Source: Leptospiraceae bacterium (GTDB lineage: Bacteria; Spirochaetota; Leptospiria; Turneriellales; Turneriellaceae). Taken from it: a DNA stretch of 64,000 nt. The DNA is taken from contig JANWWS010000013.1 of assembly GCA_025055765.1 (NCBI GenBank), forward strand, positions 310,001 to 374,000. The letters run 5' to 3'. The notes beneath the pieces were generated by a model, which saw nothing but the letters and a program-made list of their open reading frames with translations, was not told the DNA's origin and made no database searches. Position 1 is the first letter of the stretch; each line of letters starts with the position of its first letter. This document shows positions 1-64,000 of this stretch, one piece after another. The translations under genes and the position numbers were made by a program.

Positions 1-534
1 GAAGACAAGGCCCGCTACATCATTGGTCTAGGCATTGAAGATGCTCGGCGTTACCTTTTAGGCGATATTCAAGATATCGAAGTTGCGCAAAAATTTCACC
101 GTGTCTATCGCCAAAACTACCTTGCTCGAGAGAAAGATATACCTCTCTATCCTTGCGCCCGGGAACTCGTGCAAAAACTTTATGAAAGTGGCCATAAACT
201 TACTATTGCTACAGGAAAAAGCCGAGAGGGGATATTGCGTGCCCTTGAACATAAAAAATTACAGCACTACTTTCAGGCCATCCGCACCTCCGATATGACC
301 AAGCCTAAACCTAACCCCAACATGGTGTGGGAACTCTGCGAGGAGGTTGGCCTGCCCCCATCGCAAACCCTTTTGGTGGGAGATACCATCCATGACTTGG
401 AAATGGCAAACCGGGCAGGCATTGATGCCGTCGGTGTCACCTATGGTGCCCACAAGCAAGAAGAACTTGCCAAATACCCCCACCTTGTCTTAGTAGATTC
501 TCTCAGCGCTTTTTACGAGTGGTATTTTAGTTGA
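1..534 (+). CDS. HAD-family phosphatase (phosphoglycolate-phosphatase-like), 5' end outside window
   Basis: The frame is open from the first base of the window, so the N-terminus with the nucleophile motif DxD lies upstream and is not visible. The visible 177 residues hold the other three HAD signatures: motif II (IATGKS), motif III lysine in the KPKPNP stretch, and motif IV VGDTIHDLEMA, which binds Mg2+. The GDTxxDxxxA spacing and the helical cap ahead of motif II fit the phosphoglycolate phosphatase / Gph-like branch, a cytoplasmic hydrolase of small phosphate esters; the substrate cannot be told from sequence. Its last 8 bases overlap the 3' end of the convergent thrS gene. Confidence 0.85.
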   Translation, partial: EDKARYIIGLGIEDARRYLLGDIQDIEVAQKFHRVYRQNYLAREKDIPLYPCARELVQKLYESGHKLTIATGKSREGILRALEHKKLQHYFQAIRTSDMTKPKPNPNMVWELCEEVGLPPSQTLLVGDTIHDLEMANRAGIDAVGVTYGAHKQEELAKYPHLVLVDSLSAFYEWYFS

Positions 535-2449
535 CGCAATTTTTTTGCGCAATTTCGGCTCGCAATTTTTCTAGAAATTGCTCAAGCGGCATGGTTTCTG
601 TTTCTTGATGACCCCGGCTTCGTACAGAAATCAACTTTTCTGCCGCTTCCTTTCGACCTATAATTACAGCATAGTTGATTTTCTCCGCATTCCATTGCCT
701 TATTTTATAACTAATTTTTTCATTCGAGTCATCAAGTTCGCAGCGTATTTCTGCTTTTCTAAGCTCTTGTAATACCTCCTGGGCATAAACTAGTTGCTCC
801 TGGCTAATAGTGAGAATCTTAACCTGCACTGGCGAGAGCCAGAGAGGAAGCTTGCCGTTATAGTGCTCTAGCAAAATAGCCATAAACCTTTCTAGAGACC
901 CCAGAATGGCTCGGTGGATCATGACGGGTTGATGCTTTTTCCCGTCGGGGCCGATATATTCCAGTGCAAAGCGCTCAGGCAAATTAAAATCCACTTGGAT
1001 CGTACCACATTGCCAGTGCCTCTCTAAGGCATCTTCTATGTTAAATTCAATCTTAGGTCCGTAAAATGCCCCCTCTCCTTCTTTTACTTGGTAGGCAGTC
1101 CCTGTCTTGGCAAGTGCCTTTATCAAGGCTTGGGTGGCTTTTTGCCATGCTTCTTCAGAGCCCATACTTTTTTCGGGACGGGTAGCCAAATAAACCAAAA
1201 TATTCTTAAAGCCAAAGCGCTCATATACTTCCTTTGTGAAGCTTATAGCCTTTTCGATTTCCCCCTCAAGTTGTTCATAGGTACAATAGATATGCGCATC
1301 GTCTTGAGTAAAGGAGCGCACCCGAAAGAGACCATGCAAAACACCCGAAAGCTCATGGCGATGCACAAGGCCAAGCTCGGCCTGGCGCAGCGGCAAATCA
1401 CGATAAGAGCGCAATTCACTTTGGTACACTAAAATAGATCCAGGACAGTTCATGGGTTTAATGGCAAATCCCTTTTTTTCTACCTCCGAAAAATACATAT
1501 GTTCGCGATAATTTTCGTAATGACCAGAGCGGACCCAAAGATCTTGGGAAAGCATGATGGGCGTGCGGATTTCCACATAACCTCTTTTGACACACTCTTC
1601 GCGTATGTACTCACAAAGAGTATTAAAAAGAACTGTCCCCCTTGGCAAATAGAAAGGAAAACCGGGTCCCTCCTCAACAAAAAGAAAAAGCTTTAGTTCT
1701 TGGCCTAATTTTCTATGATCCCTTTTTCTCGCCTCCTCAAGCTTGGCTAAATATTTCTCTAGTTCCTCTTGCGTGGGGAAAGAGACCCCGTAAACCCGCT
1801 GGAGCATGGGATTGGCGGCATCCCCCTTCCAATAGGCACCTGACACCGCTGTTAGCTTAAAAACACCGGCCTTGCCCGTGCTAGGTATATGTGGTCCCCG
1901 ACATAGATCCTCAAATTCTCCCTGCCGGTACAAAGAAATCTCGGTGTTGTCACTAAGACGCTTGAGAATATCTACCTTAAAAATCTCTCCTTTTTGCTGA
2001 AAATAAGCCAGAGCCTCCTGCCGGCTCATCGTCCGCCGCTTAAGGGGCAGATCTTCTTTTACAATCTTCGCTATCTCTTCTTCAATACGTGGGAAGTCAT
2101 CTTCTGATATCTTGTGTTCCAAATAAATGTCATAAAAGAAGTGACCCGGACCATGCTTGAGGGCAGGCCCATCATCGAACTTTGCATCGGGATAAAGCCT
2201 TTTAATGGCTTGAGCTAGAATATGAGCTGAGCTATGCCAAAAAATCTCACGTCCCTCTTCTGTTTCAAAAGTTAGTACCTCTATTTTCCCAGGGCCCGGT
2301 ATTCTGGCGCTAAGATCTTTTTTTTCGCTAGCAAATTTTACCGCCAGGGCTTTTGCATAAAGTTCGGGATATCGTTGCTCGAGATAATCTCCAAAGGTTT
2401 TGTCTTCAAAACTGCGATAATCTTCTTCGCCAATATAAATCTCGGCCAT
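527..2449 (-). CDS. thrS: Threonyl-tRNA synthetase
   Basis: Charges tRNA-Thr with threonine in the cytoplasm. The 640-residue length is normal for a bacterial ThrRS. Visible parts: an N-terminal TGS-like stretch; the editing domain with HSSAH (HxxxH) and later CRGPH (CxxxH); and the class II core with the zinc-site cysteine in MNCPG, the histidine in VHRHE, the FTQDDAH motif and the final IHRAILGSLERF motif; then an anticodon-binding domain. The frame runs open further upstream into the tRNA-Val gene, but I place the start at the ATG at 2449 (MAEIYIG), just after the tRNA. The 18-base leader has no good Shine-Dalgarno and no T-box, so translation may depend on processing of the tRNA-thrS transcript. 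Confidence 0.97.
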   Translation of the reverse strand: MAEIYIGEEDYRSFEDKTFGDYLEQRYPELYAKALAVKFASEKKDLSARIPGPGKIEVLTFETEEGREIFWHSSAHILAQAIKRLYPDAKFDDGPALKHGPGHFFYDIYLEHKISEDDFPRIEEEIAKIVKEDLPLKRRTMSRQEALAYFQQKGEIFKVDILKRLSDNTEISLYRQGEFEDLCRGPHIPSTGKAGVFKLTAVSGAYWKGDAANPMLQRVYGVSFPTQEELEKYLAKLEEARKRDHRKLGQELKLFLFVEEGPGFPFYLPRGTVLFNTLCEYIREECVKRGYVEIRTPIMLSQDLWVRSGHYENYREHMYFSEVEKKGFAIKPMNCPGSILVYQSELRSYRDLPLRQAELGLVHRHELSGVLHGLFRVRSFTQDDAHIYCTYEQLEGEIEKAISFTKEVYERFGFKNILVYLATRPEKSMGSEEAWQKATQALIKALAKTGTAYQVKEGEGAFYGPKIEFNIEDALERHWQCGTIQVDFNLPERFALEYIGPDGKKHQPVMIHRAILGSLERFMAILLEHYNGKLPLWLSPVQVKILTISQEQLVYAQEVLQELRKAEIRCELDDSNEKISYKIRQWNAEKINYAVIIGRKEAAEKLISVRSRGHQETETMPLEQFLEKLRAEIAQKNCVN

Positions 2450-2467
2450 GGATCTTACGATAAAATA

Positions 2468-2541
<74 letters not shown>

Positions 2542-2552
2542 TCTTTATGCAC

Positions 2553-2581
2553 AATATCATAAGGGAAAGATCCTGCGTCAA
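2553..2581 (-). promoter_or_regulatory. Candidate sigma70 promoter for tRNA-Val-thrS
   Basis: On the minus strand, TTGACG (2581-2576) is followed after 17 bases by GATATT (2558-2553), 11 bases ahead of the tRNA-Val 5' end. The TGA inside the -35 box is the stop codon of the upstream small gene. Position and spacing are right, but the -10 box is imperfect. Confidence 0.4.
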
Positions 2582-2997
2582 TTTTTTGGTACTAGCTCTT
2601 GGCGTGATCTGGGAAGTTCTGGGTAACCAGGAAAAAGAACCTTCTCTTCTATTATAACGTTATTGTGTATTTTTACTCGCAGAACCCCCCTTTGTTGTAA
2701 AAATCTATCTAAAAAATGGAACTTCTCTATAGCGTCTTTTAGGTTATCAAAGACATAGTGGATTGGATAGTTTTGGCTTTTGTAATTGTACGGAAAACGC
2801 TCCATCATGAGAAGAGTTACATAATAGCGCCCCCCTTTTTCCTCCAAAACGAGATGAGAGACCTTTCTCTCCCAGACCGTTTTTTCAAACAAAGTATCCG
2901 CAAGCGGGGGAATCCTTGGTGGCTTTAAATTCTTTATATAATATTGCAGCTCATTTGGGGCAAGAAAAGAAAGAGGTAAGAGCCAAAAAAAAGCCAC
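2578..2997 (-). CDS. Small predicted secreted protein of unknown function
   Basis: 139 residues from a GTG start. The N-terminus is hydrophobic (AFFWLLPLSFLAP) and looks like a short signal peptide, so the product is probably periplasmic. The rest is soluble, rich in aromatic and basic residues, with alternating hydrophobic strands (YYVTLLMME, LRVKIHNNVIIEEKVLF) that suggest a small beta fold. I recognise no family. It starts about 20 bases after the stop of the four-helix membrane protein upstream, so the two likely form an operon; its stop overlaps the candidate promoter for tRNA-Val-thrS. The GTG is the best start I can find, and no strong ribosome site supports it. Confidence 0.6.
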   Translation of the reverse strand: MAFFWLLPLSFLAPNELQYYIKNLKPPRIPPLADTLFEKTVWERKVSHLVLEEKGGRYYVTLLMMERFPYNYKSQNYPIHYVFDNLKDAIEKFHFLDRFLQQRGVLRVKIHNNVIIEEKVLFPGYPELPRSRQELVPKN

Positions 2998-3016
2998 AGT
3001 GATAGTATCGGCGTTT

Positions 3017-3511
3017 TTAGAAACGCCAAAGAGGCCTTGCGATCTCCTCCCGGAAAGGCCATGGTATCGTTAGAATAACCCAAAGGTAAGCAACACTAAA
3101 GAAAATAAGACGTAAACTTCTTGCTTTTATAGGATTTTCCTCTTTGGCACTTAGGTAGTTGCCTGTATGTAGGAAAAGCATGGCCAACACAGCCATAAAA
3201 AAATGCTCCAGCGCAAAAAAACGCAGTACACCTGACTTCATAGCGAAAGTTAAGTCAGCAAACGCCGTTTTCACCTCGGGACTATAGATAGCATAGAGAA
3301 GCAAACCTAAAAGAAACTGTACATCGAGAGCAATTAAATACCCAAGCCTTAGGATATTTTCACTTCTCTTTTGTACCGTATTATTCTTATAATAGAAACT
3401 TACCACCAAAAACAAAAACCCCAAGAAAAGCAAAAGCCACCTATTCCAAGAATGAAGGTAAAGTAAAATTTGGTGCATGTGATCTTCAAGCAAGCTTAGG
3501 CTAGGCGTCAA
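3017..3511 (-). CDS. Four-helix inner-membrane protein with HSxxRW motif
   Basis: Up to 164 residues with four hydrophobic helices: near WLLLFLGFLFLVVSFYY, ILRLGYLIALDVQFLLGLLLY, FFALEHFFMAVLAMLFL and IFFSVAYLWVILTIPW. The LHSWNRW motif at the start of helix 1, D..FLLG in helix 2 and EH in helix 3 recall small uncharacterised cytochrome-b-like membrane proteins, where such histidines could bind haem; this is a resemblance, not a proof. The longest form uses TTG at 3511, preceded by GAGAAGGGG; an ATG at 3478 (MHQILLYLHSW) would give 153 residues and is an equally good start. It lies upstream of the small secreted protein and divergent from trpE. Confidence 0.65.
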   Translation of the reverse strand: MTPSLSLLEDHMHQILLYLHSWNRWLLLFLGFLFLVVSFYYKNNTVQKRSENILRLGYLIALDVQFLLGLLLYAIYSPEVKTAFADLTFAMKSGVLRFFALEHFFMAVLAMLFLHTGNYLSAKEENPIKARSLRLIFFSVAYLWVILTIPWPFREEIARPLWRF

Positions 3512-3574
3512 TCCCCTTCTCAGCTTTTTGGCAAAAAGAAATGACAGTTTGTTTTTGTCCCAAGGCCTGCCATT

Positions 3575-4963
3575 GTGCCCCCTCTCTTTACTCCACTTCC
3601 AAGAAAGGCAAACTACCTGAAAATTTCGGAAGACATGGATTTTTTTGCTCTATTTGCGATAATCCAAAAGGAAAACCCCATTGCTTTTTTATTGGAGAGC
3701 TTAGGGGAGGAAACCTATGATTCCCGCTATTCTGCCATTGGGTTTGCCCCGCAACACGAACTTTATGCCATTCAAGATAAATTCTTTATTGATGGCAAAG
3801 AAATTGCCTGTGAAAACCCTTATTATTTCATAAGAGAAAACTTCCCCAAACAGGTGATATCTCGCCATTACGCAGGTGGGCTTGTAGGATATCTAGGCTA
3901 TGATAGCGCTAACTACTTCGAAAAAAATCTAAATATAAGCTATCATCCACATTTCCCGGCCTTTTACTTCGGCTATTACACAGATGGTTTAGTCTATGAC
4001 AAATTTACTGGTGAAATTTATTACTTTTACTACAACACAGAACGCCAAAGCACTATAGAGCGCTACCTAGAAGAACTAAGGAAAACTAGCTATCGAGAAG
4101 AAAAGGTCGAGGTTTCTTTTAAAGGCTTCTCCAAATCGCAAAAAGAACACGAAGAGATGGTGTATGCGGTGCTCGAGGAAATTAAGGCAGGCAACACCTT
4201 TCAATGCCAAATAGGACTCTCGCTTTTTTATGAATTGCGTGGCGATCCCCTCATGCTTTATGCGAGGCTTAGAGAAATCAATCCCTCCCCTTATATGTTC
4301 TATTTGAAATTTAGGGACCTAATTTTAGCAGGAGCAAGTCCCGAACTTGTCTTTCGCCTAAGGCAGGGCGAGATGGAAACATACCCCTTAGCTGGTACCA
4401 CGCATCGGGGATCCAACGCTGAGGAAGACCGCCGGCTCGTGCGCAGTCTCTTGACAGACCCCAAGGAAATTGCCGAGCACAACATGCTCATTGATTTACA
4501 CCGTAATGATATTGGGAGGGTAGCGCGTTTCGGTACCGTTAAGGTACGTCGTTTTTTTGATATAAAAAAATTTAGTCACGTTCAGCACATCTCAAGTGAG
4601 GTGGTGGGGATTATCTCGCCCAAACACGATATGTTTACGGCACTGGCCAGTGTTTTTCCGGCAGGGACTCTCTCGGGAGCTCCCAAAATAGAGTCTATGA
4701 AAATTATAGATCGTATTGAAAAAGAACCCCGTGGCCCCTATGGCGGGGCAGTAGGGCACTTTGGCTTTAACGGCGACTGTACCTTTGCCATTCCCATCCG
4801 CTCTTTTTTTGTTAAGGGAAACAAAATCTTCGCCCGCGCCTCGGGTGGGATTGTTTACGACTCTCGCCCAGAAAAAGAATATAGAGAAATTATGGGCAAA
4901 TTAGCTGCTATTCAAAAGGCCTTTTCTCTTTACGAGGTAAAAAATGCGGGTACTCATTATTGA
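3575..4963 (+). CDS. trpE: Anthranilate synthase component I
   Basis: Makes anthranilate from chorismate, first step of tryptophan synthesis, with TrpG supplying ammonia. The 462 residues contain FLLES near the N-terminus, the tryptophan-feedback element that separates TrpE from PabB, then PSPYMFYL, the AGTTHRG stretch, IAEHNMLIDLHRNDIGR, PAGTLSGAPK and GPYGGAVGHFGF, all typical of the chorismate-binding fold. The start is a GTG at 3575 with no strong ribosome site; it could lie somewhat further in. The gene overlaps trpG by 20 bases, indicating translational coupling. I see no leader peptide or attenuator hairpin in the short upstream gap, and other trp genes are not in the window. Confidence 0.92.
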   Translation: MPPLFTPLPRKANYLKISEDMDFFALFAIIQKENPIAFLLESLGEETYDSRYSAIGFAPQHELYAIQDKFFIDGKEIACENPYYFIRENFPKQVISRHYAGGLVGYLGYDSANYFEKNLNISYHPHFPAFYFGYYTDGLVYDKFTGEIYYFYYNTERQSTIERYLEELRKTSYREEKVEVSFKGFSKSQKEHEEMVYAVLEEIKAGNTFQCQIGLSLFYELRGDPLMLYARLREINPSPYMFYLKFRDLILAGASPELVFRLRQGEMETYPLAGTTHRGSNAEEDRRLVRSLLTDPKEIAEHNMLIDLHRNDIGRVARFGTVKVRRFFDIKKFSHVQHISSEVVGIISPKHDMFTALASVFPAGTLSGAPKIESMKIIDRIEKEPRGPYGGAVGHFGFNGDCTFAIPIRSFFVKGNKIFARASGGIVYDSRPEKEYREIMGKLAAIQKAFSLYEVKNAGTHY

Positions 4964-5543
4964 CAACTACGACTCCTTTACCTATAACTTATACCAATAT
5001 GTTGGTGAACTCTTGGAAGAAAGAACACCTAACTTTCAGTTAGATGTCATTAGAAATGATGAGAAAAAAGTAAGTGATATTGAAGGCTCATATGACAAAA
5101 TCATTATTTCTCCAGGGCCAGGGCACCCCGCTGACAAAAAATACTTTGGCATCTGCGGTGAAGTCATTCGAACCCTAGGGAAAAAGACACCCATTTTAGG
5201 TGTCTGCCTTGGCATGCAGGGGATGGCCGCGGTCTTTGGCGGTAAGGTTGTGCGCGCTCACACCCCCATGCATGGTAAAACCTCGTTCATAGAACATGAT
5301 GGCCAAGGAGTTTTTGAAGATCTCCCACAAAGGATTGAAGTTATGCGCTACCATTCCCTGATAGTAAGCGAGGATTACCTTCCTCCTGATTTTGTTATTA
5401 CCGCCCGCACCGTAGAGGAACCTCGGGAAATCATGGGCATCCGACATAAGTTTTACCCTCTCGAAGGTATTCAGTTTCATCCAGAATCTTTTGGCACCGA
5501 GGGAGGAAAGCAAATGCTCGCCAATTTTCTCTTCCGCACATGA
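4944..5543 (+). CDS. trpG: Anthranilate synthase component II (glutamine amidotransferase)
   Basis: 199-residue class I glutamine amidotransferase that hydrolyses glutamine and passes ammonia to TrpE. The opening IIDNYDSFTYNL, the oxyanion SPGPGHP, the nucleophile Cys88 in GVCLGMQ and the His179/Glu181 pair in FHPES are all present. The ATG at 4944 lies inside the end of trpE, and the stop overlaps the next ATG by 4 bases (ATGA). It could also serve p-aminobenzoate synthesis, as TrpG/PabA subunits often do; the only partner visible here is TrpE. Confidence 0.93.
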   Translation: MRVLIIDNYDSFTYNLYQYVGELLEERTPNFQLDVIRNDEKKVSDIEGSYDKIIISPGPGHPADKKYFGICGEVIRTLGKKTPILGVCLGMQGMAAVFGGKVVRAHTPMHGKTSFIEHDGQGVFEDLPQRIEVMRYHSLIVSEDYLPPDFVITARTVEEPREIMGIRHKFYPLEGIQFHPESFGTEGGKQMLANFLFRT

Positions 5544-7024
5544 CCAGAAAAATTTTCTTTGTTCTTTTGAGTTTTAACGCCCTCCTTTTTTGGGGCATAG
5601 GATTAACACGCGAAGTAGGCAGGGAAAACCCTTCTTTGTTTTCCCTTCTGCCTGCTGGCTTTGCGCTTTTCTTGACCTTCCTGCGTTTTCACCCTTTGTT
5701 TTCCCTTGGCTATGCTCTACTGCTTGCCTTTCTGCTACAGATACGCAATCTTACCCCTCTATTTTCTTCCCTTCCAAAACTTTTTGAAGAGCAGATAGCT
5801 CTGGTCGTCCTTCTATATATAATTCTTTTGGGTTCACTTTCCGGTCTTTGGCAAAGTTTTGGGATTGCCCATGCCTTTGGTAACTACCTGGGACAAAAAT
5901 TTATCCGTTCTACTATTTCTGCTAAGGTAGTCAGCTATGCACTTGGTCTTCTCTTTTTTCAAGGGGGTACTCTAAGTGCGGTTTTAACAGGCACCACGGT
6001 TAGACCCCTTGCTGACAAAGTAAGGGTAAGCCATGAGGAGTTAAGCTATGTGGTTGACTCCACCTCTTCTCCCGTTGCTCTTCTCGTTCCTTTAAATGCT
6101 TGGCCTTATTACATCCAAAGTTTGCTTGTCATACCGACCATACCCTATTTTGCAAGTCTTGAAGACCGGTTGCTTTTTTTTTATCGTGCCATTCCCTATT
6201 TTTTTTATGCTATTTTGGCTCTCGTGTTTACGCTTGTGTTGGTCTTTGATGGCTTTTGGCTTGCGGGCAAACGTATGCAAGAAGCGGCTAGGCGCTCCCG
6301 CACCTTGGGTCTATTAGACAGCCCTTCGGCAAAGCCTTTGCAAATACCTCTTCCTCTAATAGAAAATGTAGGCAAGACCTTTGATTATCCAGCAAATCTT
6401 TGCGTGCTTTTTGTCGTGGTGCTAGCCGGATTTTTCCTTACAGGACAACCCTTTGTTATACTAGGTTTTTCTGCAAGTCTCCTTTTTACTCTTTTCCTGT
6501 TGCTGGGCCGCACACGGCCCAGATCTCTGGCAAAGGCGCTTATACAAGGCATTCGGGGCAACAGCAAGGCGGGTTTTATTTTAATTATGGCCATACTCTT
6601 AGGAAAGCTTACAGCACAACTTGGTAGTGCCGAATTCTTGCTTAAGCACATCCCCGAAAACTTCCCTCTCGTTTTCCTGCCAATGGGACTTTTTCTAACT
6701 GCCGCCATAGTCTCACTGGCAACAGGGACGAGTTGGGGCACCTTTGCTATTCTTCTACCCGCAGCATTACCCCTCGTTTATAGCCTAGCACTACCAAAAG
6801 CCAGAGATATAGAGTCCTTTTTTTTGCTATCGTTTGCTGCGATCCTAAACGGCAGCTTGTTCGGGGATCATACCTCCCCCGTTTCTGACACCACCATTTT
6901 AAGTTCCCTTGCTACTGGTGCCGACCTTAACGATCATGTGCGTACCCAATGGACAAGCGCCATGCGTGCCGCTTTTCTTTCACTCGTTCTCTACACAGCA
7001 TTTGCATGGTATTTTGTATATTAA
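5540..7024 (+). CDS. Na+/H+ antiporter, NhaC family
   Basis: 494-residue polytopic inner-membrane protein with about eleven hydrophobic helices. The family marks are GTSWGTFAILLPAALPL and FGDHTSPVSDTTILSS, the conserved ion-binding stretch of NhaC transporters. It would exchange Na+ for H+ to keep pH and sodium balance; some relatives carry organic substrates, so the ion is inferred. It starts in a 4-base overlap with trpG, so trpE, trpG and this gene appear to be one operon, an unusual partnership for a tryptophan enzyme. Full length, no damage visible. Confidence 0.85.
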   Translation: MTRKIFFVLLSFNALLFWGIGLTREVGRENPSLFSLLPAGFALFLTFLRFHPLFSLGYALLLAFLLQIRNLTPLFSSLPKLFEEQIALVVLLYIILLGSLSGLWQSFGIAHAFGNYLGQKFIRSTISAKVVSYALGLLFFQGGTLSAVLTGTTVRPLADKVRVSHEELSYVVDSTSSPVALLVPLNAWPYYIQSLLVIPTIPYFASLEDRLLFFYRAIPYFFYAILALVFTLVLVFDGFWLAGKRMQEAARRSRTLGLLDSPSAKPLQIPLPLIENVGKTFDYPANLCVLFVVVLAGFFLTGQPFVILGFSASLLFTLFLLLGRTRPRSLAKALIQGIRGNSKAGFILIMAILLGKLTAQLGSAEFLLKHIPENFPLVFLPMGLFLTAAIVSLATGTSWGTFAILLPAALPLVYSLALPKARDIESFFLLSFAAILNGSLFGDHTSPVSDTTILSSLATGADLNDHVRTQWTSAMRAAFLSLVLYTAFAWYFVY

Positions 7025-7332
7025 CGCGAAAAGTCAATATAAAACATAACGATAATGCTAAAATATAAAACCCGGCTAGTCCTATAAATGCGAGCCTCAC
7101 AAAACCCCAGATCAAAACCCTTATGTCTTTTTCACAGCCATAAAAGGGGTTATGAGTAAAGAGGAGCGTAAGAGCCTAAAAGTCCCTCATCTCTTCAAAA
7201 GGATCCTCTTCGAGAGCACGACCCAAGATTTTCCCGCACAGCAGGAAAATATAAACCTCTCTGGCCAAAAGTGCCAGAGAAACAATGAATACGCTAAGTT
7301 TGTAGCCAACAAGACAAAAGTGTCAACTAAAT
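7025..7332. other. Intergenic region without a convincing gene
   Basis: About 308 bases between the NhaC-type antiporter and HU. On the plus strand an ATG at 7152, just after AAAGGGG, opens 67 hydrophilic codons (to 7355) that run into the end of HU. On the minus strand one frame reads as two hydrophobic helices split by a single TAG at 7178-7176 and has no usable start codon. One of these is probably the shadow of the other; neither resembles a family I know. The first 60 bases are AT-rich. No terminator hairpin is evident. Confidence 0.4.
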
Positions 7333-7355
7333 CTACTTCGTGGGAGGCAAAATAG
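7152..7355 (+). CDS. Doubtful small hydrophilic ORF
   Basis: 67 codons beginning MSKEERKSLKVPHLFKR, with an ATG and a purine-rich AAAGGGG two bases upstream. It is Lys/Glu/Asn rich, has no recognisable motif and overlaps the 3' end of HU by 23 bases on the opposite strand. Low complexity and the lack of any similarity make chance likely; listed because it is the only ORF with a plausible start in this gap. Confidence 0.15.
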   Translation: MSKEERKSLKVPHLFKRILFESTTQDFPAQQENINLSGQKCQRNNEYAKFVANKTKVSTKSTSWEAK

Positions 7356-7641
7356 CTTCCTTTGCCGCCTTACTTAGAGTAAACTTCACCGCTTTTTTTG
7401 CAGGGATTTCTATTTTTTCACCTGTCTTGGGGTTGCGGCCTATGCGAGCTTGGCGCTGCACTAATTTCAACATGCCAAAACCTGGGAGTTGAAAACGGCC
7501 AACGCGACGTGTCTCTTCATAAGCCAACTCCCCTAATTTTTCAATCAACTGAGCCACTTCCTTTTTTGCCAAATTCGTTTTCTCAGCCAAGGCTGCGATA
7601 ATTTGGGTTTTGGTCAATGGTTTCTGCTCCTTTTTCGCCAT
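7333..7641 (-). CDS. hup: HU-family DNA-binding protein
   Basis: Small histone-like protein that bends and packs DNA as a dimer. 102 residues against the usual 90; the extra residues are a lysine-rich N-terminal stretch (MAKKEQKPL). The fold is clear: helices with TKTQIIAALAEKTNL, then RVGRFQLPGFGMLKL, the DNA-binding arm RIGRNPKTGEKIEIPA with its conserved RNPxTG, and the closing KKAVKFTLSKAAKEAI. I start at the ATG at 7641 because GAGAGGAG sits six bases ahead; an upstream in-frame codon would add seven unlikely residues. A good promoter lies at 7672-7699. Transcribed alone. Confidence 0.93.
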   Translation of the reverse strand: MAKKEQKPLTKTQIIAALAEKTNLAKKEVAQLIEKLGELAYEETRRVGRFQLPGFGMLKLVQRQARIGRNPKTGEKIEIPAKKAVKFTLSKAAKEAILPPTK

Positions 7642-7671
7642 GGGACTCCTCTCATGCAACAAAGATGCGAC

Positions 7672-7699
7672 ATAATATAATGAACTTTTTGGCTGTAAA
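7672..7699 (-). promoter_or_regulatory. Candidate sigma70 promoter of the HU gene
   Basis: Minus-strand TTTACA (7699-7694), 16 bases, then TATTAT (7677-7672), about 30 bases ahead of the HU start codon and its ribosome site. Both boxes match five of six consensus bases. Confidence 0.55.
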
Positions 7700-7765
7700 C
7701 CCTAAATTTCTTCCACGAGACATCAGGCTTGACAGAGCTAACAATTTAAAAAGAAGGGGTTTCGT

Positions 7766-8428
7766 GTGGATCACGCGCTAAAGGTGCCCCCACCCTGGAC
7801 TTTGCATGGCCGGGGGTATATTCTTGTTTTAAAAAAAGATCAGCTTTTAGCCAGCGATCTTCCCCCATGGCAACAAGCAAAACATAGTTTTTTTAGCTTT
7901 CCCATGGTCATGTTTGTAGACTATGATGGCTCCCCCATCGGCCCTTACTATGAACTTCTCTACATCCCGGGTCGCTTTAAAACCCACACGGGGAGCTATT
8001 GGACTATTTCTAAAATCTATGTCTCAACAGAAACTAGTGTCCGCCATGGACGAGAAAATTGGGGCATACCAAAGAAATTAGCTAACTTTGAAGTCCATTA
8101 TTTAAAAAATGAAGTCCAAGTTCAAGTCTTCTATGATGAAAAGCTTGTTGCTCGCTTTCATTTGAAAAATCGAGGACCAACAATATGGGTTACAAGCTCT
8201 CTACTGTCCAAAAGCCTTCATAGTTTTTGCCAAGTGTGGGATAAAAAGGCCTACTACTTTGTTCCAAAAGCTCGGGGAAAGCTTGGGCTCTGTCAAATCC
8301 TTGACTGCCAGGGCTATGGCCATGATTTTCTTCCCTTTGGACCGCAAAATGTGCACATCTGTTTGGTAGCTCCTGTCTTTGAAATGGTCTTTCCGCTATC
8401 ACATATAGCTGCTTTACCCAAGTTTTAG
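7766..8428 (+). CDS. Acetoacetate-decarboxylase-like protein
   Basis: 220 residues of the acetoacetate decarboxylase superfamily. The core PYYELLYIPGRF, then ISKIYVSTETSVRHGRENWGIPKKLANF, matches the family. IPKK (Lys103-Lys104) sits where the Schiff-base lysine and its neighbour lie in the true decarboxylase. Many members of this wider branch have unknown substrates, so decarboxylation of acetoacetate is only one possibility. Predicted cytoplasmic, no signal peptide. The start is GTG at 7766, after AAGAAGGGG. A single-gene unit reading away from HU; no ketone-forming partner genes are nearby. Confidence 0.75.
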   Translation: MDHALKVPPPWTLHGRGYILVLKKDQLLASDLPPWQQAKHSFFSFPMVMFVDYDGSPIGPYYELLYIPGRFKTHTGSYWTISKIYVSTETSVRHGRENWGIPKKLANFEVHYLKNEVQVQVFYDEKLVARFHLKNRGPTIWVTSSLLSKSLHSFCQVWDKKAYYFVPKARGKLGLCQILDCQGYGHDFLPFGPQNVHICLVAPVFEMVFPLSHIAALPKF

Positions 8429-8456
8429 TTTACAGGCAAACCATATTTCGTATAAA
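8429..8456 (+). promoter_or_regulatory. Candidate sigma70 promoter abutting the 5'-nucleotidase start
   Basis: TTTACA (8429-8434), 16 bases, TATAAA (8451-8456). The ATG at 8462 is only five bases after the -10 box, so the predicted transcription start falls on or next to the start codon, which has no Shine-Dalgarno. The -35 box begins directly after the upstream stop codon. Confidence 0.55.
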
Positions 8457-8461
8457 GAAAC

Positions 8462-10045
8462 ATGAAAACCTGGCGCATAAAAAGCATAGGCTTAATATTC
8501 TTTGTAAATTTCGTATGGTCGTTATGGGCCGAACACATAATTTTTGTCCATACAAACGACAGCCATGGCTATTTTTATCCAAGAAAGGAAAAAGATAAAG
8601 AAATCTATGGACCACTTGCCCTGTACGCCCATCTTGCAGCTATTCGCATTGAAGCGGCACAAAAAAAAGCCTTTGTGATCCTTACACATGGAGGCGATAT
8701 AAATACAGGTACTCCTGAAAGTGATCTAGTTTATGCCAAGCCTGATATTGAGATTATGAACCATTTGGGCTTTACGGTCACCACCCTTGGTAACCACGAA
8801 TTTGACATCCCCCGACGTGAGCTAGAACGCCAAATGGAGCAAAGTTATTTTCGTTGGCTTGCAGCTAACATTGAAAAAAAAAATGGAGAGCGACTGGCTG
8901 CCCCTGTACTTTTGCTTGAGTTGGGAAGGATACGGCTTGGCATTTTGGGATTAATCACGCAAAGCACCGAAAAAATCAGCGTTCCACAAAACATTAGAGA
9001 TCTCATCTTTGAAGATCCCGTTCGCATAGCACGCTATTATACAGAAGAGCTACGTAAGAAAGCCGACATGGTAGTAGTACTGAGCCATCTAGGATTTTAC
9101 CCTGCAGAAAAAGAGCAGCAACTTAAGTATAAAGGTGATATCGCCATTGCCAAAAATGTTCGGGGGATTGATCTTATCTTAGGAGGACATTCGCATAGCC
9201 TTGTTATCAATGAAAATATCGAGGGAGTCCCAATCTATCAGGCGGACAGTTATTATCGCTATGCTGTGCGGGTGGACTTTGAAGTTAATCCAGGCGAAAA
9301 ACCGCGGCTTTTGTCCCATAGGGTACTATCTTTAGCTGAGTTTCCTGTAGAATGGGCAAAAATAAAAGAACTTGATCCATACCGAACTGAGTACCGTAGA
9401 TTAGAGGAAATTATCCAAAATGCTTTAAAGACAAGCGAAAAGCTTTTCTCGCGTGTAATTGCCCAAAGTGAAGACGACTTTCTTCACGATCGCACAACCC
9501 TATTTCATCAAAGTGTACCTATAGGAAATCTCATTGCTGATGCGCAGCGCCAGTTCACGCAGGCCGATATTGGCATTGTCAATAGTGGAGGGATAAGAGC
9601 GGGCCTTGATAAAGGGCCTATTCTATTAAGAGAGGTCTATACTATCTGCCCTTTTCGAAATACTGTGGGTACCATCGAGCTAAAAGGAAGTGAAATCCGC
9701 GAGCTTTTTCGTCTGCTGCTTATGAGAAAAGAGAATGGCCACTTTCCTCAAATCAGTGGGGCAGAGGTTCATTTTAATAGAGATAACCACACCGTGCGGG
9801 TTTACCTGCGCAAAGATGGCACCTATGTGCCCATAAAGAGCAACCAAGTCTATAAGGTTTCTCTTAATTCATACCTCGCCGCAGGGGGAAATGATTACCC
9901 CGATATAGTTACCAAGTCTCGATTTCACGACACGGGCATGAAAGATAGCGAGATTTTGCAAAAGTTTTTAGAGCAAAGGGGAGTAGTTCGTAGCCAAGAT
10001 TTTGCAGAGAAAAGGATCCGCTTCTTTAGATTAAGAAGGCCATGA
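8462..10045 (+). CDS. Secreted bifunctional metallophosphatase / 5'-nucleotidase
   Basis: 527 residues of the UshA/NTE family, probably periplasmic: a signal peptide covers about the first 23 residues (WRIKSIGLIFFVNFVWSLWA). The metallophosphatase domain carries VHTNDSHG, THGGDINTG, LGNHEFD, VLSHLG and LGGHSHS, supplying the two-metal site. The C-terminal 5'-nucleotidase domain carries IGNLIADAQR, NSGGIRAG and AAGGNDYP. It would strip phosphate from extracytoplasmic nucleotides for salvage; the exact substrate (5'-nucleotides, UDP-sugars or 2',3'-cyclic nucleotides) is open. It overlaps the next gene by 4 bases. Confidence 0.92.
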   Translation: MKTWRIKSIGLIFFVNFVWSLWAEHIIFVHTNDSHGYFYPRKEKDKEIYGPLALYAHLAAIRIEAAQKKAFVILTHGGDINTGTPESDLVYAKPDIEIMNHLGFTVTTLGNHEFDIPRRELERQMEQSYFRWLAANIEKKNGERLAAPVLLLELGRIRLGILGLITQSTEKISVPQNIRDLIFEDPVRIARYYTEELRKKADMVVVLSHLGFYPAEKEQQLKYKGDIAIAKNVRGIDLILGGHSHSLVINENIEGVPIYQADSYYRYAVRVDFEVNPGEKPRLLSHRVLSLAEFPVEWAKIKELDPYRTEYRRLEEIIQNALKTSEKLFSRVIAQSEDDFLHDRTTLFHQSVPIGNLIADAQRQFTQADIGIVNSGGIRAGLDKGPILLREVYTICPFRNTVGTIELKGSEIRELFRLLLMRKENGHFPQISGAEVHFNRDNHTVRVYLRKDGTYVPIKSNQVYKVSLNSYLAAGGNDYPDIVTKSRFHDTGMKDSEILQKFLEQRGVVRSQDFAEKRIRFFRLRRP

Positions 10046-10344
10046 AAAAAATAACTGTTCAAGGGGAAAATCCATCCCGCTTTTCTCGAAAGGTAGAGCG
10101 GGCCCTAAAACTTGGGCCTCTTGGTAAACTCACTCGGTTTTCTTTTGAAAATGACCAATTTGTCATAACTTTCTCGCAGTTGGGCAATTCCCATCTTTAC
10201 TACCGAGTAAGGCCGAGCGAGGATGGTTTTCATGCAGAGCTTGAGCGGGAAGAAGTATCTCTCCTGCACAAAGCTTTTCGTCGTGAAGTGGAAGAGGAGC
10301 TAAAAAGGATCATTACACGCTATGGGGGTATAATTGAAGCCTAG
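10042..10344 (+). CDS. Small cytoplasmic protein of unknown function
   Basis: 100 residues, charged, with no signal peptide or membrane helix. It begins with basic residues (GENPSRFSRKVERALKLGPLGKL), then alternating strands (RFSFENDQFVITFSQL, HLYYRVRP), then a charged helix (LLHKAFRREVEEELKRIITRY), so a small alpha/beta fold is likely. I do not recognise a family. It starts inside the end of the 5'-nucleotidase (ATGA overlap), so it is translated with it, and ends 35 bases before cheA. Being between a nucleotidase and chemotaxis genes says little about function. Confidence 0.65.
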   Translation: MKKITVQGENPSRFSRKVERALKLGPLGKLTRFSFENDQFVITFSQLGNSHLYYRVRPSEDGFHAELEREEVSLLHKAFRREVEEELKRIITRYGGIIEA

Positions 10345-10379
10345 CTTCACAATGTCGGTGGTTTTGACGATAATTGGCT

Positions 10380-13151
10380 ATGGCCACTATTAGCCAAACA
10401 GAAGACCTGCGTATTTTTCTCGAAGAACTCGACGAAAACTTAAACTACCTTGACCAGGCTATTATTGCACTTGAGGAATACCCGGAAAACCGTGAGATCT
10501 TACGAGATGTATTTAGAGCCGCTCATACCTTAAAAGGAAACGCTGGTTTTCTTGGCCTCACCAATCTAGTTGACCTTGGTCATGCCATGGAAACTGTCTT
10601 TCAAGAATTAGAGCGTGGCCATGCCCCGATAACTGCTCAGGTCGTTGATACGTTACTTGCTTGTAAAGACACCATAGCCTCTATTGGCCAAGCTTTAAAA
10701 GAGGGCAAAGATCCCCAGCAAATAGAAGTGGGATCCTTGGTCGCCCGAGTAAACGCTATTTTAAGTGAAGGAGGGGAATCTCTATCACAGACGAAAAGTG
10801 AAGAGAAAGCCACTATTCGAGAAAATCAAAAACTACCTTACCACCCGCAAACCAAGTTGGTTCGCGTATGGATTTCACCCCACGAGCCCGCCCCCGCTGT
10901 TAGAGCCTATCTTGTTCAAACCAAATTAGAGCAATTGGGCGAGCTCGTAGCTTCTTATCCCAAAGAAGAAGAAAGAGAACAGCCAGAGTTTGCTCAATCA
11001 GATAGGGAGCTACTTTTTTATTTAAAGACCAATATTAGCAAAGAGGACATACCGGGGAAAATCAATGTTGATTTAATTGAGCGACTTGAGGTATATGATG
11101 AAATAGAATTAGAGAAACTTGCACATAAACCCAAAACAGAGGAAGAAACACTTACAGCAAAACCAGCCTCAGAAGAATCTCTCGATACAGTGCGTATCCC
11201 TGTGGAGCGCCTGGATACCTTACTTAACCTAGTGGGCGAACTAGTTATTGCCAATAGCGGCCTCTCCCAAATCTATGAACTCATTAAGGAAAAGGAGGGA
11301 CTGCATGAGATAGAAAAGCACTTGCGGGATCGCACAAAAGAAATCTTTCGTATATCTGCAGAAATCCAAGAGCTAGTGATGAAATCCCGCCTCGTGCCTA
11401 TTGGTCAGCTCTTTAACCGCTTTAAACGTTTTGTTAGAGACTACGCATTGCGCAGTGGCAAAAAAATTAAGCTCATTATAACAGGGGAAGACACAGAAAT
11501 TGACAAGAAAATTATAGACGAAATGATAAAACCCCTAACCCACCTCGTTCGCAATGCCTTAGATCATGGCATCGAAGAGGTTGCGCAGAGGTTACAAAAG
11601 GGAAAAAAAGAAGAAGGAGAACTTCACTTATCTGCCTTTCAAGAAGGAAATTACATCAATGTTATTGTTGAAGATGATGGTGCAGGTCTTGATTATAACA
11701 AAATCGTACGCAAAGCCCTTGAAAAGGGTCTTATTAGCAAAGAACAAGCCTCCTCTGTATCAGAAGAACAAGCGAAGATGCTCATTTTTCAACCCGGCTT
11801 TTCGACCAAAGATCAGGCCGATGATCTCTCTGGCCGGGGGATGGGGATGGATATTGTTAAACACAGTGTGGAATTGCTTAATGGCAGCATAGATATCCAC
11901 AGCAAAGTAGATTTGGGTACAAAAGTAGTCATTAAGCTTCCGTTGACTTTAGCTATTATAAACGCACTCATTGTGGAGATTTGTGGTGAAAAGTTTTCAC
12001 TACCCATGAGCTCCATTGTGGAGACTCAACGCATTTCTCAAAACAACATTATCTCTGTAGAAGGAACAGAGATGGTGCAATTACGCGAGACACTTTTACC
12101 TTTAATTAGATTAAATAAAATCTTGGGGCTTGGCGAGAGCAAAAACAGAGAAGTTTTTCCCATTATAGTGGTTGAGTATAATGAAAGTTTGGTTGCCTTT
12201 CTCGTAGACAATTTAATTTCACGCCAAGAACTTGTGATAAAAAGTTTAGCTGAGCACTACCGGCCAGTCGAGGGTATTTCCGGAGCTTCTATTTTGGGAG
12301 ATGGCAGCATTATTTTAATCTTAGATACCCATGGCATTATTCAGCTTTACCGCCGTCTGTCCCGTCAATTTCTCGCTACAGATAGCACTATAAAGGTAAG
12401 TTATATGCAAAAGAACAATCTTTCTGACAAGAATATGGTAGAAGAACATCGCACGCCCCTGGTACAAGAGGAACAAAAGGCACCTCTTATTGATCTAAGT
12501 GACCTACAACTTGACAAGCCCGTAGATCCCCAGGAGAAATTGCGCTCTCAAAGCGAAAAAGCTCTTGCGAAGCTACGAGAACTTTTAGAAGGAGATAACA
12601 AAGAGTTACTGAAAGAATGGCTCAGGCAGGGGAACGTACGAGCTGTGGAAGGAATTCGTGCCCTAACCGGAAACGATTCCATCCGCATTGAAAAAAGTAA
12701 GGGCAGACACCTTAAAGCAAAGAAATTATCTCAACTTATATCCCGCCTTGAATCCACTGAGCTTGATGTGCTAGATTTCATGTTACCAGTGGAACCCATC
12801 CAAGGTGCTGTGCACTTTTTTTTAACCCGCAAGAACGCCGAAAAAATGGTGACCAAGCTGCTAGAAGCAGCAAATTTGCCTGTCCCCAAAGAACTGGAGT
12901 ATGAACCTCTATTTGAAGTTACTAATATTATAGGCTCGAGTTACACTAATAGTTTAACTGCCCTTACAGAAGTCATGGTTGAACCCGGAGTGCCTACCAT
13001 TCTAGCCGACAAACAAGAGATTGTTGCTTCTCTGCGACAAAGATTAACCGACGAGAATTTTGACATCTTATACGTAGAAAATGAGTTTGTTTGGGAAAAG
13101 GAGGATATCTTAGCTGAGCTTTTGATATTTATACCTGAATTAAAAATTTGA
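10380..13151 (+). CDS. cheA: Chemotaxis histidine kinase CheA with C-terminal CheC-like phosphatase domain
   Basis: 923 residues against about 650-700 for usual CheA. In order: P1 HPt with phospho-acceptor His49 in AAHTLKGNAGF (1-110); a CheY-binding P2-like stretch (about 155-245); P3 dimerisation helices from DTVRIPVERLDTLLNLVGELV (about 268); P4 ATPase with N box HLVRNALDHGIE (Asn392), DDGAGLD and GRGMGMDIVK; and a P5 CheW-like domain to about 667. After a charged linker the last 140 residues look like CheC/CheX: Glu846-x2-Asn849-x22-Pro872 matches the dephosphorylase signature ExxN-x22-P. I start at the ATG at 10380; a TTG two codons upstream is less likely. The kinase would phosphorylate the CheY encoded next, and the tail could remove that phosphate. 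Confidence 0.93.
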   Translation: MATISQTEDLRIFLEELDENLNYLDQAIIALEEYPENREILRDVFRAAHTLKGNAGFLGLTNLVDLGHAMETVFQELERGHAPITAQVVDTLLACKDTIASIGQALKEGKDPQQIEVGSLVARVNAILSEGGESLSQTKSEEKATIRENQKLPYHPQTKLVRVWISPHEPAPAVRAYLVQTKLEQLGELVASYPKEEEREQPEFAQSDRELLFYLKTNISKEDIPGKINVDLIERLEVYDEIELEKLAHKPKTEEETLTAKPASEESLDTVRIPVERLDTLLNLVGELVIANSGLSQIYELIKEKEGLHEIEKHLRDRTKEIFRISAEIQELVMKSRLVPIGQLFNRFKRFVRDYALRSGKKIKLIITGEDTEIDKKIIDEMIKPLTHLVRNALDHGIEEVAQRLQKGKKEEGELHLSAFQEGNYINVIVEDDGAGLDYNKIVRKALEKGLISKEQASSVSEEQAKMLIFQPGFSTKDQADDLSGRGMGMDIVKHSVELLNGSIDIHSKVDLGTKVVIKLPLTLAIINALIVEICGEKFSLPMSSIVETQRISQNNIISVEGTEMVQLRETLLPLIRLNKILGLGESKNREVFPIIVVEYNESLVAFLVDNLISRQELVIKSLAEHYRPVEGISGASILGDGSIILILDTHGIIQLYRRLSRQFLATDSTIKVSYMQKNNLSDKNMVEEHRTPLVQEEQKAPLIDLSDLQLDKPVDPQEKLRSQSEKALAKLRELLEGDNKELLKEWLRQGNVRAVEGIRALTGNDSIRIEKSKGRHLKAKKLSQLISRLESTELDVLDFMLPVEPIQGAVHFFLTRKNAEKMVTKLLEAANLPVPKELEYEPLFEVTNIIGSSYTNSLTALTEVMVEPGVPTILADKQEIVASLRQRLTDENFDILYVENEFVWEKEDILAELLIFIPELKI

Positions 13152-13183
13152 CATCTTATCCGAAATTCAAAGAGGGGATGACA

Positions 13184-13552
13184 GTGGCTGGCCCTGCAAA
13201 AATACTAATTGTCGATGATTCCGGATACATGCGCCAGGTAATCCGGAAACACCTGGAAAATAAAGGCTATGAAATCGTTGGGGAGGCCCAGGATGGGCTT
13301 GAAGCAATCCAAAAGTACGTGGAATTAAAACCTGATATTGTTACCATGGATATATCCATGAAAAAAGTAGGAGGAATTGAGGCCACAAAAAAAATCAAAG
13401 CTATTGATCCTAAGGCCAAAATTATTATTGTCTCTGCCTTAGGCGAATCCCGCTTCATTAAAGAAGCAATCCAAGCTGGAGCACACGATTTTATTATTAA
13501 ACCCTTTGCCGAAGAGAGGCTTATTTCTTCGATTAGTAATGCATTAAAATAG
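13184..13552 (+). CDS. cheY: CheY-type single-domain response regulator
   Basis: 122-residue receiver domain: acidic pair Asp11-Asp12 in ILIVDDSG, phospho-acceptor Asp56 in DIVTMDISM, Ser in IIIVSALGE and Lys in IIKPFAEE. No output domain, so it acts by binding, typically to the flagellar switch. It follows cheA directly and is the likely target of its kinase and CheC-like tail. Start choice: GTG at 13184 has AGAGGGG six bases upstream and gives MAGPAKILIVDD; the in-frame ATG at 13178 sits directly on that site, and a TTG at 13148 overlaps the cheA stop but lacks a ribosome site. Confidence 0.92.
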   Translation: MAGPAKILIVDDSGYMRQVIRKHLENKGYEIVGEAQDGLEAIQKYVELKPDIVTMDISMKKVGGIEATKKIKAIDPKAKIIIVSALGESRFIKEAIQAGAHDFIIKPFAEERLISSISNALK

Positions 13553-13561
13553 GAGCCCTAG

Positions 13562-14650
13562 ATGGGCTTTTTAAAAGACCGGCAGATTTTGCTCCTAGAA
13601 GACTCCCCTTTGACGGCCAAATTTCTCAAAGAAGTTATCGAAAAAGAAGATGGAACTGCCATCTGGTACGATGACCTAGAGCGTTTCGATGTGGGAAAAG
13701 AACCATATGACCTGGTCTTCGCCGACTTCTTAATCAAAGGAAAAACCTCGGCAGAGCTTGTCTCGCAGCTAAAAAAACACTACCCTCACCTGCACATTAT
13801 TCTGCATACAGCCCATAGTCTTACAAGCCCTGAAATTGAAAAAAACCGCCATCTTTACAGCGCTATATTAAAAAAACCCGCGAGCGCCGAAGCTGTTTTA
13901 CAAGTTATACGAAGGCACCTAAAATTTCCCTTACAGGGTATAAAGGCACTGATATTGGAAGATGCCCGAGTTTCTCTCCAAGCCATGACTCGCATTTTGG
14001 AAGAATTGGGAGCCACGGTTTTTGCTTTTTCCGACATCGAGGAAAAAAAAATTCTCGCGCAATCTTACGACCTTGCCATACTTGACATATACATTGGAGA
14101 AAAAAAATCCCTTTCGCTTATACCCAAGCTCAAGGTACATAACCCAGGGCTCATTGTCCTCGTAATCTCTTCTTCACCAAATGCCTTACTTGAAGAGCCT
14201 ATTGCGGAAAGCTTGGTATCGTATATTGCGCAAAAGCCGATAACCGATAAACAATTTCGCTCTATTATTTTGGAAATCTGCGGTGCCGCAAGAAAAATCG
14301 AAAGAAGGAAAGAGATACGCATTGAGGGCCGCTTTAATTGCTGGCTTGCCCGTTTCGATCGTGAGTTAAATAAGGCGGGGGTATTTGAGTCTCCCTATCT
14401 TGTGGACATGTCACGGGGGGGGATGTCATTCCAATCTTTTTTTCAATATGAGCCCAACGAAGAAATTTTGATCTGGTTTTTGCCCCAAGAACAATCCCAA
14501 GAGTTGTTAGAAATGCGGGGCACCATCCGTTGGAAAAACGAAGTATCTACTTCAGGCATTGGTAAGATATATGCTTATGGAGTGGAATTTCGACCCCAGC
14601 TTTCCCCCGGTTTTCAAAAATGGGAAAATCTCATTGCCCAACATCAATAA
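13562..14650 (+). CDS. Two-receiver (REC-REC) PilZ protein
   Basis: 362 residues. First receiver (about 5-125) with LLEDSP, Asp55 in LVFADF and lysine in ILKKPAS; second receiver (about 128-240) with LILEDAR, aspartate in LAILDIY and lysine in IAQKPIT; then a PilZ domain (about 248-355) with RRKEIRIEGRF and DMSRGG, the two c-di-GMP-binding motifs (RxxxR and D/NxSxxG). Cytoplasmic. It should combine phosphorylation signals with c-di-GMP level, plausibly to tune motility, since it lies nine bases after cheY in the same operon. Its target is unknown. The last seven bases overlap the convergent lptF/G gene. Confidence 0.88.
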   Translation: MGFLKDRQILLLEDSPLTAKFLKEVIEKEDGTAIWYDDLERFDVGKEPYDLVFADFLIKGKTSAELVSQLKKHYPHLHIILHTAHSLTSPEIEKNRHLYSAILKKPASAEAVLQVIRRHLKFPLQGIKALILEDARVSLQAMTRILEELGATVFAFSDIEEKKILAQSYDLAILDIYIGEKKSLSLIPKLKVHNPGLIVLVISSSPNALLEEPIAESLVSYIAQKPITDKQFRSIILEICGAARKIERRKEIRIEGRFNCWLARFDRELNKAGVFESPYLVDMSRGGMSFQSFFQYEPNEEILIWFLPQEQSQELLEMRGTIRWKNEVSTSGIGKIYAYGVEFRPQLSPGFQKWENLIAQHQ

Positions 14651-15798
14651 GGACGGCTTCTTCGATAAAAAATATACAAGGCTGCTGCCACAGTAACGAC
14701 ATTAGCCAACCACGCTGCCAAAAGGGGAGGTAGAAATTGCCAATTCGCAGCTAACTGCTCTGACATAAGATACAAGGCAAAATAAAGAAAAATATAAATA
14801 ATGCTAATGCCAAAACCAGCACCCTTACCCGAACGGCGATTGGAAATGCCGAGAGGGAAGCCAAGAACAAAAAATACCAGACTAGCAAAGGGCAATGAGT
14901 AGCGCTTGTAAAGTTCGGTTAGCGCTTTACGATAATACCGTTGACTTTGCTCCGCACTATCCCCTTCATACCGTTTTATGGCTTCCTTGAGCTTCATATA
15001 CGAGAAAGCCGGAAAATCATGTTCGTTAATACCTTGTCGTGCTAACCTGGCAAAGTTTAAATTTATGTCTAAAAAACCACGACTAAAATCAAGTCGCAAA
15101 AAATTTTTTTCTTGCCGAGAAAAAATATAACCTCGAAAAAGGCGCAAAAAGCGCTGCTGCCCTTTTTTTTCTTGAACAATCTCACCTTCTTGCGCAAAAA
15201 TAAGCTCCGTGAGGCGACTTATCCCCTCATTTTCTGTTATTTTGCGGATTTGAATATTGTAATATTTTTGTCGTTTTTGAATCTTTTTCGCACTGCCAAT
15301 GTAGATAACCTGGCGACTGTTTTGACTTTGCCCCAAGCTAACAAATTGTCCTGGTGTCAAAATCGCTGACGGATCAGAGCGGTTAATGGTATTGATAATA
15401 GTAGCCATTTGATAAAAACAATAGGGAATAACGACATGGCAGTAATATAACATGACGATAGTAAAGACAACACCTAGTCCAAAAAAGGGGCGAAAAAGGT
15501 ACCAAAAGCTTGCACCTCCAGAGCGCATAGCAATAATTTCGGAGTCATTGTTGAGCTTGCCGATGGCCATAATCGTCGCCAGCAAGGCCGCCATGGGAAG
15601 CGTCAAAGCAAGACTCCATCCAAGCGAGTAAAACATAAGCTCAAAGATAAGCCAAATTCCCAAATTTTTTTCAATAGCAACCCGAATTACCTCTTTAAGG
15701 TAAAAAATCATTATGATAAAAGTAAAAAACAGCGTGCCAATGAAGAAAGGTGGAGCAAATTGTCTTAAAAGATAGCGGTGAATGTGGGAAATTCTCAT
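14644..15798 (-). CDS. LptF/LptG family lipopolysaccharide export permease
   Basis: 384-residue inner-membrane protein of the YjgP/YjgQ family. Three N-terminal helices (from LLRQFAPPFFIGTLFFTFI to the pair around MAALLATIMAIGKL), with the conserved DSEIIAMRSGG coupling stretch after helix 2, then a periplasmic domain (about 135-275), then three C-terminal helices with FVLGFPLGIS. With LptB it forms the ABC transporter that extracts lipopolysaccharide from the inner membrane. Only one permease gene is here, so the LptF/LptG partner and LptB lie elsewhere. The start overlaps the upstream lipoprotein stop by one base (TAATG). Last gene of the long minus-strand run from nuoC. Confidence 0.88.
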   Translation of the reverse strand: MRISHIHRYLLRQFAPPFFIGTLFFTFIIMIFYLKEVIRVAIEKNLGIWLIFELMFYSLGWSLALTLPMAALLATIMAIGKLNNDSEIIAMRSGGASFWYLFRPFFGLGVVFTIVMLYYCHVVIPYCFYQMATIINTINRSDPSAILTPGQFVSLGQSQNSRQVIYIGSAKKIQKRQKYYNIQIRKITENEGISRLTELIFAQEGEIVQEKKGQQRFLRLFRGYIFSRQEKNFLRLDFSRGFLDINLNFARLARQGINEHDFPAFSYMKLKEAIKRYEGDSAEQSQRYYRKALTELYKRYSLPFASLVFFVLGFPLGISNRRSGKGAGFGISIIYIFLYFALYLMSEQLAANWQFLPPLLAAWLANVVTVAAALYIFYRRSRPY

Positions 15799-16208
15799 TA
15801 GCTACCTGGTTTTTTTTCTATTTTGTATTCCAGGTATTTTTCTGCTACTTTAAAGAGATGAAGGCGAACATCCTCAAATTCTACCACTTGGTTTTTGTAG
15901 GGAAAGGACTTTTCTTCATAAAGATCTGGCTTTTCTTTTGCTTTACCATAAAATTCCATATAAGCCATGTAGATTTGGCTCTCATCAGCTCCCTGAAAAA
16001 CATATCGCTGGTAGATGGTTTTTTTTTGGCCAAGCTCCGTGATAAGCTTGGCCCGAGAATAGATAATTTCCCCTTTTAGAGAACGGGCAAGCATCTCTTC
16101 TTTTTCTTTTTTCTCATAAAAAACTCTGCCCTCTTCCTCTAGAAGTGGTCTTTTGCCGGCACAAGAGATAAGCAGTAGTAGTTGAGGCAGGATCGTCTTC
16201 TTCATCAA
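15798..16208 (-). CDS. Small lipoprotein between coaX and lptF/G, unknown function
   Basis: 136 residues. A short signal peptide ends in the lipobox LLLISC, so the mature protein is lipidated at Cys16. The rest is charged, with an N-terminal helix (FYEKKEKEEMLARSLKGEIIYSR) and later beta-like segments (TIYQRYVFQG, QIYMAYMEFYGKA, NQVVEFEDVRLHLFK). It overlaps coaX by 4 bases upstream and lptF/G by one base downstream, so all three are coupled. Such a place suggests a lipopolysaccharide transport accessory, perhaps LptC-like, but I see no diagnostic similarity. Confidence 0.7.
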   Translation of the reverse strand: MMKKTILPQLLLLISCAGKRPLLEEEGRVFYEKKEKEEMLARSLKGEIIYSRAKLITELGQKKTIYQRYVFQGADESQIYMAYMEFYGKAKEKPDLYEEKSFPYKNQVVEFEDVRLHLFKVAEKYLEYKIEKKPGS

Positions 16209-16984
16209 AATAGCAAATCCCTTGCTACCCGTAGACCCTTGAGGGTGAGCTGCTGGTCTATAACATCCGCTATGTCTTGGAGGTAGCTCAATCTTGTTGA
16301 AAGTCCCCCCGTGACAATAACTTGCAGTTTCGCTTGAGCTCTTGGAGATGCCCTTTGTTTTAGAGACTTCACTATTTCGGCAATTAGCCCTCGGTAACCA
16401 AAATAAAGACCTGCTTCCATTGCCTCCACAGTGGATTTTCCGAGGACATCGTGGCTATGCGCGAGCTCCACCTGCGGTAACTTAGCCGTCTTCTCAAAAA
16501 GAGCCGCTGCCCCGGCCAGGGGGCCAGGAGCAATTACCCCACCACAATAGGTTGCCTCCTCAATAAGGCAAAAGGTAATAGCCGTTCCTATATCCACAAT
16601 AATAAGGTCTTCCCCATAAAAAGTTACCCCCGCAATAGCATTGGCTAGACGATCTTCACCAAGGGTCTCGGGATGGGGGTAGTTAAAACGAAAGGGGAGC
16701 TTCATGTTGTAGCGTACCTGACCAACTCGTCTTGCCCCTAGGCTATAAATACCTTCCATGATTTCCTCAGTTAAGCTGGGCACAACGGAGCACACCACCG
16801 CCTCTTCTACTTCCAAGTGGCGAAAATGAGCTCCCTCAGACATAAGCCAAAATCGTAAAAGCCAGTTCCACTCATCCTTAGTACCGTAGTTTTTGGTGCG
16901 AACCCGGCTCGTACTTAAAAGATTTTTTCCGCGCCAAAGACCAAAGACCACTTCTGTATTGCCAATATCGGCAACCAGAAGCAT
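16205..16984 (-). CDS. coaX: Type III pantothenate kinase
   Basis: 259 residues, standard length. Phosphorylates pantothenate, the first committed step of coenzyme A synthesis, in the cytoplasm. Family marks: the opening LLVADIGNTEVVFG (ATP phosphate-binding loop of the ASKHA fold), PETLGEDRLANA with its catalytic aspartate, VDIGTAITF, and GGVIAPG. This class needs a monovalent cation and is not inhibited by CoA. The start lies two bases after the protease stop, and the gene overlaps the next lipoprotein gene by 4 bases. Intact. Confidence 0.95.
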   Translation of the reverse strand: MLLVADIGNTEVVFGLWRGKNLLSTSRVRTKNYGTKDEWNWLLRFWLMSEGAHFRHLEVEEAVVCSVVPSLTEEIMEGIYSLGARRVGQVRYNMKLPFRFNYPHPETLGEDRLANAIAGVTFYGEDLIIVDIGTAITFCLIEEATYCGGVIAPGPLAGAAALFEKTAKLPQVELAHSHDVLGKSTVEAMEAGLYFGYRGLIAEIVKSLKQRASPRAQAKLQVIVTGGLSTRLSYLQDIADVIDQQLTLKGLRVARDLLF

Positions 16985-16985
16985 G

Positions 16986-18164
16986 CTATTCTTCGGGTGC
17001 CTCGCCGATAATCACCGTGAAGGTCTTGTACTCTCCTTCACGAAAAACCTTTATCTTTACCTCTTTCCCGGGGCCCTTGGCCATAACGGTGCTTTTCAGA
17101 ACAGAAAAACTGTCGGCCTGCTTGCCATCGATTTCTACAATATAATCATTGGCGCGTATTCCTGCTTTATATGCGGGGGATGGTACAATAACTTCTCGTA
17201 CCAGTAATCCCTTCCGGTTCGCAGGGATACCAAGAGCCTGTAGGATTTCTTCCGAAGGCTCCGGCAGTATGGAAATCCCCACATAGCCTGGTTTCACCTG
17301 CTTACCTGTCTTGAGTTTTTCAATTACTTGTAGGGCATGGTTTATGGGGATAGCAAAGCCAATGCCAATGGATCCCCCCGTTTGGGAGTAAATCATCTGG
17401 TTAATACCAATCACCTCGCCACGTAGGTTAAGCAGAGGCCCCCCTGAGTTGCCCGGGTTAATCGGAGCATCGGTCTGGATACGGGGGATGCCGTCAGCAC
17501 TGTTCACATCCTGACCCTTAGAGGAAATGACACCCATAGTAAAGGTGGAGGATAAACCAAAGGGATTACCAATGGCTATAGCTATATCCCCCACTTCTAT
17601 CTTATCACTGTCGCCAAAATATACCGTCTTTAAATCTTTATACTTATCGACTTTGAGTAAGGCAATATCCGAAGCCTTATCAGAGCCCACAAGACGAGCT
17701 GTGGCCTCCCTGCCATTTACGAACTTTACGGTAATCTTGTCGACCCCACCCACGACATGGTGGTTAGTTACAATATAGCCGTCTTTACTTATAACAAAGC
17801 CGGAACCTAAGCCTGTTCTCTTTTGTTTCGCCCCCCCTTCTGGTATACCAAAAAAACGGCGAAAGACAGGGTCATTGAAAAAGGGATGGAGAGGCATTTG
17901 CACAATTTGTTCCGTTTCAATACGCACTACGGCTGGGTTAACTTCTCGGTAGATCTCCCGTAAGGCCTGCTGCAAGACCATAGCTCCTTCAATAGCTTTT
18001 GATTTGCCCAGCGGATTTTCATTTTCTGCAAAGACACCTGCGGAGCGATCCCCCGCACAGGTTCCCGCAAAGGGAGAAAGCGCTACTCCTAAGAAAAAGA
18101 AGAGAAGCAGGATATTGACAAACCCACTACGTGTAAACCGTAGGTACTTTTTGCGTTGGTTCAT
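16986..18164 (-). CDS. Periplasmic serine protease, DegP/DegQ (HtrA) family
   Basis: 392 residues. An N-terminal hydrophobic segment (VNILLLFFFLGVALSPFAG) acts as signal peptide or anchor. The trypsin-like domain carries the full triad: His136 in TNHHVVGG, Asp166 in ASDIALLK and Ser240 in NPGNSGGP. One C-terminal PDZ domain (about 295-385) follows, so it is nearer DegS or a one-PDZ HtrA than the two-PDZ DegP. It would degrade misfolded envelope proteins. It starts ten bases after nuoN and runs on to coaX, inside the nuo-to-lptF run. Confidence 0.93.
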   Translation of the reverse strand: MNQRKKYLRFTRSGFVNILLLFFFLGVALSPFAGTCAGDRSAGVFAENENPLGKSKAIEGAMVLQQALREIYREVNPAVVRIETEQIVQMPLHPFFNDPVFRRFFGIPEGGAKQKRTGLGSGFVISKDGYIVTNHHVVGGVDKITVKFVNGREATARLVGSDKASDIALLKVDKYKDLKTVYFGDSDKIEVGDIAIAIGNPFGLSSTFTMGVISSKGQDVNSADGIPRIQTDAPINPGNSGGPLLNLRGEVIGINQMIYSQTGGSIGIGFAIPINHALQVIEKLKTGKQVKPGYVGISILPEPSEEILQALGIPANRKGLLVREVIVPSPAYKAGIRANDYIVEIDGKQADSFSVLKSTVMAKGPGKEVKIKVFREGEYKTFTVIIGEAPEE

Positions 18165-18174
18165 ATCTGCCTCC

Positions 18175-19722
18175 TTACCGAAGGTATTGCATGACGGTGA
18201 AGGAATGTTTTATAACGGGCGAGGATAATAGTCCCATAAGCAAAACTAGCAAGAGAAGGGAGAAGCCGGCTACTTTTGCAAACACCCCCTGCCAGATCCC
18301 TTGCGGCGCTACGGGTTTTTCTGCAAAATCCCAGTAGCAAGAAAAGACCACCCTAGCATAGTAATAAACGGCTATTAGGCTATTTATGGCCACAATAATG
18401 GCTAAACCCAGTTGACTTTTGGCAAAAATGGCTCTTAAAAGGTAAAATTTTCCAAAAAAACCCAAGAGAGGAGGAATTCCCGCTAACGATAGGGCTCCCA
18501 CCGATAGGAAAAAGGCAGCCAAAGGATGGCTTTGGGAAAGTCCCTTTATTTCCGCAAAGGTTACCTGCCGCTCTCCCTGCCCTGTACGTTCTAGATAGTG
18601 GATTACAAAAAAGACCATAACGGAAGTCAAAGCATAACCAGTAAGATAAAAGTACAAAGCCACAGCTGATTCCTTGCGCAGCTCATCCAAAAGAGCACTG
18701 CCTATGGGAAAAAGAAACAAAGCAGCCATATACCCTGCATGCGCAATAGAAGAATAGGCAAAGAGCCTTTTTAGGTTTTGCTGGGTAAGAGCACCTACAT
18801 TTCCTAGTACCATCGAAGCCACTGCTAAAACAAAGAAAACCGGTCTTAAATGGGCGTAAAGATATTCGGGGATGTAGAGAAGCACACGAAAGATCAGCGC
18901 AAAAGCAGCAATCTTAATTAAGGATGCCATGAAAGCTGTCATTAAGGTTATTGAACCCTCATAGACATCGGCTGTCCAGCCATGGAAAGGCACAAGCGCT
19001 GCTTTAAAGGCGAGGGCCGAAATAACAAAAAGCCATCCCACCAAGGCAAATAACACAGCTGGCTGAGAGAGATCAGGTACTAGGCGCTTCGTTTGCTGCC
19101 CTATCTGGAAAAGATTGGTAAATCCCCCACTTGCTCCAAAAAGAAAGCCCGTACCCATTAGCAAAAACGCTGTGGCAATCACACTTAGTAAAAAATATTT
19201 CATGGCAGCCTCGTTTGCACTTTTCTCTTGCCGGCGAAAAGCTACCAAAATAAACACAGGCAAAGCAGAGAGCTCCAAGGCCACAAGCAGGGTAATAAGA
19301 TCCTGTGCTTGTATTAAATAGAGAAGCCCTGCTAGAGAAAAAAGCATCATTTGATAAAACTCGGGGAGGTTAAGCTCTAGTTCTTGCAGGAACTTCTGCG
19401 ACAGGAGTAAAACAAATAAAAACACAACCACCAAAAGCAGAGAAAAATCTCGGGTATAGCCACTCCAAATAACATGTCCCATGAATCCCTCTAGGGGAGG
19501 TCTTTGCTCCCATAGAGGGGGTAAGTATAGCTCCCCAGAAAGCGGTAAGCCCCATATCAAGATAAGGATGTTTACGAGCGTACTTAACAGAGCCAAAAGA
19601 AAACTCACCTTGGCCCTTAAGCGAGGTAGTATCATCTGCAGTGTCAGGGAAAAAAGAGCTGCTAGAAGAGTTATATTGGCATAGCAAGTTATAACAAGAT
19701 CCTTTAATTGAAAAAAAACCAT
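18175..19722 (-). CDS. nuoN: NADH-quinone oxidoreductase subunit N
   Basis: 515-residue antiporter-like membrane subunit of complex I. About 14 hydrophobic helices, with the conserved VALELSALPVF (key glutamate), FKAALVPFHGWTADVYEGS (lysine and HxW loop) and LKRLFAYSSIAHAGYM, and the discontinuous helix near SLAGIPPLLGFFGKFYLL. It forms one of three proton channels beside NuoL and NuoM. The start lies two bases after the nuoM stop with AGGAAGG just ahead. Last nuo gene of the cluster. Confidence 0.95.
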   Translation of the reverse strand: MVFFQLKDLVITCYANITLLAALFSLTLQMILPRLRAKVSFLLALLSTLVNILILIWGLPLSGELYLPPLWEQRPPLEGFMGHVIWSGYTRDFSLLLVVVFLFVLLLSQKFLQELELNLPEFYQMMLFSLAGLLYLIQAQDLITLLVALELSALPVFILVAFRRQEKSANEAAMKYFLLSVIATAFLLMGTGFLFGASGGFTNLFQIGQQTKRLVPDLSQPAVLFALVGWLFVISALAFKAALVPFHGWTADVYEGSITLMTAFMASLIKIAAFALIFRVLLYIPEYLYAHLRPVFFVLAVASMVLGNVGALTQQNLKRLFAYSSIAHAGYMAALFLFPIGSALLDELRKESAVALYFYLTGYALTSVMVFFVIHYLERTGQGERQVTFAEIKGLSQSHPLAAFFLSVGALSLAGIPPLLGFFGKFYLLRAIFAKSQLGLAIIVAINSLIAVYYYARVVFSCYWDFAEKPVAPQGIWQGVFAKVAGFSLLLLVLLMGLLSSPVIKHSFTVMQYLR

Positions 19723-19724
19723 AG

Positions 19725-21266
19725 CTACCTTCCTGAAAAGAGTTGCATCTGTGGGGTAGTATGCTTTACGAGAGGTTTCAGACTTTTCTCTGCCATGGTA
19801 GTCACATAGTCAGGGCGCAGCCCCAAAATAAAAATGGCAGCGACAAATGGAATGCTAATGGCAATTTCATGCCATGTTAATTTTAAAGAGCGTTTATGGC
19901 TCAATTCCTTTAAGAAAGCCGACGTTTCCCCAAAAAACATATTTTTATAGAGCTGAAGCATGTAGACAGCTCCAAAGACCACTCCAGATATAGCAAAAAG
20001 AGCTGCTAGATTACTTTTTTGAAAAATGCCTAATAGGGCAAGAAACTCTCCCACAAATCCATTTGTGCCCGGTAGCCCCACTGAGCTCAAAGTAGCTACC
20101 ATGAACAACACTGCATAGCCAGGGGAGAGCTTTGCCAAACCTCCATATTTTTCTATTTCCCGAGTATGGGTACGATCATAAATCATTCCCACAAGTAAGA
20201 ACAATAGGCCTGTTGAGATGCCATGGTTGATCATCTGTAGGTAAGCCCCTTGTAAGCCGGCCTCTGTCTGGGAGAACATACCAGCAATAACATAGCCCAT
20301 ATGTGAGACCGAGGAATAGGCAATAAGCCTTTTTATGTCTTTTTGCGCCCAGGCCTGCCAGGCACCATAAAAAATGGCCACAGCTCCCACCCAGACAAGG
20401 ATTTGCGAAAACACCCCCGGATCGAAGTAGTTCAGGTTAAAGCGCAAAATCCCATAGCCACCTAATTTTAGTAGGACCGCTGCCAAGATCACGGAACCCA
20501 CCGTGGGGGCCTCCGTGTGGGCATGGGGTAGCCATGTATGTACCGGTATAGCAGGTATTTTTATAAGAAAGCTAAGCAAAAATCCCCAAAACAATAGGGG
20601 GCGTATATGGGTAGGTAGATTTCGGATGGCCTTCTCTAGAGAATCGCCAAAGGTAAAATCGGCCAAGGTTTGCAAGTTGTAAAAAACGACAGCGACGATA
20701 GCGGCTATGAGAAAGACGGAGCCAGCAAAGGTGTAAACGAAAAACTTAACGGCCGCATAAAACTTCTCCTTTCCCCCCCAAATGCCAATAAGAAAAATCA
20801 TGGGTATAAGGATAAGCTCCCAAAAGATGTAAAAGATGACAAGGTCCCTTGCTAAAAAAACACCAATAATACATGCTTCAAGAAAAAGGAGCGAAAAATA
20901 ATAGAGTTTTTCCCGATGAGGGGGATGGCCGTCTTCTGCTTGAAGTCGCAAGCTCACATAGGAATAATAAATGCCTAGAGGAAAGAGAATGGTTGTTAAA
21001 AGATAAAGCCCTAAGCTAATACCATCTATGCCTAGCGACCAACTAACCCTGTTGTATGCTTCGCTAAACCAGCTTTCCATAAGTTGGTAGCCTTCAAAAC
21101 GGGGATGAAAGCTTGCAAGAACCACCAACGATACAGCCAAGCTGAGAAGACTAATTCCCAGGCTATACCCAAAAAGAAGGCCTGAGGGTTTTTTCCCCTC
21201 CCCCTTCGGTAGAAATCCTACTAGAAACGAGCCAAAGAGGGGTATGGCAATACTTAGGGTAAGCAT
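19725..21266 (-). CDS. nuoM: NADH-quinone oxidoreductase subunit M
   Basis: 513-residue antiporter-like membrane subunit. Marks include FYIFWELILIPMIFLIGIWG with the catalytic glutamate, KIPAIPVHTWLPHAHTEAPTVGSV, IKRLIAYSSVSHMGYV and SSVGLPGTNGFVGEFLAL. It would pump protons across the inner membrane on quinone reduction. Its ATG overlaps the nuoL stop (TGATG) and has GGAGG about nine bases upstream. Normal length. Confidence 0.96.
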   Translation of the reverse strand: MLTLSIAIPLFGSFLVGFLPKGEGKKPSGLLFGYSLGISLLSLAVSLVVLASFHPRFEGYQLMESWFSEAYNRVSWSLGIDGISLGLYLLTTILFPLGIYYSYVSLRLQAEDGHPPHREKLYYFSLLFLEACIIGVFLARDLVIFYIFWELILIPMIFLIGIWGGKEKFYAAVKFFVYTFAGSVFLIAAIVAVVFYNLQTLADFTFGDSLEKAIRNLPTHIRPLLFWGFLLSFLIKIPAIPVHTWLPHAHTEAPTVGSVILAAVLLKLGGYGILRFNLNYFDPGVFSQILVWVGAVAIFYGAWQAWAQKDIKRLIAYSSVSHMGYVIAGMFSQTEAGLQGAYLQMINHGISTGLLFLLVGMIYDRTHTREIEKYGGLAKLSPGYAVLFMVATLSSVGLPGTNGFVGEFLALLGIFQKSNLAALFAISGVVFGAVYMLQLYKNMFFGETSAFLKELSHKRSLKLTWHEIAISIPFVAAIFILGLRPDYVTTMAEKSLKPLVKHTTPQMQLFSGR

Positions 21267-23212
21267 CAGGATATACCTCCATAGAGTAGCAGCGCAAAAA
21301 AGAGCAGGCCTACTACCATGTAAAAGGCGTAGTCACCCACAAACCCACTTTGCAGACGCCGGATGACTTGGGAGAGGGCAAGGGCAAGCTCACCAACACC
21401 GTCGACGATGCGATCCACAAAGCCCATGTCTAAGGCACGATTTGTCCAAAAGGCTAATTTTTGGATGGGCTTTAGAAGTATTGCCTCATAAATTTCATCC
21501 ACATAAAATTTGCCATAGCTAAGGCGCACAAGAGGTGTGCGATAGGCCCCATCGGGTATAGGGATAAGATTTTTCTTTTGATATAAGAAATAAGCTAAAA
21601 GAAAGCCCGCTATGGCGAAAACAACCGATAATCCCAAAAGCACAGCCTCTTCGCTGTGGCTAACTTCAGGTCGCCACTCGTGGGCTAGCTGGCTCGGAGC
21701 AAGGGAGAGAACTCGATCGAAATAGGCCACTATAGCGGGCGTAGTGTGAGTAATTAGCTTGGGCAACCCAACATATCCCCCGACTAGCGACAACACTCCC
21801 AATACCACAAGAGGTGCGTAGATAGTCCACCCGGGAGGATGAAAGGAACCAGGATGATGCTGCTCCAAATTCGCCACAGCGTCCTGCCTCGTATAAAAGG
21901 TTAAGAAGAGCAGGCGGAACATATAGAAACTTGTCAAAAAAGCAGTAAAGAGCCCTATCCCAAATAAGAACTTACCATGAAAACGAAATCGATACACTTC
22001 TTCCAAGATAAGATCTTTCGAGAAAAAACCACTTAGGCCAGGTATACCTGCAATGGCCAAAGTAGCTACCCAAAACAAGACAGCTAAAAGCTTGAGGTGC
22101 CGAGAGAGCCCACCCATGTGGCGGATATCCTGTTCATGGTGCATAGACAAAATGACGGCTCCCGCTCCAAGGAAGAGAAGAGCCTTAAAAAAGGCATGAG
22201 TCATTAAATGAAAAAGACCGGCTCCGTAAGCACCTACTCCCATGGCCATAAACATGTACCCAAGTTGCGAGACTGTTGAATAAGCTAGCACCTTCTTGAT
22301 GTCAGTTTGGGTTAGAGCAATTAGGGCCGCAAGCAGAGCCGTAAAAGCCCCCACGTAAGCAATAAAGGCAGAGGCCTCGGGCGCCTGCAGAAAAAGCGAG
22401 GCGAGGCGCGCCATCATAAAGATGCCTGCAGTAACCATAGTGGCTGCATGAATAAGCGCCGAAACGGGGGTTGGACCAGCCATGGCATCGGGCAACCATA
22501 CATAAAGAGGAATTTGGGCCGATTTTCCCATGGCCCCAATAAAGAGAAAGATGGCCACAACGTTTAGTAAATCCTTATTTGTCGATTGGCTCAAGTAGTG
22601 GTCAATACGATCATAATCTAAAGAACCTGTAAGAGCATAAAGTAAAAACATCCCCACGATAAAGCCAGCATCACCAATACGGTTTGTGATGAAGGCTTTT
22701 TTACCAGCTTGAGCTGCCCAGTCTTTGTGGTAATCAAAGCCAATAAGTAGATAAGAACATACACCAACTCCTTCCCAACCCAAAAAGAGAATCAAGAGGT
22801 TGTCGCCCAAAACCAAATGTAGCATGGCAAAAATAAATAGGTTCAAGTAGGCAAAAAACCGGGCATAGTCCTTTTTTTCTTCTGCCATGTATCCGGTGGA
22901 GTAAAGATGTATGAGTGCACCAATACCGGTTACAATCCAGGCCATAAAAAGAGAAAGACCATCTAAGCGATAAGCAAACGAAACTTTTAGGGATTCAAGT
23001 GAGATCCAGGGAAAAAACTCTGCTTTTATCACCCCTGGAAGGGTTATTTGAAAAGTAAGGTAAACAAAAACAATAAAGGAAAGGGCAACCACTCCCACCC
23101 CTACGAGAGATATCCAAAAAATGGAATAACTCTTGCGCAGGGCCAAAATACCATTTATAAGAAAGCCCAAAAAGGGAAGCCAGATAGCTAAAATCAAAAG
23201 CTCTTGTTCCAT
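21266..23212 (-). CDS. nuoL: NADH-quinone oxidoreductase subunit L
   Basis: 648-residue antiporter-like subunit at the distal end of the membrane arm. It carries FLGWEGVGVCSYLLIGFDY, KSAQIPLYVWLPDAMAGPTPVSALIHAATMVTAGIFMMARL, IKKVLAYSTVSQLGYMFMA and IAGIPGLSGFFSKDLIL, and a C-terminal extension (about 560-648) that would form the lateral helix along NuoM/NuoN. TAGGA sits six bases before the ATG, overlapping the nuoK stop region. Full length; all proton-channel lysine and histidine motifs look present. Confidence 0.97.
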   Translation of the reverse strand: MEQELLILAIWLPFLGFLINGILALRKSYSIFWISLVGVGVVALSFIVFVYLTFQITLPGVIKAEFFPWISLESLKVSFAYRLDGLSLFMAWIVTGIGALIHLYSTGYMAEEKKDYARFFAYLNLFIFAMLHLVLGDNLLILFLGWEGVGVCSYLLIGFDYHKDWAAQAGKKAFITNRIGDAGFIVGMFLLYALTGSLDYDRIDHYLSQSTNKDLLNVVAIFLFIGAMGKSAQIPLYVWLPDAMAGPTPVSALIHAATMVTAGIFMMARLASLFLQAPEASAFIAYVGAFTALLAALIALTQTDIKKVLAYSTVSQLGYMFMAMGVGAYGAGLFHLMTHAFFKALLFLGAGAVILSMHHEQDIRHMGGLSRHLKLLAVLFWVATLAIAGIPGLSGFFSKDLILEEVYRFRFHGKFLFGIGLFTAFLTSFYMFRLLFLTFYTRQDAVANLEQHHPGSFHPPGWTIYAPLVVLGVLSLVGGYVGLPKLITHTTPAIVAYFDRVLSLAPSQLAHEWRPEVSHSEEAVLLGLSVVFAIAGFLLAYFLYQKKNLIPIPDGAYRTPLVRLSYGKFYVDEIYEAILLKPIQKLAFWTNRALDMGFVDRIVDGVGELALALSQVIRRLQSGFVGDYAFYMVVGLLFFALLLYGGIS

Positions 23213-23220
23213 AGTTTTTC

Positions 23221-23538
23221 CTACTCGCGAAGTTCTTTAATTTGGGTCATATCAACAGTTTTCTGGTTACGATGCAGGGTGATGACAATAGCAAGGCCTA
23301 CCGCTGCCTCTGCTGCAGCTAAGGCCATGATAAAAAATACCATAACTTCACCATTTAAAGTCCCAAAGTATCGGCTAAAGGCCACAAATAATAAATTTAC
23401 GGAATTCAGCATCATCTCCGCACACATGAAGATAACTATTACATTGCGCCGACTCAAAACTCCTACTAACCCTAACGAAAAGAGGATCATTACAAGCGCG
23501 ATCAAATAGGATAGTGGGATTTGAGACATGGTTTGCAT
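23221..23538 (-). CDS. nuoK: NADH-quinone oxidoreductase subunit K
   Basis: 105 residues with three hydrophobic helices. The second holds the conserved glutamate in [21 protein letters not shown] and the third the second conserved glutamate in [20 protein letters not shown]. Part of the membrane arm proton path next to NuoJ and NuoH. It begins two bases after nuoJ; a second in-frame ATG at 23529 would shorten it by three residues. Confidence 0.96.
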
Positions 23539-23540
23539 AA

Positions 23541-24101
23541 CTATTCTGATAGCTTGCGCCGGTTCTTTTTTGCAAGCACAACAGCCCCAATGACAGCCAC
23601 AAGCAAAACTATTGAGATTAGCTCAAAAGGGAGAAGATAACGAGCAAAGAACTCCACGGACAACAGCTCCACATTGCCAGTTATGATTTTTCCCGAGGGA
23701 CCAAAGGTTCCTTGATAACCCCGCACAGGTATGAGAGGTTGACTCGAAAAAAGGGGCATTATGGCAAAAAATTGTAATAAAAAAGCAAAAATAAGGGCAA
23801 TAACCGTAACTGCCCTGGGTAAGTTGCTGGCTGGACTTTCAAAATACTCTTCTTTTACTGCTATCAACATAATAACAAAGAGGAATAAGACCATCACCGC
23901 ACCCACGTAGACCAAGACCTGCACCACAGCTAAAAACTCGGCTCCCAAAAGAGCATACATAGAGGCAAGTCCCACGAAGAATACCACCAAAAACATGGCA
24001 GACTTCACCGGGTTTCGATGGAGTACCACACCCAAGGCCGCCCCCAAAAGAACAAAACTAAATACAAAGAAAAGCACAAGTCTTACATTCATGGCTTCCA
24101 T
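23541..24101 (-). CDS. nuoJ: NADH-quinone oxidoreductase subunit J
   Basis: 186 residues with five hydrophobic helices. Helix 3 has the conserved [20 protein letters not shown]. The reading frame is open 66 codons further upstream, but that stretch lies inside nuoH in another frame and is not protein-like; the ATG at 24101 ([12 protein letters not shown]), five bases after the nuoH stop, is the sensible start, with a second at 24092. The canonical slot between nuoH and nuoJ for nuoI is empty here. Confidence 0.93.
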
Positions 24102-24106
24102 AAATT

Positions 24107-25165
24107 TTAACCTACGTAAACATAAATACCTGCTAAAAATATATTGGCAAGGGCGATAGGCAGGAGAACTCGCCAACCTAGGTGCATGAGTTGGTCGTAG
24201 CGAAAGCGAGGTAGGGACCAGCGCACCCAGACAAATAAAAACACAAAAAATAGCGCTTTTAGTACGTAAAAAAATACACCTACTAGGGGGGCCCACCACT
24301 CACCATGGAGATTCACAGGGATAAAAAAGGGAATATTCCATCCGCCCAAAAACAAAAGTGCAGCTAAGAAAGAAAGAGTAATCATATTCATGTATTCGGC
24401 AATAAAAAAGAGAGCAAACTTAAAGCCACCATACTCTGTGTGAAAACCCACGACTAGCTCACTTTCCGCTTCTGCTAAATCAAAGGGTAGTCGATTCGTC
24501 TCCGCAAACATAGAGATAACAAAAAGCCAAAAAGCAATAAAGCCTGGCAGCGTAAACAAAAACCACGTCTCCTTTTGGGCCTCAATTATTTTGTATAGAT
24601 CAAGATGCCCTGCCATAAGCACAATAGGAATAACACTCATGCCAAGCGTAAGCTCATAACTAATCATTTGCGCCGTGGAGCGTACGGAACCTAAAAGTGA
24701 GTATTTGTTATTGCTCGACCAACCGGCGAGCATGATGCCATAAACAGCAAGAGAACCTATGGCAAATACAAACAAAATCCCGGCATTGGGATTTAGAGTC
24801 TGCAAAATAAACTGCTGTGAGCCTAAGATAGGCTCTGCCTTGGGCCCCAAATTCAGTACAGGGGTAAAGGGAATAGCGGCCCACAGGAGAATTGCCGAAA
24901 CAACAGACACAGCCGGTGCCAGTAAAAATAACACGGTGTCTACATTTCGGGGGATGGTTTCCATTTTCGTGAGGAACTTTATGCCATCCGCAAGTGGTTG
25001 GAAAAATCCACCCCAACCTGCTCTATTGGGGCCATAGCGATCTTGAAAATAGCCGGCCCATTTACGTTCCATTAAGGTATAGTAAGCAGCTCCTGTGATT
25101 AACACAAAAAAGGTCAAAGCTATTTTTACAACAGTCCAAAAAATCTCGCTTTGGTACCAAGCCAT
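24107..25165 (-). CDS. nuoH: NADH-quinone oxidoreductase subunit H
   Basis: 352-residue membrane subunit that joins the peripheral arm and forms the quinone chamber. Visible marks: [22 protein letters not shown], the loop [19 protein letters not shown] and [19 protein letters not shown]. Eight hydrophobic helices. The frame extends by two codons to a GTG, but the ATG at 25165 has GAGGT five bases ahead. It follows nuoF with seven bases between, where nuoG normally sits. Confidence 0.96.
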
Positions 25166-25172
25166 AGACACC

Positions 25173-26474
25173 TCAGGATGCCTTACTCATGGCAGGACTA
25201 AGGTAAGCTTCAAATTCCTGCCGGAATTTTTGAATAATGGGTATAACGCCCATGACATTGGCATCGGAAAAGGGACATATGGTGGTCCCATTACCCATGT
25301 TTTCGGTAAAGGAAAGAAGAGTTTCTAAATCTTCCTTCGTGGCCTGCCTTTGTCTTAGACGGTATAGGATATCGTGAATCCAACGGGAGCCCTCCCTACA
25401 AGGGGTACATTGACCACAAGATTCATGAGCATAGAAATAAGCTACACGGTAGGTAAATTCCACCATATCGGTGGTATCATCGAGCACGATCAGTCCCCCA
25501 GAACCTAGAAAAGTTCCCAACTTAGCCATGCCCTCATAATCCATAATGGCTTTTTCTGCCTCTTCCGCAGTAAGGATTGGCGTAGAGCTGCCACCGGGAA
25601 CAACGGCTTTTAGTTTACGCCCTGGTCGAAGCCCTCCCGCTGTCTCATAGATGATATCCCGCAAAGGGATCCCCAAGGGAACTTCGTAAACACCGGGATT
25701 TCTTACGTGACCGGATATAGAATAAACCTTAGTACCCCCACTGCGGGGATCTCCTTTGGCCAAATTGCGGTACCAGTCACCCCCGTGGCGAATAATGGCA
25801 GGCACGGCCGCAAAAGTTTCTACATTGTTGACAACGGTCGGACAGCCATATAACCCCTTTACCGCAGGAAAAGGGGGTTTAAGCCGGGGATGGCCCCTTT
25901 TGCCCTCTAGGCTCTCTAAAAGCGCTGTCTCTTCACCACATATGTAGGCTCCTGCCCCCCGGTAAGTGGCGATATGGAATTTCTTACCACTGCCTAGGAT
26001 ATTATCGCCCAAGTAACCCTTTGCGTAAGCCTCCTTAAGGGCGGCCTCCACCCTTTGCCAACCTAAGTAAAACTCACCTCGAATGTAAATATACCCTTGC
26101 TCGCTACCAAGAGCTAAGGCACACAAAATCATCCCCTCAATCATGCCATGGGGAAGCTCTTCCAAAAGATAGCGGTCCTTAAAGGTGCCTGGCTCACTTT
26201 CATCCGCATTACAGACAACATAAACCGGCTTGCCGCTATTTTTCGGAATAAAGGACCACTTTAAGCCCGTGGGGAAGCCTGCACCCCCCCTTCCCCTCAG
26301 GTTGGATTTCTTCACTTCTTCGATAATAGCCTCAGGTGTCCAGCGATCCTTTTCATGTAGTAGCACTTTTTTTAGTGCCTCATACCCACCACCGGCTTCG
26401 TAAACAGCCATGGTATGGGAATTTGGCTTGCCAAAATCTTGCAATACAACCCTAACCTCATGTGGGGCTGGCAT
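25173..26474 (-). CDS. nuoF: NADH-quinone oxidoreductase subunit F
   Basis: 433-residue NADH- and FMN-binding subunit where electrons enter complex [14 protein letters not shown] is the FMN/NADH glycine-rich loop; [15 protein letters not shown] and VNNVET are family marks; the N3 cluster ligands are in [11 protein letters not shown] plus a fourth cysteine in [16 protein letters not shown] sits five bases before the ATG. Partner NuoE is encoded upstream, but NuoG, which should take the electrons on, is not in this cluster. Confidence 0.97.
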
Positions 26475-26482
26475 TGGTCCTC

Positions 26483-26974
26483 CTATCCTTTTTGTATGAG
26501 TTCATCGAGTATGGCCTCTAGTTTTTCCGGTGTTAGGTTTTCGTAGTACTCATGGTTAATGAGCATGGCTGGAGCCTTGCCACAGGCAGCGAGGCACTCT
26601 GCCTGCCGGGTAAAAGTAAACTTTCCATCAATCGTTGTCTCCCCAGGTTCAATCCCCAATTTGCGTCGTATGCATTCTTCTAGTTTGTCAGAACCCATGA
26701 GGTAGCAACTTACATTGTAGCAAACGTTGAGATGGTATTTTCCTATAGGGGTTTCGTGATACATACTGTAGAAGCTCACCACACCCGCCACCCAACTGGG
26801 TGCCACACCCACCCTCTCTGCTACATAATCCACGGCAGAGCGCGGGATATATCCTTTATCTTCCATAACTAAGTGCAGCGCCCAGAGAACTAGAGAGCTC
26901 CTTTGTGGGAATTTTTTTTCTAGTTCTTGAAATTTTTTTTCTGCCTCTGGCGAAAACCGGTAGTTGTCTGACAT
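26483..26974 (-). CDS. nuoE: NADH-quinone oxidoreductase subunit E
   Basis: 163-residue thioredoxin-like 2Fe-2S subunit. The four N1a ligands are Cys85, Cys90, Cys127 and Cys131 (CYNVSC and CLAAC). Helical N-terminal part with [20 protein letters not shown]. The frame opens ten codons upstream inside nuoD, but the ATG at 26974, eight bases after the nuoD stop with GAGGTG ahead, is preferred. Confidence 0.95.
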
Positions 26975-26981
26975 AGCCACC

Positions 26982-28283
26982 TCACCCGTCAAGTTCCCCC
27001 GCAATTATGTTTAAGCTACTCATAATGGCAATGGCATCTGCCAATAACCCCCCTTTAACCAGCTCAGGGTAGCTTTGGTAATACCAAAAGCAAGGTCTGC
27101 GTACATGAACCCTCCAGGGAGATTTTTTACCACGGGAGACAATCGTAAAACCTAATTCGCCATTGGCGGCTTCTGTGGAGTAATAGAACTCACCAGGGGG
27201 TACCTCTATACCATGCATGATAATTTTGAAATGATAGATTAAATCTTCCATGGAGCTATAGACTTTTTCTTTGGGTGGTAGATAGATGTGGGGGACATCC
27301 GCATGGTGGGGACCCTCTGGGATGTTATCAACAAGCTGCTCTATAATCCGCAGCGACTGCCACATTTCTTCAATGCGCACAAGATAGCGATCATACACAG
27401 AGCCATCTTCTCCAACGGGTATGTCAAAATCAACCTGGTCGTAAAACATATATGGGTTATCTACTCGCACATCGAAAGGTACACCGGCAGCGCGCAAATT
27501 AGGCCCTGTGTAGCCATACTCAAGAGCCCTTTCGGCCGTAATTTTACCAACCCCCTTTGTGCGATCATAGAAAATCCTCGATTTCGTTAAAAGTTTATCG
27601 GTTTCCTTTAAGACTTTGGGGAAGGTCTTCACAAAGTGTTTTACATCTTTAACAAAATCGGGGTAGATGTCATGCTCAAGCCCCCCCACCCGGCAAAAAG
27701 TATTGGTGAGGCGCGCCCCTGTCATTTTTTCTAAGATTTGGTAGATTTCTTCTCTTTTATGAAACATGTAAAGAAAGGACGCAAAGGCACCCAGGTCCAC
27801 GCCGAGAATACCCATGGATATAATATGATCCATGATACGGGAAAGCTCCGAAATAATCATCCGAACGACCGTGACCTTTGCCGGCACTTCAATGCCGAGC
27901 ATACCCTCCACAGCAAGAATCCAACCAATGTTGTTCATGGGGGTTGAGATATAGTTCATCCTATCGGTACAGACCAGAAACTGGTTGTAGCCATAGTGCT
28001 CCCCTAACTTTTCAAAACAGCGGTGGACATAGCCTATGACGGTTTCGCATTCTTCTATTGTCTCCCCATTTATGATGAGGTGGTTTTCCAAAATTCCGTG
28101 AGTTGCCGGGTGGGATGGTCCTAGGTTGATTTTCATGCGACCATCGGGTAAATTTTCAAAAGAAACACCTGGATGGCGAGACTTCAGGTATTCTCTTTGC
28201 TTTTCCTCCGCCCGCGTAGGCCGGTACTCACCCGTGGGCACATCTATGAGATTGCGATTGTGTGCGGCAATAGAATCTTTCAT
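26982..28283 (-). CDS. nuoD: NADH-quinone oxidoreductase subunit D
   Basis: 433-residue 49-kDa-type subunit that lines the quinone site. [11 protein letters not shown] near residue 53 holds the quinone-contacting histidine; [24 protein letters not shown] and the C-terminal [11 protein letters not shown] match the family (the usual ending is GEVDR). Separate from nuoC, not fused. Its ATG overlaps the nuoC stop by one base (TAATG). Start and length are normal. Confidence 0.97.
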
Positions 28284-28993
28284 TAATCTACCTCCAGGTG
28301 TTCTTTTAAGAGATCTTCTATGAGATAGTCTTCCCCTAACCCCTGAATGGGAAAATCTTTTCTTAAGGGATGGCCCCGATAATTATCAGGCATTAGGATT
28401 CGGCGTAGATCAGGATGCCCATCAAAGATAATCCCAAAAAGATCAAAAACTTCCCGTTCCGGCCAGTTGGCACCAACCCAAAGATCTGTGATCGAAGGTA
28501 CACTCTCATCTTCCCCAACAGGTAATATAACCCGAATCTTCATCCCCGTCTTCTTTAAAGAACGAAGAAGATACCAAACCTGAAAGCGCTTGCCTTGATT
28601 TTTCTCATGATCCTGAGGATCGGGGGAATTTAAATAGTCAACGGCAGTGAGATCCAATAAGAATTCATAGAGAAAATCCTCATCTCTACGTAAAAAGTTT
28701 AAGAGATCTTTCAAGTGCTCTTTCTTTACCCACAGCGTAGGCATATCCACCTTAACTGCGTAGCGAATATCTCGAAGAAGAGGACGTCTTGTGTCTAAAG
28801 TCAGCTCCTGTGGGCTAAGGATTTTTTCCTTTTCGGTTAGAAAATCAGGCCATTCACTGTACAAAAGCCAGCTTATGACCTCTTGGTTATGGAAAAGTTT
28901 TTGCCTTTGTTTTTGCCATTCATCAGCTATACGCCTGGCTACGTAGGGGGGGAGACCTTCGTCTTTTTTTACTACCCATTCTTTTTTGGCCAT
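28283..28993 (-). CDS. nuoC: NADH-quinone oxidoreductase subunit C with N-terminal extension
   Basis: 236-residue 30-kDa-type subunit. The signature [23 protein letters not shown] followed by GHPLRKDFP is intact. Ahead of the NuoC fold there are about 80 residues rather than about 30, charged and tryptophan-rich ([22 protein letters not shown]), of unknown role. AGGAG lies 11 bases before the ATG. First gene of the cluster: upstream is a 109-base gap divergent from glutathione peroxidase, so nuoA and nuoB are not in their usual place. Confidence 0.94.
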
Positions 28994-29024
28994 GACTGTG
29001 CCCAGCTCCTAAAAGGCAGTGGCT

Positions 29025-29054
29025 TTGACAATATTTTTACCAACATTCTCTAAA
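29025..29054 (+). promoter_or_regulatory. Candidate promoter of the glutathione peroxidase gene
   Basis: A perfect TTGACA (29025-29030) with a weak TCTAAA 18 bases later (29049-29054). It lies in the divergent gap shared with the nuo operon; the -10 box runs into the palindrome at 29052-29068. Confidence 0.35.
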
Positions 29055-29068
29055 ATACCAGGTATTTT
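29052..29068. promoter_or_regulatory. Perfect 17-base palindrome, candidate operator
   Basis: AAAATACC-A-GGTATTTT: eight-base arms that are exact reverse complements around one base. It lies midway between the divergent nuoC and glutathione peroxidase genes and touches the candidate peroxidase -10 box, so a dimeric repressor there could act on one or both units. The regulator is unknown. Confidence 0.45.
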
Positions 29069-29102
29069 TGCCAGGGCCATTTTTTTTTCGTAGCTTTCCT
29101 CT

Positions 29103-29594
29103 ATGTCCACCGTTTATGATTTTTCGGCAAAATCCATAACCGGAGAGGAAATAAGTCTTGAACGTTATCGGGGCAAGGTACTACTTATTGTCAATGTTGC
29201 CAGCCGATGTGGATTTACCCCCCAATACAAAGGGCTAGAGAACATCTACGAAAAATACCGAGATCAGGGGTTTGAGATTTTAGGCTTTCCATGCAACCAA
29301 TTTGGCAATCAAGAACCTGGTAGTGAAGAAGAGATTAAGACTTTTTGTGAAACAAACTATAATGTAAAATTCCCTCTCTTTGCGAAAATAGAAGTCAATG
29401 GCGAAAATGCACATCCGCTTTATAAATTCTTAACCAAGGCTAAACCTGGAATTTTAGGCACGGAGGCCATTAAGTGGAACTTCACAAAGTTTCTCATTGA
29501 CCGTAAGGGCATTCCAGTAAAACGATATGCCCCCCAAGAGCGCCCAGAAGACCTAACAGAGGACATTGAAAAACTCTTAGCTACCAAAGAATGA
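29103..29594 (+). CDS. Glutathione peroxidase (cysteine type)
   Basis: 163 residues of the glutathione/thioredoxin peroxidase family. The peroxidatic Cys36 is in [11 protein letters not shown], with Gln and Trp partners in [13 protein letters not shown] and [15 protein letters not shown] cysteine rather than selenocysteine codon is used; such enzymes usually work with thioredoxin and reduce hydroperoxides. No signal peptide, so cytoplasmic. It is followed after six bases by the oligopeptidase gene and divergent from nuoC, with a palindrome between them. Confidence 0.93.
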
Positions 29595-29600
29595 AAATTC

Positions 29601-31298
29601 ATGAAATTCTCAGAGCTAACCTACTCTCGCCCTGACACGGAAAATTACAAAAAAGAATACCTCGCCCATCTTAAGGCTTTTGCCCAGGCTAAAACCTTTG
29701 CTCTGGCAGAAGGTGCTCTTGAAGAATTAAACAAACTACGCAACCACATGAGCACCCTCTCTACTCTAGCGCATATCCGATTTACGATTAATACGAAAGA
29801 TGATTTTTACCGTCAAGAACAAGAATTTTTTGACTCCCAAACCGCTCTCTTTGAGGAGCTCTCCCACAACTACTACCAAGTTTTGCTAGGCTCTCCCTTC
29901 TTATCTGATTTTGAAAAAAAATATGGAAAACAGCTCATTGACTATGCCCAATGTCACCTAAAAACTTTTTCACCACAAATTGCAGAGGACCTTAATCAAG
30001 AAAGTGAGCTTACCACCCAGTATACAAAACTTATCGCTCAAGCAGAGATCCACCTAGACGGCAAAACACTAAATTTAAGTCAATTGGCACCATACCTTAC
30101 CCGACCCGAGAGAGAGGTGCGGCTAAGAGCCCAACAAGCTAAATACGCTTTTTTTGAAAAAAACCAAGAAGAGCTCGACGACATCTATCACCGCCTTGTG
30201 CAGCTGCGCCACCAAATGGCTTTAAAATTGGGCTACCCCAACTTTGTGCCATTAGGTTATGCTCGCATGGGCCGCACTGCCTACAACCCAGAGCATGTGG
30301 CTGCGTTTCGAAACTATATTAAAGAGTCCTTTCTGCCCCTATGTCAAGAGCTCATTGAGGAGCAGAAAAAAAGACTTTGCCTTGGGGAAGAGTTCGCCTT
30401 TTATGATGAGCCCCTTAAATTTCCAGAGGGAAATCCCCAGCCACGCAAAAATAAAGATGAGCTGGTAGAAATAGCACGTAAAATGTATAGCGAGCTTAGT
30501 GAGCCAACAAAAATATTTATAGAGCTTCTTTTTGATGGGGAGTTTGTAGATCTCGAGTCTAGAGCCGGCAAAGCAGGGGGAGGCTACTGCACTTACTTAC
30601 CCGACTACCAGATGCCCTTTATTTTTGCCAACTTTAATGGCACCCAATACGATGTCGAAGTCTTAACCCATGAGGCGGGACATGCCTTTCAAATGTACGA
30701 AAGCCGTCACTTTAAGCTTCCTGAGTACCTTAGCCCAACTCTGGAGGCCTGTGAAATACACTCCATGTCCATGGAGTTTCTTACCTACCCCTGGATGGAA
30801 CTTTTTTTTGATAAAGAAGCAGAGAAGTTTCGCTTAAGCCATCTCTCCGATGCCATCACCTTCTTGCCATACGCTGCCCTTGTGGACGAGTTCCAACATG
30901 TCGTGTATGAAAACCCAGAATTTTCTCCCCAACAGCGCAAGAAAATGTACCGTGAGCTTGAGAAGATATACCTCCCCCATCGCAACTACGCTAGCTTCCG
31001 TTTTCCCGAAGAAGGAGGCTACTGGCAACAGCAATCCCATATTTACACCTCTCCCTTTTATTATATCGACTATGCCCTAGCACAAATCTGTGCCCTACAG
31101 TTTTACCTCTGGGCAGAAACTAATAGAGATAGCTCTTGGGAAGCCTACCTTAGGGTTTGTCGTGCAGGAGGGTCCCTGAACTTCCCCGAAATTGTCGCTT
31201 TAGGAAACCTAGAATCACCCTTTAATGCCCCCCGGGAACTGCCCCAAAAGCTATTTTACAAGCTAAGGGCTTATAAAAATACCATCCCCACGCCGTAG
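29601..31298 (+). CDS. M3-family oligoendopeptidase (PepF-like)
   Basis: 565-residue cytoplasmic zinc peptidase that cleaves short peptides. The active site HEAGH (His357-Glu358, His361) is intact, with the third zinc glutamate expected in the following EACEIHSMSMEF. The C-terminal YIDYALAQICALQFYLWA is typical of the PepF branch. It begins six bases after the peroxidase. The stop codon TAG (31296-31298) shares its last base with the first base of tRNA-Ser, so processing of a joint transcript would cut inside the stop codon. Confidence 0.92.
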   Translation: MKFSELTYSRPDTENYKKEYLAHLKAFAQAKTFALAEGALEELNKLRNHMSTLSTLAHIRFTINTKDDFYRQEQEFFDSQTALFEELSHNYYQVLLGSPFLSDFEKKYGKQLIDYAQCHLKTFSPQIAEDLNQESELTTQYTKLIAQAEIHLDGKTLNLSQLAPYLTRPEREVRLRAQQAKYAFFEKNQEELDDIYHRLVQLRHQMALKLGYPNFVPLGYARMGRTAYNPEHVAAFRNYIKESFLPLCQELIEEQKKRLCLGEEFAFYDEPLKFPEGNPQPRKNKDELVEIARKMYSELSEPTKIFIELLFDGEFVDLESRAGKAGGGYCTYLPDYQMPFIFANFNGTQYDVEVLTHEAGHAFQMYESRHFKLPEYLSPTLEACEIHSMSMEFLTYPWMELFFDKEAEKFRLSHLSDAITFLPYAALVDEFQHVVYENPEFSPQQRKKMYRELEKIYLPHRNYASFRFPEEGGYWQQQSHIYTSPFYYIDYALAQICALQFYLWAETNRDSSWEAYLRVCRAGGSLNFPEIVALGNLESPFNAPRELPQKLFYKLRAYKNTIPTP

Positions 31299-31384
31299 GA
31301 GAGATGGCCGAGTGGCTGAAGGCACAGCACTGGAAATGCTGTATACAGGCAACTGTATCGAGGGTTCGAATCCCTCTCTCTCCG
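31298..31384 (+). tRNA. tRNA-Ser (GGA anticodon)
   Basis: 87 bases with a long variable arm, as expected for serine. Acceptor GGAGAGA pairs fully with TCTCTCC; anticodon stem CAGCA/TGCTG with loop CTGGAAA gives GGA (reads UCC); variable stem ATACAG...CTGTAT; T-arm GAGGG-TTCGAAT-CCCTC; discriminator G. CCA is not encoded. Base 1 is the last base of the pepF stop, and pgsA ends three bases beyond on the other strand. Confidence 0.96.
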
Positions 31385-31387
31385 CAG

Positions 31388-32101
31388 CTATTCCCTCTGA
31401 ATAATCCGATATGGTGGCAAAAGCACTTGGTAGTTGGTAAAAAGGTAGCGCAGACCTGAAATAACCGTAATAATGGTTGTAAGGAGCATTAGAAAATACG
31501 GGATAGACTCTGCAAATACCTTTTTTTTCTCCCGCGGAGTGTAGTCTGGGTTTTTTAATATTTTCAAACCGCGCGCGAGAAGCTCTGATGCTATCTGGAT
31601 ATTTTTCTTACCACGTCGATGACCCTCTTCAAATGTCTGCTGGATATCTATTTGAAAAGAGCGTACAAAAAATATCATTAAAATTAAAATGATGGAGGTC
31701 ATCTGAAAAGCTGTCTTGGCCTTCGCAAGCCGAGTGGTGCGGATTTCCATACCCTTGCGAATAGCCAGGTATCGCATGAGGGTTACGAGCATGTCCCGGG
31801 CAATAATGGTCAGCACCATCCAAAGGGGAATTTGCGGGTCAAGGTAAAGAAAAACAAGCAGAGTTGCCAAGACTAGTGCCTTATCAGCTAAGGGGTCCAT
31901 AAATCGCCCAAAGGCGGTATCTTGTTTCCATTTGCGCGCCAAATACCCATCAAGAAAGTCGGTTATGGAGGCCACGACAAAGACGACTAACGCCATTAAC
32001 CGGTAAAAGGGCACTTTGGTGGTTATACAGTAGAGGAAAACCGGCACCAAAAGTATGCGGATGAGAGTTAGGAAATTGGGTATGTTCCAAATGCTCGCCA
32101 T
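31388..32101 (-). CDS. pgsA: CDP-diacylglycerol-glycerol-3-phosphate phosphatidyltransferase
   Basis: Makes phosphatidylglycerol phosphate in the inner membrane. The CDP-alcohol phosphotransferase signature is complete: Asp48-x2-Asp51-Gly-x2-Ala-Arg56-x8-Gly65-x3-Asp69-x3-Asp73. Several hydrophobic helices. 237 residues against about 180-190 usually; the excess is a charged insert of roughly 50 residues (from QIDIQQTFEEG to REKKKVFAE) between late helices. PgsA is the likeliest family member, but the insert leaves another alcohol substrate possible. Last gene of the TPR-barrel-lipoprotein run. Confidence 0.85.
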   Translation of the reverse strand: MASIWNIPNFLTLIRILLVPVFLYCITTKVPFYRLMALVVFVVASITDFLDGYLARKWKQDTAFGRFMDPLADKALVLATLLVFLYLDPQIPLWMVLTIIARDMLVTLMRYLAIRKGMEIRTTRLAKAKTAFQMTSIILILMIFFVRSFQIDIQQTFEEGHRRGKKNIQIASELLARGLKILKNPDYTPREKKKVFAESIPYFLMLLTTIITVISGLRYLFTNYQVLLPPYRIIQRE

Positions 32102-32107
32102 AATACC

Positions 32108-33355
32108 TTAGGGGCAGCTACAAGTAGCGGGTGGGCTAATGACAGTGCTCCCCTCCGTTATCGTTACTTGCGCACAGGGGGGAGAGGCCGTCTCAGGAAA
32201 GCCATCAAAACCCGCCTCAAGCACATCCCCCGTCGCTCTTCTTTTCTTATCGCAAAGAGCTAAAATCTCGTAGCTTCCCGGCGGTAGGTTGCGGATTTCC
32301 ATACCATCCCCCCTTGTTGCCGCATAGGCCAACTGTTTTTGGGGATCAAACGAATCTCCTAAGGGTATGGCGGCCTTATAGTTAACAGCCCCCCCTCCTG
32401 CAATAGTAATCAACGAGACATCCACAGCGCCAACCTTACCTGGCTGATAGATGCGGCCATCCATGAGAATGTTCCCGCCAAGTCTTCCGGATTCAAGAAG
32501 GGTGTTGTACCGGTGGTTTATGCGAAAATCCGCTGGGCCAAGAAAATAAACAGTTGTCCCGAGCCCCCCAACGCGGATAATATGGCGGTTGATATTGTTT
32601 TTAAGAAAGGTACGCACTTCAAGTACGTAGGGCCTATTTTCGTCAGGTATGTTGAGCTTTAAATCTTTTCTCTCCAACGGAAATAGAAGAGTAGCGTTTC
32701 CCCCTAATGCTGAATATTGGTAGCGCTCGGCAATGTCCGTTCCTCTTACCCCCCTGTTTTCAAAAATAGCGGTGCTCTGTGATAAAAAAGATCCGGTATC
32801 CGAAAAAAGTAGAGCTGGGTTTGTGATGATTTTCCGGTAGTAGAGGGCAAGGTGATTGTAGGTCCCTACTAGGACATCATTGGCCTTAATTTCCACCCCT
32901 TCACCAAAGAAAGCCTCTAGTTTAGCTAGGCCTTCCTCCTGGCGACAACTCTTTAATTCTTTATCTTGCAAAGCATCATAGCGGGAACATAGTAAGAGTC
33001 GCTGGCGTGAAAAAAACTCCCAATAATCCTCAGCATCGCGCCCGCCCCCGGGCCCTGAACCCTGGCCTAGGCGGACCTCGGCTAAGTCGATGTACCACTC
33101 TAAATGCTGCGGCCCATGTGATAGAGTTTGGGTATGGAAATCCGTATTATGCAACGGTTGACCGGGGGCCACGAGACTGTCATAGGCATCATCGTTAAAA
33201 AAAGGGAGCCATCCATAAGGGTCATTTGTCTCATATGTCCCCTTGAGCACAAGCCTTGCTCTTGGGTTTGCTAAATCAGAGAAAACAAGCTCACCTGTGC
33301 AACCAAGGGCCATGAGAAGTAAATATAGGTATGCGAGAAGTTTTTCTCGTCTCAT
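32108..33355 (-). CDS. Lipoprotein of unknown function
   Basis: 415 residues. The signal peptide ends in lipobox LMALGC (Cys19), so it is membrane-anchored and possibly surface-exposed. The mature part is rich in beta-like segments and glycine (LGGNATLLFPLE, RVGGLGTTVYFLGP, SLITIAGGGAVNYKAAIP), with scattered cysteines that could form disulfides (LLLCSRY, KSCRQ, ILALCD, PPCAQ, ATCSCP end). I know no family. It lies six bases from pgsA and one base from the barrel gene upstream, so it probably works with that barrel and the TPR protein at the cell surface. Confidence 0.7.
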   Translation of the reverse strand: MRREKLLAYLYLLLMALGCTGELVFSDLANPRARLVLKGTYETNDPYGWLPFFNDDAYDSLVAPGQPLHNTDFHTQTLSHGPQHLEWYIDLAEVRLGQGSGPGGGRDAEDYWEFFSRQRLLLCSRYDALQDKELKSCRQEEGLAKLEAFFGEGVEIKANDVLVGTYNHLALYYRKIITNPALLFSDTGSFLSQSTAIFENRGVRGTDIAERYQYSALGGNATLLFPLERKDLKLNIPDENRPYVLEVRTFLKNNINRHIIRVGGLGTTVYFLGPADFRINHRYNTLLESGRLGGNILMDGRIYQPGKVGAVDVSLITIAGGGAVNYKAAIPLGDSFDPQKQLAYAATRGDGMEIRNLPPGSYEILALCDKKRRATGDVLEAGFDGFPETASPPCAQVTITEGSTVISPPATCSCP

Positions 33356-33356
33356 T

Positions 33357-33947
33357 TTAGCGACTGAGGTTAAAATTGACCATTAGGCCAAATTTTAATA
33401 AATGGGCATTTACCACACGATAACCGGGAAAATGAGGCGGCGGCCGCAGGTACCCTTCATAGACAAAAAAGTAATCAATACGGGCCCCTATATTGACCCA
33501 TTTACCGGCGGGAAACGATGCCTCATAGCCTAGAAGCATTAGGGGGTGCCAGTTTTCTCGTTTGTTTGGCTCACTAAAAACATACATAGCCCCAAATCCC
33601 AGTTTTGCATAAAAGGTAAGGGGCAGCTCAATAGGTAAAAGATAATCGACGGCCCCATAAACGGGTACTGTGTGTAGAGCCGATTGGAAGCGGCTGTCAT
33701 AGTAGCTGTAAGAAGTCCCTACTTCACTACGCCATGTATCAGAGGGAAGGTTCATGCGCCAAAAAATACCACCCCCTAAATTTGTGTCGAGGTAATAGCT
33801 GAGGGCAGAGCCAGGAAAAGGTGTCACGGGCCCAAACCAGAGACCAATCTGCGGTCGAAATCGCCAACTTTCCTCTTCAAATTGGCAAAAGAGAGACACC
33901 CCCAGAAAGTGGTAGAGAAGAAGCGTTATGAAAAATCTTTTCGTCAT
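33357..33947 (-). CDS. Predicted outer-membrane beta-barrel protein
   Basis: 196 residues with a signal peptide (TKRFFITLLLYHFLGVSLFCQ). The mature part has alternating hydrophobic strands with aromatic girdles (FRPQIGLWFGPVTPF, TSYSYYDSRFQ, LTFYAKLGFGAMYVF, VNIGARIDYFFVYEGYL, LKFGLMVNFNLSR), about eight strands, as in small OmpW/OmpA-like barrels. No specific family recognised. Overlaps the TPR gene upstream by 4 bases and is one base from the lipoprotein gene downstream. Confidence 0.72.
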   Translation of the reverse strand: MTKRFFITLLLYHFLGVSLFCQFEEESWRFRPQIGLWFGPVTPFPGSALSYYLDTNLGGGIFWRMNLPSDTWRSEVGTSYSYYDSRFQSALHTVPVYGAVDYLLPIELPLTFYAKLGFGAMYVFSEPNKRENWHPLMLLGYEASFPAGKWVNIGARIDYFFVYEGYLRPPPHFPGYRVVNAHLLKFGLMVNFNLSR

Positions 33948-34750
33948 GGACTATTGAGTTTTTTTTGTATGAGCTCTTTTAGCTCGGGGGGGGCATTAAG
34001 CGCCAGGGCGTTTTGCCAAGCTGTCCTTGCCTTTGCCCTCATCTCATTTGCTTCTTCTCGAGGGAGATTTTCTGCCCATAGCCAGTAGATTTGCCCTAAG
34101 AGGTTATAGAGATAGGGATCTTGTTTTTCTTGATCAGCAGCCCACTCTAGGACAAAAAGAGCCTTGTCGTACTGCCCACGTAGCGCATAGATCCAACCCT
34201 CAAGACTCAGTGACTCCACACGATCGCGCAGTTGATGCTCTCCGGACTTAAAGACGGCCTTTGCTTTTTCAATGTAGCGTAGGGCCTCCCCTTCCCTACC
34301 TTGCAAAAGCAAGGCTCGTGCAAGGAGGTTATACATGCGTGGACTAACTTTATTCTTTACTTCCAGTTGATCTAAACCTTTAAGTAGTATTTTCTCTGCC
34401 TTTTTTATTTCGTTTTGGCTTAAATAAAGAGCTGCTGGCTCGGAATAGGAGAGGGGCTCCTCTTTATTTATTTTCTCTAGTTCTAAAAGATGGATGGTTG
34501 CCGGAACAACATTGCCCAAGTGCCAATGGTTGTAGCCTGCCAAAAGTCTAAGTCGGTAGTCATTAAAATTTGATTTTATCACATGTCGTATATACTGCAG
34601 AGATTTTTCGTAGTTGCCCTCCACATAGGATAGCAAGGCCTTTTCGTATATTTGGTCGATATAAGGGGGTTCTGCATTTTCAAGTTCCTGGCTTAAATCT
34701 TGGGCCATCCCCATGAGTGGAAAAACCAACCAAAAAAGTCCATTTCTCAT
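33944..34750 (-). CDS. Periplasmic TPR-repeat protein
   Basis: 268 residues with a signal peptide (NGLFWLVFPLMGMAQ). The rest is helical tetratricopeptide repeats, for example LLSYVEGNYEKSLQYIRHVIKS, AALYLSQNEIKKAEKILLKGL, ARALLLQGREGEALRYIEKA and IYALRGQYDKALFVLEWAA. TPR arrays hold protein partners; here the likely ones are the barrel and lipoprotein encoded next. Starts 31 bases after carB. Confidence 0.78.
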   Translation of the reverse strand: MRNGLFWLVFPLMGMAQDLSQELENAEPPYIDQIYEKALLSYVEGNYEKSLQYIRHVIKSNFNDYRLRLLAGYNHWHLGNVVPATIHLLELEKINKEEPLSYSEPAALYLSQNEIKKAEKILLKGLDQLEVKNKVSPRMYNLLARALLLQGREGEALRYIEKAKAVFKSGEHQLRDRVESLSLEGWIYALRGQYDKALFVLEWAADQEKQDPYLYNLLGQIYWLWAENLPREEANEMRAKARTAWQNALALNAPPELKELIQKKLNSP

Positions 34751-34781
34751 GGCTGCCTCCTGTTTTGTAGTCTACATGAGG

Positions 34782-37700
34782 TCAACTAATTCGCTTAAGG
34801 GGGTATACCTCAATTTCTCTATTTTGCATCTCTAGTATTCCTAAAATTACCTCGCGTGCGGCAGCGACTGTAGTAAAGTAAGGGAGGTTGTACTGGAGAG
34901 CTGCCAATCTAATTTCCAAGGCATCGTGGCGCGTGCGATAATCCGTGGGAATGTTAATTATTAAAGATATTTTGCCCGAGCGAATTAAATCGACAATGTG
35001 GGGTCGACCCTCGTGAACTTTATTTACACGTTCGCACTCAATGCCTTGATTTTTTAAATACTGACATGTTCCCTGTGTGGCAAGCAAACGAAAGCCATTT
35101 CGGGCAATCTTGCCAAGAACCTCACTTAGAGCTTCCTTGGCCTGATCATTAACCGAGACAAAAATTGTGCCTTCATGAATGGGAATTTTCATGCCTGAGG
35201 CAATTTGGCTCTTAAAAAAAGCCTCCGAATAGGTGCGCCCAATACCCATAACTTCACCTGTAGATTTCATCTCAGGTCCAAGAATGGTGTCTACGCCACG
35301 AAATTTTTTAAAAGGAAGTACAACTTCTTTGGCATAGTAATAATTTAGTTTTGGCATTTCAGTAAAACCCAATTCTCGAAGGGTTTTGCCTAAGATCACG
35401 CCCATAGCGTATTTCACAAGGGGTTTACCTGTGGCCTTGGCTAAGAAAGGCACAGTGCGGCTAGCACGAGGATTTACTTCTAAGACATAGAGCTGCTTAT
35501 CCTGAATGGCATACTGAATGTTAATAAATCCCCTCACCTTTAACTCCAACGCTATTTTTTCCGTCGCATGCTGAATTTGCTCTAATAAAGCCTGTGGTAT
35601 GCTTACTGTAGGCAAAAGGCAGGCACTGTCTCCCGAATGCACCCCTGCCTCCTCCACATGTTCAAGAATGCCACAGATAGTCACCGTCTGCCCATCGGAG
35701 AGCGCATCTACATCTAGCTCCAAGGCGTTTTGTAAAAAACGGTCAATTAACGCTGGTCGGCGCAAGCTGACTTCCGTATTTTCTTGCATGTATTGCCTAA
35801 GCTGCTCTTCGGTATGGACAATCATCATAGCTCGCCCACCCAAAACAAAAGATGGGCGTACGAGAACTGGGTAGCCGAGCTTTTGGGCCGCACGCACGGC
35901 ATCTTCCACAGAGGCAGCCATGTAGCCCTCACTTTGGCGCAGGCCTAATTTGTGCAATAATTGCTGAAAGAGCTGGCGATCTTCACAAATTTCAATACTC
36001 TCTATTGAGGTGCCCAGAATAGGCATACCAAGCTGCGCAAGACTTTTGGCAAGCCGCAGGGGGGTTTGACCCCCAAACTGCACCACAAGCCCTAAAACCT
36101 CCCCTTTACTTTTTTCTCGCCGGTAGATTTCGTAAATATGCTCTGCTGTAAGTGGTTCAAAATAAAGGCGATCAGAAGTATCATAATCAGTAGAGACAGT
36201 TTCTGGATTTGAATTAACCATAATGCTTTCGATGCCCAGATCTTTCAAGGCAAAAGCGGCATGGCAGCAGCAATAGTCAAACTCGATACCCTGACCAATA
36301 CGGTTCGGACCCCCACCTAAAATAATAACTTTTCTTTTTTCGCTGGGTTCACTTTCATCTTCTTCTTCATAGGTAGAGTAAAGATATGGGGTGTAGGATT
36401 CAAATTCAGCAGCACAGGTATCTACTCGCTTAAAAACAGGAAAAATTTTTTCTTCTTCGCGTCTTTGCCGAACTCTCTTCTCACCTTCATTTAAGAGCTC
36501 TTCTAACTCATCTAGTAAACTCAGATATTCCTCTGTCCCCTTTTTAAGCAATGCCAATTTTTCTTCCATCTGTGAGATTTTTTTTCTATGTAAAAGATAA
36601 GCTATCTGCCGGTCGCTAAAGCCTCTTCTCTTGGCCTGATATAAGAGTTCACGGCTTAATTTTCCTTTCTTTTCATACTCGTGACAAAAGTATTCCTCGA
36701 AATTAATAATTTCTTGAAAGTGGTGTAAAAACCACGGGTCTATATGACTTAGGTTATAGATTTCCTCTAGGCTAAATCCTTCGCGTAGGGCTTCTCTTAG
36801 GTAAAGGAGGCGGCGATCTGTAGGTGTACGTATTTCCTGCCGTAAAAGAGCAAGATGATTTTCTTTCTTTTTTTCTCGCAATACACTTAATATGACCTCT
36901 AGATGGCCATCTGCTCCCCAACCCGAATAGCCAAGCTCGAGGGAGCGCATGGCTTTCTGCAAGGATTCGGGAAAGGTACGCCCAATAGCCATTACCTCTC
37001 CGACCGATCGCATTTGGGTATCTAGTTCTCGTGGTGTCTCCGGAAATTTTTCAAAGGTAAAGCGTGGTATTTTCGTTACAATGTAATCTATGGTTGGCTC
37101 AAAACAGGCAGGTGTTTTGCGGGTGATATCGTTCCAAATTTCATCAAGGGTATAACCCACAGAGAGCTTAGCCGCTATTTTAGCAATAGGAAAACCTGTG
37201 GCTTTAGAGGCCAGCGCCGAGCTACGGCTCACTCTGGGATTCATTTCAATAACTACAATTTCCCCATTTTGGGGATTAACGGCAAACTGGATGTTTGAGC
37301 CTCCTGTTTCTACACCAATTTCTCGGATAATGGCTATGGCCATATCCCTCATTTTTTGGTATTCTCGGTCCGTGAGTGTCTGTTGAGGCGCAACGGTAAT
37401 AGAATCTCCGGTATGGACCCCCATGGGATCGAGATTTTCAATGGAGCAAATAATCACGACATTGTCTTTTAAATCCCGCATGACCTCAAGCTCGTATTCT
37501 TTCCAGCCAATGATAGACTCATCAATAAGTACTTGTCGGATAGGAGATTCCTCCAAGGCTTTTTTTACCATAACTGGAAAATCTTCCCGGTTATAGCAGA
37601 CTCCTCCGCCGCTGCCCCCTAAAGTAAAAGAGGGCCTTAAAATAACAGGCAGTCCAATCTCTTCTAATAAAGCCTCAGCTTCATCTGCACTATGGGCAAA

Positions 37701-38141
37701 ACCAGATTTGGGCATGCGAAAACCAAGCCGATCCATGGCCGCTTTAAATAAACGACGGTCTTCGGCCTTGGCAATGGCTTCTTCTTTAGCACCAATGAGT
37801 TCAACACTATACTCGCGCAAAACCCCGGCACGGGCAAGCTCCAGCGCAGCATTAAGAGCGGTTTGTCCACCAACCGTAGGCAACAAAGCCTGAGGTCTTT
37901 CTCTCTCGATAATTTTAGTCAGGTAAGGTAAAGAGATGGGCTCAATGTAAATGACATCTGCTAATTCGGGGTCGGTCATGATAGTGGCCGGATTGCTGTT
38001 GACCAAAATGACGTAATAACCTTCTTCTTTTAAAGCCTTTATGGCTTGAGTTCCTGAGTAATCAAATTCACATGCCTGGCCAATGACAATGGGGCCGGAA
38101 CCAATGACAAGAATCCGCTCCAAGTCTTGGCGGCGGGGCAT
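34782..38141 (-). CDS. carB: Carbamoyl-phosphate synthase large subunit
   Basis: Makes carbamoyl phosphate for pyrimidine and arginine synthesis, using ammonia from CarA (not in the window). 1119 residues against 1073 in E. coli. Two homologous ATP-grasp halves: [20 protein letters not shown] and [20 protein letters not shown] open each half, with [19 protein letters not shown] and [20 protein letters not shown] near their ends. A methylglyoxal-synthase-like allosteric domain ends the protein. The extra length is a charged coiled-coil insert at about 525-565 in the oligomerisation domain. Separated from the divergent cinA by 78 bases. Confidence 0.97.
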
Positions 38142-38219
38142 GGGTCATAGTTGGCCAGCAAAATAGGCCGTCAAATGGATGAAACTTGACAACTGGCTAT
38201 ACTTGGCTGCCCTGACTAC

Positions 38220-39503
38220 ATGGAGCTTTCGGGATATATTAGTCTTTGTATCACGGGAAGCGAAGTATTAAATGGTTTCGTCCTTGATACGAATACTCGC
38301 TTTTTTGCTTCTGAGTTTTATAAAGCAGGCTTTGAGGTAAGAGAAAGTCGAATCCTGCGAGACGACCCAAGGGCCATTTTAAACAGCTGGGAGGAATTTT
38401 ACCAGCGAGGTGATATCATAGTCAATGCTGGCGGGCTTGGCCCCACCCGAGATGACCTTACGGTTGATTTGCTCTGCCAATGGTTAAACCGTCGCCCCGT
38501 TATGGTTCAGGAAGCAGAGGAGAAAATCCGAAGGCTTTTTCAAGAAAAAAAAGAGCGAGGGATGACCATGAAGTACTCTTTAGAGGTGGCGTTACGCCAA
38601 GCTCGTATTCCCGAAGGCTGCATTGCCTTGCCTAACCCCGTGGGCCTTGCACCAGGAATTTTTGTTCCTGAAAAAAATTTTTTTGCCTTGCCTGGCTTCC
38701 CCATTGAAATAGAGGGGATATGGCCATCTCTGTGGCAATATCTAGATAAAGAAAAGCTGCAGAAATACCACACACGTGAGTTACCTGTTTGGTCTTATGG
38801 CGAAAGTGCCTTGTTTGCCGAAATACATCCTCCAGAGGAAATCGAAATGGGGGTGCATGCTTTGCCTTTTGGCTGTCGTCTTTTTTTTAGGAGCCAAAAT
38901 GAAAGACTTTTAGATGAATTTTTTACCTCGTTAAAAGAGCGCTACTATGGCCTTACGCAAGAGTCACCCCTCAAGAGTTTTGCCCAATGGGCTATGGCAA
39001 ACAATAAAAAGGTGGCTCTAGCGGAAAGCTGCACGGGTGGACTTTTTGCTAAAGAATTTACTGACATCCCAGGAATCTCGGCTATCTTTTTAGGGGGGGT
39101 CGTTTCCTATGCCAACGAAATTAAGATGAGTTTTCTGGGCTTACCGGAAGAAATCTTGAAAACACATGGGGCCGTAAGTGCTCCCTGTGCCAAGGCCATG
39201 GCCGAAGGCGCTCTGTTGCGTTTTGGTGCTGATATAAGTGTCTCTTTTACGGGCATAGCTGGTCCCGGAGGAGGAACACCTAAAAAACCTGTGGGCACAC
39301 TATACATTGGGCTGGCAACGAAGGGAGAAGAAACTCTTATAGGAAAATTCTTTTATGATTTTGGCCGTGCAAGATTTCGCCAAGCTGCCTGCGCCACAGC
39401 GGCTCTTGTCCTCTACCAAAAGTTTGTACTTGCTCCTCACAAAAATTTGCGTGACTTGCCTCTTGGCAATCAATTTCTGCCCATCGAAAGATATTTGGAG
39501 TAA
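38220..39503 (+). CDS. cinA: CinA-like protein (competence/damage-inducible; NMN amidohydrolase)
   Basis: 427 residues, full length. The N-terminal half is the MoCF/COG1058 domain (ITGSEVLNGFVLDTNTRF, AGGLGPTRDDLTVDLL, PNPVGLAPG), which hydrolyses ADP-ribose in known members; the C-terminal half is the amidase domain (LAESCTGGLFAKEFT, GGVVSYANEIKMSFLG, GIAGPGGGTPKKPVGTLYIGLA), which deamidates nicotinamide mononucleotide. It recycles NMN in NAD metabolism; a role in competence is historical. Starts at ATG 38220, divergent from carB, and two bases before the MAPEG gene. Confidence 0.93.
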   Translation: MELSGYISLCITGSEVLNGFVLDTNTRFFASEFYKAGFEVRESRILRDDPRAILNSWEEFYQRGDIIVNAGGLGPTRDDLTVDLLCQWLNRRPVMVQEAEEKIRRLFQEKKERGMTMKYSLEVALRQARIPEGCIALPNPVGLAPGIFVPEKNFFALPGFPIEIEGIWPSLWQYLDKEKLQKYHTRELPVWSYGESALFAEIHPPEEIEMGVHALPFGCRLFFRSQNERLLDEFFTSLKERYYGLTQESPLKSFAQWAMANNKKVALAESCTGGLFAKEFTDIPGISAIFLGGVVSYANEIKMSFLGLPEEILKTHGAVSAPCAKAMAEGALLRFGADISVSFTGIAGPGGGTPKKPVGTLYIGLATKGEETLIGKFFYDFGRARFRQAACATAALVLYQKFVLAPHKNLRDLPLGNQFLPIERYLE

Positions 39504-39505
39504 TT

Positions 39506-39901
39506 ATGCCCGAATACTTCCTCTATGTTTTACTCAACCTACTGCTCATCTATGTTCCCAGGGTAGTTGTCATTGCCTACATATTGCGTAGCGGGGAGCC
39601 CTATGATAACCGACATCCGCGACTGCAGCAGGCAAAACTTACGGGACTTGGGGCAAGAGCCCAGGCTGCTCATGAAAATTCAATAGAGATGTTCGCGCTT
39701 TTTGCGCCCAGTGTGATTATTGCCCATCTCCTTGGGGCCCCAAATTATTATTTAAGCCTTTTAAGCCTTACTTACTTTTATGGCCGACTCGCCTATATCA
39801 TAGCTTACCTAGCCAATTGGCATGTCTTGCGCAGCATAATTTGGACAATAAATTTTCTCAACATCGTAGCTCTATATTTTATAATACCCTTAAATAACTA
39901 A
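39506..39901 (+). CDS. MAPEG-family membrane protein
   Basis: 131 residues with four hydrophobic helices. The loop ARAQAAHENSIEMFALFAP after helix 1 is the diagnostic stretch of the MAPEG family (membrane-associated proteins in eicosanoid and glutathione metabolism). Bacterial members are poorly known; some have glutathione transferase or peroxidase activity. It follows cinA by two bases and overlaps the 3' end of arsS by four, tail to tail. Confidence 0.85.
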   Translation: MPEYFLYVLLNLLLIYVPRVVVIAYILRSGEPYDNRHPRLQQAKLTGLGARAQAAHENSIEMFALFAPSVIIAHLLGAPNYYLSLLSLTYFYGRLAYIIAYLANWHVLRSIIWTINFLNIVALYFIIPLNN

Positions 39902-40887
39902 ACAAGCTCGCCGCCACAGCTCGAACCGCTGCCCGCGGTGCAGCCATAACAATGGTTGGCGAGTTTAATCTCCCGTGCCATGAGATTTTGAAAATTAGCT
40001 CGCCGGATGTGTCTCACCTCGGCTTCTAATTCCAGCATTTGGTTGAAATCACAGTCATAAAGCCTACCGTCGTAACCTACGGAAATTTGATGGCGGCACA
40101 TAAGACCTGGTAAAGTGGCAGGGTTAAAAGAATTTACCAAGACTTCCATATATGTCTCATATTTGCCTAGCCGCACAAGACTTTCTAAGAAGCGGTTTAT
40201 AGGCATATTATTAATACAATAGAGATTATTAAAGACAATCCCATGGTTACGCCAGAGGGCTTCCTTAAATTCCCTTTCTAAGATTTTTTGTGAAGAGGAG
40301 AGAAAAATACCAGTGGGGTTGTAGACGAGGTTTAAAACCAGAGAGGCTTTCTTGCCATAGCCAAGTTCGTTTAATAGTTGTAAGGCACGGATGGATTTCT
40401 CGTAGACACCTTTTCCCCTCTGGCTATCCGTGCGCTCCTTTGCGTAGTGGGGGAGGGAAGCCACTATTTCGACCTCGTGTTGGGCCAAAAATTGAGGCAA
40501 ATCTTCTTGCCCTTCTTCAAAAAGCACAGTAAGGTTACAGCGATCTATCACATGGCGCTTTCGTTTCTTGACTTCCTCCACAAAATAACGGAAGTAGGGA
40601 TTGAGCTCTGGTGCTCCTCCCGTAATGTCGACAATTTCTATTTCTGGGGTGCGATCCAAAAAAGCAAGTAACTCCTCAAAAATAGGAAGACTCATTTTTT
40701 CCGTACGCTGGGGTGAGGCATCTACGTGGCAATGACGGCAGGCCTGGTTACAGTATTTGCCTACATTAACTTGCAGTGTTTTGAGTGACAGAGGGGTAAG
40801 TTTTTTCAGACCAGTCTTTTCAAGATCTTTTGAAAAGCTGTAGTTTTGCGAAAGACGCTCTAGTTGCTCATCAAGCGATAGTTTCAT
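39898..40887 (-). CDS. arsS: Arsenosugar biosynthesis radical SAM protein ArsS
   Basis: 329 residues. The radical SAM cluster motif is Cys46-x3-Cys50-x2-Cys53 (GKYCNQACRHCH); the SPASM-like C-terminal part (LMCRHQISVGYDGRLYDCDFNQML, CYGCTAGSGSSCGG) has the extra cysteines of the ArsS family. Known ArsS enzymes join 5'-deoxyadenosine to dimethylarsenic compounds, making arsenosugar precursors. The 4-base overlap with the AhpD-like gene upstream, a known partner of this family, supports the call. ArsM (arsenite methyltransferase) is not in the window. Confidence 0.85.
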   Translation of the reverse strand: MKLSLDEQLERLSQNYSFSKDLEKTGLKKLTPLSLKTLQVNVGKYCNQACRHCHVDASPQRTEKMSLPIFEELLAFLDRTPEIEIVDITGGAPELNPYFRYFVEEVKKRKRHVIDRCNLTVLFEEGQEDLPQFLAQHEVEIVASLPHYAKERTDSQRGKGVYEKSIRALQLLNELGYGKKASLVLNLVYNPTGIFLSSSQKILEREFKEALWRNHGIVFNNLYCINNMPINRFLESLVRLGKYETYMEVLVNSFNPATLPGLMCRHQISVGYDGRLYDCDFNQMLELEAEVRHIRRANFQNLMAREIKLANHCYGCTAGSGSSCGGELV

Positions 40888-41219
40888 ATACTCAACTCAT
40901 CTATTTTATTCATCATTTGCACGGCATGCACAAGGGTAATCCCAGCCATCATGGCTGCTGCGACATGTACAGCCTCACTCATCTCCTGTTCATCTGCCCC
41001 TTTCTCAAGACAAGCCTGAGTGTAGGCATCGATACAATAAGGACATTTTTGCGCGTGGGCCACAGCAAGTGCAATTAAAGCTTTTTCTTTGGCAGAGAGC
41101 GCCCCAGGGGCCATGACATGGTTGTAATAATCAAAAAATTTTTGGGCAGCCTCGGCATTAACTCTTCCAATATTGGGAAATTTTGCTAGATCTCTTGCAT
41201 TGTAATAATGATTCTCCAT
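40884..41219 (-). CDS. AhpD-like, arsenosugar-biosynthesis-associated peroxidase-like protein
   Basis: 111 residues of the carboxymuconolactone decarboxylase/AhpD fold. KCPYCIDAYTQACLEKGAD holds the redox CxxC, and SEAVHVAAAMMAG the conserved histidine. Proteins of this type are found next to ArsS; their job there is not known, but the thiol pair could reduce or hold an arsenic intermediate. It overlaps arsS by 4 bases (ATGA), so the two are one unit. No Shine-Dalgarno is seen and a promoter candidate lies eight bases upstream, so the message may be leaderless. Confidence 0.85.
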   Translation of the reverse strand: MENHYYNARDLAKFPNIGRVNAEAAQKFFDYYNHVMAPGALSAKEKALIALAVAHAQKCPYCIDAYTQACLEKGADEQEMSEAVHVAAAMMAGITLVHAVQMMNKIDELSI

Positions 41220-41227
41220 AGCGAAGC

Positions 41228-41254
41228 AATATAAACCATTTTTCTTTTTGTCAA
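41228..41254 (-). promoter_or_regulatory. Candidate promoter of the arsenosugar gene pair
   Basis: Minus-strand TTGACA (41254-41249), 15 bases, TATATT (41233-41228), with the ATG eight bases beyond. The spacing is short. The 80-base gap shared with the divergent ABC gene is AT-rich and has GCGAAGC at both ends (41221-41227 and 41281-41287). Confidence 0.35.
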
Positions 41255-41299
41255 AAATATTTTAAAAAATTTGCCAATTTGCGAAGCTCACCTTAAGCT

Positions 41300-41995
41300 A
41301 TGGCTGTGCTTCTCGTAGAAAAGCTTTCAAAAAGCTTCCCATCAGGAGAGCATAGGATTGTTGTCCTCAATAACATTAGCTTCGAGATAAAACCAAACGA
41401 ATTTGTGGCTATAACAGGGCATTCCGGAAGCGGCAAGACAACGCTGCTTTCGCTTCTCGTAGGGCTTGAGAGACCAGATACAGGTAAAATTTATTTTAAG
41501 GGAAAGGAACTCACGGCCATGTCAGAAGAAGAACTTGCTCTTTTTAGGCAAAGGCATGTCGGCTTCGTCTTTCAAAACTATGAGCTCTTCCCCTCACTAA
41601 CAGCACTTGAAAATGTTGAACTTCCCTTACAAATCCGGCGAGAAAAAAAAGTACGTGAAAAAGCAGAAATGTTACTCTCCCAGCTAGGCTTAAAAGAAAG
41701 ACTGCACCATCTGCCATCCCAACTCTCGGGGGGTGAGCAGCAAAGGGTGGCCATTGCCCGCGCCTTAGTGAGCCAGCCTGATCTAATTTTAGCAGATGAG
41801 CCTACAGGTAATCTCGACGAAGCTAATGGCAAGCTCGTTATGGAAATTCTCTTAAAGTACCGACAGTCATCTGCTCTCTTACTCGTAACGCATAATAGCG
41901 AGCTGGCTCACCTTGCTGAAAGGCAGATTGTGCTTAAGTCTGGTACTATTGTGAAAGAAATCAAGCGCAAAAGGAAAAATGTCTCCCATATTTAA
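41300..41995 (+). CDS. ybbA: ABC transporter ATPase, LolD/YbbA type
   Basis: 231 residues, the ATPase of a type VII (MacB-like) ABC system. Walker [13 protein letters not shown]-loop [21 protein letters not shown], signature [15 protein letters not shown], Walker [13 protein letters not shown] and the H-loop in VTHNS are intact. It overlaps the 830-residue permease gene by 17 bases. The large single permease and the TesA-like gene next door point to YbbA rather than LolD, which works with LolC/LolE of about 400 residues. Mechanism: ATP-driven movement of the permease's extracytoplasmic domains. Confidence 0.88.
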
Positions 41996-44471
41996 AATTG
42001 TTCGTCGGGAAGCACAAAGTGAAAAAAGGATATTTTTTATTATTAAAATTTTATTTGCGCTCGGAGTTTTTTTTTATTGCTTAGCCATCGCTCTTATTGA
42101 TTATTTTGAAGCAACACTAAAGGAAAAAGCAGCCCAACTCGCCTCTGCTGATATTATCTTCCACAGTCACAAAAGAATTTCTTTGGAGCAAGCCTACCTC
42201 ATTCCTCAAATTACCGAAACCTCTTTAAGTGAAGAACTCATGACCATGCTTTATTTTCCAAATGGAGAAAGCAAACTTGTGAAATTAAAAACCTTCGAAG
42301 ATAATTACCCATTAAGAGGTAAAATAGCACTTCATCAAAAAGAACATTTCGATCTCTTCTTGCCAAAAGAACTTTTTCAAGAACACAAGCTCCACACACA
42401 TGTTAAAGCCCGCCTAGGCGAGGCCCTTTTTGCCGTTTCTTTTTATGAAACGCTCCGCGAAAGCCCCCTCTTAGACGCGGCGATGGCACCTACGGTTTTA
42501 CTCAAAAGAGAAAAGCTCAAGCTAACAGGTCTTGTTCAACCGGGTAGCCGTGTTCGCTATCACCTATACGTGAAAAGCGAGGCTAAAAAGAAAACACTCG
42601 AGTCTCTTAAAGAAAAGCATTACCTAAACTTGCTCGAAAAAGGGGTTCATTTGGAACTTGCTGAGGAAAGACTGGATTTCCTACGTCGGTCCATTTCAAG
42701 AGCCAAAAATCTCTTTCTCTTTCTTTCTCTTTCGGTGCTGCTTTTATCGCTACTAGGGCTTGCCCTTGGCTTTAACATACTTTTGCGACAAAGAAAACGC
42801 AACACCGCTATCTTAAAAACATTGGGTTTGCCAAACCGTGAAATTTTACTTCTGTATGTCTCCTTACTTCTTTACATTCTTCTGCCTAGTTTAGGTCTTG
42901 GCCTTTTTGCAGCCAATCTTTTCTTTCCCTTGTTTCAAAACTATCTTTCACAAAAATTTTTCTTCATAAGTCAAAAGTTAGAAATAATAAGCCTTGCCCA
43001 AAATCTTCGCTTTTTTGCAACTTTTTTCTTTGGAGCGCTTTTTGTAAGCATCATCCCCTTAAGAGAAATAGTTAAGCAAAGCCCCCTAGGTATTTTCCGA
43101 GAAAATGAAAGAGGTGCACACCCATGGGTGAGCTTCTACTATTTTTTGTTTTTCTCCATTCTTATCTTTGCCTTAGCTTTGATGCAGAGTGGGGATGTCA
43201 CCACTGCCCTCAGGCTTTATGCTATAACAGCTCTTCCGTTCCCCCTTTTTATACTTTCCGCTCCGTTACTTGTTTGGTTAGCCCGCAAGGTCCTGCCATT
43301 TATAAAAAATGCCTATCTTCACCTTATCTTAAAAAATCTCACAGTGCTTAATACCCAAAGTCGACTTATTTTAGCAGGATCGGCCCATGCGGTGTTTTTG
43401 CTTGCGACCGTAAGCATCGGTGAGTACAGCCTGCGCCGAGAATTCCACCACATCGAGAGCGAAAAAATACCCAACATTTTTGTCTTAGACATCCAACCAT
43501 CTCAAAAAGAGCTTTTTTATAAACTTTTAGAAAAAATTCCTGTAGAAGAGCTCTCCCTTGTTCCCTTAATTAGCTGCCGGATTGTTTCTATAAACGAAAA
43601 ATCTATTTTGCCTGAGAAAGTCCAAGTAGGAAGGGAAAAAAGTTGGGAAGACCAGTTGCGGACACGGGAATATCTGATAAATTATCGCTCTTTTCTTCAA
43701 GCCAACGAAGAGGTCATCGAGGGCCGGTTCTGGCCAAGAGATTTTAAAGGCCATTTAGTTGCCGTAGAAGAACAGTGGGCAAAGACTTTTGATGTTAAAC
43801 TAAAAGATCGCATTCAGCTAGATATCGCAGGGCTTCGCTATGAGGCCGAAGTCTCGGCTATCCGCAGGGTGAGATGGGAGGAGATGAGACCTAATGCCTT
43901 TTTCATCTTTAGTCCCAATGAAACTTTAGAAAGTGCTCCCCAGACCTTGCTATCAAGCTTTTATCTCAAAGACAAAAAAGAAATCGCCAAATGGCGCCGT
44001 CTTGTAGCAACCAGAAAACTAAACTGGACTATTTACGAAGTAAGCAAAACTATTGAAGCGGTAAAGAAAATTAGCGAACAAATATCCCTTGCTATTTGGC
44101 TTGCCAGCTTTGTAGTTATGTGCTATGGCTTTTTGCTCTTAAGTTTAACGCTAGCCGCCCAAAAAGAAAGCCGCAGAAAAGACGCAAGCCTCCTTAAGAT
44201 CTTAGGGGCAAACAAAAAACCGCTTATGGCCTACCTTATTTTTTCCCACAGCGCCGAAGCACTTCTGGCTTTAACGCAAGGACTTTTGTTGTCCTGGCTT
44301 TTTCTCTCTCTTGTGTACTACCATCTCTTTGGTTTATTACCCCACCTCCCCATTTATCTTGCAGGACTTGTGCCTTTCGTTCTCTTAATTTCCCTTGCGC
44401 AAGCTTTTCGACAAAGCCAGGAAATCTTACAAGAAGAGGCTTATGTGCTTTTAAGGCAAACTAGGGTTTGA
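41979..44471 (+). CDS. ybbP: ABC transporter permease, YbbP-like (FtsX family)
   Basis: 830 residues with two FtsX units. A first helix near residue 20, a large extracytoplasmic domain, then helices (FLFLSLSVLLLSLLGLALGFNILL and the next), a middle group (SFYYFLFFSILIFALALM, LILAGSAHAVFLLATVSIG), a second extracytoplasmic domain and a last group (AIWLASFVVMCYGFLLLSL, LLSWLFLSLVYYH). The length and about ten helices match YbbP (804 residues in E. coli). Unlike lipoprotein permeases, this type has both halves in one chain. Its cargo is not settled; link to the neighbouring hydrolase suggests a hydrophobic substrate. Confidence 0.85.
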   Translation: MSPIFKIVRREAQSEKRIFFIIKILFALGVFFYCLAIALIDYFEATLKEKAAQLASADIIFHSHKRISLEQAYLIPQITETSLSEELMTMLYFPNGESKLVKLKTFEDNYPLRGKIALHQKEHFDLFLPKELFQEHKLHTHVKARLGEALFAVSFYETLRESPLLDAAMAPTVLLKREKLKLTGLVQPGSRVRYHLYVKSEAKKKTLESLKEKHYLNLLEKGVHLELAEERLDFLRRSISRAKNLFLFLSLSVLLLSLLGLALGFNILLRQRKRNTAILKTLGLPNREILLLYVSLLLYILLPSLGLGLFAANLFFPLFQNYLSQKFFFISQKLEIISLAQNLRFFATFFFGALFVSIIPLREIVKQSPLGIFRENERGAHPWVSFYYFLFFSILIFALALMQSGDVTTALRLYAITALPFPLFILSAPLLVWLARKVLPFIKNAYLHLILKNLTVLNTQSRLILAGSAHAVFLLATVSIGEYSLRREFHHIESEKIPNIFVLDIQPSQKELFYKLLEKIPVEELSLVPLISCRIVSINEKSILPEKVQVGREKSWEDQLRTREYLINYRSFLQANEEVIEGRFWPRDFKGHLVAVEEQWAKTFDVKLKDRIQLDIAGLRYEAEVSAIRRVRWEEMRPNAFFIFSPNETLESAPQTLLSSFYLKDKKEIAKWRRLVATRKLNWTIYEVSKTIEAVKKISEQISLAIWLASFVVMCYGFLLLSLTLAAQKESRRKDASLLKILGANKKPLMAYLIFSHSAEALLALTQGLLLSWLFLSLVYYHLFGLLPHLPIYLAGLVPFVLLISLAQAFRQSQEILQEEAYVLLRQTRV

Positions 44472-45090
44472 GGTGGCCTCGAAGAGCTTTCCATAAATTT
44501 TCAGCTACTATGGCCATCCCTTTCTCGTTTGGATGTATCCCATCTGGTAAGTTTAATTCCTCTCGCATAGCCACATTCTCTAAGAAAAATGGCAACAGTA
44601 TTACTTTCTTACGACGTGAGAGGCGATGAAAAACCTCGTTATATTCTTTACCATAGCGTGATCCCATGCTGGGAAAGGTTTTCATTTCAACTAGAAAAAT
44701 TTTACTAACTTTTTTGTCTCTTAGGTAATCAATGATTTTGCTGAGGTTTTTTTCCATTTCAACAAGCGAAAGCCCGCGCATAGCATCATTTGAGCCAAGT
44801 GCAATGACGGCATGGCTAATGTTATGTTCCCTTTGTCGAAAATACCAAGGGAGGCGCTCTAGACCCCCCGCAGTGGTATCTCCAGAGCGACCCCCATTGA
44901 TGACCTCATATGGCCAGTTCTCGGCCTCAATTTTTTTTTGAATTAAGGCAGGATAGCTCTTGTCGGCACTGAGCCCATAGCCCGCCGTGAGACTATCACC
45001 TAAAAATAAGATTTTGGTTTTTTTCTCGGCAAAAAGTGGATAAGAAATAGTCATGGAGATTAGCAATAAAAAAGCTCTTTTTTCCCACAT
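44461..45090 (-). CDS. tesA: SGNH hydrolase, TesA-like (acyl-CoA thioesterase I / arylesterase)
   Basis: 209 residues with a signal peptide (FLLLISMTISYPLFA), so periplasmic. All four SGNH blocks are present: FLGDSLTAGYG (nucleophile Ser33), INGGRSGDTTAGGLERL, ALGSNDAMRG and PDGIHPNEKG (Asp/His). Very like E. coli TesA along its length, a lysophospholipase and acyl thioesterase. I start at the ATG at 45090 rather than upstream, because the signal peptide begins there. Its end overlaps the end of the permease gene by 11 bases. Confidence 0.88.
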   Translation of the reverse strand: MWEKRAFLLLISMTISYPLFAEKKTKILFLGDSLTAGYGLSADKSYPALIQKKIEAENWPYEVINGGRSGDTTAGGLERLPWYFRQREHNISHAVIALGSNDAMRGLSLVEMEKNLSKIIDYLRDKKVSKIFLVEMKTFPSMGSRYGKEYNEVFHRLSRRKKVILLPFFLENVAMREELNLPDGIHPNEKGMAIVAENLWKALRGHLKP

Positions 45091-45107
45091 AACGAGCTTC
45101 TCCCCCC

Positions 45108-46562
45108 TCACATTTGCTCCAGAAGTAAACAATAAAAACGCAGGGCAAATTCAAGAGAACTAAGTGATATGCGTTCATCTTTGCCGTGCATGCGCTGAAA
45201 ATCATCAGCTGTAAAATAAATCGGGCTAAAGCGATACACATGGGGAGTGAGGCTCGTGTAGTGACGACTGTCGGTAGCACCCAGGACCAGGTAGGGTGTG
45301 ACGATTATATCTTCTCTTAGACTCTTAAGAGTAGTGGCAATTTCGCCAAAACCTCGTGCTTGGGGACCCATGGGTGAGATAGGGGATGGATCGCTGTAGA
45401 AAGAGAGATTTTCTACCAGAACAAGACCTTGCGTGATTTCTTCTACATAAGACTTAGCCTCCTCTCGACTCGTGGGCGGCAAGAGGCGTAGGTTGACCAC
45501 AGCCATAGCTTCGTGCGGCACTACATTTTCTTTTTGACCAGCAGATAGGATAGTAGCGGTCATGGTTGTTGTCGTACTAGCCCTTCCCGTCTTTGATCCT
45601 TTGAACTGTGTCAAAAGAAATGGCTCAAAAAGCCATAGATTTGCCAAGGCTATCTTTTGCCAAAAGGGCATGTAGGGGGCAAGGTAAGCAAACATTTCTT
45701 TTTGAATAGAAGTGAGCCGGGTAGGAAATGGATTGTCTTGAAGTCGCATTAATGCTTTTATCAGCTTTTCCGTTGCCGAATCGAACGGTGGGGCGGAAGA
45801 ATGACCTCCTTCACCCCGCGCTAGAAGCTTTAAACTCAAGTAGCCTTTTTCCGCAACGCCAATAGTGGCCACAGGTAGAGCAACTCCTGGGACAAGACCT
45901 AAGGTTATGGCGCCACCCTCATCTAAGACAAACTCGGCTTCCCCAATTTCCTTTTTTAAGAGATCTGCCATGAGCTTGCCACCTTGCCAACCACCGTTTT
46001 CTTCATCGTGTCCAAATGCAAAATAAACACGACGTTCGGGCATAAAACCTTGCCTCAAGAGGAGCTCTGCCGCTTGCAAAAGACCAATCACCGTAACCTT
46101 ATCATCTATAGCCCCCCTGCCGTAGATAAACTCACCTACTTTTTGTGGCGCAAAGGGTGGATACTGCCATCCATCCCCTGCTGGTACAACATCATAATGC
46201 CCTAAAAACACAGCAGGTTTTTTTTCTCTATCTCTTCCTGGCCATAAATAAAGCAAGCTAAGTTTGTTTATTTTGCGCACGATAAGATGGCGATGTACTA
46301 GCGGAAATTTCTGCCTTAAGAAGTCATGAAAAGAAAGAAAAACCTTATGGTTGCGCTCTTCCTCTCTTTGAGGAGAAATGGTAGCTATGCGCAAAGAGTC
46401 CATAAGGTTTTTCTCAAATAAGTGGAGATGCTCCTGAGAGATAGCAAAACGTGGTTCACGGCGGCTCCAACGAATTTCTTGTAACGTGAAAGTTCTTACT
46501 AGAACAACAGCAATTACAACAATAAAGAGCATTAGTGTGAAAAAAGTTATCTTGCGTAGCAT
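45108..46562 (-). CDS. M20-family metallopeptidase, carboxypeptidase S-like
   Basis: 484 residues. An N-terminal hydrophobic segment (ITFFTLMLFIVVIAVVLVRTF) anchors it, active part outside. The peptidase core has FLGHYDVVPAG (zinc His and Asp), YGRGAIDDKVTVIGLLQA (bridging Asp), FGHDEENGG (catalytic and zinc Glu), then the inserted dimerisation domain and a final zinc histidine region (TDSRHYTSL). This branch (yeast CPS1 and mammalian PM20D1) removes amino acids from peptides or N-acyl amino acids. It lies 18 bases upstream of the TesA-like gene on the same strand, so the two may act on the same acylated compounds; that is inference. Confidence 0.85.
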   Translation of the reverse strand: MLRKITFFTLMLFIVVIAVVLVRTFTLQEIRWSRREPRFAISQEHLHLFEKNLMDSLRIATISPQREEERNHKVFLSFHDFLRQKFPLVHRHLIVRKINKLSLLYLWPGRDREKKPAVFLGHYDVVPAGDGWQYPPFAPQKVGEFIYGRGAIDDKVTVIGLLQAAELLLRQGFMPERRVYFAFGHDEENGGWQGGKLMADLLKKEIGEAEFVLDEGGAITLGLVPGVALPVATIGVAEKGYLSLKLLARGEGGHSSAPPFDSATEKLIKALMRLQDNPFPTRLTSIQKEMFAYLAPYMPFWQKIALANLWLFEPFLLTQFKGSKTGRASTTTTMTATILSAGQKENVVPHEAMAVVNLRLLPPTSREEAKSYVEEITQGLVLVENLSFYSDPSPISPMGPQARGFGEIATTLKSLREDIIVTPYLVLGATDSRHYTSLTPHVYRFSPIYFTADDFQRMHGKDERISLSSLEFALRFYCLLLEQM

Positions 46563-46649
46563 ATTGTAAGCCTTGAAGATGGATGCAGCCTTTCAATCTT
46601 TTTTGTTTTTGCCAAAAAAATCTTTACAGAAAACAGAAAGACCCCACCC

Positions 46650-49600
46650 ATGCTTATGCTTGGTAACTCAAAGTCCCACAGCAGCTGGCTTTTTCTCTAT
46701 GTCTTGATTTCCCATATTAGTCCCCTCGAGTTGCAGGTACCTAAGATCTTCCGCCAGGAAGAAACACCCGAAATTTTTATTTACACCTACCCCACTGGCA
46801 AGGTCCATCTTCGAGTATACCGCGTTGAAAATCCTGTCGACTTTCTCTTAAAACAAGATAAAGAGCTTGCTCCCCAGAAATTATCTTCTTTGCGCCGAGC
46901 AAGCTCAGGATTTGCCATGTGGCAGGCCTTCGCAGAAAATCTGCGTTATTGTTTTTACTCAATGGCACGTAGCTACATCCGCCCCACACACAGGGAAGCC
47001 TTGCGTAAATTCTTGCATCTCAAATCTTACGCCTATCCTTATCATGAACTTTTTCCTGAAGAAAATCTCTTTGGGAAATTACCCTTGCCCTTAGTTAAAG
47101 AATGGTCGCTCCCCATGAAACCCCATCAGGGATACATGCGTCGTCTATCTGTGCCTATCTCAGATACTGGCTTCTACCTTTTGGAGGCAAGCCATGGTAA
47201 TTCCATTGTCCATGCCCCGTTAATTAAAAGTAACCTGAATCTTTTGGTAAAAGAAGGGGTTACCTCAAGACTTGTCTATGCCCTAGATCGCCGTGGTAAT
47301 CGTCTTGATGAAGCAGAGCTTTTTGTCTTTAGCAGGCAAGGAGAGCTTCCCTTGGAGCTTGTGGGCCAGAAAAAAGTAAAAGAAGGAATTTTCCATGAAA
47401 AAGACAGTGATATTCCCATCTCCGGTGAAACTCTTTACTTACTTAAATACAAGGGGGAATATGTCTTATCAGACATTTATTACTACTTGCGCAGCACCCA
47501 GAAGAATTATCGAGCCGCTATTTTTACAGATCGCCCTCTATATCGCCCAGGACATACAGTAATCATAAGTGGTCTTGTCTATAAACATGATAAGGAGGTG
47601 TTAACACCTTATGAAACTACGGCAGAACTAACAGTTAAAGATCCTGAAGAAAATACCATTTTAACTCGCCATATTAATTTAGAGGCGTCTGGAAATTTTA
47701 CAACAAATTTTGTCTTACCTCAGCATAGCCCCTTGGGTGTCTATGTAGTTACTCTTCAAATTCATGGCAAAACCGAGTACACCCAATTTTATGTTGAGGA
47801 GTATCGCAAGAGTAGTTTTTATGTAAAAATAGAGCCTCTCTCTTCTGTTTACTTGCATCAAGACACAGCTCGTGTCAAAATTAAAGCGGCCTATTACTCG
47901 CAAGAACCTCTAGCAAACGCCACCGTTCAATATGAAATCCAAAAGGCATCGCTTGTGCGTCCCTTTTGGACTTTCTTTCGCTATTCATGGTATTACGATG
48001 ACGGCAGCTCCTACATTCCCTATGAACCTATCCTAGAAGGTGAGGGAAAAACAAACGAAGCCGGCGAGTTAGAAATTAGCTTTAAAGTAGAAAGCGTTGA
48101 AGATGCCGATACAACCTACCAGGTGGTAGCCCATGTCACGGGCATAACCCGAGAAACCGTTAGAAGTGCTCTTTCTATCCCCGTTAGCCGCAGTGAATAC
48201 CGACTTTTCCTTGAACAAGACCGTTGGTATTATTTTGCAGGAGAAAAAGCCCGTTTTGTTATTCGAGCCGAAAATGTGCTTAAGCAAGAAGCTCAAGCTG
48301 GGCTTAGGATTAACGTGGAGTTCTTTCACGTCTCCTATTTGGGAGACCAAGAGAGGTATGAGAAAATCTCGGAAACCACTGTAGTGACTAACGAAGAGGG
48401 TGAAGCTTTGGCAACACACTTATTTGGCCCTAAGGAAGGTCATTATGAGGTACGCATTTCCGCAACAGATGCGCATAACCGAACAACCATGGAAAGATTT
48501 TCTTTTTGGGTATATTCCCAAAATGGCTTCCCATCATATGCTCAGGAAGAGATCCAACTTTTGCCTGACAAAACAAAATATACACCTCACGATACTATCA
48601 AACTAAAAATAAACTCCCCCTCTCAAGAAGCAGAAAAGCTAATTGTCTTTGAAGCTGAAGACATCTTAGGTTTTGAAATCCTGCCCCCCGGCAAAAGCTT
48701 CGTAGAGATTAAAATAAGAGATGTTTTCATGCCGAATTTTGTCATCACGGCCCATGCTCTCCACAACGATCGCTTTTATTATGGCACAAAACAAATTGTA
48801 GTGCCACCTGAACATAAATTCTTGCAAGTAGAGATTTTACCAAATAGCAAAAAATACCAACCCAAAGAAAAAGCTGAGCTAAGCCTGCGCATACGTGATG
48901 CTATGGGTAAGCCAGTACAAGCCCACTTTTTCCTTGCCGTAGTGGACGAGGCAATCTTTGCTCTGAAATCACCTGCCTTTTCTCACCTAGGCGAAGTTTT
49001 TTATCCCAAACGAGGGCATTTGGTCTACACGACAGATTCCTCTGCCTTTCGGCTTTATGCAAGCTCGCGCAAGATTTCCCTCTACACTTTCTTGAAAAAC
49101 CCAAAAGAGCGCTATTTAGGGGAATTTAAAAAGGCTGCTTTAGCTCAAGAGCTGAATTACCTGCGCACAGATTTTCGCGACACAGCTTTCTTTAAAGAAG
49201 GCAGAACCAATGAAAACGGTTTGGCTAAGATTCATTTCGATTTCCCCGACAATCTCACTTTATGGCGCATCACCGTGCATGCAGCCACAAGACATGGCGA
49301 ATTTGGTACTTCTGTAGTAAAAGTACCTGTTGGGAAAGATTTTTCCATAAGATTTGCGCTACCACGGTTCGTGCGCGAGAATGACACCGCTGTAGTGGGT
49401 GTCATTCTCAATAACCGTCATGGACAAAAGCTAAAGGCTTCTCTCGCCCACAAAGTAGAAGGAGCCGAGTTTGTCACAGAACCCCCGAAAGAGTTAATTC
49501 TTGCCCCCTCTTCGCAAATGCGCTACGATCTCACCCTGCAGGTCGCCGATCTTTCTAGGTATGAGAAGCTAAAACTGACCGTCTCTGCCCAAGCCATGGA

Positions 49601-51242
49601 AAGCGATGCTCTAGAGCAAGAAATCCCCATTTTGCCAAGCGGCATACGTCGAACCTTAAGTAGCCAAAAAATCTTTAGACATGATGAAAAATCAGGTAGG
49701 CTTTTGCTAAAAACCGAAAACAAGGATAAGAAAATCGTAGAGATAAGTGCCATATCGGGAGTTCTTGGAACCGTTGAGGAAAGTCTTCCCTACCTTATGG
49801 CTTATCCCTATGGTTGCGTAGAACAAACCCTTTCACGTTTTTTGCCGCTGCAGTATGCCCTATATCTTTCTCAAAAACTAAAAATCCCCTATCCAGTGCC
49901 CCAAGAAGAGGTTGATAAAATGGTAAAAATGGGTCTTCAAAAACTTTACCAATACCAGCATGATGACGGGGGATGGGGATGGTGGCATTTTGATGAGACA
50001 AATCTCTATATGACGGCTTATGTATTGGATGCTCTATATCAAGCCAAAATAGCTGGCATCCAGCTAGACAATATGGTAATAGAAAAGGCGGTAAATGCTT
50101 TAGCACAAATGCTGCGAAATGAGTTTGGCTTAAGCAAATCTCGTGAAGAGGTAATCTATGGCTATCTTGTCCTCTCTCTCTACAAAAAGCTCTCGGGCCA
50201 AGAATTAGCTATTCTAGAAAATTACGCCTCCCAGGCTTCTGCCAAGACCTACTTACTTGCCCTTTTAGCCCAACATGCGGCAAGACTGGGTCAAAAAAGA
50301 CTTTTTGAGCTTAGCTTGCAAAAACTTTTAGAGCGCCAAAAAAGCACAGCCAGTGGTATTTTTTTTGAAGAAAATTCCTCTGAATCTTATCGTTGGTATG
50401 GCGACACACTAGAAGCCACAGCACACGCTCTTTTAGCTATAAGAAATAGCGCTAACCACATGAGGAAATTGGGAGAAGAAATTGTACTTTATCTTCTCTC
50501 TCGAAAACAACACCGCTACTGGAATAATACTCGTACAACTTCGCTTTTAGTGAGAGCCTTAGGCGAATACGCTTTATATACTAGAGAAAAACGTGCTCTT
50601 GGACAAATTACCCTTTATCTAAATAACGAGCCCATTGTCATTGAGCAAAGAGCACTAGGACAAAACTATTTCTCTTGGAAAAAAGAGCTTAGAGAGGCAA
50701 ATCTTGAAATTCGCTTTGAGCGCACAGAGTCGGGACTTTTTTATTTAAGAGCTCAGGCTAGTTTTTTTCAAAAAAACCCTCCTCCCACAAGTGGCCTATT
50801 TAATTTAGAACGGCAATATTATCTTTTAGAGAGGGTAGGAGAGGAAGAGATAAGTTACCGGCTTTCCCCCAAGCCACAGAAAAGTTTTCATGTGGGAGAG
50901 CTTGTAGCAAGTGTACAATTATTTAAAGCAAAGCAAAGCTACGAGTACTTAATAGTGGAAGACTTTCATCCTGCTGGTTTTGAACCTGTTCCCTATCTCC
51001 TGCCCTATTTAGACAAGAGATTTTTAGACAACGTGGATGCCCATTCAGGAAGGGAAATTTTCGATGACCGAACGGTGACAAGTAAACGCGAATTTTTCGG
51101 CGAAAGTACGTGGTATATTGTACAAATCTACCGTGCCCAATACCCGGGCCGCTATTTAGCTGCCGCCTCGCAGGGGGGTATGATGTACTATCCTGAACAT
51201 AATAGCTACACGTCTTATGAGCTCATCTCTATTGAGGAATAA
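46650..51242 (+). CDS. Alpha-2-macroglobulin family protein with thioester motif
   Basis: 1530 residues with an N-terminal signal segment (SSWLFLYVLISHISPLE). Macroglobulin MG domains run through the first half, including FTDRPLYRPGHTVIISGLVYK; the second half has the WRITVHAATRHGEFG stretch, then the thioester Cys1056-Val-Glu-Gln1059 in YPYGCVEQTLSRF, then alpha/alpha-toroid repeats (DDGGWGWWHFDETNLYMTAYVLDAL). Such proteins trap attacking proteases through the thioester. No lipobox and no PbpC gene beside it, both common with the E. coli type. Its end overlaps a small secreted protein gene by 26 bases. Confidence 0.93.
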   Translation: MLMLGNSKSHSSWLFLYVLISHISPLELQVPKIFRQEETPEIFIYTYPTGKVHLRVYRVENPVDFLLKQDKELAPQKLSSLRRASSGFAMWQAFAENLRYCFYSMARSYIRPTHREALRKFLHLKSYAYPYHELFPEENLFGKLPLPLVKEWSLPMKPHQGYMRRLSVPISDTGFYLLEASHGNSIVHAPLIKSNLNLLVKEGVTSRLVYALDRRGNRLDEAELFVFSRQGELPLELVGQKKVKEGIFHEKDSDIPISGETLYLLKYKGEYVLSDIYYYLRSTQKNYRAAIFTDRPLYRPGHTVIISGLVYKHDKEVLTPYETTAELTVKDPEENTILTRHINLEASGNFTTNFVLPQHSPLGVYVVTLQIHGKTEYTQFYVEEYRKSSFYVKIEPLSSVYLHQDTARVKIKAAYYSQEPLANATVQYEIQKASLVRPFWTFFRYSWYYDDGSSYIPYEPILEGEGKTNEAGELEISFKVESVEDADTTYQVVAHVTGITRETVRSALSIPVSRSEYRLFLEQDRWYYFAGEKARFVIRAENVLKQEAQAGLRINVEFFHVSYLGDQERYEKISETTVVTNEEGEALATHLFGPKEGHYEVRISATDAHNRTTMERFSFWVYSQNGFPSYAQEEIQLLPDKTKYTPHDTIKLKINSPSQEAEKLIVFEAEDILGFEILPPGKSFVEIKIRDVFMPNFVITAHALHNDRFYYGTKQIVVPPEHKFLQVEILPNSKKYQPKEKAELSLRIRDAMGKPVQAHFFLAVVDEAIFALKSPAFSHLGEVFYPKRGHLVYTTDSSAFRLYASSRKISLYTFLKNPKERYLGEFKKAALAQELNYLRTDFRDTAFFKEGRTNENGLAKIHFDFPDNLTLWRITVHAATRHGEFGTSVVKVPVGKDFSIRFALPRFVRENDTAVVGVILNNRHGQKLKASLAHKVEGAEFVTEPPKELILAPSSQMRYDLTLQVADLSRYEKLKLTVSAQAMESDALEQEIPILPSGIRRTLSSQKIFRHDEKSGRLLLKTENKDKKIVEISAISGVLGTVEESLPYLMAYPYGCVEQTLSRFLPLQYALYLSQKLKIPYPVPQEEVDKMVKMGLQKLYQYQHDDGGWGWWHFDETNLYMTAYVLDALYQAKIAGIQLDNMVIEKAVNALAQMLRNEFGLSKSREEVIYGYLVLSLYKKLSGQELAILENYASQASAKTYLLALLAQHAARLGQKRLFELSLQKLLERQKSTASGIFFEENSSESYRWYGDTLEATAHALLAIRNSANHMRKLGEEIVLYLLSRKQHRYWNNTRTTSLLVRALGEYALYTREKRALGQITLYLNNEPIVIEQRALGQNYFSWKKELREANLEIRFERTESGLFYLRAQASFFQKNPPPTSGLFNLERQYYLLERVGEEEISYRLSPKPQKSFHVGELVASVQLFKAKQSYEYLIVEDFHPAGFEPVPYLLPYLDKRFLDNVDAHSGREIFDDRTVTSKREFFGESTWYIVQIYRAQYPGRYLAAASQGGMMYYPEHNSYTSYELISIEE

Positions 51243-51726
51243 ACTCTACTTTTTCTTTTTTGGGAGTTTTTATCTCTCAGCTCAGGAAATATGGCTTATT
51301 AGCGCGAAACCCTCGCCAGAGCTCTTTGATAGCGTCTCTTTTTTTTCTAAATGGCGTAAGAGAAAAATCGTGTTTATCTCGCAAGAAAAACTACGGGAGA
51401 GCTACCCCAAGCTTGCCCTACTGCCTCACAACGAAGGCCAGGTGCCATACCTGTTGTTTTATCAAAAAAGACTATTAAAATTCGGCTTTTTAGATAAAAG
51501 CAAGAGCCTAGTCGACTTAGAAAATGAGCTTTTTCAAGAAATGGCAACTTATCTTGCGCAAAGGCAAAAACCCCAAGAGTTTTATGCCTGGCATTATGCT
51601 TATCTTGCTTACTTAACCCAAAACAAAAAAGAAGCATTATTTTGGCTTACACATTTGCGCAAGCAAAAGCTTTCTGGGCAAGACAGAAAAGCTCTCCTTG
51701 TGCTGCAGAGTTTATTTTACAACTAA
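51217..51726 (+). CDS. Small secreted protein coupled to the alpha-2-macroglobulin gene
   Basis: 169 residues. Hydrophobic N-terminus ([14 protein letters not shown]) reads as a signal peptide. The rest is helical and basic ([44 protein letters not shown]), with a possible TPR-like helix pair at the end. No family recognised. The ATG lies inside the end of the macroglobulin gene, so they are translated together and may act together. Its end overlaps the uvrB end by 15 bases, tail to tail. Confidence 0.7.
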
Positions 51727-53721
51727 CTCATTTTCACTTACTGCTGGCTCTGCTTTCCCTTGAAGGAGATCTCGTAGTATAGCAGCCAACTCAAAATTGA
51801 GTTCCTTCGCTGCGGCAAACATAGCCCGGCGTACCTGCTCTTCCCATGCCTTTCGGGAGGAAAAATTGCGAGGATGATATTTTGCCAGGATCTCATCGTA
51901 CATCCGCTCTTCTTGCTCAAATTGTATTTTTTCACGCTCAATGATGTCTACTACTTGTTTTACGACACTTCGGGGAGTAATACCATGTTCTCTATTGTAT
52001 TTCTCTTGGATAGCCCGTCGCCTTCGGGTTTCTTCAATAGCATATTTCATAGACTCAGTTATGGTATCGGCATAGAGAATAGCCTTACCGTTTACATTGC
52101 GAGCCGCCCTCCCAATAGTCTGAATAAGGGACCTTTTTGAGCGCAGGTACCCTTCTTTATCAGCATCTAAAATGGCCACAAGGGATACCTCAGGTATATC
52201 TAACCCCTCTCTTAAAAGGTTTATACCAACAAGACAGTCAAATTCTCCCTTGCGCAAGTCGCGAATAATTTCTACTCTTTCAAGAGCATCGATTTCGGAA
52301 TGCATATAGCGTACCCTTAGTCCAAGATCGTTAAAGTAATCAGTAAGGGCCTCCGCCATTTTCTTAGTAAGGGTAGTAACAAGAACCCTCTCGTTTTTCT
52401 CGGCACGGAGGGTGATTTCGCGGGCTAAATCTTCTATTTGGTTTGCAGTAGGACGCACCTCGATTTCAGGATCCAAAAGACCTGTTGGGCGATTGATTTG
52501 CTCCACATGGATCAAGGTACGCGACAGTTCATATTCAGCTGGGGTGGCAGAGACATAGAGAACATTTTGTGCCATTTGCTCAAACTCTTCAAAATTCAAA
52601 GGCCTATTATCTAAAGCGGACGGGAGGCGAAACCCATACTCGACTAGGGTCTCCTTGCGGCTTCGGTCTCCTGCATACATCCCTGCAATTTGGGGGATAG
52701 TTACATGACTTTCATCAATAATAAGCAAGAATTCATCGCCAAAATAATCCATAAGACAGGCAGGGCGACTGCCCGGTGGCCGTCCCGTCAGATGTCGCGA
52801 GTAATTTTCAATCCCATTACAATAACCCATTTCCTTAAGCATCTCGAGATCATATAAGGTTCTCTGGCGAATTCTCTCGGCCTCCAAGAGCTTTCCTGCA
52901 TTTTTAAAATAAGCAATTCGCTCTTCCAGCTCTGCCCGAATAGATACCAGTGCTTGCTCGAGCATCTCGGGAGCTGTGATAAAGTGTTTAGCCGGATAAA
53001 TGGCAGCATGGCGATATCCTGTTTTTCTTTTACCACTTAAGGGATCAAAATGGCTTATACTTTGAAGCTCCTCATCAAAAAACTCTAAACGGTACGCATC
53101 TTGGCTATAAGCAGGGAAAATTTCAAAAATATCGCCTCTTAGACGAAAGGCACCAGGCTGCAATACTTGGTCGTTACGCACATATTGCATCCGCAAGAGT
53201 CTTTGGATAAGTTTCTGCCTTTGGTATTTTTCGCCTACGCTTAGAAAAAGAACAGAGTCGCGGTAGGTCTCGGGGGATCCCAATCCGTAGATAGCGCTCA
53301 CACTCGCCACAACAATGACATCTCGGCGCTCTAAAATAGAAGCTGTTGCCCGAAGTCTCAGCATGTCAATTTCGTCATTAATTGATGATTCCTTTTCAAT
53401 ATAGGTATCTGTGGTGGGGATATAGGCCTCTGGTTGATAGTAATCGTAATAGCTGATAAAATACTCAACGGCATTTTCAGGAAAAAAGTCTTTAAATTCT
53501 CGATAAAGCTGGGCTGCCAGAGTTTTGTTGTGTGTCATAACTAAAGTGGGGCGGTTTAATCTTTCAATGACTCCCGCCATGGTAAGTGTCTTGCCAGAAC
53601 CTGTAACCCCCACAAGCACGGCTTTCCCAGTCCGTGATTCTAGAGCCTTTGTTAACTCTTCAATGGCCCGTGGTTGATCCCCCGCTGGAGGGTATGGTGC
53701 TTTTAATATAAATTTATTCAT
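51712..53721 (-). CDS. uvrB: Excinuclease ABC subunit B
   Basis: 669 residues, standard. DNA damage-verifying helicase of nucleotide excision repair, working with UvrA and UvrC (not in window). Walker [12 protein letters not shown], beta-hairpin [16 protein letters not shown] box, [33 protein letters not shown], and the C-terminal UVR helix pair for UvrC contact ([19 protein letters not shown]). The start overlaps the FtsB-like gene by 8 bases. No LexA box is evident. Confidence 0.98.
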
Positions 53722-54043
53722 GGCTTTCTTTTTGGGTTTGCGGTAGCTCGAGAGTCACTATTTTTTGACCAAGATGTACAGGTAGATAGCCGTATTTTTC
53801 CCGGAAAAGTTTTTCCATCCGCTCAGCACTGGAATATTTAGCTACTTTAAGGCGCAGCTCTTCTACTTCAAGGTATAACCGCCTCTCCTGTCTTGCCAAT
53901 TTTTTCAATTCGTAGCGAAGATTGGCCATTTGTATGTTGCGGTAGAGATAAAAAAACACCACTAAGAAAACAGCAAAGAAAATAGCAGCTAGTGACAGCA
54001 TGGCCTTTAAATCACTTCTACGGTCAAAGGGAAATTCAAGCAT
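53714..54043 (-). CDS. Septum formation initiator / FtsB-FtsL-like protein
   Basis: 109 residues: a short cytoplasmic head, one helix ([22 protein letters not shown]), then a heptad coiled coil ([26 protein letters not shown]) ending in [20 protein letters not shown], close to the FtsB/DivIC ending. Such proteins bridge FtsQ and FtsW/FtsI in the divisome. The family is divergent, so FtsB against FtsL cannot be decided. Overlaps uvrB by 8 bases. Confidence 0.75.
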
Positions 54044-54063
54044 GGCTTTATTTAAATCTCATA

Positions 54064-54801
54064 ATGAAAATCACAATCAAAAACTACTTTTCATGGTGGC
54101 TCTTTATAGGAAGAAAACCTATCGCAATAGGCCGCTATAAAAGCCATATCCTATTCTTTCTTCTGTTTTTACTTGTTTTAGCTATTGTGATAGCCAATCT
54201 TTCCTTGGATTATCTTTATAAAGACCGCATGTATACTAAATTAGAGCTTATCCCACCGGTAGAGGCCATCCTTATACCAGGGGCCAGTGTTATTCGTGGA
54301 AAAAAACCTTCTGGTATTCTTATTGAAAGGTTAGAGAAAGGCATTGAACTTTATCGCTACGGTAAGGCACCCAAAATTATATTATCAGGAGATAACTCTG
54401 GCACCCACTATAACGAAGTGCTGGTTATGAAGAATTTTTGCCTCAGAAAAGGGGTAAGGCCAGATGATCTTTTTCTCGACCACTCTGGTGTGCGTACTCT
54501 AGATACCTTGTTCCGCAGTAAACATGTGTTTTTAGCACATAAGATCATTTTTGTCACCCAAAGACTTTACATGGGCCGTGCCCTTTATCTTGCCGACAAC
54601 CTAGGGCTTATTGCTTATGGTTACCTTGCGGACAGCGAACGTGTTAGTTTAAGCTGGCAAATGTACCTACGAGAATTCTTAGCGCGCTACCGAGCCTTAT
54701 ATGATGTGCTCACCAAGAATTACCCCCCCTTACCAACAGAGACCTTTCCTCTTTCTGGCAGTGCAAAAAAGTCGTGGGAGAAGCTACCCTCACCCCCTTA
54801 A
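54064..54801 (+). CDS. SanA/YdcF-like (DUF218) membrane protein
   Basis: 245 residues from the ATG at 54064; longer readings run into the FtsB-like gene on the other strand. One hydrophobic helix (ILFFLLFLLVLAIVIANLSL), then a DUF218 domain with PVEAILIPGASV, GIELYRYGKAPKIILSGDN, YNEVLVMKNFCLRKGV and TLDTLFRSKHVF, very like SanA of enteric bacteria, which affects envelope permeability to vancomycin by an unknown reaction. The conserved arginine and acidic residues of the presumed active site appear kept. Its last 12 bases overlap the response regulator end. Confidence 0.82.
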   Translation: MKITIKNYFSWWLFIGRKPIAIGRYKSHILFFLLFLLVLAIVIANLSLDYLYKDRMYTKLELIPPVEAILIPGASVIRGKKPSGILIERLEKGIELYRYGKAPKIILSGDNSGTHYNEVLVMKNFCLRKGVRPDDLFLDHSGVRTLDTLFRSKHVFLAHKIIFVTQRLYMGRALYLADNLGLIAYGYLADSERVSLSWQMYLREFLARYRALYDVLTKNYPPLPTETFPLSGSAKKSWEKLPSPP

Positions 54802-55266
54802 TTCTCGCTCTAGTTCTTCAATACGCTTTTTTAGATTGTTGAGTAGATATTGATTTTCTAAGTTTTCACGGAATTTTTGGATGAGACCTGCTAAGTCTTT
54901 TGCCATCACCTCCATATTCCATGGTTTTTCGTAATAACGGTTTAACCCTCCATAGTTGATAGCTCGAATGGCAGAGTCAAGCCCTGCCTGACCTGTCAAG
55001 AGTATCTTCATAGTGTCTGGGAGAAGTTTGTGCACCTGAGTTAAAAACTCATCTCCTTTCATTCCTGGCATAACTTGATCGGTAATAATGAGTTCAATAA
55101 TTTCGCCCTCGGAAATGGCGGCATGAATAAACTCAAGAGCCTCTTCAGCAGAAAGCGCTGTCACCACTTCATGTGTTTGGGCAAAATAAGTTAAGAGCTG
55201 TTCTTTTAAGGCCTCTACCACGGCGGCTTCATCATCTACACAGAGAATATAGCCCTTTCTATCCAT
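54790..55266 (-). CDS. Response regulator with C-terminal coiled coil
   Basis: 158 residues from ATG 55266 (MDRKGYILCVDDEAAV). Receiver domain with acidic pair in CVDDE, phospho-acceptor aspartate in LIITDQVMPGMKGDEF, Thr in ILLTGQAGLDSA and Lys in YYEKPWN, the pattern of RpfG-type receivers that precede HD-GYP or PAS domains. Here only a short coiled coil (FRENLENQYLLNNLKKRIEELERELRG) follows, so output is by binding. An in-frame ATG at 55347 would add 27 unremarkable residues and leave only eight bases to the divergent gene. No kinase nearby. Confidence 0.85.
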   Translation of the reverse strand: MDRKGYILCVDDEAAVVEALKEQLLTYFAQTHEVVTALSAEEALEFIHAAISEGEIIELIITDQVMPGMKGDEFLTQVHKLLPDTMKILLTGQAGLDSAIRAINYGGLNRYYEKPWNMEVMAKDLAGLIQKFRENLENQYLLNNLKKRIEELERELRG

Positions 55267-55355
55267 ACCAAGAAAGTCAGCTGTAAGTTGATTCGGGAAA
55301 TGGCAACTTTTTTTTAAATTTTTGTCGGAAGTAATTTCCTTGTGCATAATTAAGG

Positions 55356-55784
55356 GTGTTTTTTCTCGCCTGGCCAGTCCTTGCCGCAATAATACTACTG
55401 GCCTGCCAAGGGACAAAAACCATTTACCTGCGGGAAAACCTTATTCTTGCAAAAGCTTATACGGAACCTAGTAAAAAAGATATAGAGCACAAATCGAGAG
55501 AATTTGCCCGGCCAGTTGCCCTTTACCTTTTTTACTATGGAAAGTGGCAAGAGCAAGCTCAATATATCTTAGAAGGTCGCTATCGAGAGGCCTTAAGCTA
55601 CACTGAGGAGCATTATGCTGCTCGAAACAATCGCGCTATCGCTTGTTTTTTCTTAGGCGATTATCGCTGCGCAGAATCCGAGCTCCTGCTAGCGGCCCTC
55701 AGTGAAAACAAAAAAATTCTCCATAACCTGCGTGTGGTCCACAAATGGCAGCAAAAGGACATAAAGATCGTCAAGTCCTTTTAA
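55356..55784 (+). CDS. Small lipoprotein with TPR-like helices
   Basis: 142 residues from a GTG start after TAAGG. Signal peptide FFLAWPVLAAIILLAC gives a lipidated cysteine at residue 17. The mature part is helical; AQYILEGRYREALSYTEEHYAARNNRAIACFFLGDYRCAESELLLAAL reads as two TPR-like units (written here as a span, positions about 69-116). No known family. The next lipoprotein gene starts 40 bases before this one ends, in another frame, so they are coupled and may form a complex. Confidence 0.68.
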   Translation: MFFLAWPVLAAIILLACQGTKTIYLRENLILAKAYTEPSKKDIEHKSREFARPVALYLFYYGKWQEQAQYILEGRYREALSYTEEHYAARNNRAIACFFLGDYRCAESELLLAALSENKKILHNLRVVHKWQQKDIKIVKSF

Positions 55785-56167
55785 TTTTTTCCTTATTTTT
55801 GGCAGGCTGTAGTGTTGCTGATCCTGTTCCCCTAGATTATTTTCGTGGGACTGAGCGTATCAAAGGGGGTAATGCGCCGCCACCTGTTGTACTAAGCTAT
55901 GAGCCCGAAACGAAAATGTTTTCCTGGAGTATGTCCATAGACCCTGACACGGGGGAAGAGGTTCCCGTTTATTTTTTTTATTACGCCCGCGGTAAACTTC
56001 CTTCCTATTTGCACAGTGAGGATTACTTTATTACAGCAGAACGCAGAAACCGCAGCCTAATCCTTGATTGGGTGAGTCTTCCTCCTGGCCGACATTTTTT
56101 TTGGGTCACGGCCTATGATGGTGGCAGAGAAAGCCTCCCCTCTAACATCATTGAACTTTTAAAGTAG
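55745..56167 (+). CDS. Small lipoprotein, fibronectin-III-like fold suspected
   Basis: 140 residues. Signal peptide VLLIFSLFLAGC places the lipid cysteine at residue 22. The mature part has the pattern of a fibronectin type III module: PPPVVLSYEPETKMFSWS, VYFFYYARG, RSLILDWVSLPPGRHFFWVTAYDG and a serine-rich end strand (RESLPSNIIELL). Such lipoproteins often act as surface binding or scaffold pieces; the role is unknown. Overlaps the previous lipoprotein gene by 40 bases and ends two bases before tRNA-Phe on the other strand. Confidence 0.72.
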   Translation: MAAKGHKDRQVLLIFSLFLAGCSVADPVPLDYFRGTERIKGGNAPPPVVLSYEPETKMFSWSMSIDPDTGEEVPVYFFYYARGKLPSYLHSEDYFITAERRNRSLILDWVSLPPGRHFFWVTAYDGGRESLPSNIIELLK

Positions 56168-56169
56168 CT

Positions 56170-56242
56170 TGGCCAGAGACGGAATCGAACCGCCGACACA
56201 AGGATTTTCAGTCCTCCGCTCTACCGACTGAGCTATCTGGCC
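56170..56242 (-). tRNA. tRNA-Phe (GAA anticodon)
   Basis: 73 bases. Acceptor GGCCAGA pairs with TCTGGCC, D-arm GCTC/GAGC, anticodon stem GAGGA/TCCTT with loop CTGAAAA (anticodon GAA, reads UUC/UUU), T-arm GGCGG-TTCGATT-CCGTC with one G-U pair, discriminator A. CCA not encoded. Reads away from the WecG-like gene. Confidence 0.96.
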
Positions 56243-56438
56243 CTGAGTGATCCTAGCACCAGGAAGAGAGCTTTTGCCTAGCTGTAAAGTTTTTTTGCAG
56301 GAAAAATCTCGTGCCGAGCTGTGGCAAGAGCCTAACTATTCGAAGAAGTTGGGCCAGAAACTGCCCAGGGCGAAGCTCTTGACATGCCAGTTCAACGGCG
56401 TATTATGTCTCATGGAAAACTCAGAGGAAATCCATACC

Positions 56439-57263
56439 ATGGAGACTCACAAGGAAGACAATGACCCCATTTTAGAGTACAAAAATATCGATACCTCACA
56501 TCTTAATAAATTTTACCTAGGGCCAGTTGCTATGCTAGCTGCCAATACGGGAGAACTGGTGGCCTATACTTTTCAAACGATGGAAGAAATGCGAAATAAA
56601 CCTAACGGCGGCCCTTATGTTGTCCTCCCTTTGGATCCATACCGACTCCAGTGGTTAAAGAGACGCAAGAAATACCATCCTTTACTCAAAGAAATTTTTC
56701 TTTTTTTGCCAGAGGGGGCGGGACTTGGTTTTTTAGCGAAAGCAGAAGGCCACAATATTCCAGAAAAAACCTCCGGTATTGGCTACACCATGAGTCTTAT
56801 TCGACTGGCCCAAGCAAAAAACTTCACTGTCTTTTTGGTTGGTACCAAAGATGAAATTCTAGATAGGCTGGTTGTTAATTTAAAACGTTCTTATCCGCAA
56901 TTGCGTCTTGTTGGAAAACACCATGGTTACTGGCGATCGGAAGGAAAAATGCGTGTCGTCGAAGCTTTGCGTAAAACAGAGCCTCACATTATTCTTCTAG
57001 GTATTGGCTTTCACCGGGGATTGCGTTGGATTGCCGAAAATAGAGAAAGACTAGGACGCTCTGTGCTCATTAATTTAGGTGGTGATATGGATGTACTTGC
57101 GGGGGTGCGCAAAAAAGCCCCCGATTCTTGGGCTACTAATGGCTATAGTTGGCTTTGGCGATCGCTGCACAACCCTTTACGCTGGTACCGCCTTTTCTGG
57201 GTATTACCTCTTTATTTAAGGGCTTTATTCCTAATTTTATTTCGACGTCAGAGAAAAAATTAA
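56439..57263 (+). CDS. WecG/TagA/CpsF-family glycosyltransferase
   Basis: 274 residues from ATG 56439, preceded by AGAGGAAATC. The domain mark is PEGAGLGFLAKAEG, followed by IGYTMSLIRLAQAKNFTVFLVGTKDE, a Rossmann-like core (VVEALRKTEPHIILLGIGFHRGLRWIAENR) and a C-terminal hydrophobic/basic tail (WVLPLYLRALFLILFRRQRKN) that would hold it to the membrane. Family members add N-acetylmannosamine or related sugars to lipid-linked precursors of surface polymers. No other polymer genes nearby. The frame is open upstream to a GTG at 56247 (another ATG at 56412), but that part is not protein-like and would bury the tRNA-Phe promoter; the 196-base gap otherwise shows nothing clear. Confidence 0.82.
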   Translation: METHKEDNDPILEYKNIDTSHLNKFYLGPVAMLAANTGELVAYTFQTMEEMRNKPNGGPYVVLPLDPYRLQWLKRRKKYHPLLKEIFLFLPEGAGLGFLAKAEGHNIPEKTSGIGYTMSLIRLAQAKNFTVFLVGTKDEILDRLVVNLKRSYPQLRLVGKHHGYWRSEGKMRVVEALRKTEPHIILLGIGFHRGLRWIAENRERLGRSVLINLGGDMDVLAGVRKKAPDSWATNGYSWLWRSLHNPLRWYRLFWVLPLYLRALFLILFRRQRKN

Positions 57264-57271
57264 AATTGCGC

Positions 57272-58573
57272 CTAGGCGGGTGGCCTTACTAAAATCTTAT
57301 CAATGCGCCTGCCATCCATGTCGACAATTTCAAAGACATAGTTCTTAAATTCAACTCGTTCGCCCACCGTAGGCAGATGCTCCAACTGGCTCATTATAAA
57401 TCCAGCAACAGTGTGGTAGTTGACATTTTCTTGGCCTTCGGTAAGGTCTACTTCAAAAATTTGCTCAAAATCCTCAATGGGCAGCATACCATCAATAAGC
57501 CAGCTACCATCCTCCCTTTGTATAGCCTGAGGTTCTGCTTTTTGATCGAGTGTGGGCAAATCACCGACAATCGCTTCTAAAACATCTTTTAAAGTAATGA
57601 TTCCCTGAACACTGCCATATTCGTCAATAACAAGGGCTAAGTGCCTTCTTGCTTGTTTAAAACTTTCCAAGAGCTTGGAGGCTGGCATGTTTTCCGGCAC
57701 AAAAAGAGGCTCGCTCAACGCTTCGGTTAAGGAACACTCTTTCCTCTGTACATAGCGAGGAAAAATCGTCTTCACGGAAATCACCCCAAGCACCTCGTCA
57801 AGACTATCTTGGCAAACAGGAAAATAAGAATGCCCACTTTCTACTATTTTTGTAAAATTTTCTTCCCAGCTGTCATTGACATTAAGCCACACCACATCGG
57901 GTTTATGAGTCATCAATTGAGCAACAGGGAGATCGTCAAGATTAAAGACATTTTCTACCATGTTTTGCTCTCTCTCTTCGACCACCCCTGCTTTTGTCCC
58001 CTCGGTTATCATAAAACGGATTTCATCTTCGGTTATGGGTGGCTCTTGGTATTGCTGAACACGCAAGATCCGCAAAATGAGATTGCTTGACTCACCTAAA
58101 AGCCAGGCCATTGGTTTTATGATACGATAAAAAAACTGCATGGGTGCGGCCATAGCCAAAGCAATACTCTCTCGGTAATTCAAAGCAATTTGTTTTGGTA
58201 CAAGCTCCCCCACCACCAGCGAAAGATAGGTTACCACAATCACAACTATAAAAAAAGCAAGGCTCGTGGCATAAAAGGAGTAGGCTCCTAAAATGGCCTC
58301 GAGAATCCTGGAAAGGTAGCTCGCTATGGTGGCACCTGAAAGAGCCCCCGCAAGCACACTAATAAGAGTAATACCCACCTGAATTGTGGAGAGAAAGTTT
58401 TGTGGATTTTTGCTAATTTCCAGGGCTATTTGAGCCCGCTTATTACCTTCTTCAGCTAGGGCTTTAAGTCGCGATCGCCGAGCAGTTACTAAAGCCATCT
58501 CCGACATGGAAAAAATACCATTGGCGACAATGAGAAGAAAAATCACGGAAATTTCCGACAATATCTCACCCAT
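57272..58573 (-). CDS. CNNM/CorC-like membrane protein (DUF21, two CBS, CorC_HlyC)
   Basis: 433 residues from ATG 58573 (MGEILSEISVIFLLIVANG); an upstream TTG adds 38 doubtful residues. N-terminal DUF21 transmembrane domain with four helices (NGIFSMSEMALVTARRSRL, ISVLAGALSGATIASYL, VGELVPKQIAL), then a CBS pair (VAQLMTHKPDVVW to LVIDEYGSVQGIITLKDVLEAIVGDL) and a CorC_HlyC domain (LPIEDFEQIFEVD, HTVAGFIMSQLEHLPTVGE). Family members carry or regulate Mg2+ and possibly other cations; the hemolysin label is historical. Follows the haem-motif barrel gene by 132 bases. Confidence 0.9.
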   Translation of the reverse strand: MGEILSEISVIFLLIVANGIFSMSEMALVTARRSRLKALAEEGNKRAQIALEISKNPQNFLSTIQVGITLISVLAGALSGATIASYLSRILEAILGAYSFYATSLAFFIVVIVVTYLSLVVGELVPKQIALNYRESIALAMAAPMQFFYRIIKPMAWLLGESSNLILRILRVQQYQEPPITEDEIRFMITEGTKAGVVEEREQNMVENVFNLDDLPVAQLMTHKPDVVWLNVNDSWEENFTKIVESGHSYFPVCQDSLDEVLGVISVKTIFPRYVQRKECSLTEALSEPLFVPENMPASKLLESFKQARRHLALVIDEYGSVQGIITLKDVLEAIVGDLPTLDQKAEPQAIQREDGSWLIDGMLPIEDFEQIFEVDLTEGQENVNYHTVAGFIMSQLEHLPTVGERVEFKNYVFEIVDMDGRRIDKILVRPPA

Positions 58574-58705
58574 ACGAAGAAAGCTAGAGGGATGGCTTAC
58601 CTGATAATCGTGGCTCCAATTTCCTACCTGACCAAGTGGGGCTACACTTTGCTGACCCTTAAAGACATTCAGTACATAAAAAACCAAGCCTGGAAAATCG
58701 TAAAG

Positions 58706-60214
58706 CTAAAAATACACATGGCTTACCCATAGTAGCTGGTTCGTAAAAGCCATATCGGCGGGATTAATGAGATTGCCTTGGCGCCAGCGACCTGTTTCGG
58801 GGAGCAGCCATACCCACTGGTACTCCACAGTAAAGCGTATAAATGGAAAAGGCGTAAAATCAAAGCCCGCTCCATAGCGGCCCGTCTCTGTATTTCTTTG
58901 CGCAAAACTAGGATCATAAAAATGATGGTTTACCTTGAGATTCAGACCATTTAATATTAGGTAGCTAAGCTCAAAGAAATGCCCAAAAGATTGGCGAAAT
59001 CCCAAACTGTCACGCCTTTCGCCCCAAATAAGTTCCCCCATAAAAACAATGGGATTGGTAAACCAAATGCGGCCTAAATTGAGGTAAAAATCCACGCTTA
59101 TACCTTGAAAATCCCCCCCAAAGGAATTGGGCCTTTTCTTTTGCATGAAGGATAACCCTCCCCCAAAGAGTAAATCCCGCCAGCCCAGATTTGCTGCAGC
59201 CCCATAGCCCGCCGTCTCATGGAATTCGTTGCCCATATTTGTGAAAACAGAAGCTGAAAAATAGGGGTAATTGGGGGCTAGCCCTACCTCGGCGCCATAG
59301 ACAGTGATGTTACGCCGGCTCATGTTGCGCTCAAAGAAGCGGTTCACATAAGCCGTATGGTCTTCTAACCGCAAGCCAAATCCGGGAATAAAGGCCCCTG
59401 CTTTGACGTAGCTCTGGTAGGGCAGCTCATGTAACATAAGGATGGCCTGGCGTACATAGGTTCTTTTTTCTACTGGTATCTGTCTTGCCTGGGGGGAGCC
59501 AAGCACTCCACCCGAAACCGCTAAAGTAAAATGCTCCACAGGATGTAAGGAAGTTGCAAGCTCCCCCTGCATAGGGAAAAATACTTCTTTTTGGGGAGTC
59601 TTAAAGTAAACCGTCCGGAAATCCCCCGAAATAAGCAAAAAGGGATCGGCATTGAGATGTCCATAAACTCCAAATAGGGGGGAATAGGTGCGCTCATCCC
59701 CCCGGGCATTTAGCGCATGGCCAAAGGCAAAGGGATCCCTTATACTCCAAAAGGGAGGTAAGAAATGGGTACGGTCATGGGTGGGGAGATTTTGTGCTTT
59801 TTTCTTAAGTTCGGCCTGCTGTTTTTCCCACTCGGCCGCCGAAAGAGGCTTAGGTTTGTTCGGAGGAGGAAAAAGGCTATCGCCTATTCTCTTTATGGTT
59901 CCACTTAGGTTACGCAAGTAATCCCAATAGGGACGGCGCTCGTAATTTAGCCAATATGGCAGGGTGCTGGCGTTAAGGTAGCGACCCGCCACCCGGCGCA
60001 TACCTCCCCCATTTGTGTCAATGTGGCAGGTAGAGCAAGACAGATTGCACTTGCGTTTGGAAAGCTCAGGATTCGGCCATTCCTGCTGCCTATCCGTCTG
60101 AAAAGGATTCGCGTGACAATTGTCGCATATTCTCCCCTCGCGGGCTGTATAGACAGGCAACGACCATAGAGCCTCTGCCCATACTAGGAGCAATGTATAA
60201 GAAAATTTCTTCAT
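58706..60214 (-). CDS. Beta-barrel protein with two N-terminal c-type haem motifs
   Basis: 502 residues. Signal peptide (FSYTLLLVWAEALWSLPVYTA), then two CxxCH haem-attachment motifs: Cys30-Cys33-His34 (ICDNCH) and Cys60-Cys63-His64 (CSTCH) followed by NGGGMRR. A proline- and lysine-rich linker (about 100-150) leads to a barrel of about 330 residues with repeated amphipathic strands (HFTLAVSGGVL, FSASVFTNMG, ISVDFYLNLGRIWF, FIRFTVEYQWVW) and a terminal phenylalanine (QLLWVSHVYF), the usual outer-membrane signal. Export and haem attachment in the periplasm are expected. It may be an outer-membrane electron conduit; a structural or porin role is the alternative. Overlaps the EI24-like gene by 4 bases. 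Confidence 0.8.
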   Translation of the reverse strand: MKKFSYTLLLVWAEALWSLPVYTAREGRICDNCHANPFQTDRQQEWPNPELSKRKCNLSCSTCHIDTNGGGMRRVAGRYLNASTLPYWLNYERRPYWDYLRNLSGTIKRIGDSLFPPPNKPKPLSAAEWEKQQAELKKKAQNLPTHDRTHFLPPFWSIRDPFAFGHALNARGDERTYSPLFGVYGHLNADPFLLISGDFRTVYFKTPQKEVFFPMQGELATSLHPVEHFTLAVSGGVLGSPQARQIPVEKRTYVRQAILMLHELPYQSYVKAGAFIPGFGLRLEDHTAYVNRFFERNMSRRNITVYGAEVGLAPNYPYFSASVFTNMGNEFHETAGYGAAANLGWRDLLFGGGLSFMQKKRPNSFGGDFQGISVDFYLNLGRIWFTNPIVFMGELIWGERRDSLGFRQSFGHFFELSYLILNGLNLKVNHHFYDPSFAQRNTETGRYGAGFDFTPFPFIRFTVEYQWVWLLPETGRWRQGNLINPADMAFTNQLLWVSHVYF

Positions 60215-60960
60215 TTTTTATAGTAAAAAATAGCTGCTCCTGCAAGAGCGGACATAGGAGCAAGTATCGGCCCTAGGATGGGGACCAACATAAGTAGGTA
60301 TTGCAATACTCCAAGTCCCATAATTTCGGCTATATGGGAAGAAGCCCAGCGATAGCGCTCTTTGATTTTCCGGTGGTGGCGCTCTAAAATAAGCTCAAAA
60401 ATGCCACGTCCCAAAACATAACTACCTGTAAGAAAAACCACCACCCACTGGAAGGGGCCAAGAAAAAGGGAAACAAAAAAGAGGCCTATTTCTAATAAAA
60501 ACAAACGAAAATTTAAAAATAGGCCCAAAAACACATTCCGGATTTCCATACCTAGGGAGAGTTTCTTTTCCTTGCCCACGAGAATTTGCTCAAGGCGTGT
60601 CAAGAGAGGACCTAAAAATGGGGCTACTATTATAGTCGCTAAGATTCGGTATAAAAAGAGCACGAGAACAAGGGCTAACAAGACAGTAATAAGCTTTGCG
60701 ATAAACCCAAGCCCCCCTGCTAGGTAGCCAACAAGACCCGCCTCTTGTCGATAGCGCTCAATAAGCTCACTCGTGTATTCGAGGGAGTAACTAAACACCA
60801 AAAAAGCCAGCACCCCAAACAGGAGGGTGGAAAGTATCCCTGGGAAGATCGCATAGCGCCAAAGCCTATGGCGTGATAGAAAGCGCATACCTTGCAAAAC
60901 GAGGGGTAAGGACCCAGAAAATCGGCTAAGGAAGTTTCTTTGGATTCGCTGCTCTTTCAC
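60211..60960 (-). CDS. EI24/CysZ-like integral membrane protein
   Basis: 249 residues. GMRFLSRHRLWRYAIFPGILSTLLF at the start, hydrophobic segments (LAGGLGFIAKLITVLLALVLVLFLY; VFLGLFLNFRLFLLEIGLFFVSLFLG; VLQYLLMLVPILGPILAPMSALAGAAIF) and the ending PMSALAGAAIFYY match the EI24/CysZ family. CysZ carries sulfate in Proteobacteria; other members are uncharacterised, and no sulfur genes are nearby. First gene of the haem-barrel unit: its stop overlaps that gene's start. Confidence 0.82.
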   Translation of the reverse strand: MKEQRIQRNFLSRFSGSLPLVLQGMRFLSRHRLWRYAIFPGILSTLLFGVLAFLVFSYSLEYTSELIERYRQEAGLVGYLAGGLGFIAKLITVLLALVLVLFLYRILATIIVAPFLGPLLTRLEQILVGKEKKLSLGMEIRNVFLGLFLNFRLFLLEIGLFFVSLFLGPFQWVVVFLTGSYVLGRGIFELILERHHRKIKERYRWASSHIAEIMGLGVLQYLLMLVPILGPILAPMSALAGAAIFYYKK

Positions 60961-61147
60961 ACGCTACCTTCCCCTAAGAATAATTCCCGCCAGTACATGC
61001 CATTAGCAAACCAGAGCTTGAAACCTAGAGAGAAGCGAACGGTCAAGCCTTTTGAGAAGATATGCCTTCGTCAAGGATAGCACTCCATATCTGGCCTAAT
61101 AACCATATCTTGGCTTGACAAAATGAAGCAAGACCAAATGGTGCATC

Positions 61148-61831
61148 ATGCGTCGCTTTCACTTTGCTTCAGCCCTCTATGCGATCTTAGACAAGGAAAT
61201 CTTCCAAAGGCAGGGACTTGAAATTACTGAAGGGGCCAGGGCGCTCCTTTACGGTGGTTGCCGAGTTTTCCAGTATCGTAACAAGATTTCCAACAAAGTT
61301 GATATTGCAAGGGAAGCTCATGCTCTTTTGAGAATTGCCGAGGGTTACCAGGCTATCTTTGTCTTGAACGACGGGGTCGAGGCTTACCTCGAACTTTACA
61401 AAGAACGCAAGAAAAAGAATCTCTTTTTTCATTTTGGGCAAGAGGATCGCCATCCTCCTCTTTTTTATCATCCTTTTGGACGCTCAACCCACTCCATTGT
61501 GGAAGTCCGGCAGGCATTGAGGGAAAGGCCAAAACCGACCTATATTGGCTTTGGCAGTGTCTTCCATTCCCCTACCAAGCCCTGGCTTAGGCCAGTGAGT
61601 GCTGCAGAAATCCGCCATGCTGTGGCTTTATGGTCAGGTCCTATTGTGTTCATAGGGGGGATTTCCTTGGCAAACTTGGACCAACTACGAAAAATCATCC
61701 CCCATCAAACGCGTTTTAGCTACGGTGTCGCCTCAGATCTCTTTCGCTTTGGCAATAGAGCTCGGGATCTGGAGCGCTATGCTTTGGAATTCGAAAGGGA
61801 AGCCAAACGCTTTCCTCAAAGTCTCGTATAG
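61148..61831 (+). CDS. ThiE/TenI-like thiamine-phosphate synthase family protein
   Basis: 227 residues, TIM-barrel of the ThiE/TenI superfamily. VFQYRNK at strand 2 (usually QLREK), FVLNDGVE (usually NDR), HFGQEDRH (GQxD), GRSTHS, IGFGSVFHSPTK and FIGGISL line up with the thiamine-phosphate synthase active-site order, but several positions differ (Tyr for Leu, Gly for Arg in the NDR motif), so TenI-like or other function is possible. Longer than most ThiE by about 15 residues. The 187-base gap upstream shows no TPP riboswitch. Overlaps the amidase gene by up to 53 bases. Confidence 0.75.
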   Translation: MRRFHFASALYAILDKEIFQRQGLEITEGARALLYGGCRVFQYRNKISNKVDIAREAHALLRIAEGYQAIFVLNDGVEAYLELYKERKKKNLFFHFGQEDRHPPLFYHPFGRSTHSIVEVRQALRERPKPTYIGFGSVFHSPTKPWLRPVSAAEIRHAVALWSGPIVFIGGISLANLDQLRKIIPHQTRFSYGVASDLFRFGNRARDLERYALEFEREAKRFPQSLV

Positions 61832-63146
61832 CTTATTGGCTAAGTTTTTCTTTTTTGCCATAGCTCCTTTTTTTTCCATCACGGCAGCAACAGTTGTTCT
61901 AGACCCTGGCCATGGAGGGCGCTACCTCTACCCCTATCGTCTCTATGGTGATAAATTCGACAAGGCAAGTGGTGGCTACCTAGACCGCTACCGAGAGGGC
62001 GCACGGGAGCGGGGAATTTACGAAAGCGAATGGATGTATGCCTTGGCACAGCGCATCAAAAGCTATCTTGACAAGACCCTTTTACCCAAAGGCCATAGTT
62101 TTTTTAAGAGTTTACTTGCCCGATATGGTAAGGCGCCATCAAAAATAAAGCCAGTTCGTAGTTTTCTTTCACGACAACCTAGTTATTATGTTAATTACTA
62201 TAAAAGACGGGAAGATCTCAACGAAGACTTTCGGCTTTTTGACTACGAAAATTGGCGAACGGGAGAAAAGAAATTAGGCACCATTAGCCGAATCAATTCT
62301 TACTGCCCAGAGCTTGTTGTAACTCTCCATTTAACAGAAACAAAAGTCTCACCCAAAGGGGGATTAGCTTCTGTGATAACCCCCGGCTATACCACCTTTG
62401 AGCTGGCCCGCCAATATATTATGGCCCCAGAAAACGAGCGATCCTCCTTTGCCCAGGCATTTGAGAAAACCCCTTATGCTAATTGGTTTATAAGTGAGGG
62501 TGGCTACAATGCCTGGCAGTCCTTTCTTAAAGATGCTTGGATTTATTTCACAGGTTACGCGCCAGAAAAAAATGGCCTTCACCCTAAATCCTGGCGGGGG
62601 TTGCGTCACAATCTGATTAGTTGGAGCTACGCGGAAGATAGCGAGGGTATAGAGAGACCCCTCTGGCAAATAGAGGGAAGATTTTGGGAAAGAGAGAGGT
62701 CTCTTGCCGAAAAATGGCGCCGTGAAGGAGGAGAGGAAGGCTATGGGGGAGATAACTTTTTTGCTTCGCAGCAGCTCCTACGCTTTATACGGCTGGGGCT
62801 CTTTCTTAACAAGGTCGATAGCGCCCGTTCTTTACCGGAAATTTTCCCACCTTATATTTCAACCTGGGCTGTACCCACCTTCGTAAATGCCGTTTCCGCC
62901 TATTTAGAAGTAGCTCATCTTGGCAGTAAGAGAGATTTTCAGCGCATAAGCCGCCATCTAGAAATCTATGCCCAAAGTATCTCGGTAGGAATCTACTATC
63001 TTTTTTATCCTTTCCCTTTGCACCAAATAAAAATCCAGGATAGACCTCTACCCAAAGGTGTAGATTTTGACAAATACAGGGAATATCCCGGCGGAAACTA
63101 CTTTACAGCTGTTGGGCCCTGTTGGGGTATGAACCATGGCCCTTAG
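61779..63146 (+). CDS. Secreted N-acetylmuramoyl-L-alanine amidase-like protein
   Basis: 455 residues from ATG 61779 (GGAG five bases ahead); starts in the overlap with thiE, and a TTG near 61838 is possible. Signal peptide (LLAKFFFFAIAPFFSITAA). Zinc amidase marks: VVLDPGHGG, then a glutamate in GIYESEWMYALA, then a histidine in VVTLHLTET, the H-E-H ligand order of Amidase_3. Unlike AmiC-type enzymes (about 180-residue domain) the ligands lie within a much longer, tyrosine- and arginine-rich protein with about 250 further residues of unknown fold. It would cleave peptidoglycan stem peptides in the periplasm; another amide is possible. Overlaps the CBS gene by 11 bases. Confidence 0.72.
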   Translation: MLWNSKGKPNAFLKVSYSLLAKFFFFAIAPFFSITAATVVLDPGHGGRYLYPYRLYGDKFDKASGGYLDRYREGARERGIYESEWMYALAQRIKSYLDKTLLPKGHSFFKSLLARYGKAPSKIKPVRSFLSRQPSYYVNYYKRREDLNEDFRLFDYENWRTGEKKLGTISRINSYCPELVVTLHLTETKVSPKGGLASVITPGYTTFELARQYIMAPENERSSFAQAFEKTPYANWFISEGGYNAWQSFLKDAWIYFTGYAPEKNGLHPKSWRGLRHNLISWSYAEDSEGIERPLWQIEGRFWERERSLAEKWRREGGEEGYGGDNFFASQQLLRFIRLGLFLNKVDSARSLPEIFPPYISTWAVPTFVNAVSAYLEVAHLGSKRDFQRISRHLEIYAQSISVGIYYLFYPFPLHQIKIQDRPLPKGVDFDKYREYPGGNYFTAVGPCWGMNHGP

Positions 63147-63555
63147 TGTGGAGCAATACATGACACCAAATCCGGTAATTATTCAAGAGGACGATGACAT
63201 TGGCCGTGTAGCGGAGCTCATGAATCCCGAAAAATTCCGTCATTTACCTGTTGTAAACGCGCAGCAAGAAGTGGTTGGGATGATTTCCGATCGGGATTTG
63301 CGTAATATCCAGACCGCCCTTGATTTTGTGCAAAATGTCTTAGGAGAAGGGACAAGCAAACTTAAAGTCAAGGACATCATGCATCAGACTGTCATAAGTG
63401 TGGCCCCCCAGCAAAGTTTAAAAGAAGCAGCTCTTTTACTTGTAGAAAATAAGATAGGAGCATTGCCGGTAGTCGCAGAACGAAAACTCGTGGGAATCTT
63501 AAGCTATACAGACATTTTGCGGGCTTTTGCGGAGCATGCTCATCAACTAGGTTAA
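63136..63555 (+). CDS. CBS-domain pair protein
   Basis: 139 residues, a bare CBS pair: MTPNPVIIQEDDDIGRVAELM and FRHLPVVNAQQEVVGMISDRDL, then DIMHQTVISVAPQQSLKEAALLL and IGALPVVAERKLVGILSYTDIL. Such Bateman modules bind adenosine nucleotides and regulate a partner. No attached enzyme domain. Begins inside the amidase end and overlaps the convergent ABC gene by four bases. Confidence 0.9.
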   Translation: MALSVEQYMTPNPVIIQEDDDIGRVAELMNPEKFRHLPVVNAQQEVVGMISDRDLRNIQTALDFVQNVLGEGTSKLKVKDIMHQTVISVAPQQSLKEAALLLVENKIGALPVVAERKLVGILSYTDILRAFAEHAHQLG

Positions 63556-64000
63556 TTCCCTTTGAGTAGTCCAGTGATCTTACCCTGTCTTAATTCGTAG
63601 ATTGTTTTCGCGTCGAAAGCAAGTTTCATATCATGGGTTACAAGTAAAATTCCCTTGCCACGCTCTTGCTCTTCAAGAAAAAGGTTTTTTACTTGAAGGA
63701 AGCTCTCCGGGTCTAGGTCGCCGGATGGTTCATCAGCTAGGATATAGCTTAAGTCGCGGATAAGGGCACGCGCAATGGCGGCTTTTTGTAGCTGCCCCCC
63801 CGAAAGCTCATGAGGAAAACGATCTAATAATGGATATAGATCAAGTCGGGAGACGAGATAATCGAGCCGGTCCTGAAAAGAGCCGCGCTTGTAAAAGCCG
63901 TGAGATGATATCCAAGAGAGCTCAAGATTTTCCCTAACTGTAAAGCGCCCCAACAGTTCTGAAAACTGAAAAATTACAGAAAAGTAGCGTGAGCGCACAA
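63552..64000 (-). CDS. ABC transporter ATPase, 3' part only
   Basis: The frame runs to the last base of the window, so the N-terminus with Walker A is outside. Visible: Q-loop VIFQFSELLGRFTVRENLEL, signature LSGGQLQKAAIARAL, Walker B YILADEPSGDLD, H-loop LLVTHDMKLAF. The DEPSGDLD and Q-loop resemble the LolD/FtsE/MacB group that works with FtsX-type permeases. The permease gene is not visible. Ends four bases inside the CBS gene on the other strand. Confidence 0.9.
   Translation of the reverse strand, partial: VRSRYFSVIFQFSELLGRFTVRENLELSWISSHGFYKRGSFQDRLDYLVSRLDLYPLLDRFPHELSGGQLQKAAIARALIRDLSYILADEPSGDLDPESFLQVKNLFLEEQERGKGILLVTHDMKLAFDAKTIYELRQGKITGLLKGN

Follow-up and report, generated by a model that had tools for sequence, protein, structure and literature searches.

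The gene at 10380-13151 of the window, by which we mean the whole 64,000-nucleotide stretch analysed, raises the question of whether a CheA kinase can carry a phosphatase for CheY-P on its own chain. An initial annotation of this DNA described a CheA some 250 residues longer than usual, ending in a CheC-type domain. The excess length is real: the open reading frame encodes 923 residues, ~268 of them beyond the end of the CheW domain at residue 655, and the usual CheA is about 250-270 residues shorter than this protein.

The architecture itself is already published for this lineage. A survey of the RefSeq genomes of GTDB v95 describes fusions between F1 CheAs and CheC/CheX domains in the Leptospirae class, with a possible dual kinase/phosphatase function (PMC10782961, 2023). 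The window protein combines the same elements, a CheA with a C-terminal CheC/CheX domain in a Leptospirae lineage, and it shares the architecture, the spirochete class and the proposed dual function. As far as the accessible text of that survey goes, it draws no distinction between CheC and CheX and describes neither the loss of one site nor a distribution beyond Leptospirae. Relative to that text, what is new here is that the fused domain is of the CheC and not the CheX type, that site 1 is lost in every copy, that site 2 is conserved almost absolutely, that the fusion occurs outside the class, and that some relatives carry it with no other recognised phosphatase. No experiment on a CheA-CheC fusion protein was found in the literature searched, which lies mostly outside subscription journals.

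The kinase core and its neighbours

All five canonical CheA domains are present, in order and each above its Pfam cut-off, and the phospho-accepting His49 of the Hpt domain lies within the motif AAHTLKGNAGF. The features of the kinase part and of the genes that follow it are:

10380-13151, + strand: CheA-CheC fusion, 923 residues; ATG start at 10380, in-frame TTG at 10374
10407-10664, + strand: Hpt domain (P1), residues 10-95; Pfam PF01627, E=2e-15
10860-11093, + strand: CheY-binding domain (P2), residues 161-238; Pfam PF07194, E=4e-10
11187-11384, + strand: dimerisation domain (P3, H-kinase_dim), residues 270-335; Pfam PF02895, E=1e-16
11529-11948, + strand: ATPase/kinase domain (P4, HATPase_c), residues 384-523; Pfam PF02518, E=6e-17
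11964-12344, + strand: CheW-like domain (P5), residues 529-655; Pfam PF01584, E=1.5e-26
13148-13552, + strand: cheY, a single receiver domain; Pfam PF00072, E=5e-31; TTG start, in-frame ATG at 13178
13562-14650, + strand: REC-REC-PilZ protein (Pfam), third gene in order; kept downstream in L040-L046

The cheY gene had been described as following cheA directly, and its reading frame in fact overlaps the cheA stop by 4 bases. The order cheA-cheY-(REC-REC-PilZ) is conserved in close relatives. In other classes the fusion gene is followed by a receiver-domain protein of CheB size, which reads as CheB in the one locus annotated in full (L036), and in genus g6 no CheY match was found beside cheA. 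The position of the REC-REC-PilZ gene (13562-14650) after cheA-cheY hints that chemotaxis is connected to c-di-GMP signalling. Just 5' of cheA, 10042-10344 encodes a 100-residue protein of unknown family with a homologue at the equivalent position in L040.

Identity and active sites of the tail

The features of the tail and of the segment that joins it to the kinase are:

12369-12554, + strand: flexible linker, residues 664-725; pLDDT below 50 in the full-length model
12582-13148, + strand: CheC domain, residues 735-923, two CheC half-repeats; AlphaFold2 (AF2) model, PDB fold match, profile match to 1XKR
12615-12626, + strand: remnant of CheC active site 1, Glu746-x2-Arg749, Asn replaced; non-functional by motif
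12915-12926, + strand: CheC active site 2, Glu846 and Asn849 (EVTN); 57/57 fused copies
12948-12950, + strand: Asn857, invariant or nearly so; 56/57 fused copies
12993-12995, + strand: Pro872 of the signature; 57/57 fused copies

The Pfam CheC model (PF04509) matches residues 846-874 below its threshold, at 12-17 bits against a gathering score of 22, so routine Pfam annotation would miss the domain. The NCBIfam model CheC_Thtogales gives E=3e-10, yet this is far under that model's own equivalog cut-off, and a plain phmmer search of the tail against the PDB is uninformative (best E 0.7), so that a profile is needed. A profile built from 29 fused tails finds Thermotoga maritima CheC (1XKR) first, with E=1.2e-20 over nearly its whole length (chain residues 4-199), followed by Haloarcula CheC (3QTA) and then Thermotoga FliY (4HYN), while no CheX structure passes E=0.01 in the same search. 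Two fused tails from outside the class exceed the Pfam gathering score (L088 with 39.8 bits and L091 with 44.1 bits), which closes the chain of homology for the window tail. Pfam thresholds can thus overlook domains such as the fused CheC tail.

The predicted structure of the tail leads to the same family. The AF2 model, made from an alignment of the window and locus sequences, has a pLDDT of 88.3 and a pTM of 0.84 and consists of two repeats of helix-strand-helix-strand-strand. A fold unlike CheC/CheX had been named beforehand as one result that would refute the assignment, and on this point the assignment stands, since the top match in a Foldseek search of the PDB is CheC 1XKR (TM 0.70, E=1e-8). 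Below it rank FliY, the CheC-CheD complex 2F9Z and Haloarcula CheC, with FliM and CheX lower. Profile, model and conservation together strongly support the view that residues ~735-923 are a real CheC domain, homologous over its whole length and with the CheC fold and its pseudo-twofold halves. The proposal that CheA is fused to a CheC-type domain is thereby upheld, and both profile and fold make the tail CheC-type and not CheX-type.

A CheX-type tail was considered separately and rejected: the Pfam search finds no PF13690 match in the window tail, and CheX structures rank under CheC and FliY in the fold search. The tail does share with CheX (T. maritima 1XKO/1SQU, Borrelia 3HZH) the superfamily, one active site per chain and the ExxN signature, but CheX has a shorter chain, another arrangement and a weaker fold match (TM about 0.5), and the spacing from Asn to Pro is 19 in the CheX of this genome compared to 23 in the tail.

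The signature Glu846-x2-Asn849-x22-Pro872 is present exactly as the initial annotation gave it, and the profile alignment sets Glu846-x2-Asn849 against the second ExxN site (REIGN) of T. maritima CheC. Across 49 fused tails (48 of them distinct), whose median pairwise identity is 22%, just four of the 195 columns show no variation, namely Glu846, Asn849, Asn857 and Pro872, and the Asn849-Pro872 spacing is 23 in all 49. Invariance at this level of divergence implies that the signature is not due to chance. With further copies added, Glu846, Asn849 and Pro872 are each kept in 57 of 57 fused CheAs. The profiles used to gather the sequences themselves include the motif; the matches, however, span ~200 positions and most have an E far under 1e-20, so that the fused copies were not selected by the motif alone. 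The reading of these three residues as a preserved active site is therefore borne out by profile, fold and conservation alike.

The first site has gone the other way. A CheC is expected to have two ExxN active sites, and the tail has site 2 intact and E746/R749 at site 1; Glu and Asn of site 1 are kept together in 0 of 57 fused copies. To judge from the sequences, the fused domain is a CheC reduced to one site, that is, a single chain with two CheC halves of which only the second is intact. It resembles T. maritima CheC (1XKR, 2F9Z) in whole-domain fold, in the second ExxN site and in its organisation in two halves, and differs in that the T. maritima protein stands alone with two ExxN sites, whereas the window tail is tethered to CheA with one. 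Among stand-alone CheC-like proteins of the phylum, six of eight keep both sites and two, in L118 (429-1073, - strand) and L119 (484-1161, - strand), keep neither.

Tether, inheritance and distribution

In the full-length model residues 664-725 fall under pLDDT 50, whereas the domains fold. Measured between the edges of the domain hits, the linker is 76 residues long here and mostly 39-484 residues in relatives, and it is polar. With a linker so variable and polar, kinase and phosphatase are unlikely to be held in a fixed geometry. In two related genomes (L047:2533-6585 and L050:2500-6585) the linker between the CheW and CheC domains reaches 465-484 residues; it is very acidic, of low complexity and without a Pfam domain.

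Kinase core and tail have a common history. Their pairwise distances across 37 proteins agree with a rho of 0.83, a value reached in none of 999 permutations, which indicates that kinase and tail travelled together. A domain tree made to see whether the fusion arose once takes two changes in its best form, of which the starred branches force one, and has long branches, so that the fusion may have had one origin or more. Sequence comparison and structural model thus describe a one-site CheC on a flexible linker that is inherited jointly with the kinase.

The tail is present in 17 of 17 searched relatives from the same family or order. The matching relatives are Leptospiraceae, Turneriella (placed in class Leptospiria by NCBI) and metagenome assemblies of Spirochaetia/Spirochaetota. 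For the scan of contigs we used a profile from the closer 18-row alignment, the 29-row alignment being too diverse. Across the phylum, 106 of 393 genomes matched, a count that includes some stand-alone CheC and FliY. All of the 21 long matches retrieved from genomes placed outside the window's class are CheA-CheC, and in the five such fusions run against Pfam every CheA domain is present. Many families that fall outside the class of the window therefore have the fusion, which is wider and more uniform than published. Two genomes, G008 (L117) and G040 (L023, L121), carry two different CheA-CheC fusions each. Two records titled Caldithrix sp. and Candidatus Hydrogenedentota (L042, L046) have a cheA-cheY locus of the Leptospiria type and are probably mislabelled assemblies.

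In five tail carriers (G002, G003, G006, G013, G016; two of these assemblies are less than 90% complete) the searches gave no CheX at E<=1e-5, no CheZ and, in the profile scan, no CheC apart from the fusion. CheD is detected in four of the five, G013 being the exception, and nearly all tail carriers have CheD.

Predicted role at the receptor array and competing readings

We consider the best explanation, and a probable one, to be a class-typical CheA with a linker-tethered C-terminal CheC-type phosphatase domain for CheY-P, with one active site and situated at the receptor array. The kinase part would phosphorylate its own His49 and hand the phosphate to the CheY encoded by the next, overlapping gene. 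The tail would strip it from CheY-P again through the surviving site, in the manner of CheC, CheX and FliY, with Glu846 positioning CheY-P and Asn849 orienting the attacking water. By analogy with the CheC/CheX/FliY family, we infer the catalysis, CheY as its target and the physiological effect. The phosphatase would be located in the receptor-kinase array, as opposed to the motor or the cytoplasm at large; CheY-P would probably turn over faster close to the array, and kinase and phosphatase would probably be present in matched amounts. Counting against this explanation are the other candidate phosphatases of the genome (CheX and FliY), the missing CheY match beside cheA in genus g6 and the CheB-size receiver protein that follows the fusion in other classes.

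Among the rival readings, the strongest has the tail serve chiefly in CheD docking and adaptation: CheY-P at the intact site would boost the capture of CheD by the kinase-tethered CheC, away from the receptors, and dephosphorylation would be a minor by-product. In Bacillus subtilis CheC the phosphatase activity is minor and CheD binding major in importance (PMC3513319), a precedent for such a role, and 2F9Z, the CheC-CheD complex, ranks near the top of the fold matches for the tail. This genome encodes CheD, as do nearly all tail carriers, among them four without stand-alone CheX or CheC. However, invariance is confined to the catalytic signature and Asn857, with no separate surface patch, and G001, G012 and G013 carry the tail with CheD undetected, in assemblies that are 54-83% complete. 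CheD docking as the chief role thus appears rather unlikely to us, although phosphatase and CheD roles may both be true. Less probable again is a tail that prefers another receiver domain over the adjacent CheY, for example the downstream REC-REC-PilZ protein, whose gene is the conserved third one in close relatives, or CheB, given the CheB-size receiver protein after the fusion in other classes and its reading as CheB in L036. CheY, however, is the substrate of the CheC-family enzymes characterised to date, and in the lineage of the window no gene lies closer than cheY.

A non-catalytic tail, with a CheC-like fold that serves in binding alone as the middle domain of FliM does, is very improbable. 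FliM structures do share the fold, and site 1 has been lost throughout the fused copies, but all 57 retain the Glu, Asn and Pro of site 2 despite very low overall identity, and both sites were lost in L118 and L119, which means that loss is possible where it is tolerated. An artefact, by read-through or by a misassembly joining two separate genes, has nothing in its favour and practically no likelihood, as it is refuted by recurrence: the frame is uninterrupted here and in dozens of independent genomes, and the histories of core and tail are congruent.

A tethered phosphatase of this kind would matter since the site at which CheY-P is destroyed shapes the gradient and the lifetime of the steering signal. 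The known places of breakdown are the motor (FliY), the array by recruitment (CheZ) and the cytoplasm. A covalent kinase-phosphatase would make and break the signal at one spot in a fixed 1:1 ratio. FliY (T. maritima 4HYN and the FliY of this genome, L035) offers a likeness, in that a CheC-type domain is fused to a partner that brings it to one structure of the cell, but FliY places the phosphatase at the motor whereas CheA-CheC would place it at the receptor array. Both activities on one CheA chain, as predicted for the window protein, also recall CheA3 of Rhodobacter sphaeroides, which Porter et al. in 2008, as cited in PMC10782961, are said to have described as a bifunctional kinase-phosphatase. 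The phosphatase of CheA3 is not known to be a CheC domain; it acts on CheY6-P and is of unrelated origin. With one site lost, the other intact and relatives without another recognised phosphatase, the published idea of a dual function becomes directly testable.

More tentatively, and with doubts that outweigh our confidence, the kinase-tethered one-site CheC might be the ancestral spirochete arrangement, with CheA as the main place of CheY-P breakdown and, where separate CheC, CheX and CheZ are missing, as the only CheC partner left for CheD. If so, a single protein at the array would handle excitation, signal removal and CheD-based adaptation.

In the genome of the window itself the tail has company. 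The initial annotation saw no separate CheC, CheX or CheZ in the window, and indeed none is matched within it. The statement that there is no other phosphatase is true of the window and has to be rejected for the genome. A stand-alone CheX (69 bits, E91-x2-N94) is encoded at C49:236199-236477, which lies ~74 kb upstream of the window. An intact signature, E151-x2-N154-x22-P177, is also present in a FliY outside the window (L035); no CheZ was found in this genome. The tail is hence not the sole candidate phosphatase here. A second CheA-type kinase of 649 residues, also outside the window, has no tail. The suggestion that the response time is set within one chain is not supported for this genome, given the stand-alone CheX, the FliY with its signature and the tail-less second CheA. 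The genome further encodes CheD (C20:69820), four further CheW domains and six receptors. Around the CheX gene (L034, G000:C49:234000-239000), three open reading frames on the - strand (15-2165, 2149-2619 and 2618-2974) place CheX between a single-receiver protein and a kinase of 717 residues. This kinase has a CZB domain (a zinc-binding chemoreceptor domain), a PAS-like domain, Hpt and HATPase domains and no CheW domain, and it appears to be a CheA-like protein outside the usual array design, with a CheX of its own.

Follow-up and report, generated by a model that had tools for sequence, protein, structure and literature searches.

Can a bacterial tRNA gene begin within the stop codon of the gene before it, and does maturation of the tRNA then cost the message its stop? 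This question is raised by a locus in a 64,000-nucleotide stretch of DNA from a Leptospiraceae bacterium (the window), in which a peptidase gene is followed by tRNA-Ser on the same strand. A sequence-only reading of the window had proposed that, if the two genes share a transcript, RNase P would cut inside the stop codon. Each mature tRNA-Ser would then leave a nonstop mRNA in need of tmRNA rescue, and the output of the peptidase may be tied to tRNA processing.

The one-base overlap is real. On direct reading of the sequence, the peptidase ORF closes with CCG TAG, and both ARAGORN (31298-31385) and Rfam (RF00005, 31298-31384, 61.9 bits) start the tRNA on the last base of this stop codon, exactly where it had been placed before. 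The acceptor stem, described earlier as perfectly paired, indeed has all seven pairs, between GGAGAGA (31298-31304) and TCTCTCC (31377-31383), with G31384 as the discriminator. The 5' boundary of the tRNA is firm because U8 falls in its expected place, at T31305. The cloverleaf and GGA anticodon identify the gene as tRNA-Ser(GGA); of the 37 tRNAs detected in this genome (2.51 Mb, 50 contigs), no other has this anticodon. The features of the locus are collected in Table 1.

Table 1. Features at the junction of the M3 peptidase gene and tRNA-Ser(GGA), in window coordinates
Feature	Position	Strand	Basis or remark
Glutathione peroxidase-family gene	29103..29594	+	ORF; GSHPx PF00255, 168.2 bits
M3 family oligoendopeptidase gene, TIGR02289 'M3_not_pepF'	29601..31298	+	ORF, profile match
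TTTACA, candidate -35 box inside the M3 gene	31255..31260	+	43 bases 5' of tRNA base 1
TATAAA, -10-like by sequence, doubtful	31272..31277	+	just 11 bases past TTTACA
Six codons (NTIPTP) beyond where the closest relative's protein stops	31278..31295	+	alignment
M3 stop codon TAG	31296..31298	+	final G is tRNA base 1
tRNA-Ser(GGA)	31298..31384	+	CCA not encoded (C31385 A31386 G31387)
pgsA, convergent	31388..32101	-	ORF; TIGR00560 144.3 bits, cut-off 109.1

The name pepF, under which the upstream gene had been read, was not appropriate. The protein scored 596.9 bits against TIGR02289, above the curated cut-off of 442.35. PepF itself (TIGR00181) was rejected as a name, with a score of 81.5 bits against a cut-off of 490.55. 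The glutathione peroxidase-family gene lies six bases 5' of the M3 gene and is possibly its operon partner. At the other side, pgsA ends three bases beyond tRNA-Ser, and thus hardly any spacer separates the tRNA from the genes on its two sides. In an alignment of M3 C termini, from which rows L063-L065 were left out, the closest relative's protein (from genome G004, 58% identical) ended about six residues earlier. The simplest history for the additional codons would be read-through after an older stop was lost.

The same arrangement was sought in relatives. At 19 M3 loci of relatives (4 from one search and 15 from another, the own locus excluded and several loci cut by contig ends), no tRNA was found. 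Among 19 other distinct tRNA-Ser(GGA) genes compared, TA also precedes the tRNA in one (L039), at which no long ORF ending at this TA was found. A search of relatives for tRNA-Ser(GGA) by sequence pattern recovered only the own gene, the pattern being too strict. Because the pairing is absent from the 19 M3 loci and the C-terminal tail resembles read-through, selected coupling of the M3 gene and tRNA-Ser is unlikely.

The upstream sequences of lead tRNAs, that is, those alone or first in an array (n = 26 in this genome), were searched for a -35-like box, defined as TT[GT]AC[ACG] starting 33 to 50 bases 5' of the tRNA. This box-only test was adopted because the -10 of a two-box model had drifted. 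With the test chosen after the upstream sequences had been viewed, the box was present at 18 of the 26 lead tRNAs, tRNA-Ser(GGA) included (17/25 for the others), compared with 3.2% of stretches drawn at random from the window and 5.5% of those from coding sequence. TTTACG or TTTACA was found before tRNA-Ser(GGA) of G015, G014, and G004 at -43, -41, and -45, respectively; G005, the remaining one of the four relatives checked, had no -35-like box before this tRNA. Proportionally fewer lead tRNAs had the box in the relatives: 11/22 in G002, 9/22 in G004, 9/19 in G006, and 2/30 in G005. The two-box model, trained on the genome's own tRNAs, rated the tRNA-Ser site no better than 39% of random stretches, and a generic sigma-70 scan called no promoter directly before tRNA-Ser. 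Near the locus, 5 intrinsic terminators were found against 3.8 expected in shuffles, and none was used. As TTTACA at -43 matches the type of box before most lead tRNAs of this genome and before tRNA-Ser(GGA) of three relatives, a promoter for tRNA-Ser inside the M3 gene appears more probable than its absence. Given such a promoter, one nonstop mRNA per tRNA is unlikely.

The proposal of cleavage within the stop codon was therefore only partly borne out. Its geometry stands: a cut by RNase P would leave a message ending in CCG UA, and a tmRNA is encoded (158.4 bits, cut-off 47). In addition, the overlap leaves no space for a terminator between the M3 stop and tRNA-Ser, so M3 transcripts would include some or all of the tRNA. 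Some nonstop M3 messages cut by RNase P are thus plausible from the arrangement of the locus. The part that did not hold is the cost of one nonstop mRNA for each tRNA-Ser, against which the candidate promoter speaks, though the two-box models were negative.

We regard as fairly probable that the overlap arose by chance, through loss of a stop codon and erosion of the spacer, with no selected regulatory link. The older M3 stop would have been lost about six codons upstream, and the gene would now extend to the final stop preceding the tRNA body. The tRNA would be made mostly from its own promoter, which would now lie in the 3'-terminal part of the M3 gene, and most tRNA-Ser would thereby be free of any nonstop cost. 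M3 transcripts would of necessity run into the tRNA. While it terminates at TAG, a ribosome would be expected to sit on the 5' strand of the acceptor stem, and folding of the tRNA and its cleavage by RNase P would then have to take place before or after the ribosome is there. If the tRNA folded ahead of the ribosome's arrival, RNase P would release a message ending in UA, and this remainder could be handled by tmRNA (or by A-tailing to UAA) at low cost. Promoter activity, read-through, cleavage, and rescue are all steps that we infer.

How readily such an overlap might arise was examined with 164 tRNAs from five genomes of the family, for which G006 contributed 30 of 33 matches. A one-base overlap of TAG with G1 of the tRNA, together with a homology-supported gene, was found at 2 of the 164: tRNA-Ser here and tRNA-Leu(CAA) in G004. 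Chance ORFs stopped by the TAG of tRNA positions 8-10 were not counted as genes, and neither were further ORFs of 240-500 bases that enter a tRNA. The tRNA-Leu(TAA) of G005, with a gap of 0, was dropped; it lies inside a tRNA array, and the preceding ORF gives no sign of being a gene. When a tRNA starts with G, TAG is the sole stop possible for a one-base overlap. The overlap is rare, yet within reach of tight gene-tRNA packing, and a separate case at another tRNA of G004 is as expected from recurrent packing.

In G004, the G of the TAG of a thioesterase gene is base 1 of tRNA-Leu(CAA) (L151:1066-1566, same place in L180), and no -35-like box was found upstream. The two overlaps are independent, since both the upstream genes and the tRNAs differ. 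A hotdog thioesterase gene is followed by tRNA-Leu(CAA) on the same strand for 23 of 44 strong orthologs in the class and phylum (L179-L208, L218-L231), with a spacing of at most 100 bases in 22, at most 14 in 13, and an overlap in 1; at L188 the gap is 58. The -35-like box was seen in only 2 of the 22 pairs examined, and both boxes are formed by the thioesterase gene's own 3' end. Because this is an old linkage without an evident promoter, it would be the better candidate for a tRNA excised from an mRNA, and it would fit cleavage by RNase P to a nonstop message better than the M3/tRNA-Ser pair does.

Three more tRNAs abut their upstream gene in the own genome, namely, Gln, Gly(TCC), and Leu(CAA), and the -35-like box was found at none of these three junctions. 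The tRNA-Gln follows an ispE-like gene (GHMP kinase domain) with a gap of 0 by ARAGORN, or one base when counted from the canonical first pair. The ispE-like gene, tRNA-Gln(TTG), and a GlmU-like nucleotidyltransferase gene were also seen to be co-directional at L082:687-2563 (C37), with spacers of 0-1 and 15. The tRNA-Gly(TCC) lies one base past a 388-aa ORF with no Pfam match, and the own tRNA-Leu(CAA) lies three bases past a hotdog thioesterase gene, the ortholog of the one that overlaps tRNA-Leu(CAA) in G004. At L024:333-2165 (C41), a riboflavin-synthase-like ORF (MFTGLIEETG) has its ATG directly after tRNA-Gly(TCC), with no spacer. As a result, 3' processing of this tRNA would yield a leaderless message; the corresponding spacer is 3 bases in G002, 4 in G006, and 12 in G004. 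Some tRNA genes of this family are packed against protein genes as tightly as in animal mitochondria.

Such junctions without a -35-like box make excision of tRNAs from mRNAs plausible in this genome, and they bear on the possibility that tRNA-Ser comes mainly from the M3 transcript through cleavage by RNase P, with nonstop M3 mRNAs as the price and the two outputs tied. The lack of room for a terminator, the promoter models, from which nothing convincing emerged, and the encoded tmRNA would all agree with this. However, the candidate -35 box lies in the expected place and is common to tRNA-Ser(GGA) in three of the four relatives, and the pairing is missing from the 19 M3 loci. Furthermore, if a stable tRNA present in large amounts had to come from a peptidase message, the M3 gene would need very high transcription. 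We therefore consider this origin of tRNA-Ser unlikely. An assembly or sequencing error, with the true M3 stop earlier and the overlap an artefact of a metagenome-type assembly, would be compatible with the 50 contigs and with the earlier end of the closest relative's protein. Yet the ORF and the tRNA are both intact and the same arrangement arose independently in G004, which makes an error hardly credible.

A cut to UA need not be the end of the message if A-tailing rebuilt UAA, as in mitochondria; the mRNA would remain translatable and release of the tRNA would be free. A one-base overlap that shares G always leaves UA, which a single A completes, and this applies to G004 as well. For such tailing, a protein of the PcnB family, predicted as a poly(A) polymerase, is encoded in addition to a CCA-adding-like protein. 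Its score, however, is barely above the cut-off (TIGR01942, 308.3 bits against 305.65), and A-tails promote decay in bacteria, so that rebuilding of the M3 stop is very improbable in our judgment. A precedent is human MT-ND1, which, according to PMC9674279, has no encoded stop and depends on A-tailing, with the flanking TRNI completing it in frame. In both settings, excision of a tRNA would leave an mRNA without a stop; in mitochondria the excision is relied on and the stop is completed by polyadenylation, whereas the tRNA here probably has its own promoter. The idea can be widened to the Turneriella family as a whole, in which tRNAs between same-strand genes would serve as mRNA punctuation. 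RNase P and 3' processing would act on them, UA would become UAA by A-tailing upstream, leaderless messages would arise downstream, and the M3/tRNA-Ser and G004 thioesterase/tRNA-Leu overlaps would be two independent cases. We see this as a long shot.

For E. coli, work by Mohanty and Kushner from 2008 reportedly concerned a secG-leuU mRNA-tRNA co-transcript, terminators, and RNase P; its title names no shared stop codon. By analogy, the M3/tRNA-Ser locus would share with it a tRNA 3' of a protein gene, a single transcript, and processing by RNase P. A closer parallel is selC (tRNA-Sec), which lies inside or overlaps the selB ORF; in Mukai 2021 (PMC8124441), processing was proposed to give a nonstop mRNA, with tRNA and full-length protein as alternatives. 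At both loci, a same-strand tRNA overlaps a bacterial ORF at its 3' end. For selC, a whole or half tRNA lies within the selB ORF, the genes are functionally linked, and the overlap recurs in many species, whereas here one base is shared between unrelated genes seen paired in one genome only. No kept overlap (0/19 M3 loci) and no apparent link between peptidase and tRNA-Ser were seen here. A literature search, thin on subscription journals, turned up no publication on a bacterial gene whose stop codon gives its final base to the tRNA that follows. The nonstop idea has already been proposed for tRNA-Sec; the present locus varies it by an overlap of one base, a canonical tRNA, and genes that have no functional connection, and we claim novelty for it with caution.

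If the transcript is cut inside the stop codon, a canonical bacterial tRNA would be a source of nonstop mRNA that is written into the genome, and one could test at this locus whether A-tailing in bacteria is able to restore a stop codon. If it is not cut, the locus illustrates how stop loss and spacer erosion can set a stop codon on the edge of a tRNA with no further effect. In both cases, the competition between termination and RNase P could well be measured at the tight gene-tRNA-gene junctions of this family.

The tRNA-Ser(GGA) itself is 88% identical to that of G015, which belongs to another family of the order, and 71% identical to that of G004 from its own family. It may be either a retained old form or an acquired copy.

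Follow-up and report, generated by a model that had tools for sequence, protein, structure and literature searches.

Fused and two-part cytochrome–porin systems

Fusions of a single-haem cytochrome to a barrel are known from iron-oxidising bacteria. In Cyc2, a monohaem cytochrome is joined to a barrel predicted to have 16 strands; the protein is defined by the motifs AXPXFAR[Q/K][T/Y], upstream of CxxCH, and PXL, about 4 residues downstream (PMC8406198). In MtrAB, MtoAB and PioAB, and in the Pcc complexes of Geobacter, the haem protein and the barrel are separate polypeptides, with 8 to 10 or more haems, and the MtrAB barrel has 26 strands (PMC8406198, PMC4245776). The initial annotation of the gene described here assumed that the known conduits have haem protein and barrel on separate polypeptides; this premise is wrong, since Cyc2 already fuses both. 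Cyc2 and its relatives are the sole fused cytochrome–porin type that we met in the literature searched, and a search for spirochaete or dihaem fused cytochrome–porins (subscription papers aside) returned no description of the present family.

A predicted cytochrome–barrel fusion with two haem motifs

The window, by which we mean the whole stretch of 64,000 nucleotides that was analysed, contains an intact open reading frame of 502 amino acids on the minus strand (58706..60214). The initial annotation had given the same frame, strand and coordinates, and its description of a single chain, in which a signal peptide is followed by two CxxCH motifs, a linker and a barrel-like C-terminal half ending in phenylalanine, holds. 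The family is present in 8 of the 393 genomes of the phylum, that of the window included, and the identities to the window protein in the family alignment are 37–73%. This spread is that within the phylum's genomes, which the profile search covered; in the organism's own taxonomic family the distribution is sporadic (6 of 13 sampled genomes carry the gene). No relative of the protein was found in the plasmid and viral collections.

The signal peptide, residues 1–18 (60161..60214, minus strand), is placed by the h-regions that precede a conserved LP[VL]Y[TS]AR in seven sequences. Its core is weaker in the window copy, which has Glu14, than in most relatives, where it is clear and leads to the same LP[VL]Y[TS]AR start; the mature N-terminus is probably near LPVYTAR. 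Haem motif 1, CDNCH, occupies residues 30–34 (60113..60127, minus strand) and haem motif 2, CSTCH, residues 60–64 (60023..60037, minus strand). Both are invariant in all seven sequences that hold the N-terminus, i.e. the window protein and six relatives. The initial annotation had made its reading depend on conservation in close relatives, and because all six that retain the N-terminus keep the two motifs, we do not attribute them to chance; when the protein's own residues were shuffled, a single CxxCH arose in 20 of 20000 trials and a second one in none. The window protein has five cysteines, one of them odd. The unpaired extra residue, Cys56 (60047..60049, minus strand; KCNLSCSTCH), lies shortly ahead of haem motif 2, as CxxxCxxCH, in all seven N-termini.

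The nearest Pfam matches of the haem region are cytochrome c7 (PF14522) and paired CXXCH (PF09699), in 7 and 6 of the 8 members, respectively; they are confined to a short two-haem segment, and the window protein scores under the curated cut-offs (19.7 bits for Cytochrome_C7, whose Pfam cut-off is 24.8). Just one other open reading frame of at least 100 amino acids in the window contains CxxCH (39898–40887); it was rejected as a cytochrome, being radical-SAM-like with a chance match to the motif. Beyond the haem region, from about residue 90 to residue 174 (59693..59947, minus strand), the chain continues as a variable, partly proline-rich linker, which is gapped and poorly conserved in the alignment.

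A search for c-type cytochrome maturation genes had been suggested as a check, and the genome does encode CcmF/NrfE-like and CcmC-like proteins. The open reading frame of the latter (219 amino acids) covers most of the CcmC model, and its PF01578 match was extended past one TAG. ResB, the System II component, was sought in the same genome and is absent, so that we assign maturation to System I. The genome also has an aa3-type oxidase, together with its CoxB.

The predicted barrel

Residues 175–502 (58709..59692, minus strand), which end in HVYF, are predicted to form an outer-membrane beta-barrel, based on amphipathic segments and a weak match to Porin_O_P. Between residues 176 and 502 we count 17 amphipathic strand-like segments, a number which is not an exact strand count but which exceeds that obtained from the null of this alternation test, shuffled columns (6.2 ± 2.0, maximum 14, n = 1000). 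The C-terminal HxYF is conserved among the relatives, and Met215 and His262 are invariant barrel residues. An AlphaFold2 model built from three sequences had a pLDDT of 33 and was unusable, and a profile search of the PDB gave no relative.

The window protein has no hmmscan match to Porin_O_P (PF07396) at E values up to 1. Comparison by hhalign with 30 Porin_O_P proteins of the phylum gives a collinear match (Prob 51, E 1.5e-4; reversed control 0.06), a weak likeness that is confined to the C-terminal third of the barrel, and smaller subsets of these proteins give little similarity. Kinship with Porin_O_P is suggestive only. None of the 30 PF07396 loci carries CxxCH, the sign of a similar fusion that we looked for.

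Redox proteins upstream of the fusion

In the window, the gene directly upstream (60211..60960, minus strand) encodes an EI24/CysZ-like inner-membrane protein (PF07264, 83.7 bits). The initial annotation regarded it as the operon partner, and the two genes do overlap by 4 bases here, but it adjoins the fusion gene in no relative with readable upstream sequence, and we rejected it as functional partner since it is not adjacent in the relatives.

Instead, in each of the six relatives whose context is readable, the gene directly upstream codes for a redox protein with a lipoprotein-like N-terminus; it is always on the strand of the barrel gene, and touches that gene, overlaps it or lies at most about 60 bases away. 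(A seventh locus, L007, was left out of this count; it begins inside the barrel gene.) The neighbour is a monohaem cytochrome c in L002, L003, L005 and L006, a small dihaem CxxCH protein in L008, and, in L004, a Rieske-like protein with CPH...CQRH whose match is under the Pfam cut-off. The monohaem type has a weak resemblance to cytochromes c of class I. The place taken by a cytochrome c in other relatives belongs, at L004:3042-3524 and L013:7880-8362, to a Rieske-like protein whose N-terminus is lipoprotein-like. ThiE-like frames that resemble each other are found a few kb or less from the gene, both in the window (61148–61831) and in another genome (G005, L013:2881-3576), which may be residual synteny.

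The strongest argument for a role in electron transfer is that three unrelated kinds of redox protein fill the same slot. The fact that the redox partner is not adjacent in the window's own genome is a point against it; that genome encodes the monohaem protein, with 59% identity, 18 kb off and outside the window (G000:C49:388065-388433). Among 61 genomes, the monohaem protein has strong matches (E at or below 1.1e-39) in 5 of the 8 that carry the barrel gene and in none of the 53 others, with a hypergeometric p of about 9e-6, an optimistic value that counts related genomes and ignores shared ancestry.

Comparison with Cyc2 and with porin–cytochrome complexes

Like Cyc2, the window protein is one exported chain, with a signal peptide, a CxxCH right after the mature N-terminus, and a C-terminal barrel, which is here predicted. 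Cyc2 has a single CxxCH, whereas the family has two, invariant in the relatives. In place of AXPXFAR[Q/K][T/Y] the family has [SA]LP[VL]Y[TS]AR[ES][GA], within an N-terminal consensus, LPxYTARxGRxCDxCH, that differs from that of Cyc2; the PXL of Cyc2 is absent after both motifs (CDNCHANPFQT; CSTCHIDTNGGG), and, also unlike Cyc2, about 110 residues separate the second haem from the first strand. With the Mtr and Pcc complexes the family shares the combination of a haem protein and a barrel at the outer membrane, but as one chain with two CxxCH rather than as separate genes for a barrel and a multihaem protein.

When the Cyc2 motif was sought as a DNA pattern, neither the organism's own genome nor the viral contigs had a match. 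The pattern matched in 2 of the 393 genomes of the phylum, with no control matches among the matches listed. One match is a full-length fusion of 397 amino acids (L081:466-1659, G014:C25), which carries GVPAFARQTGLDCNSCH close to its N-terminus and is followed, 12 bases downstream, by a gene for a cytochrome c; the other (L082:3-425, G059:C35) is interrupted by the contig end. In G059, a Cyc2-motif protein and a member of the two-haem family occur together.

These comparisons bear on the possibility that the protein is a divergent iron(II) oxidase of the Cyc2 type, which would oxidise dissolved Fe2+ at the pore and pass the electrons to a periplasmic cytochrome c. The shared order of parts, which runs from a signal peptide through a haem motif right at the mature N-terminus to a barrel, the similar [SA]LPxYTAR start and the monohaem c neighbour, which has a counterpart beside the L081 Cyc2-motif protein, are all in its favour. 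We nevertheless think it unlikely: the protein has two haem motifs and neither AXPXFAR[Q/K][T/Y] nor PXL, and its profile aligns to the two Cyc2-motif proteins of the phylum (one of them incomplete) over only about 15 residues around CxxCH, with nothing convincing in the barrel. We propose that the window protein would work like Cyc2, but we do not file it as Cyc2.

Proposed function

We consider it probable that the protein is a two-haem fused cytochrome–porin whose role is to exchange electrons with a redox lipoprotein across the outer membrane. The fused architecture, the conserved haem motifs, the recurrent redox neighbour and the maturation genes are evident from the sequences. The fused electron path put forward in the initial annotation is the best-supported reading, while its claims about the novelty of the fusion and about the EI24 neighbour fail.

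Haem binding, membrane location and electron transfer are what we infer. After export, haem would be attached to both CxxCH by the CcmF/CcmC-type (System I) machinery, and the C-terminal half would form a barrel, with roughly 16 strands, within the outer membrane. Held by its long tether, the haem domain at the N-terminus would sit at or inside the periplasmic mouth. Electrons would pass between the haems and the redox lipoprotein, which according to lineage would be a monohaem c, a dihaem c or a Rieske-type protein. In this manner, and as has been suggested for Cyc2, an external or pore-entering redox compound could be coupled to the periplasmic chain. Because two haems are short for a wire across the barrel, a substrate that enters the pore, or a docking partner, must be assumed. 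The likeliest guess is that a soluble donor is oxidised and feeds the aa3-type oxidase.

Another possibility, which we find improbable, is a porin gated by a haem domain that senses redox state or a ligand. The long tether from the haem domain to the barrel and the extra invariant Cys56 would suit such a device, but the recurrent pairing with redox carriers favours electron transfer and there is no conserved regulatory neighbour; a redox-sensing haem domain was the alternative of the initial annotation, and it has gained no positive support. Just as improbable is a haem enzyme, of a peroxidase or reductase kind, that is attached by the tether to a pore through which it receives its substrate: a redox partner is present, and the invariant Met215 and His262 could line a site, but no enzyme family is matched above its cut-off. 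An ordinary outer-membrane protein in which the cysteines of the motifs serve for metal binding or disulfide formation and not for haem, as the sub-cut-off Cytochrome_C7 score and the odd number of cysteines might suggest, is hardly credible given an exact CxxCH that occurs twice in an exported protein, is conserved in all relatives and goes together with neighbouring cytochromes and with the maturation genes of System I.

Implications

The fusion of a cytochrome to a porin is already known from Cyc2, and what we describe looks like a separate two-haem variant of it. We suggest tentatively, and with rather less confidence than for the electron-exchange function, that it represents a second, independently evolved family of two-haem cytochrome–porins with interchangeable redox lipoprotein partners (cytochrome c or Rieske), which would provide a minimal outer-membrane electron route in Leptospira-related bacteria. 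If this is true, a two-haem type exists outside the classical iron oxidisers, and the fused solution either had more than one origin or has undergone wide diversification. The family would then be a candidate marker for an extracellular redox metabolism that is overlooked by the criteria used for Cyc2, and a small system for testing the minimum number of haems needed to move electrons across the outer membrane.
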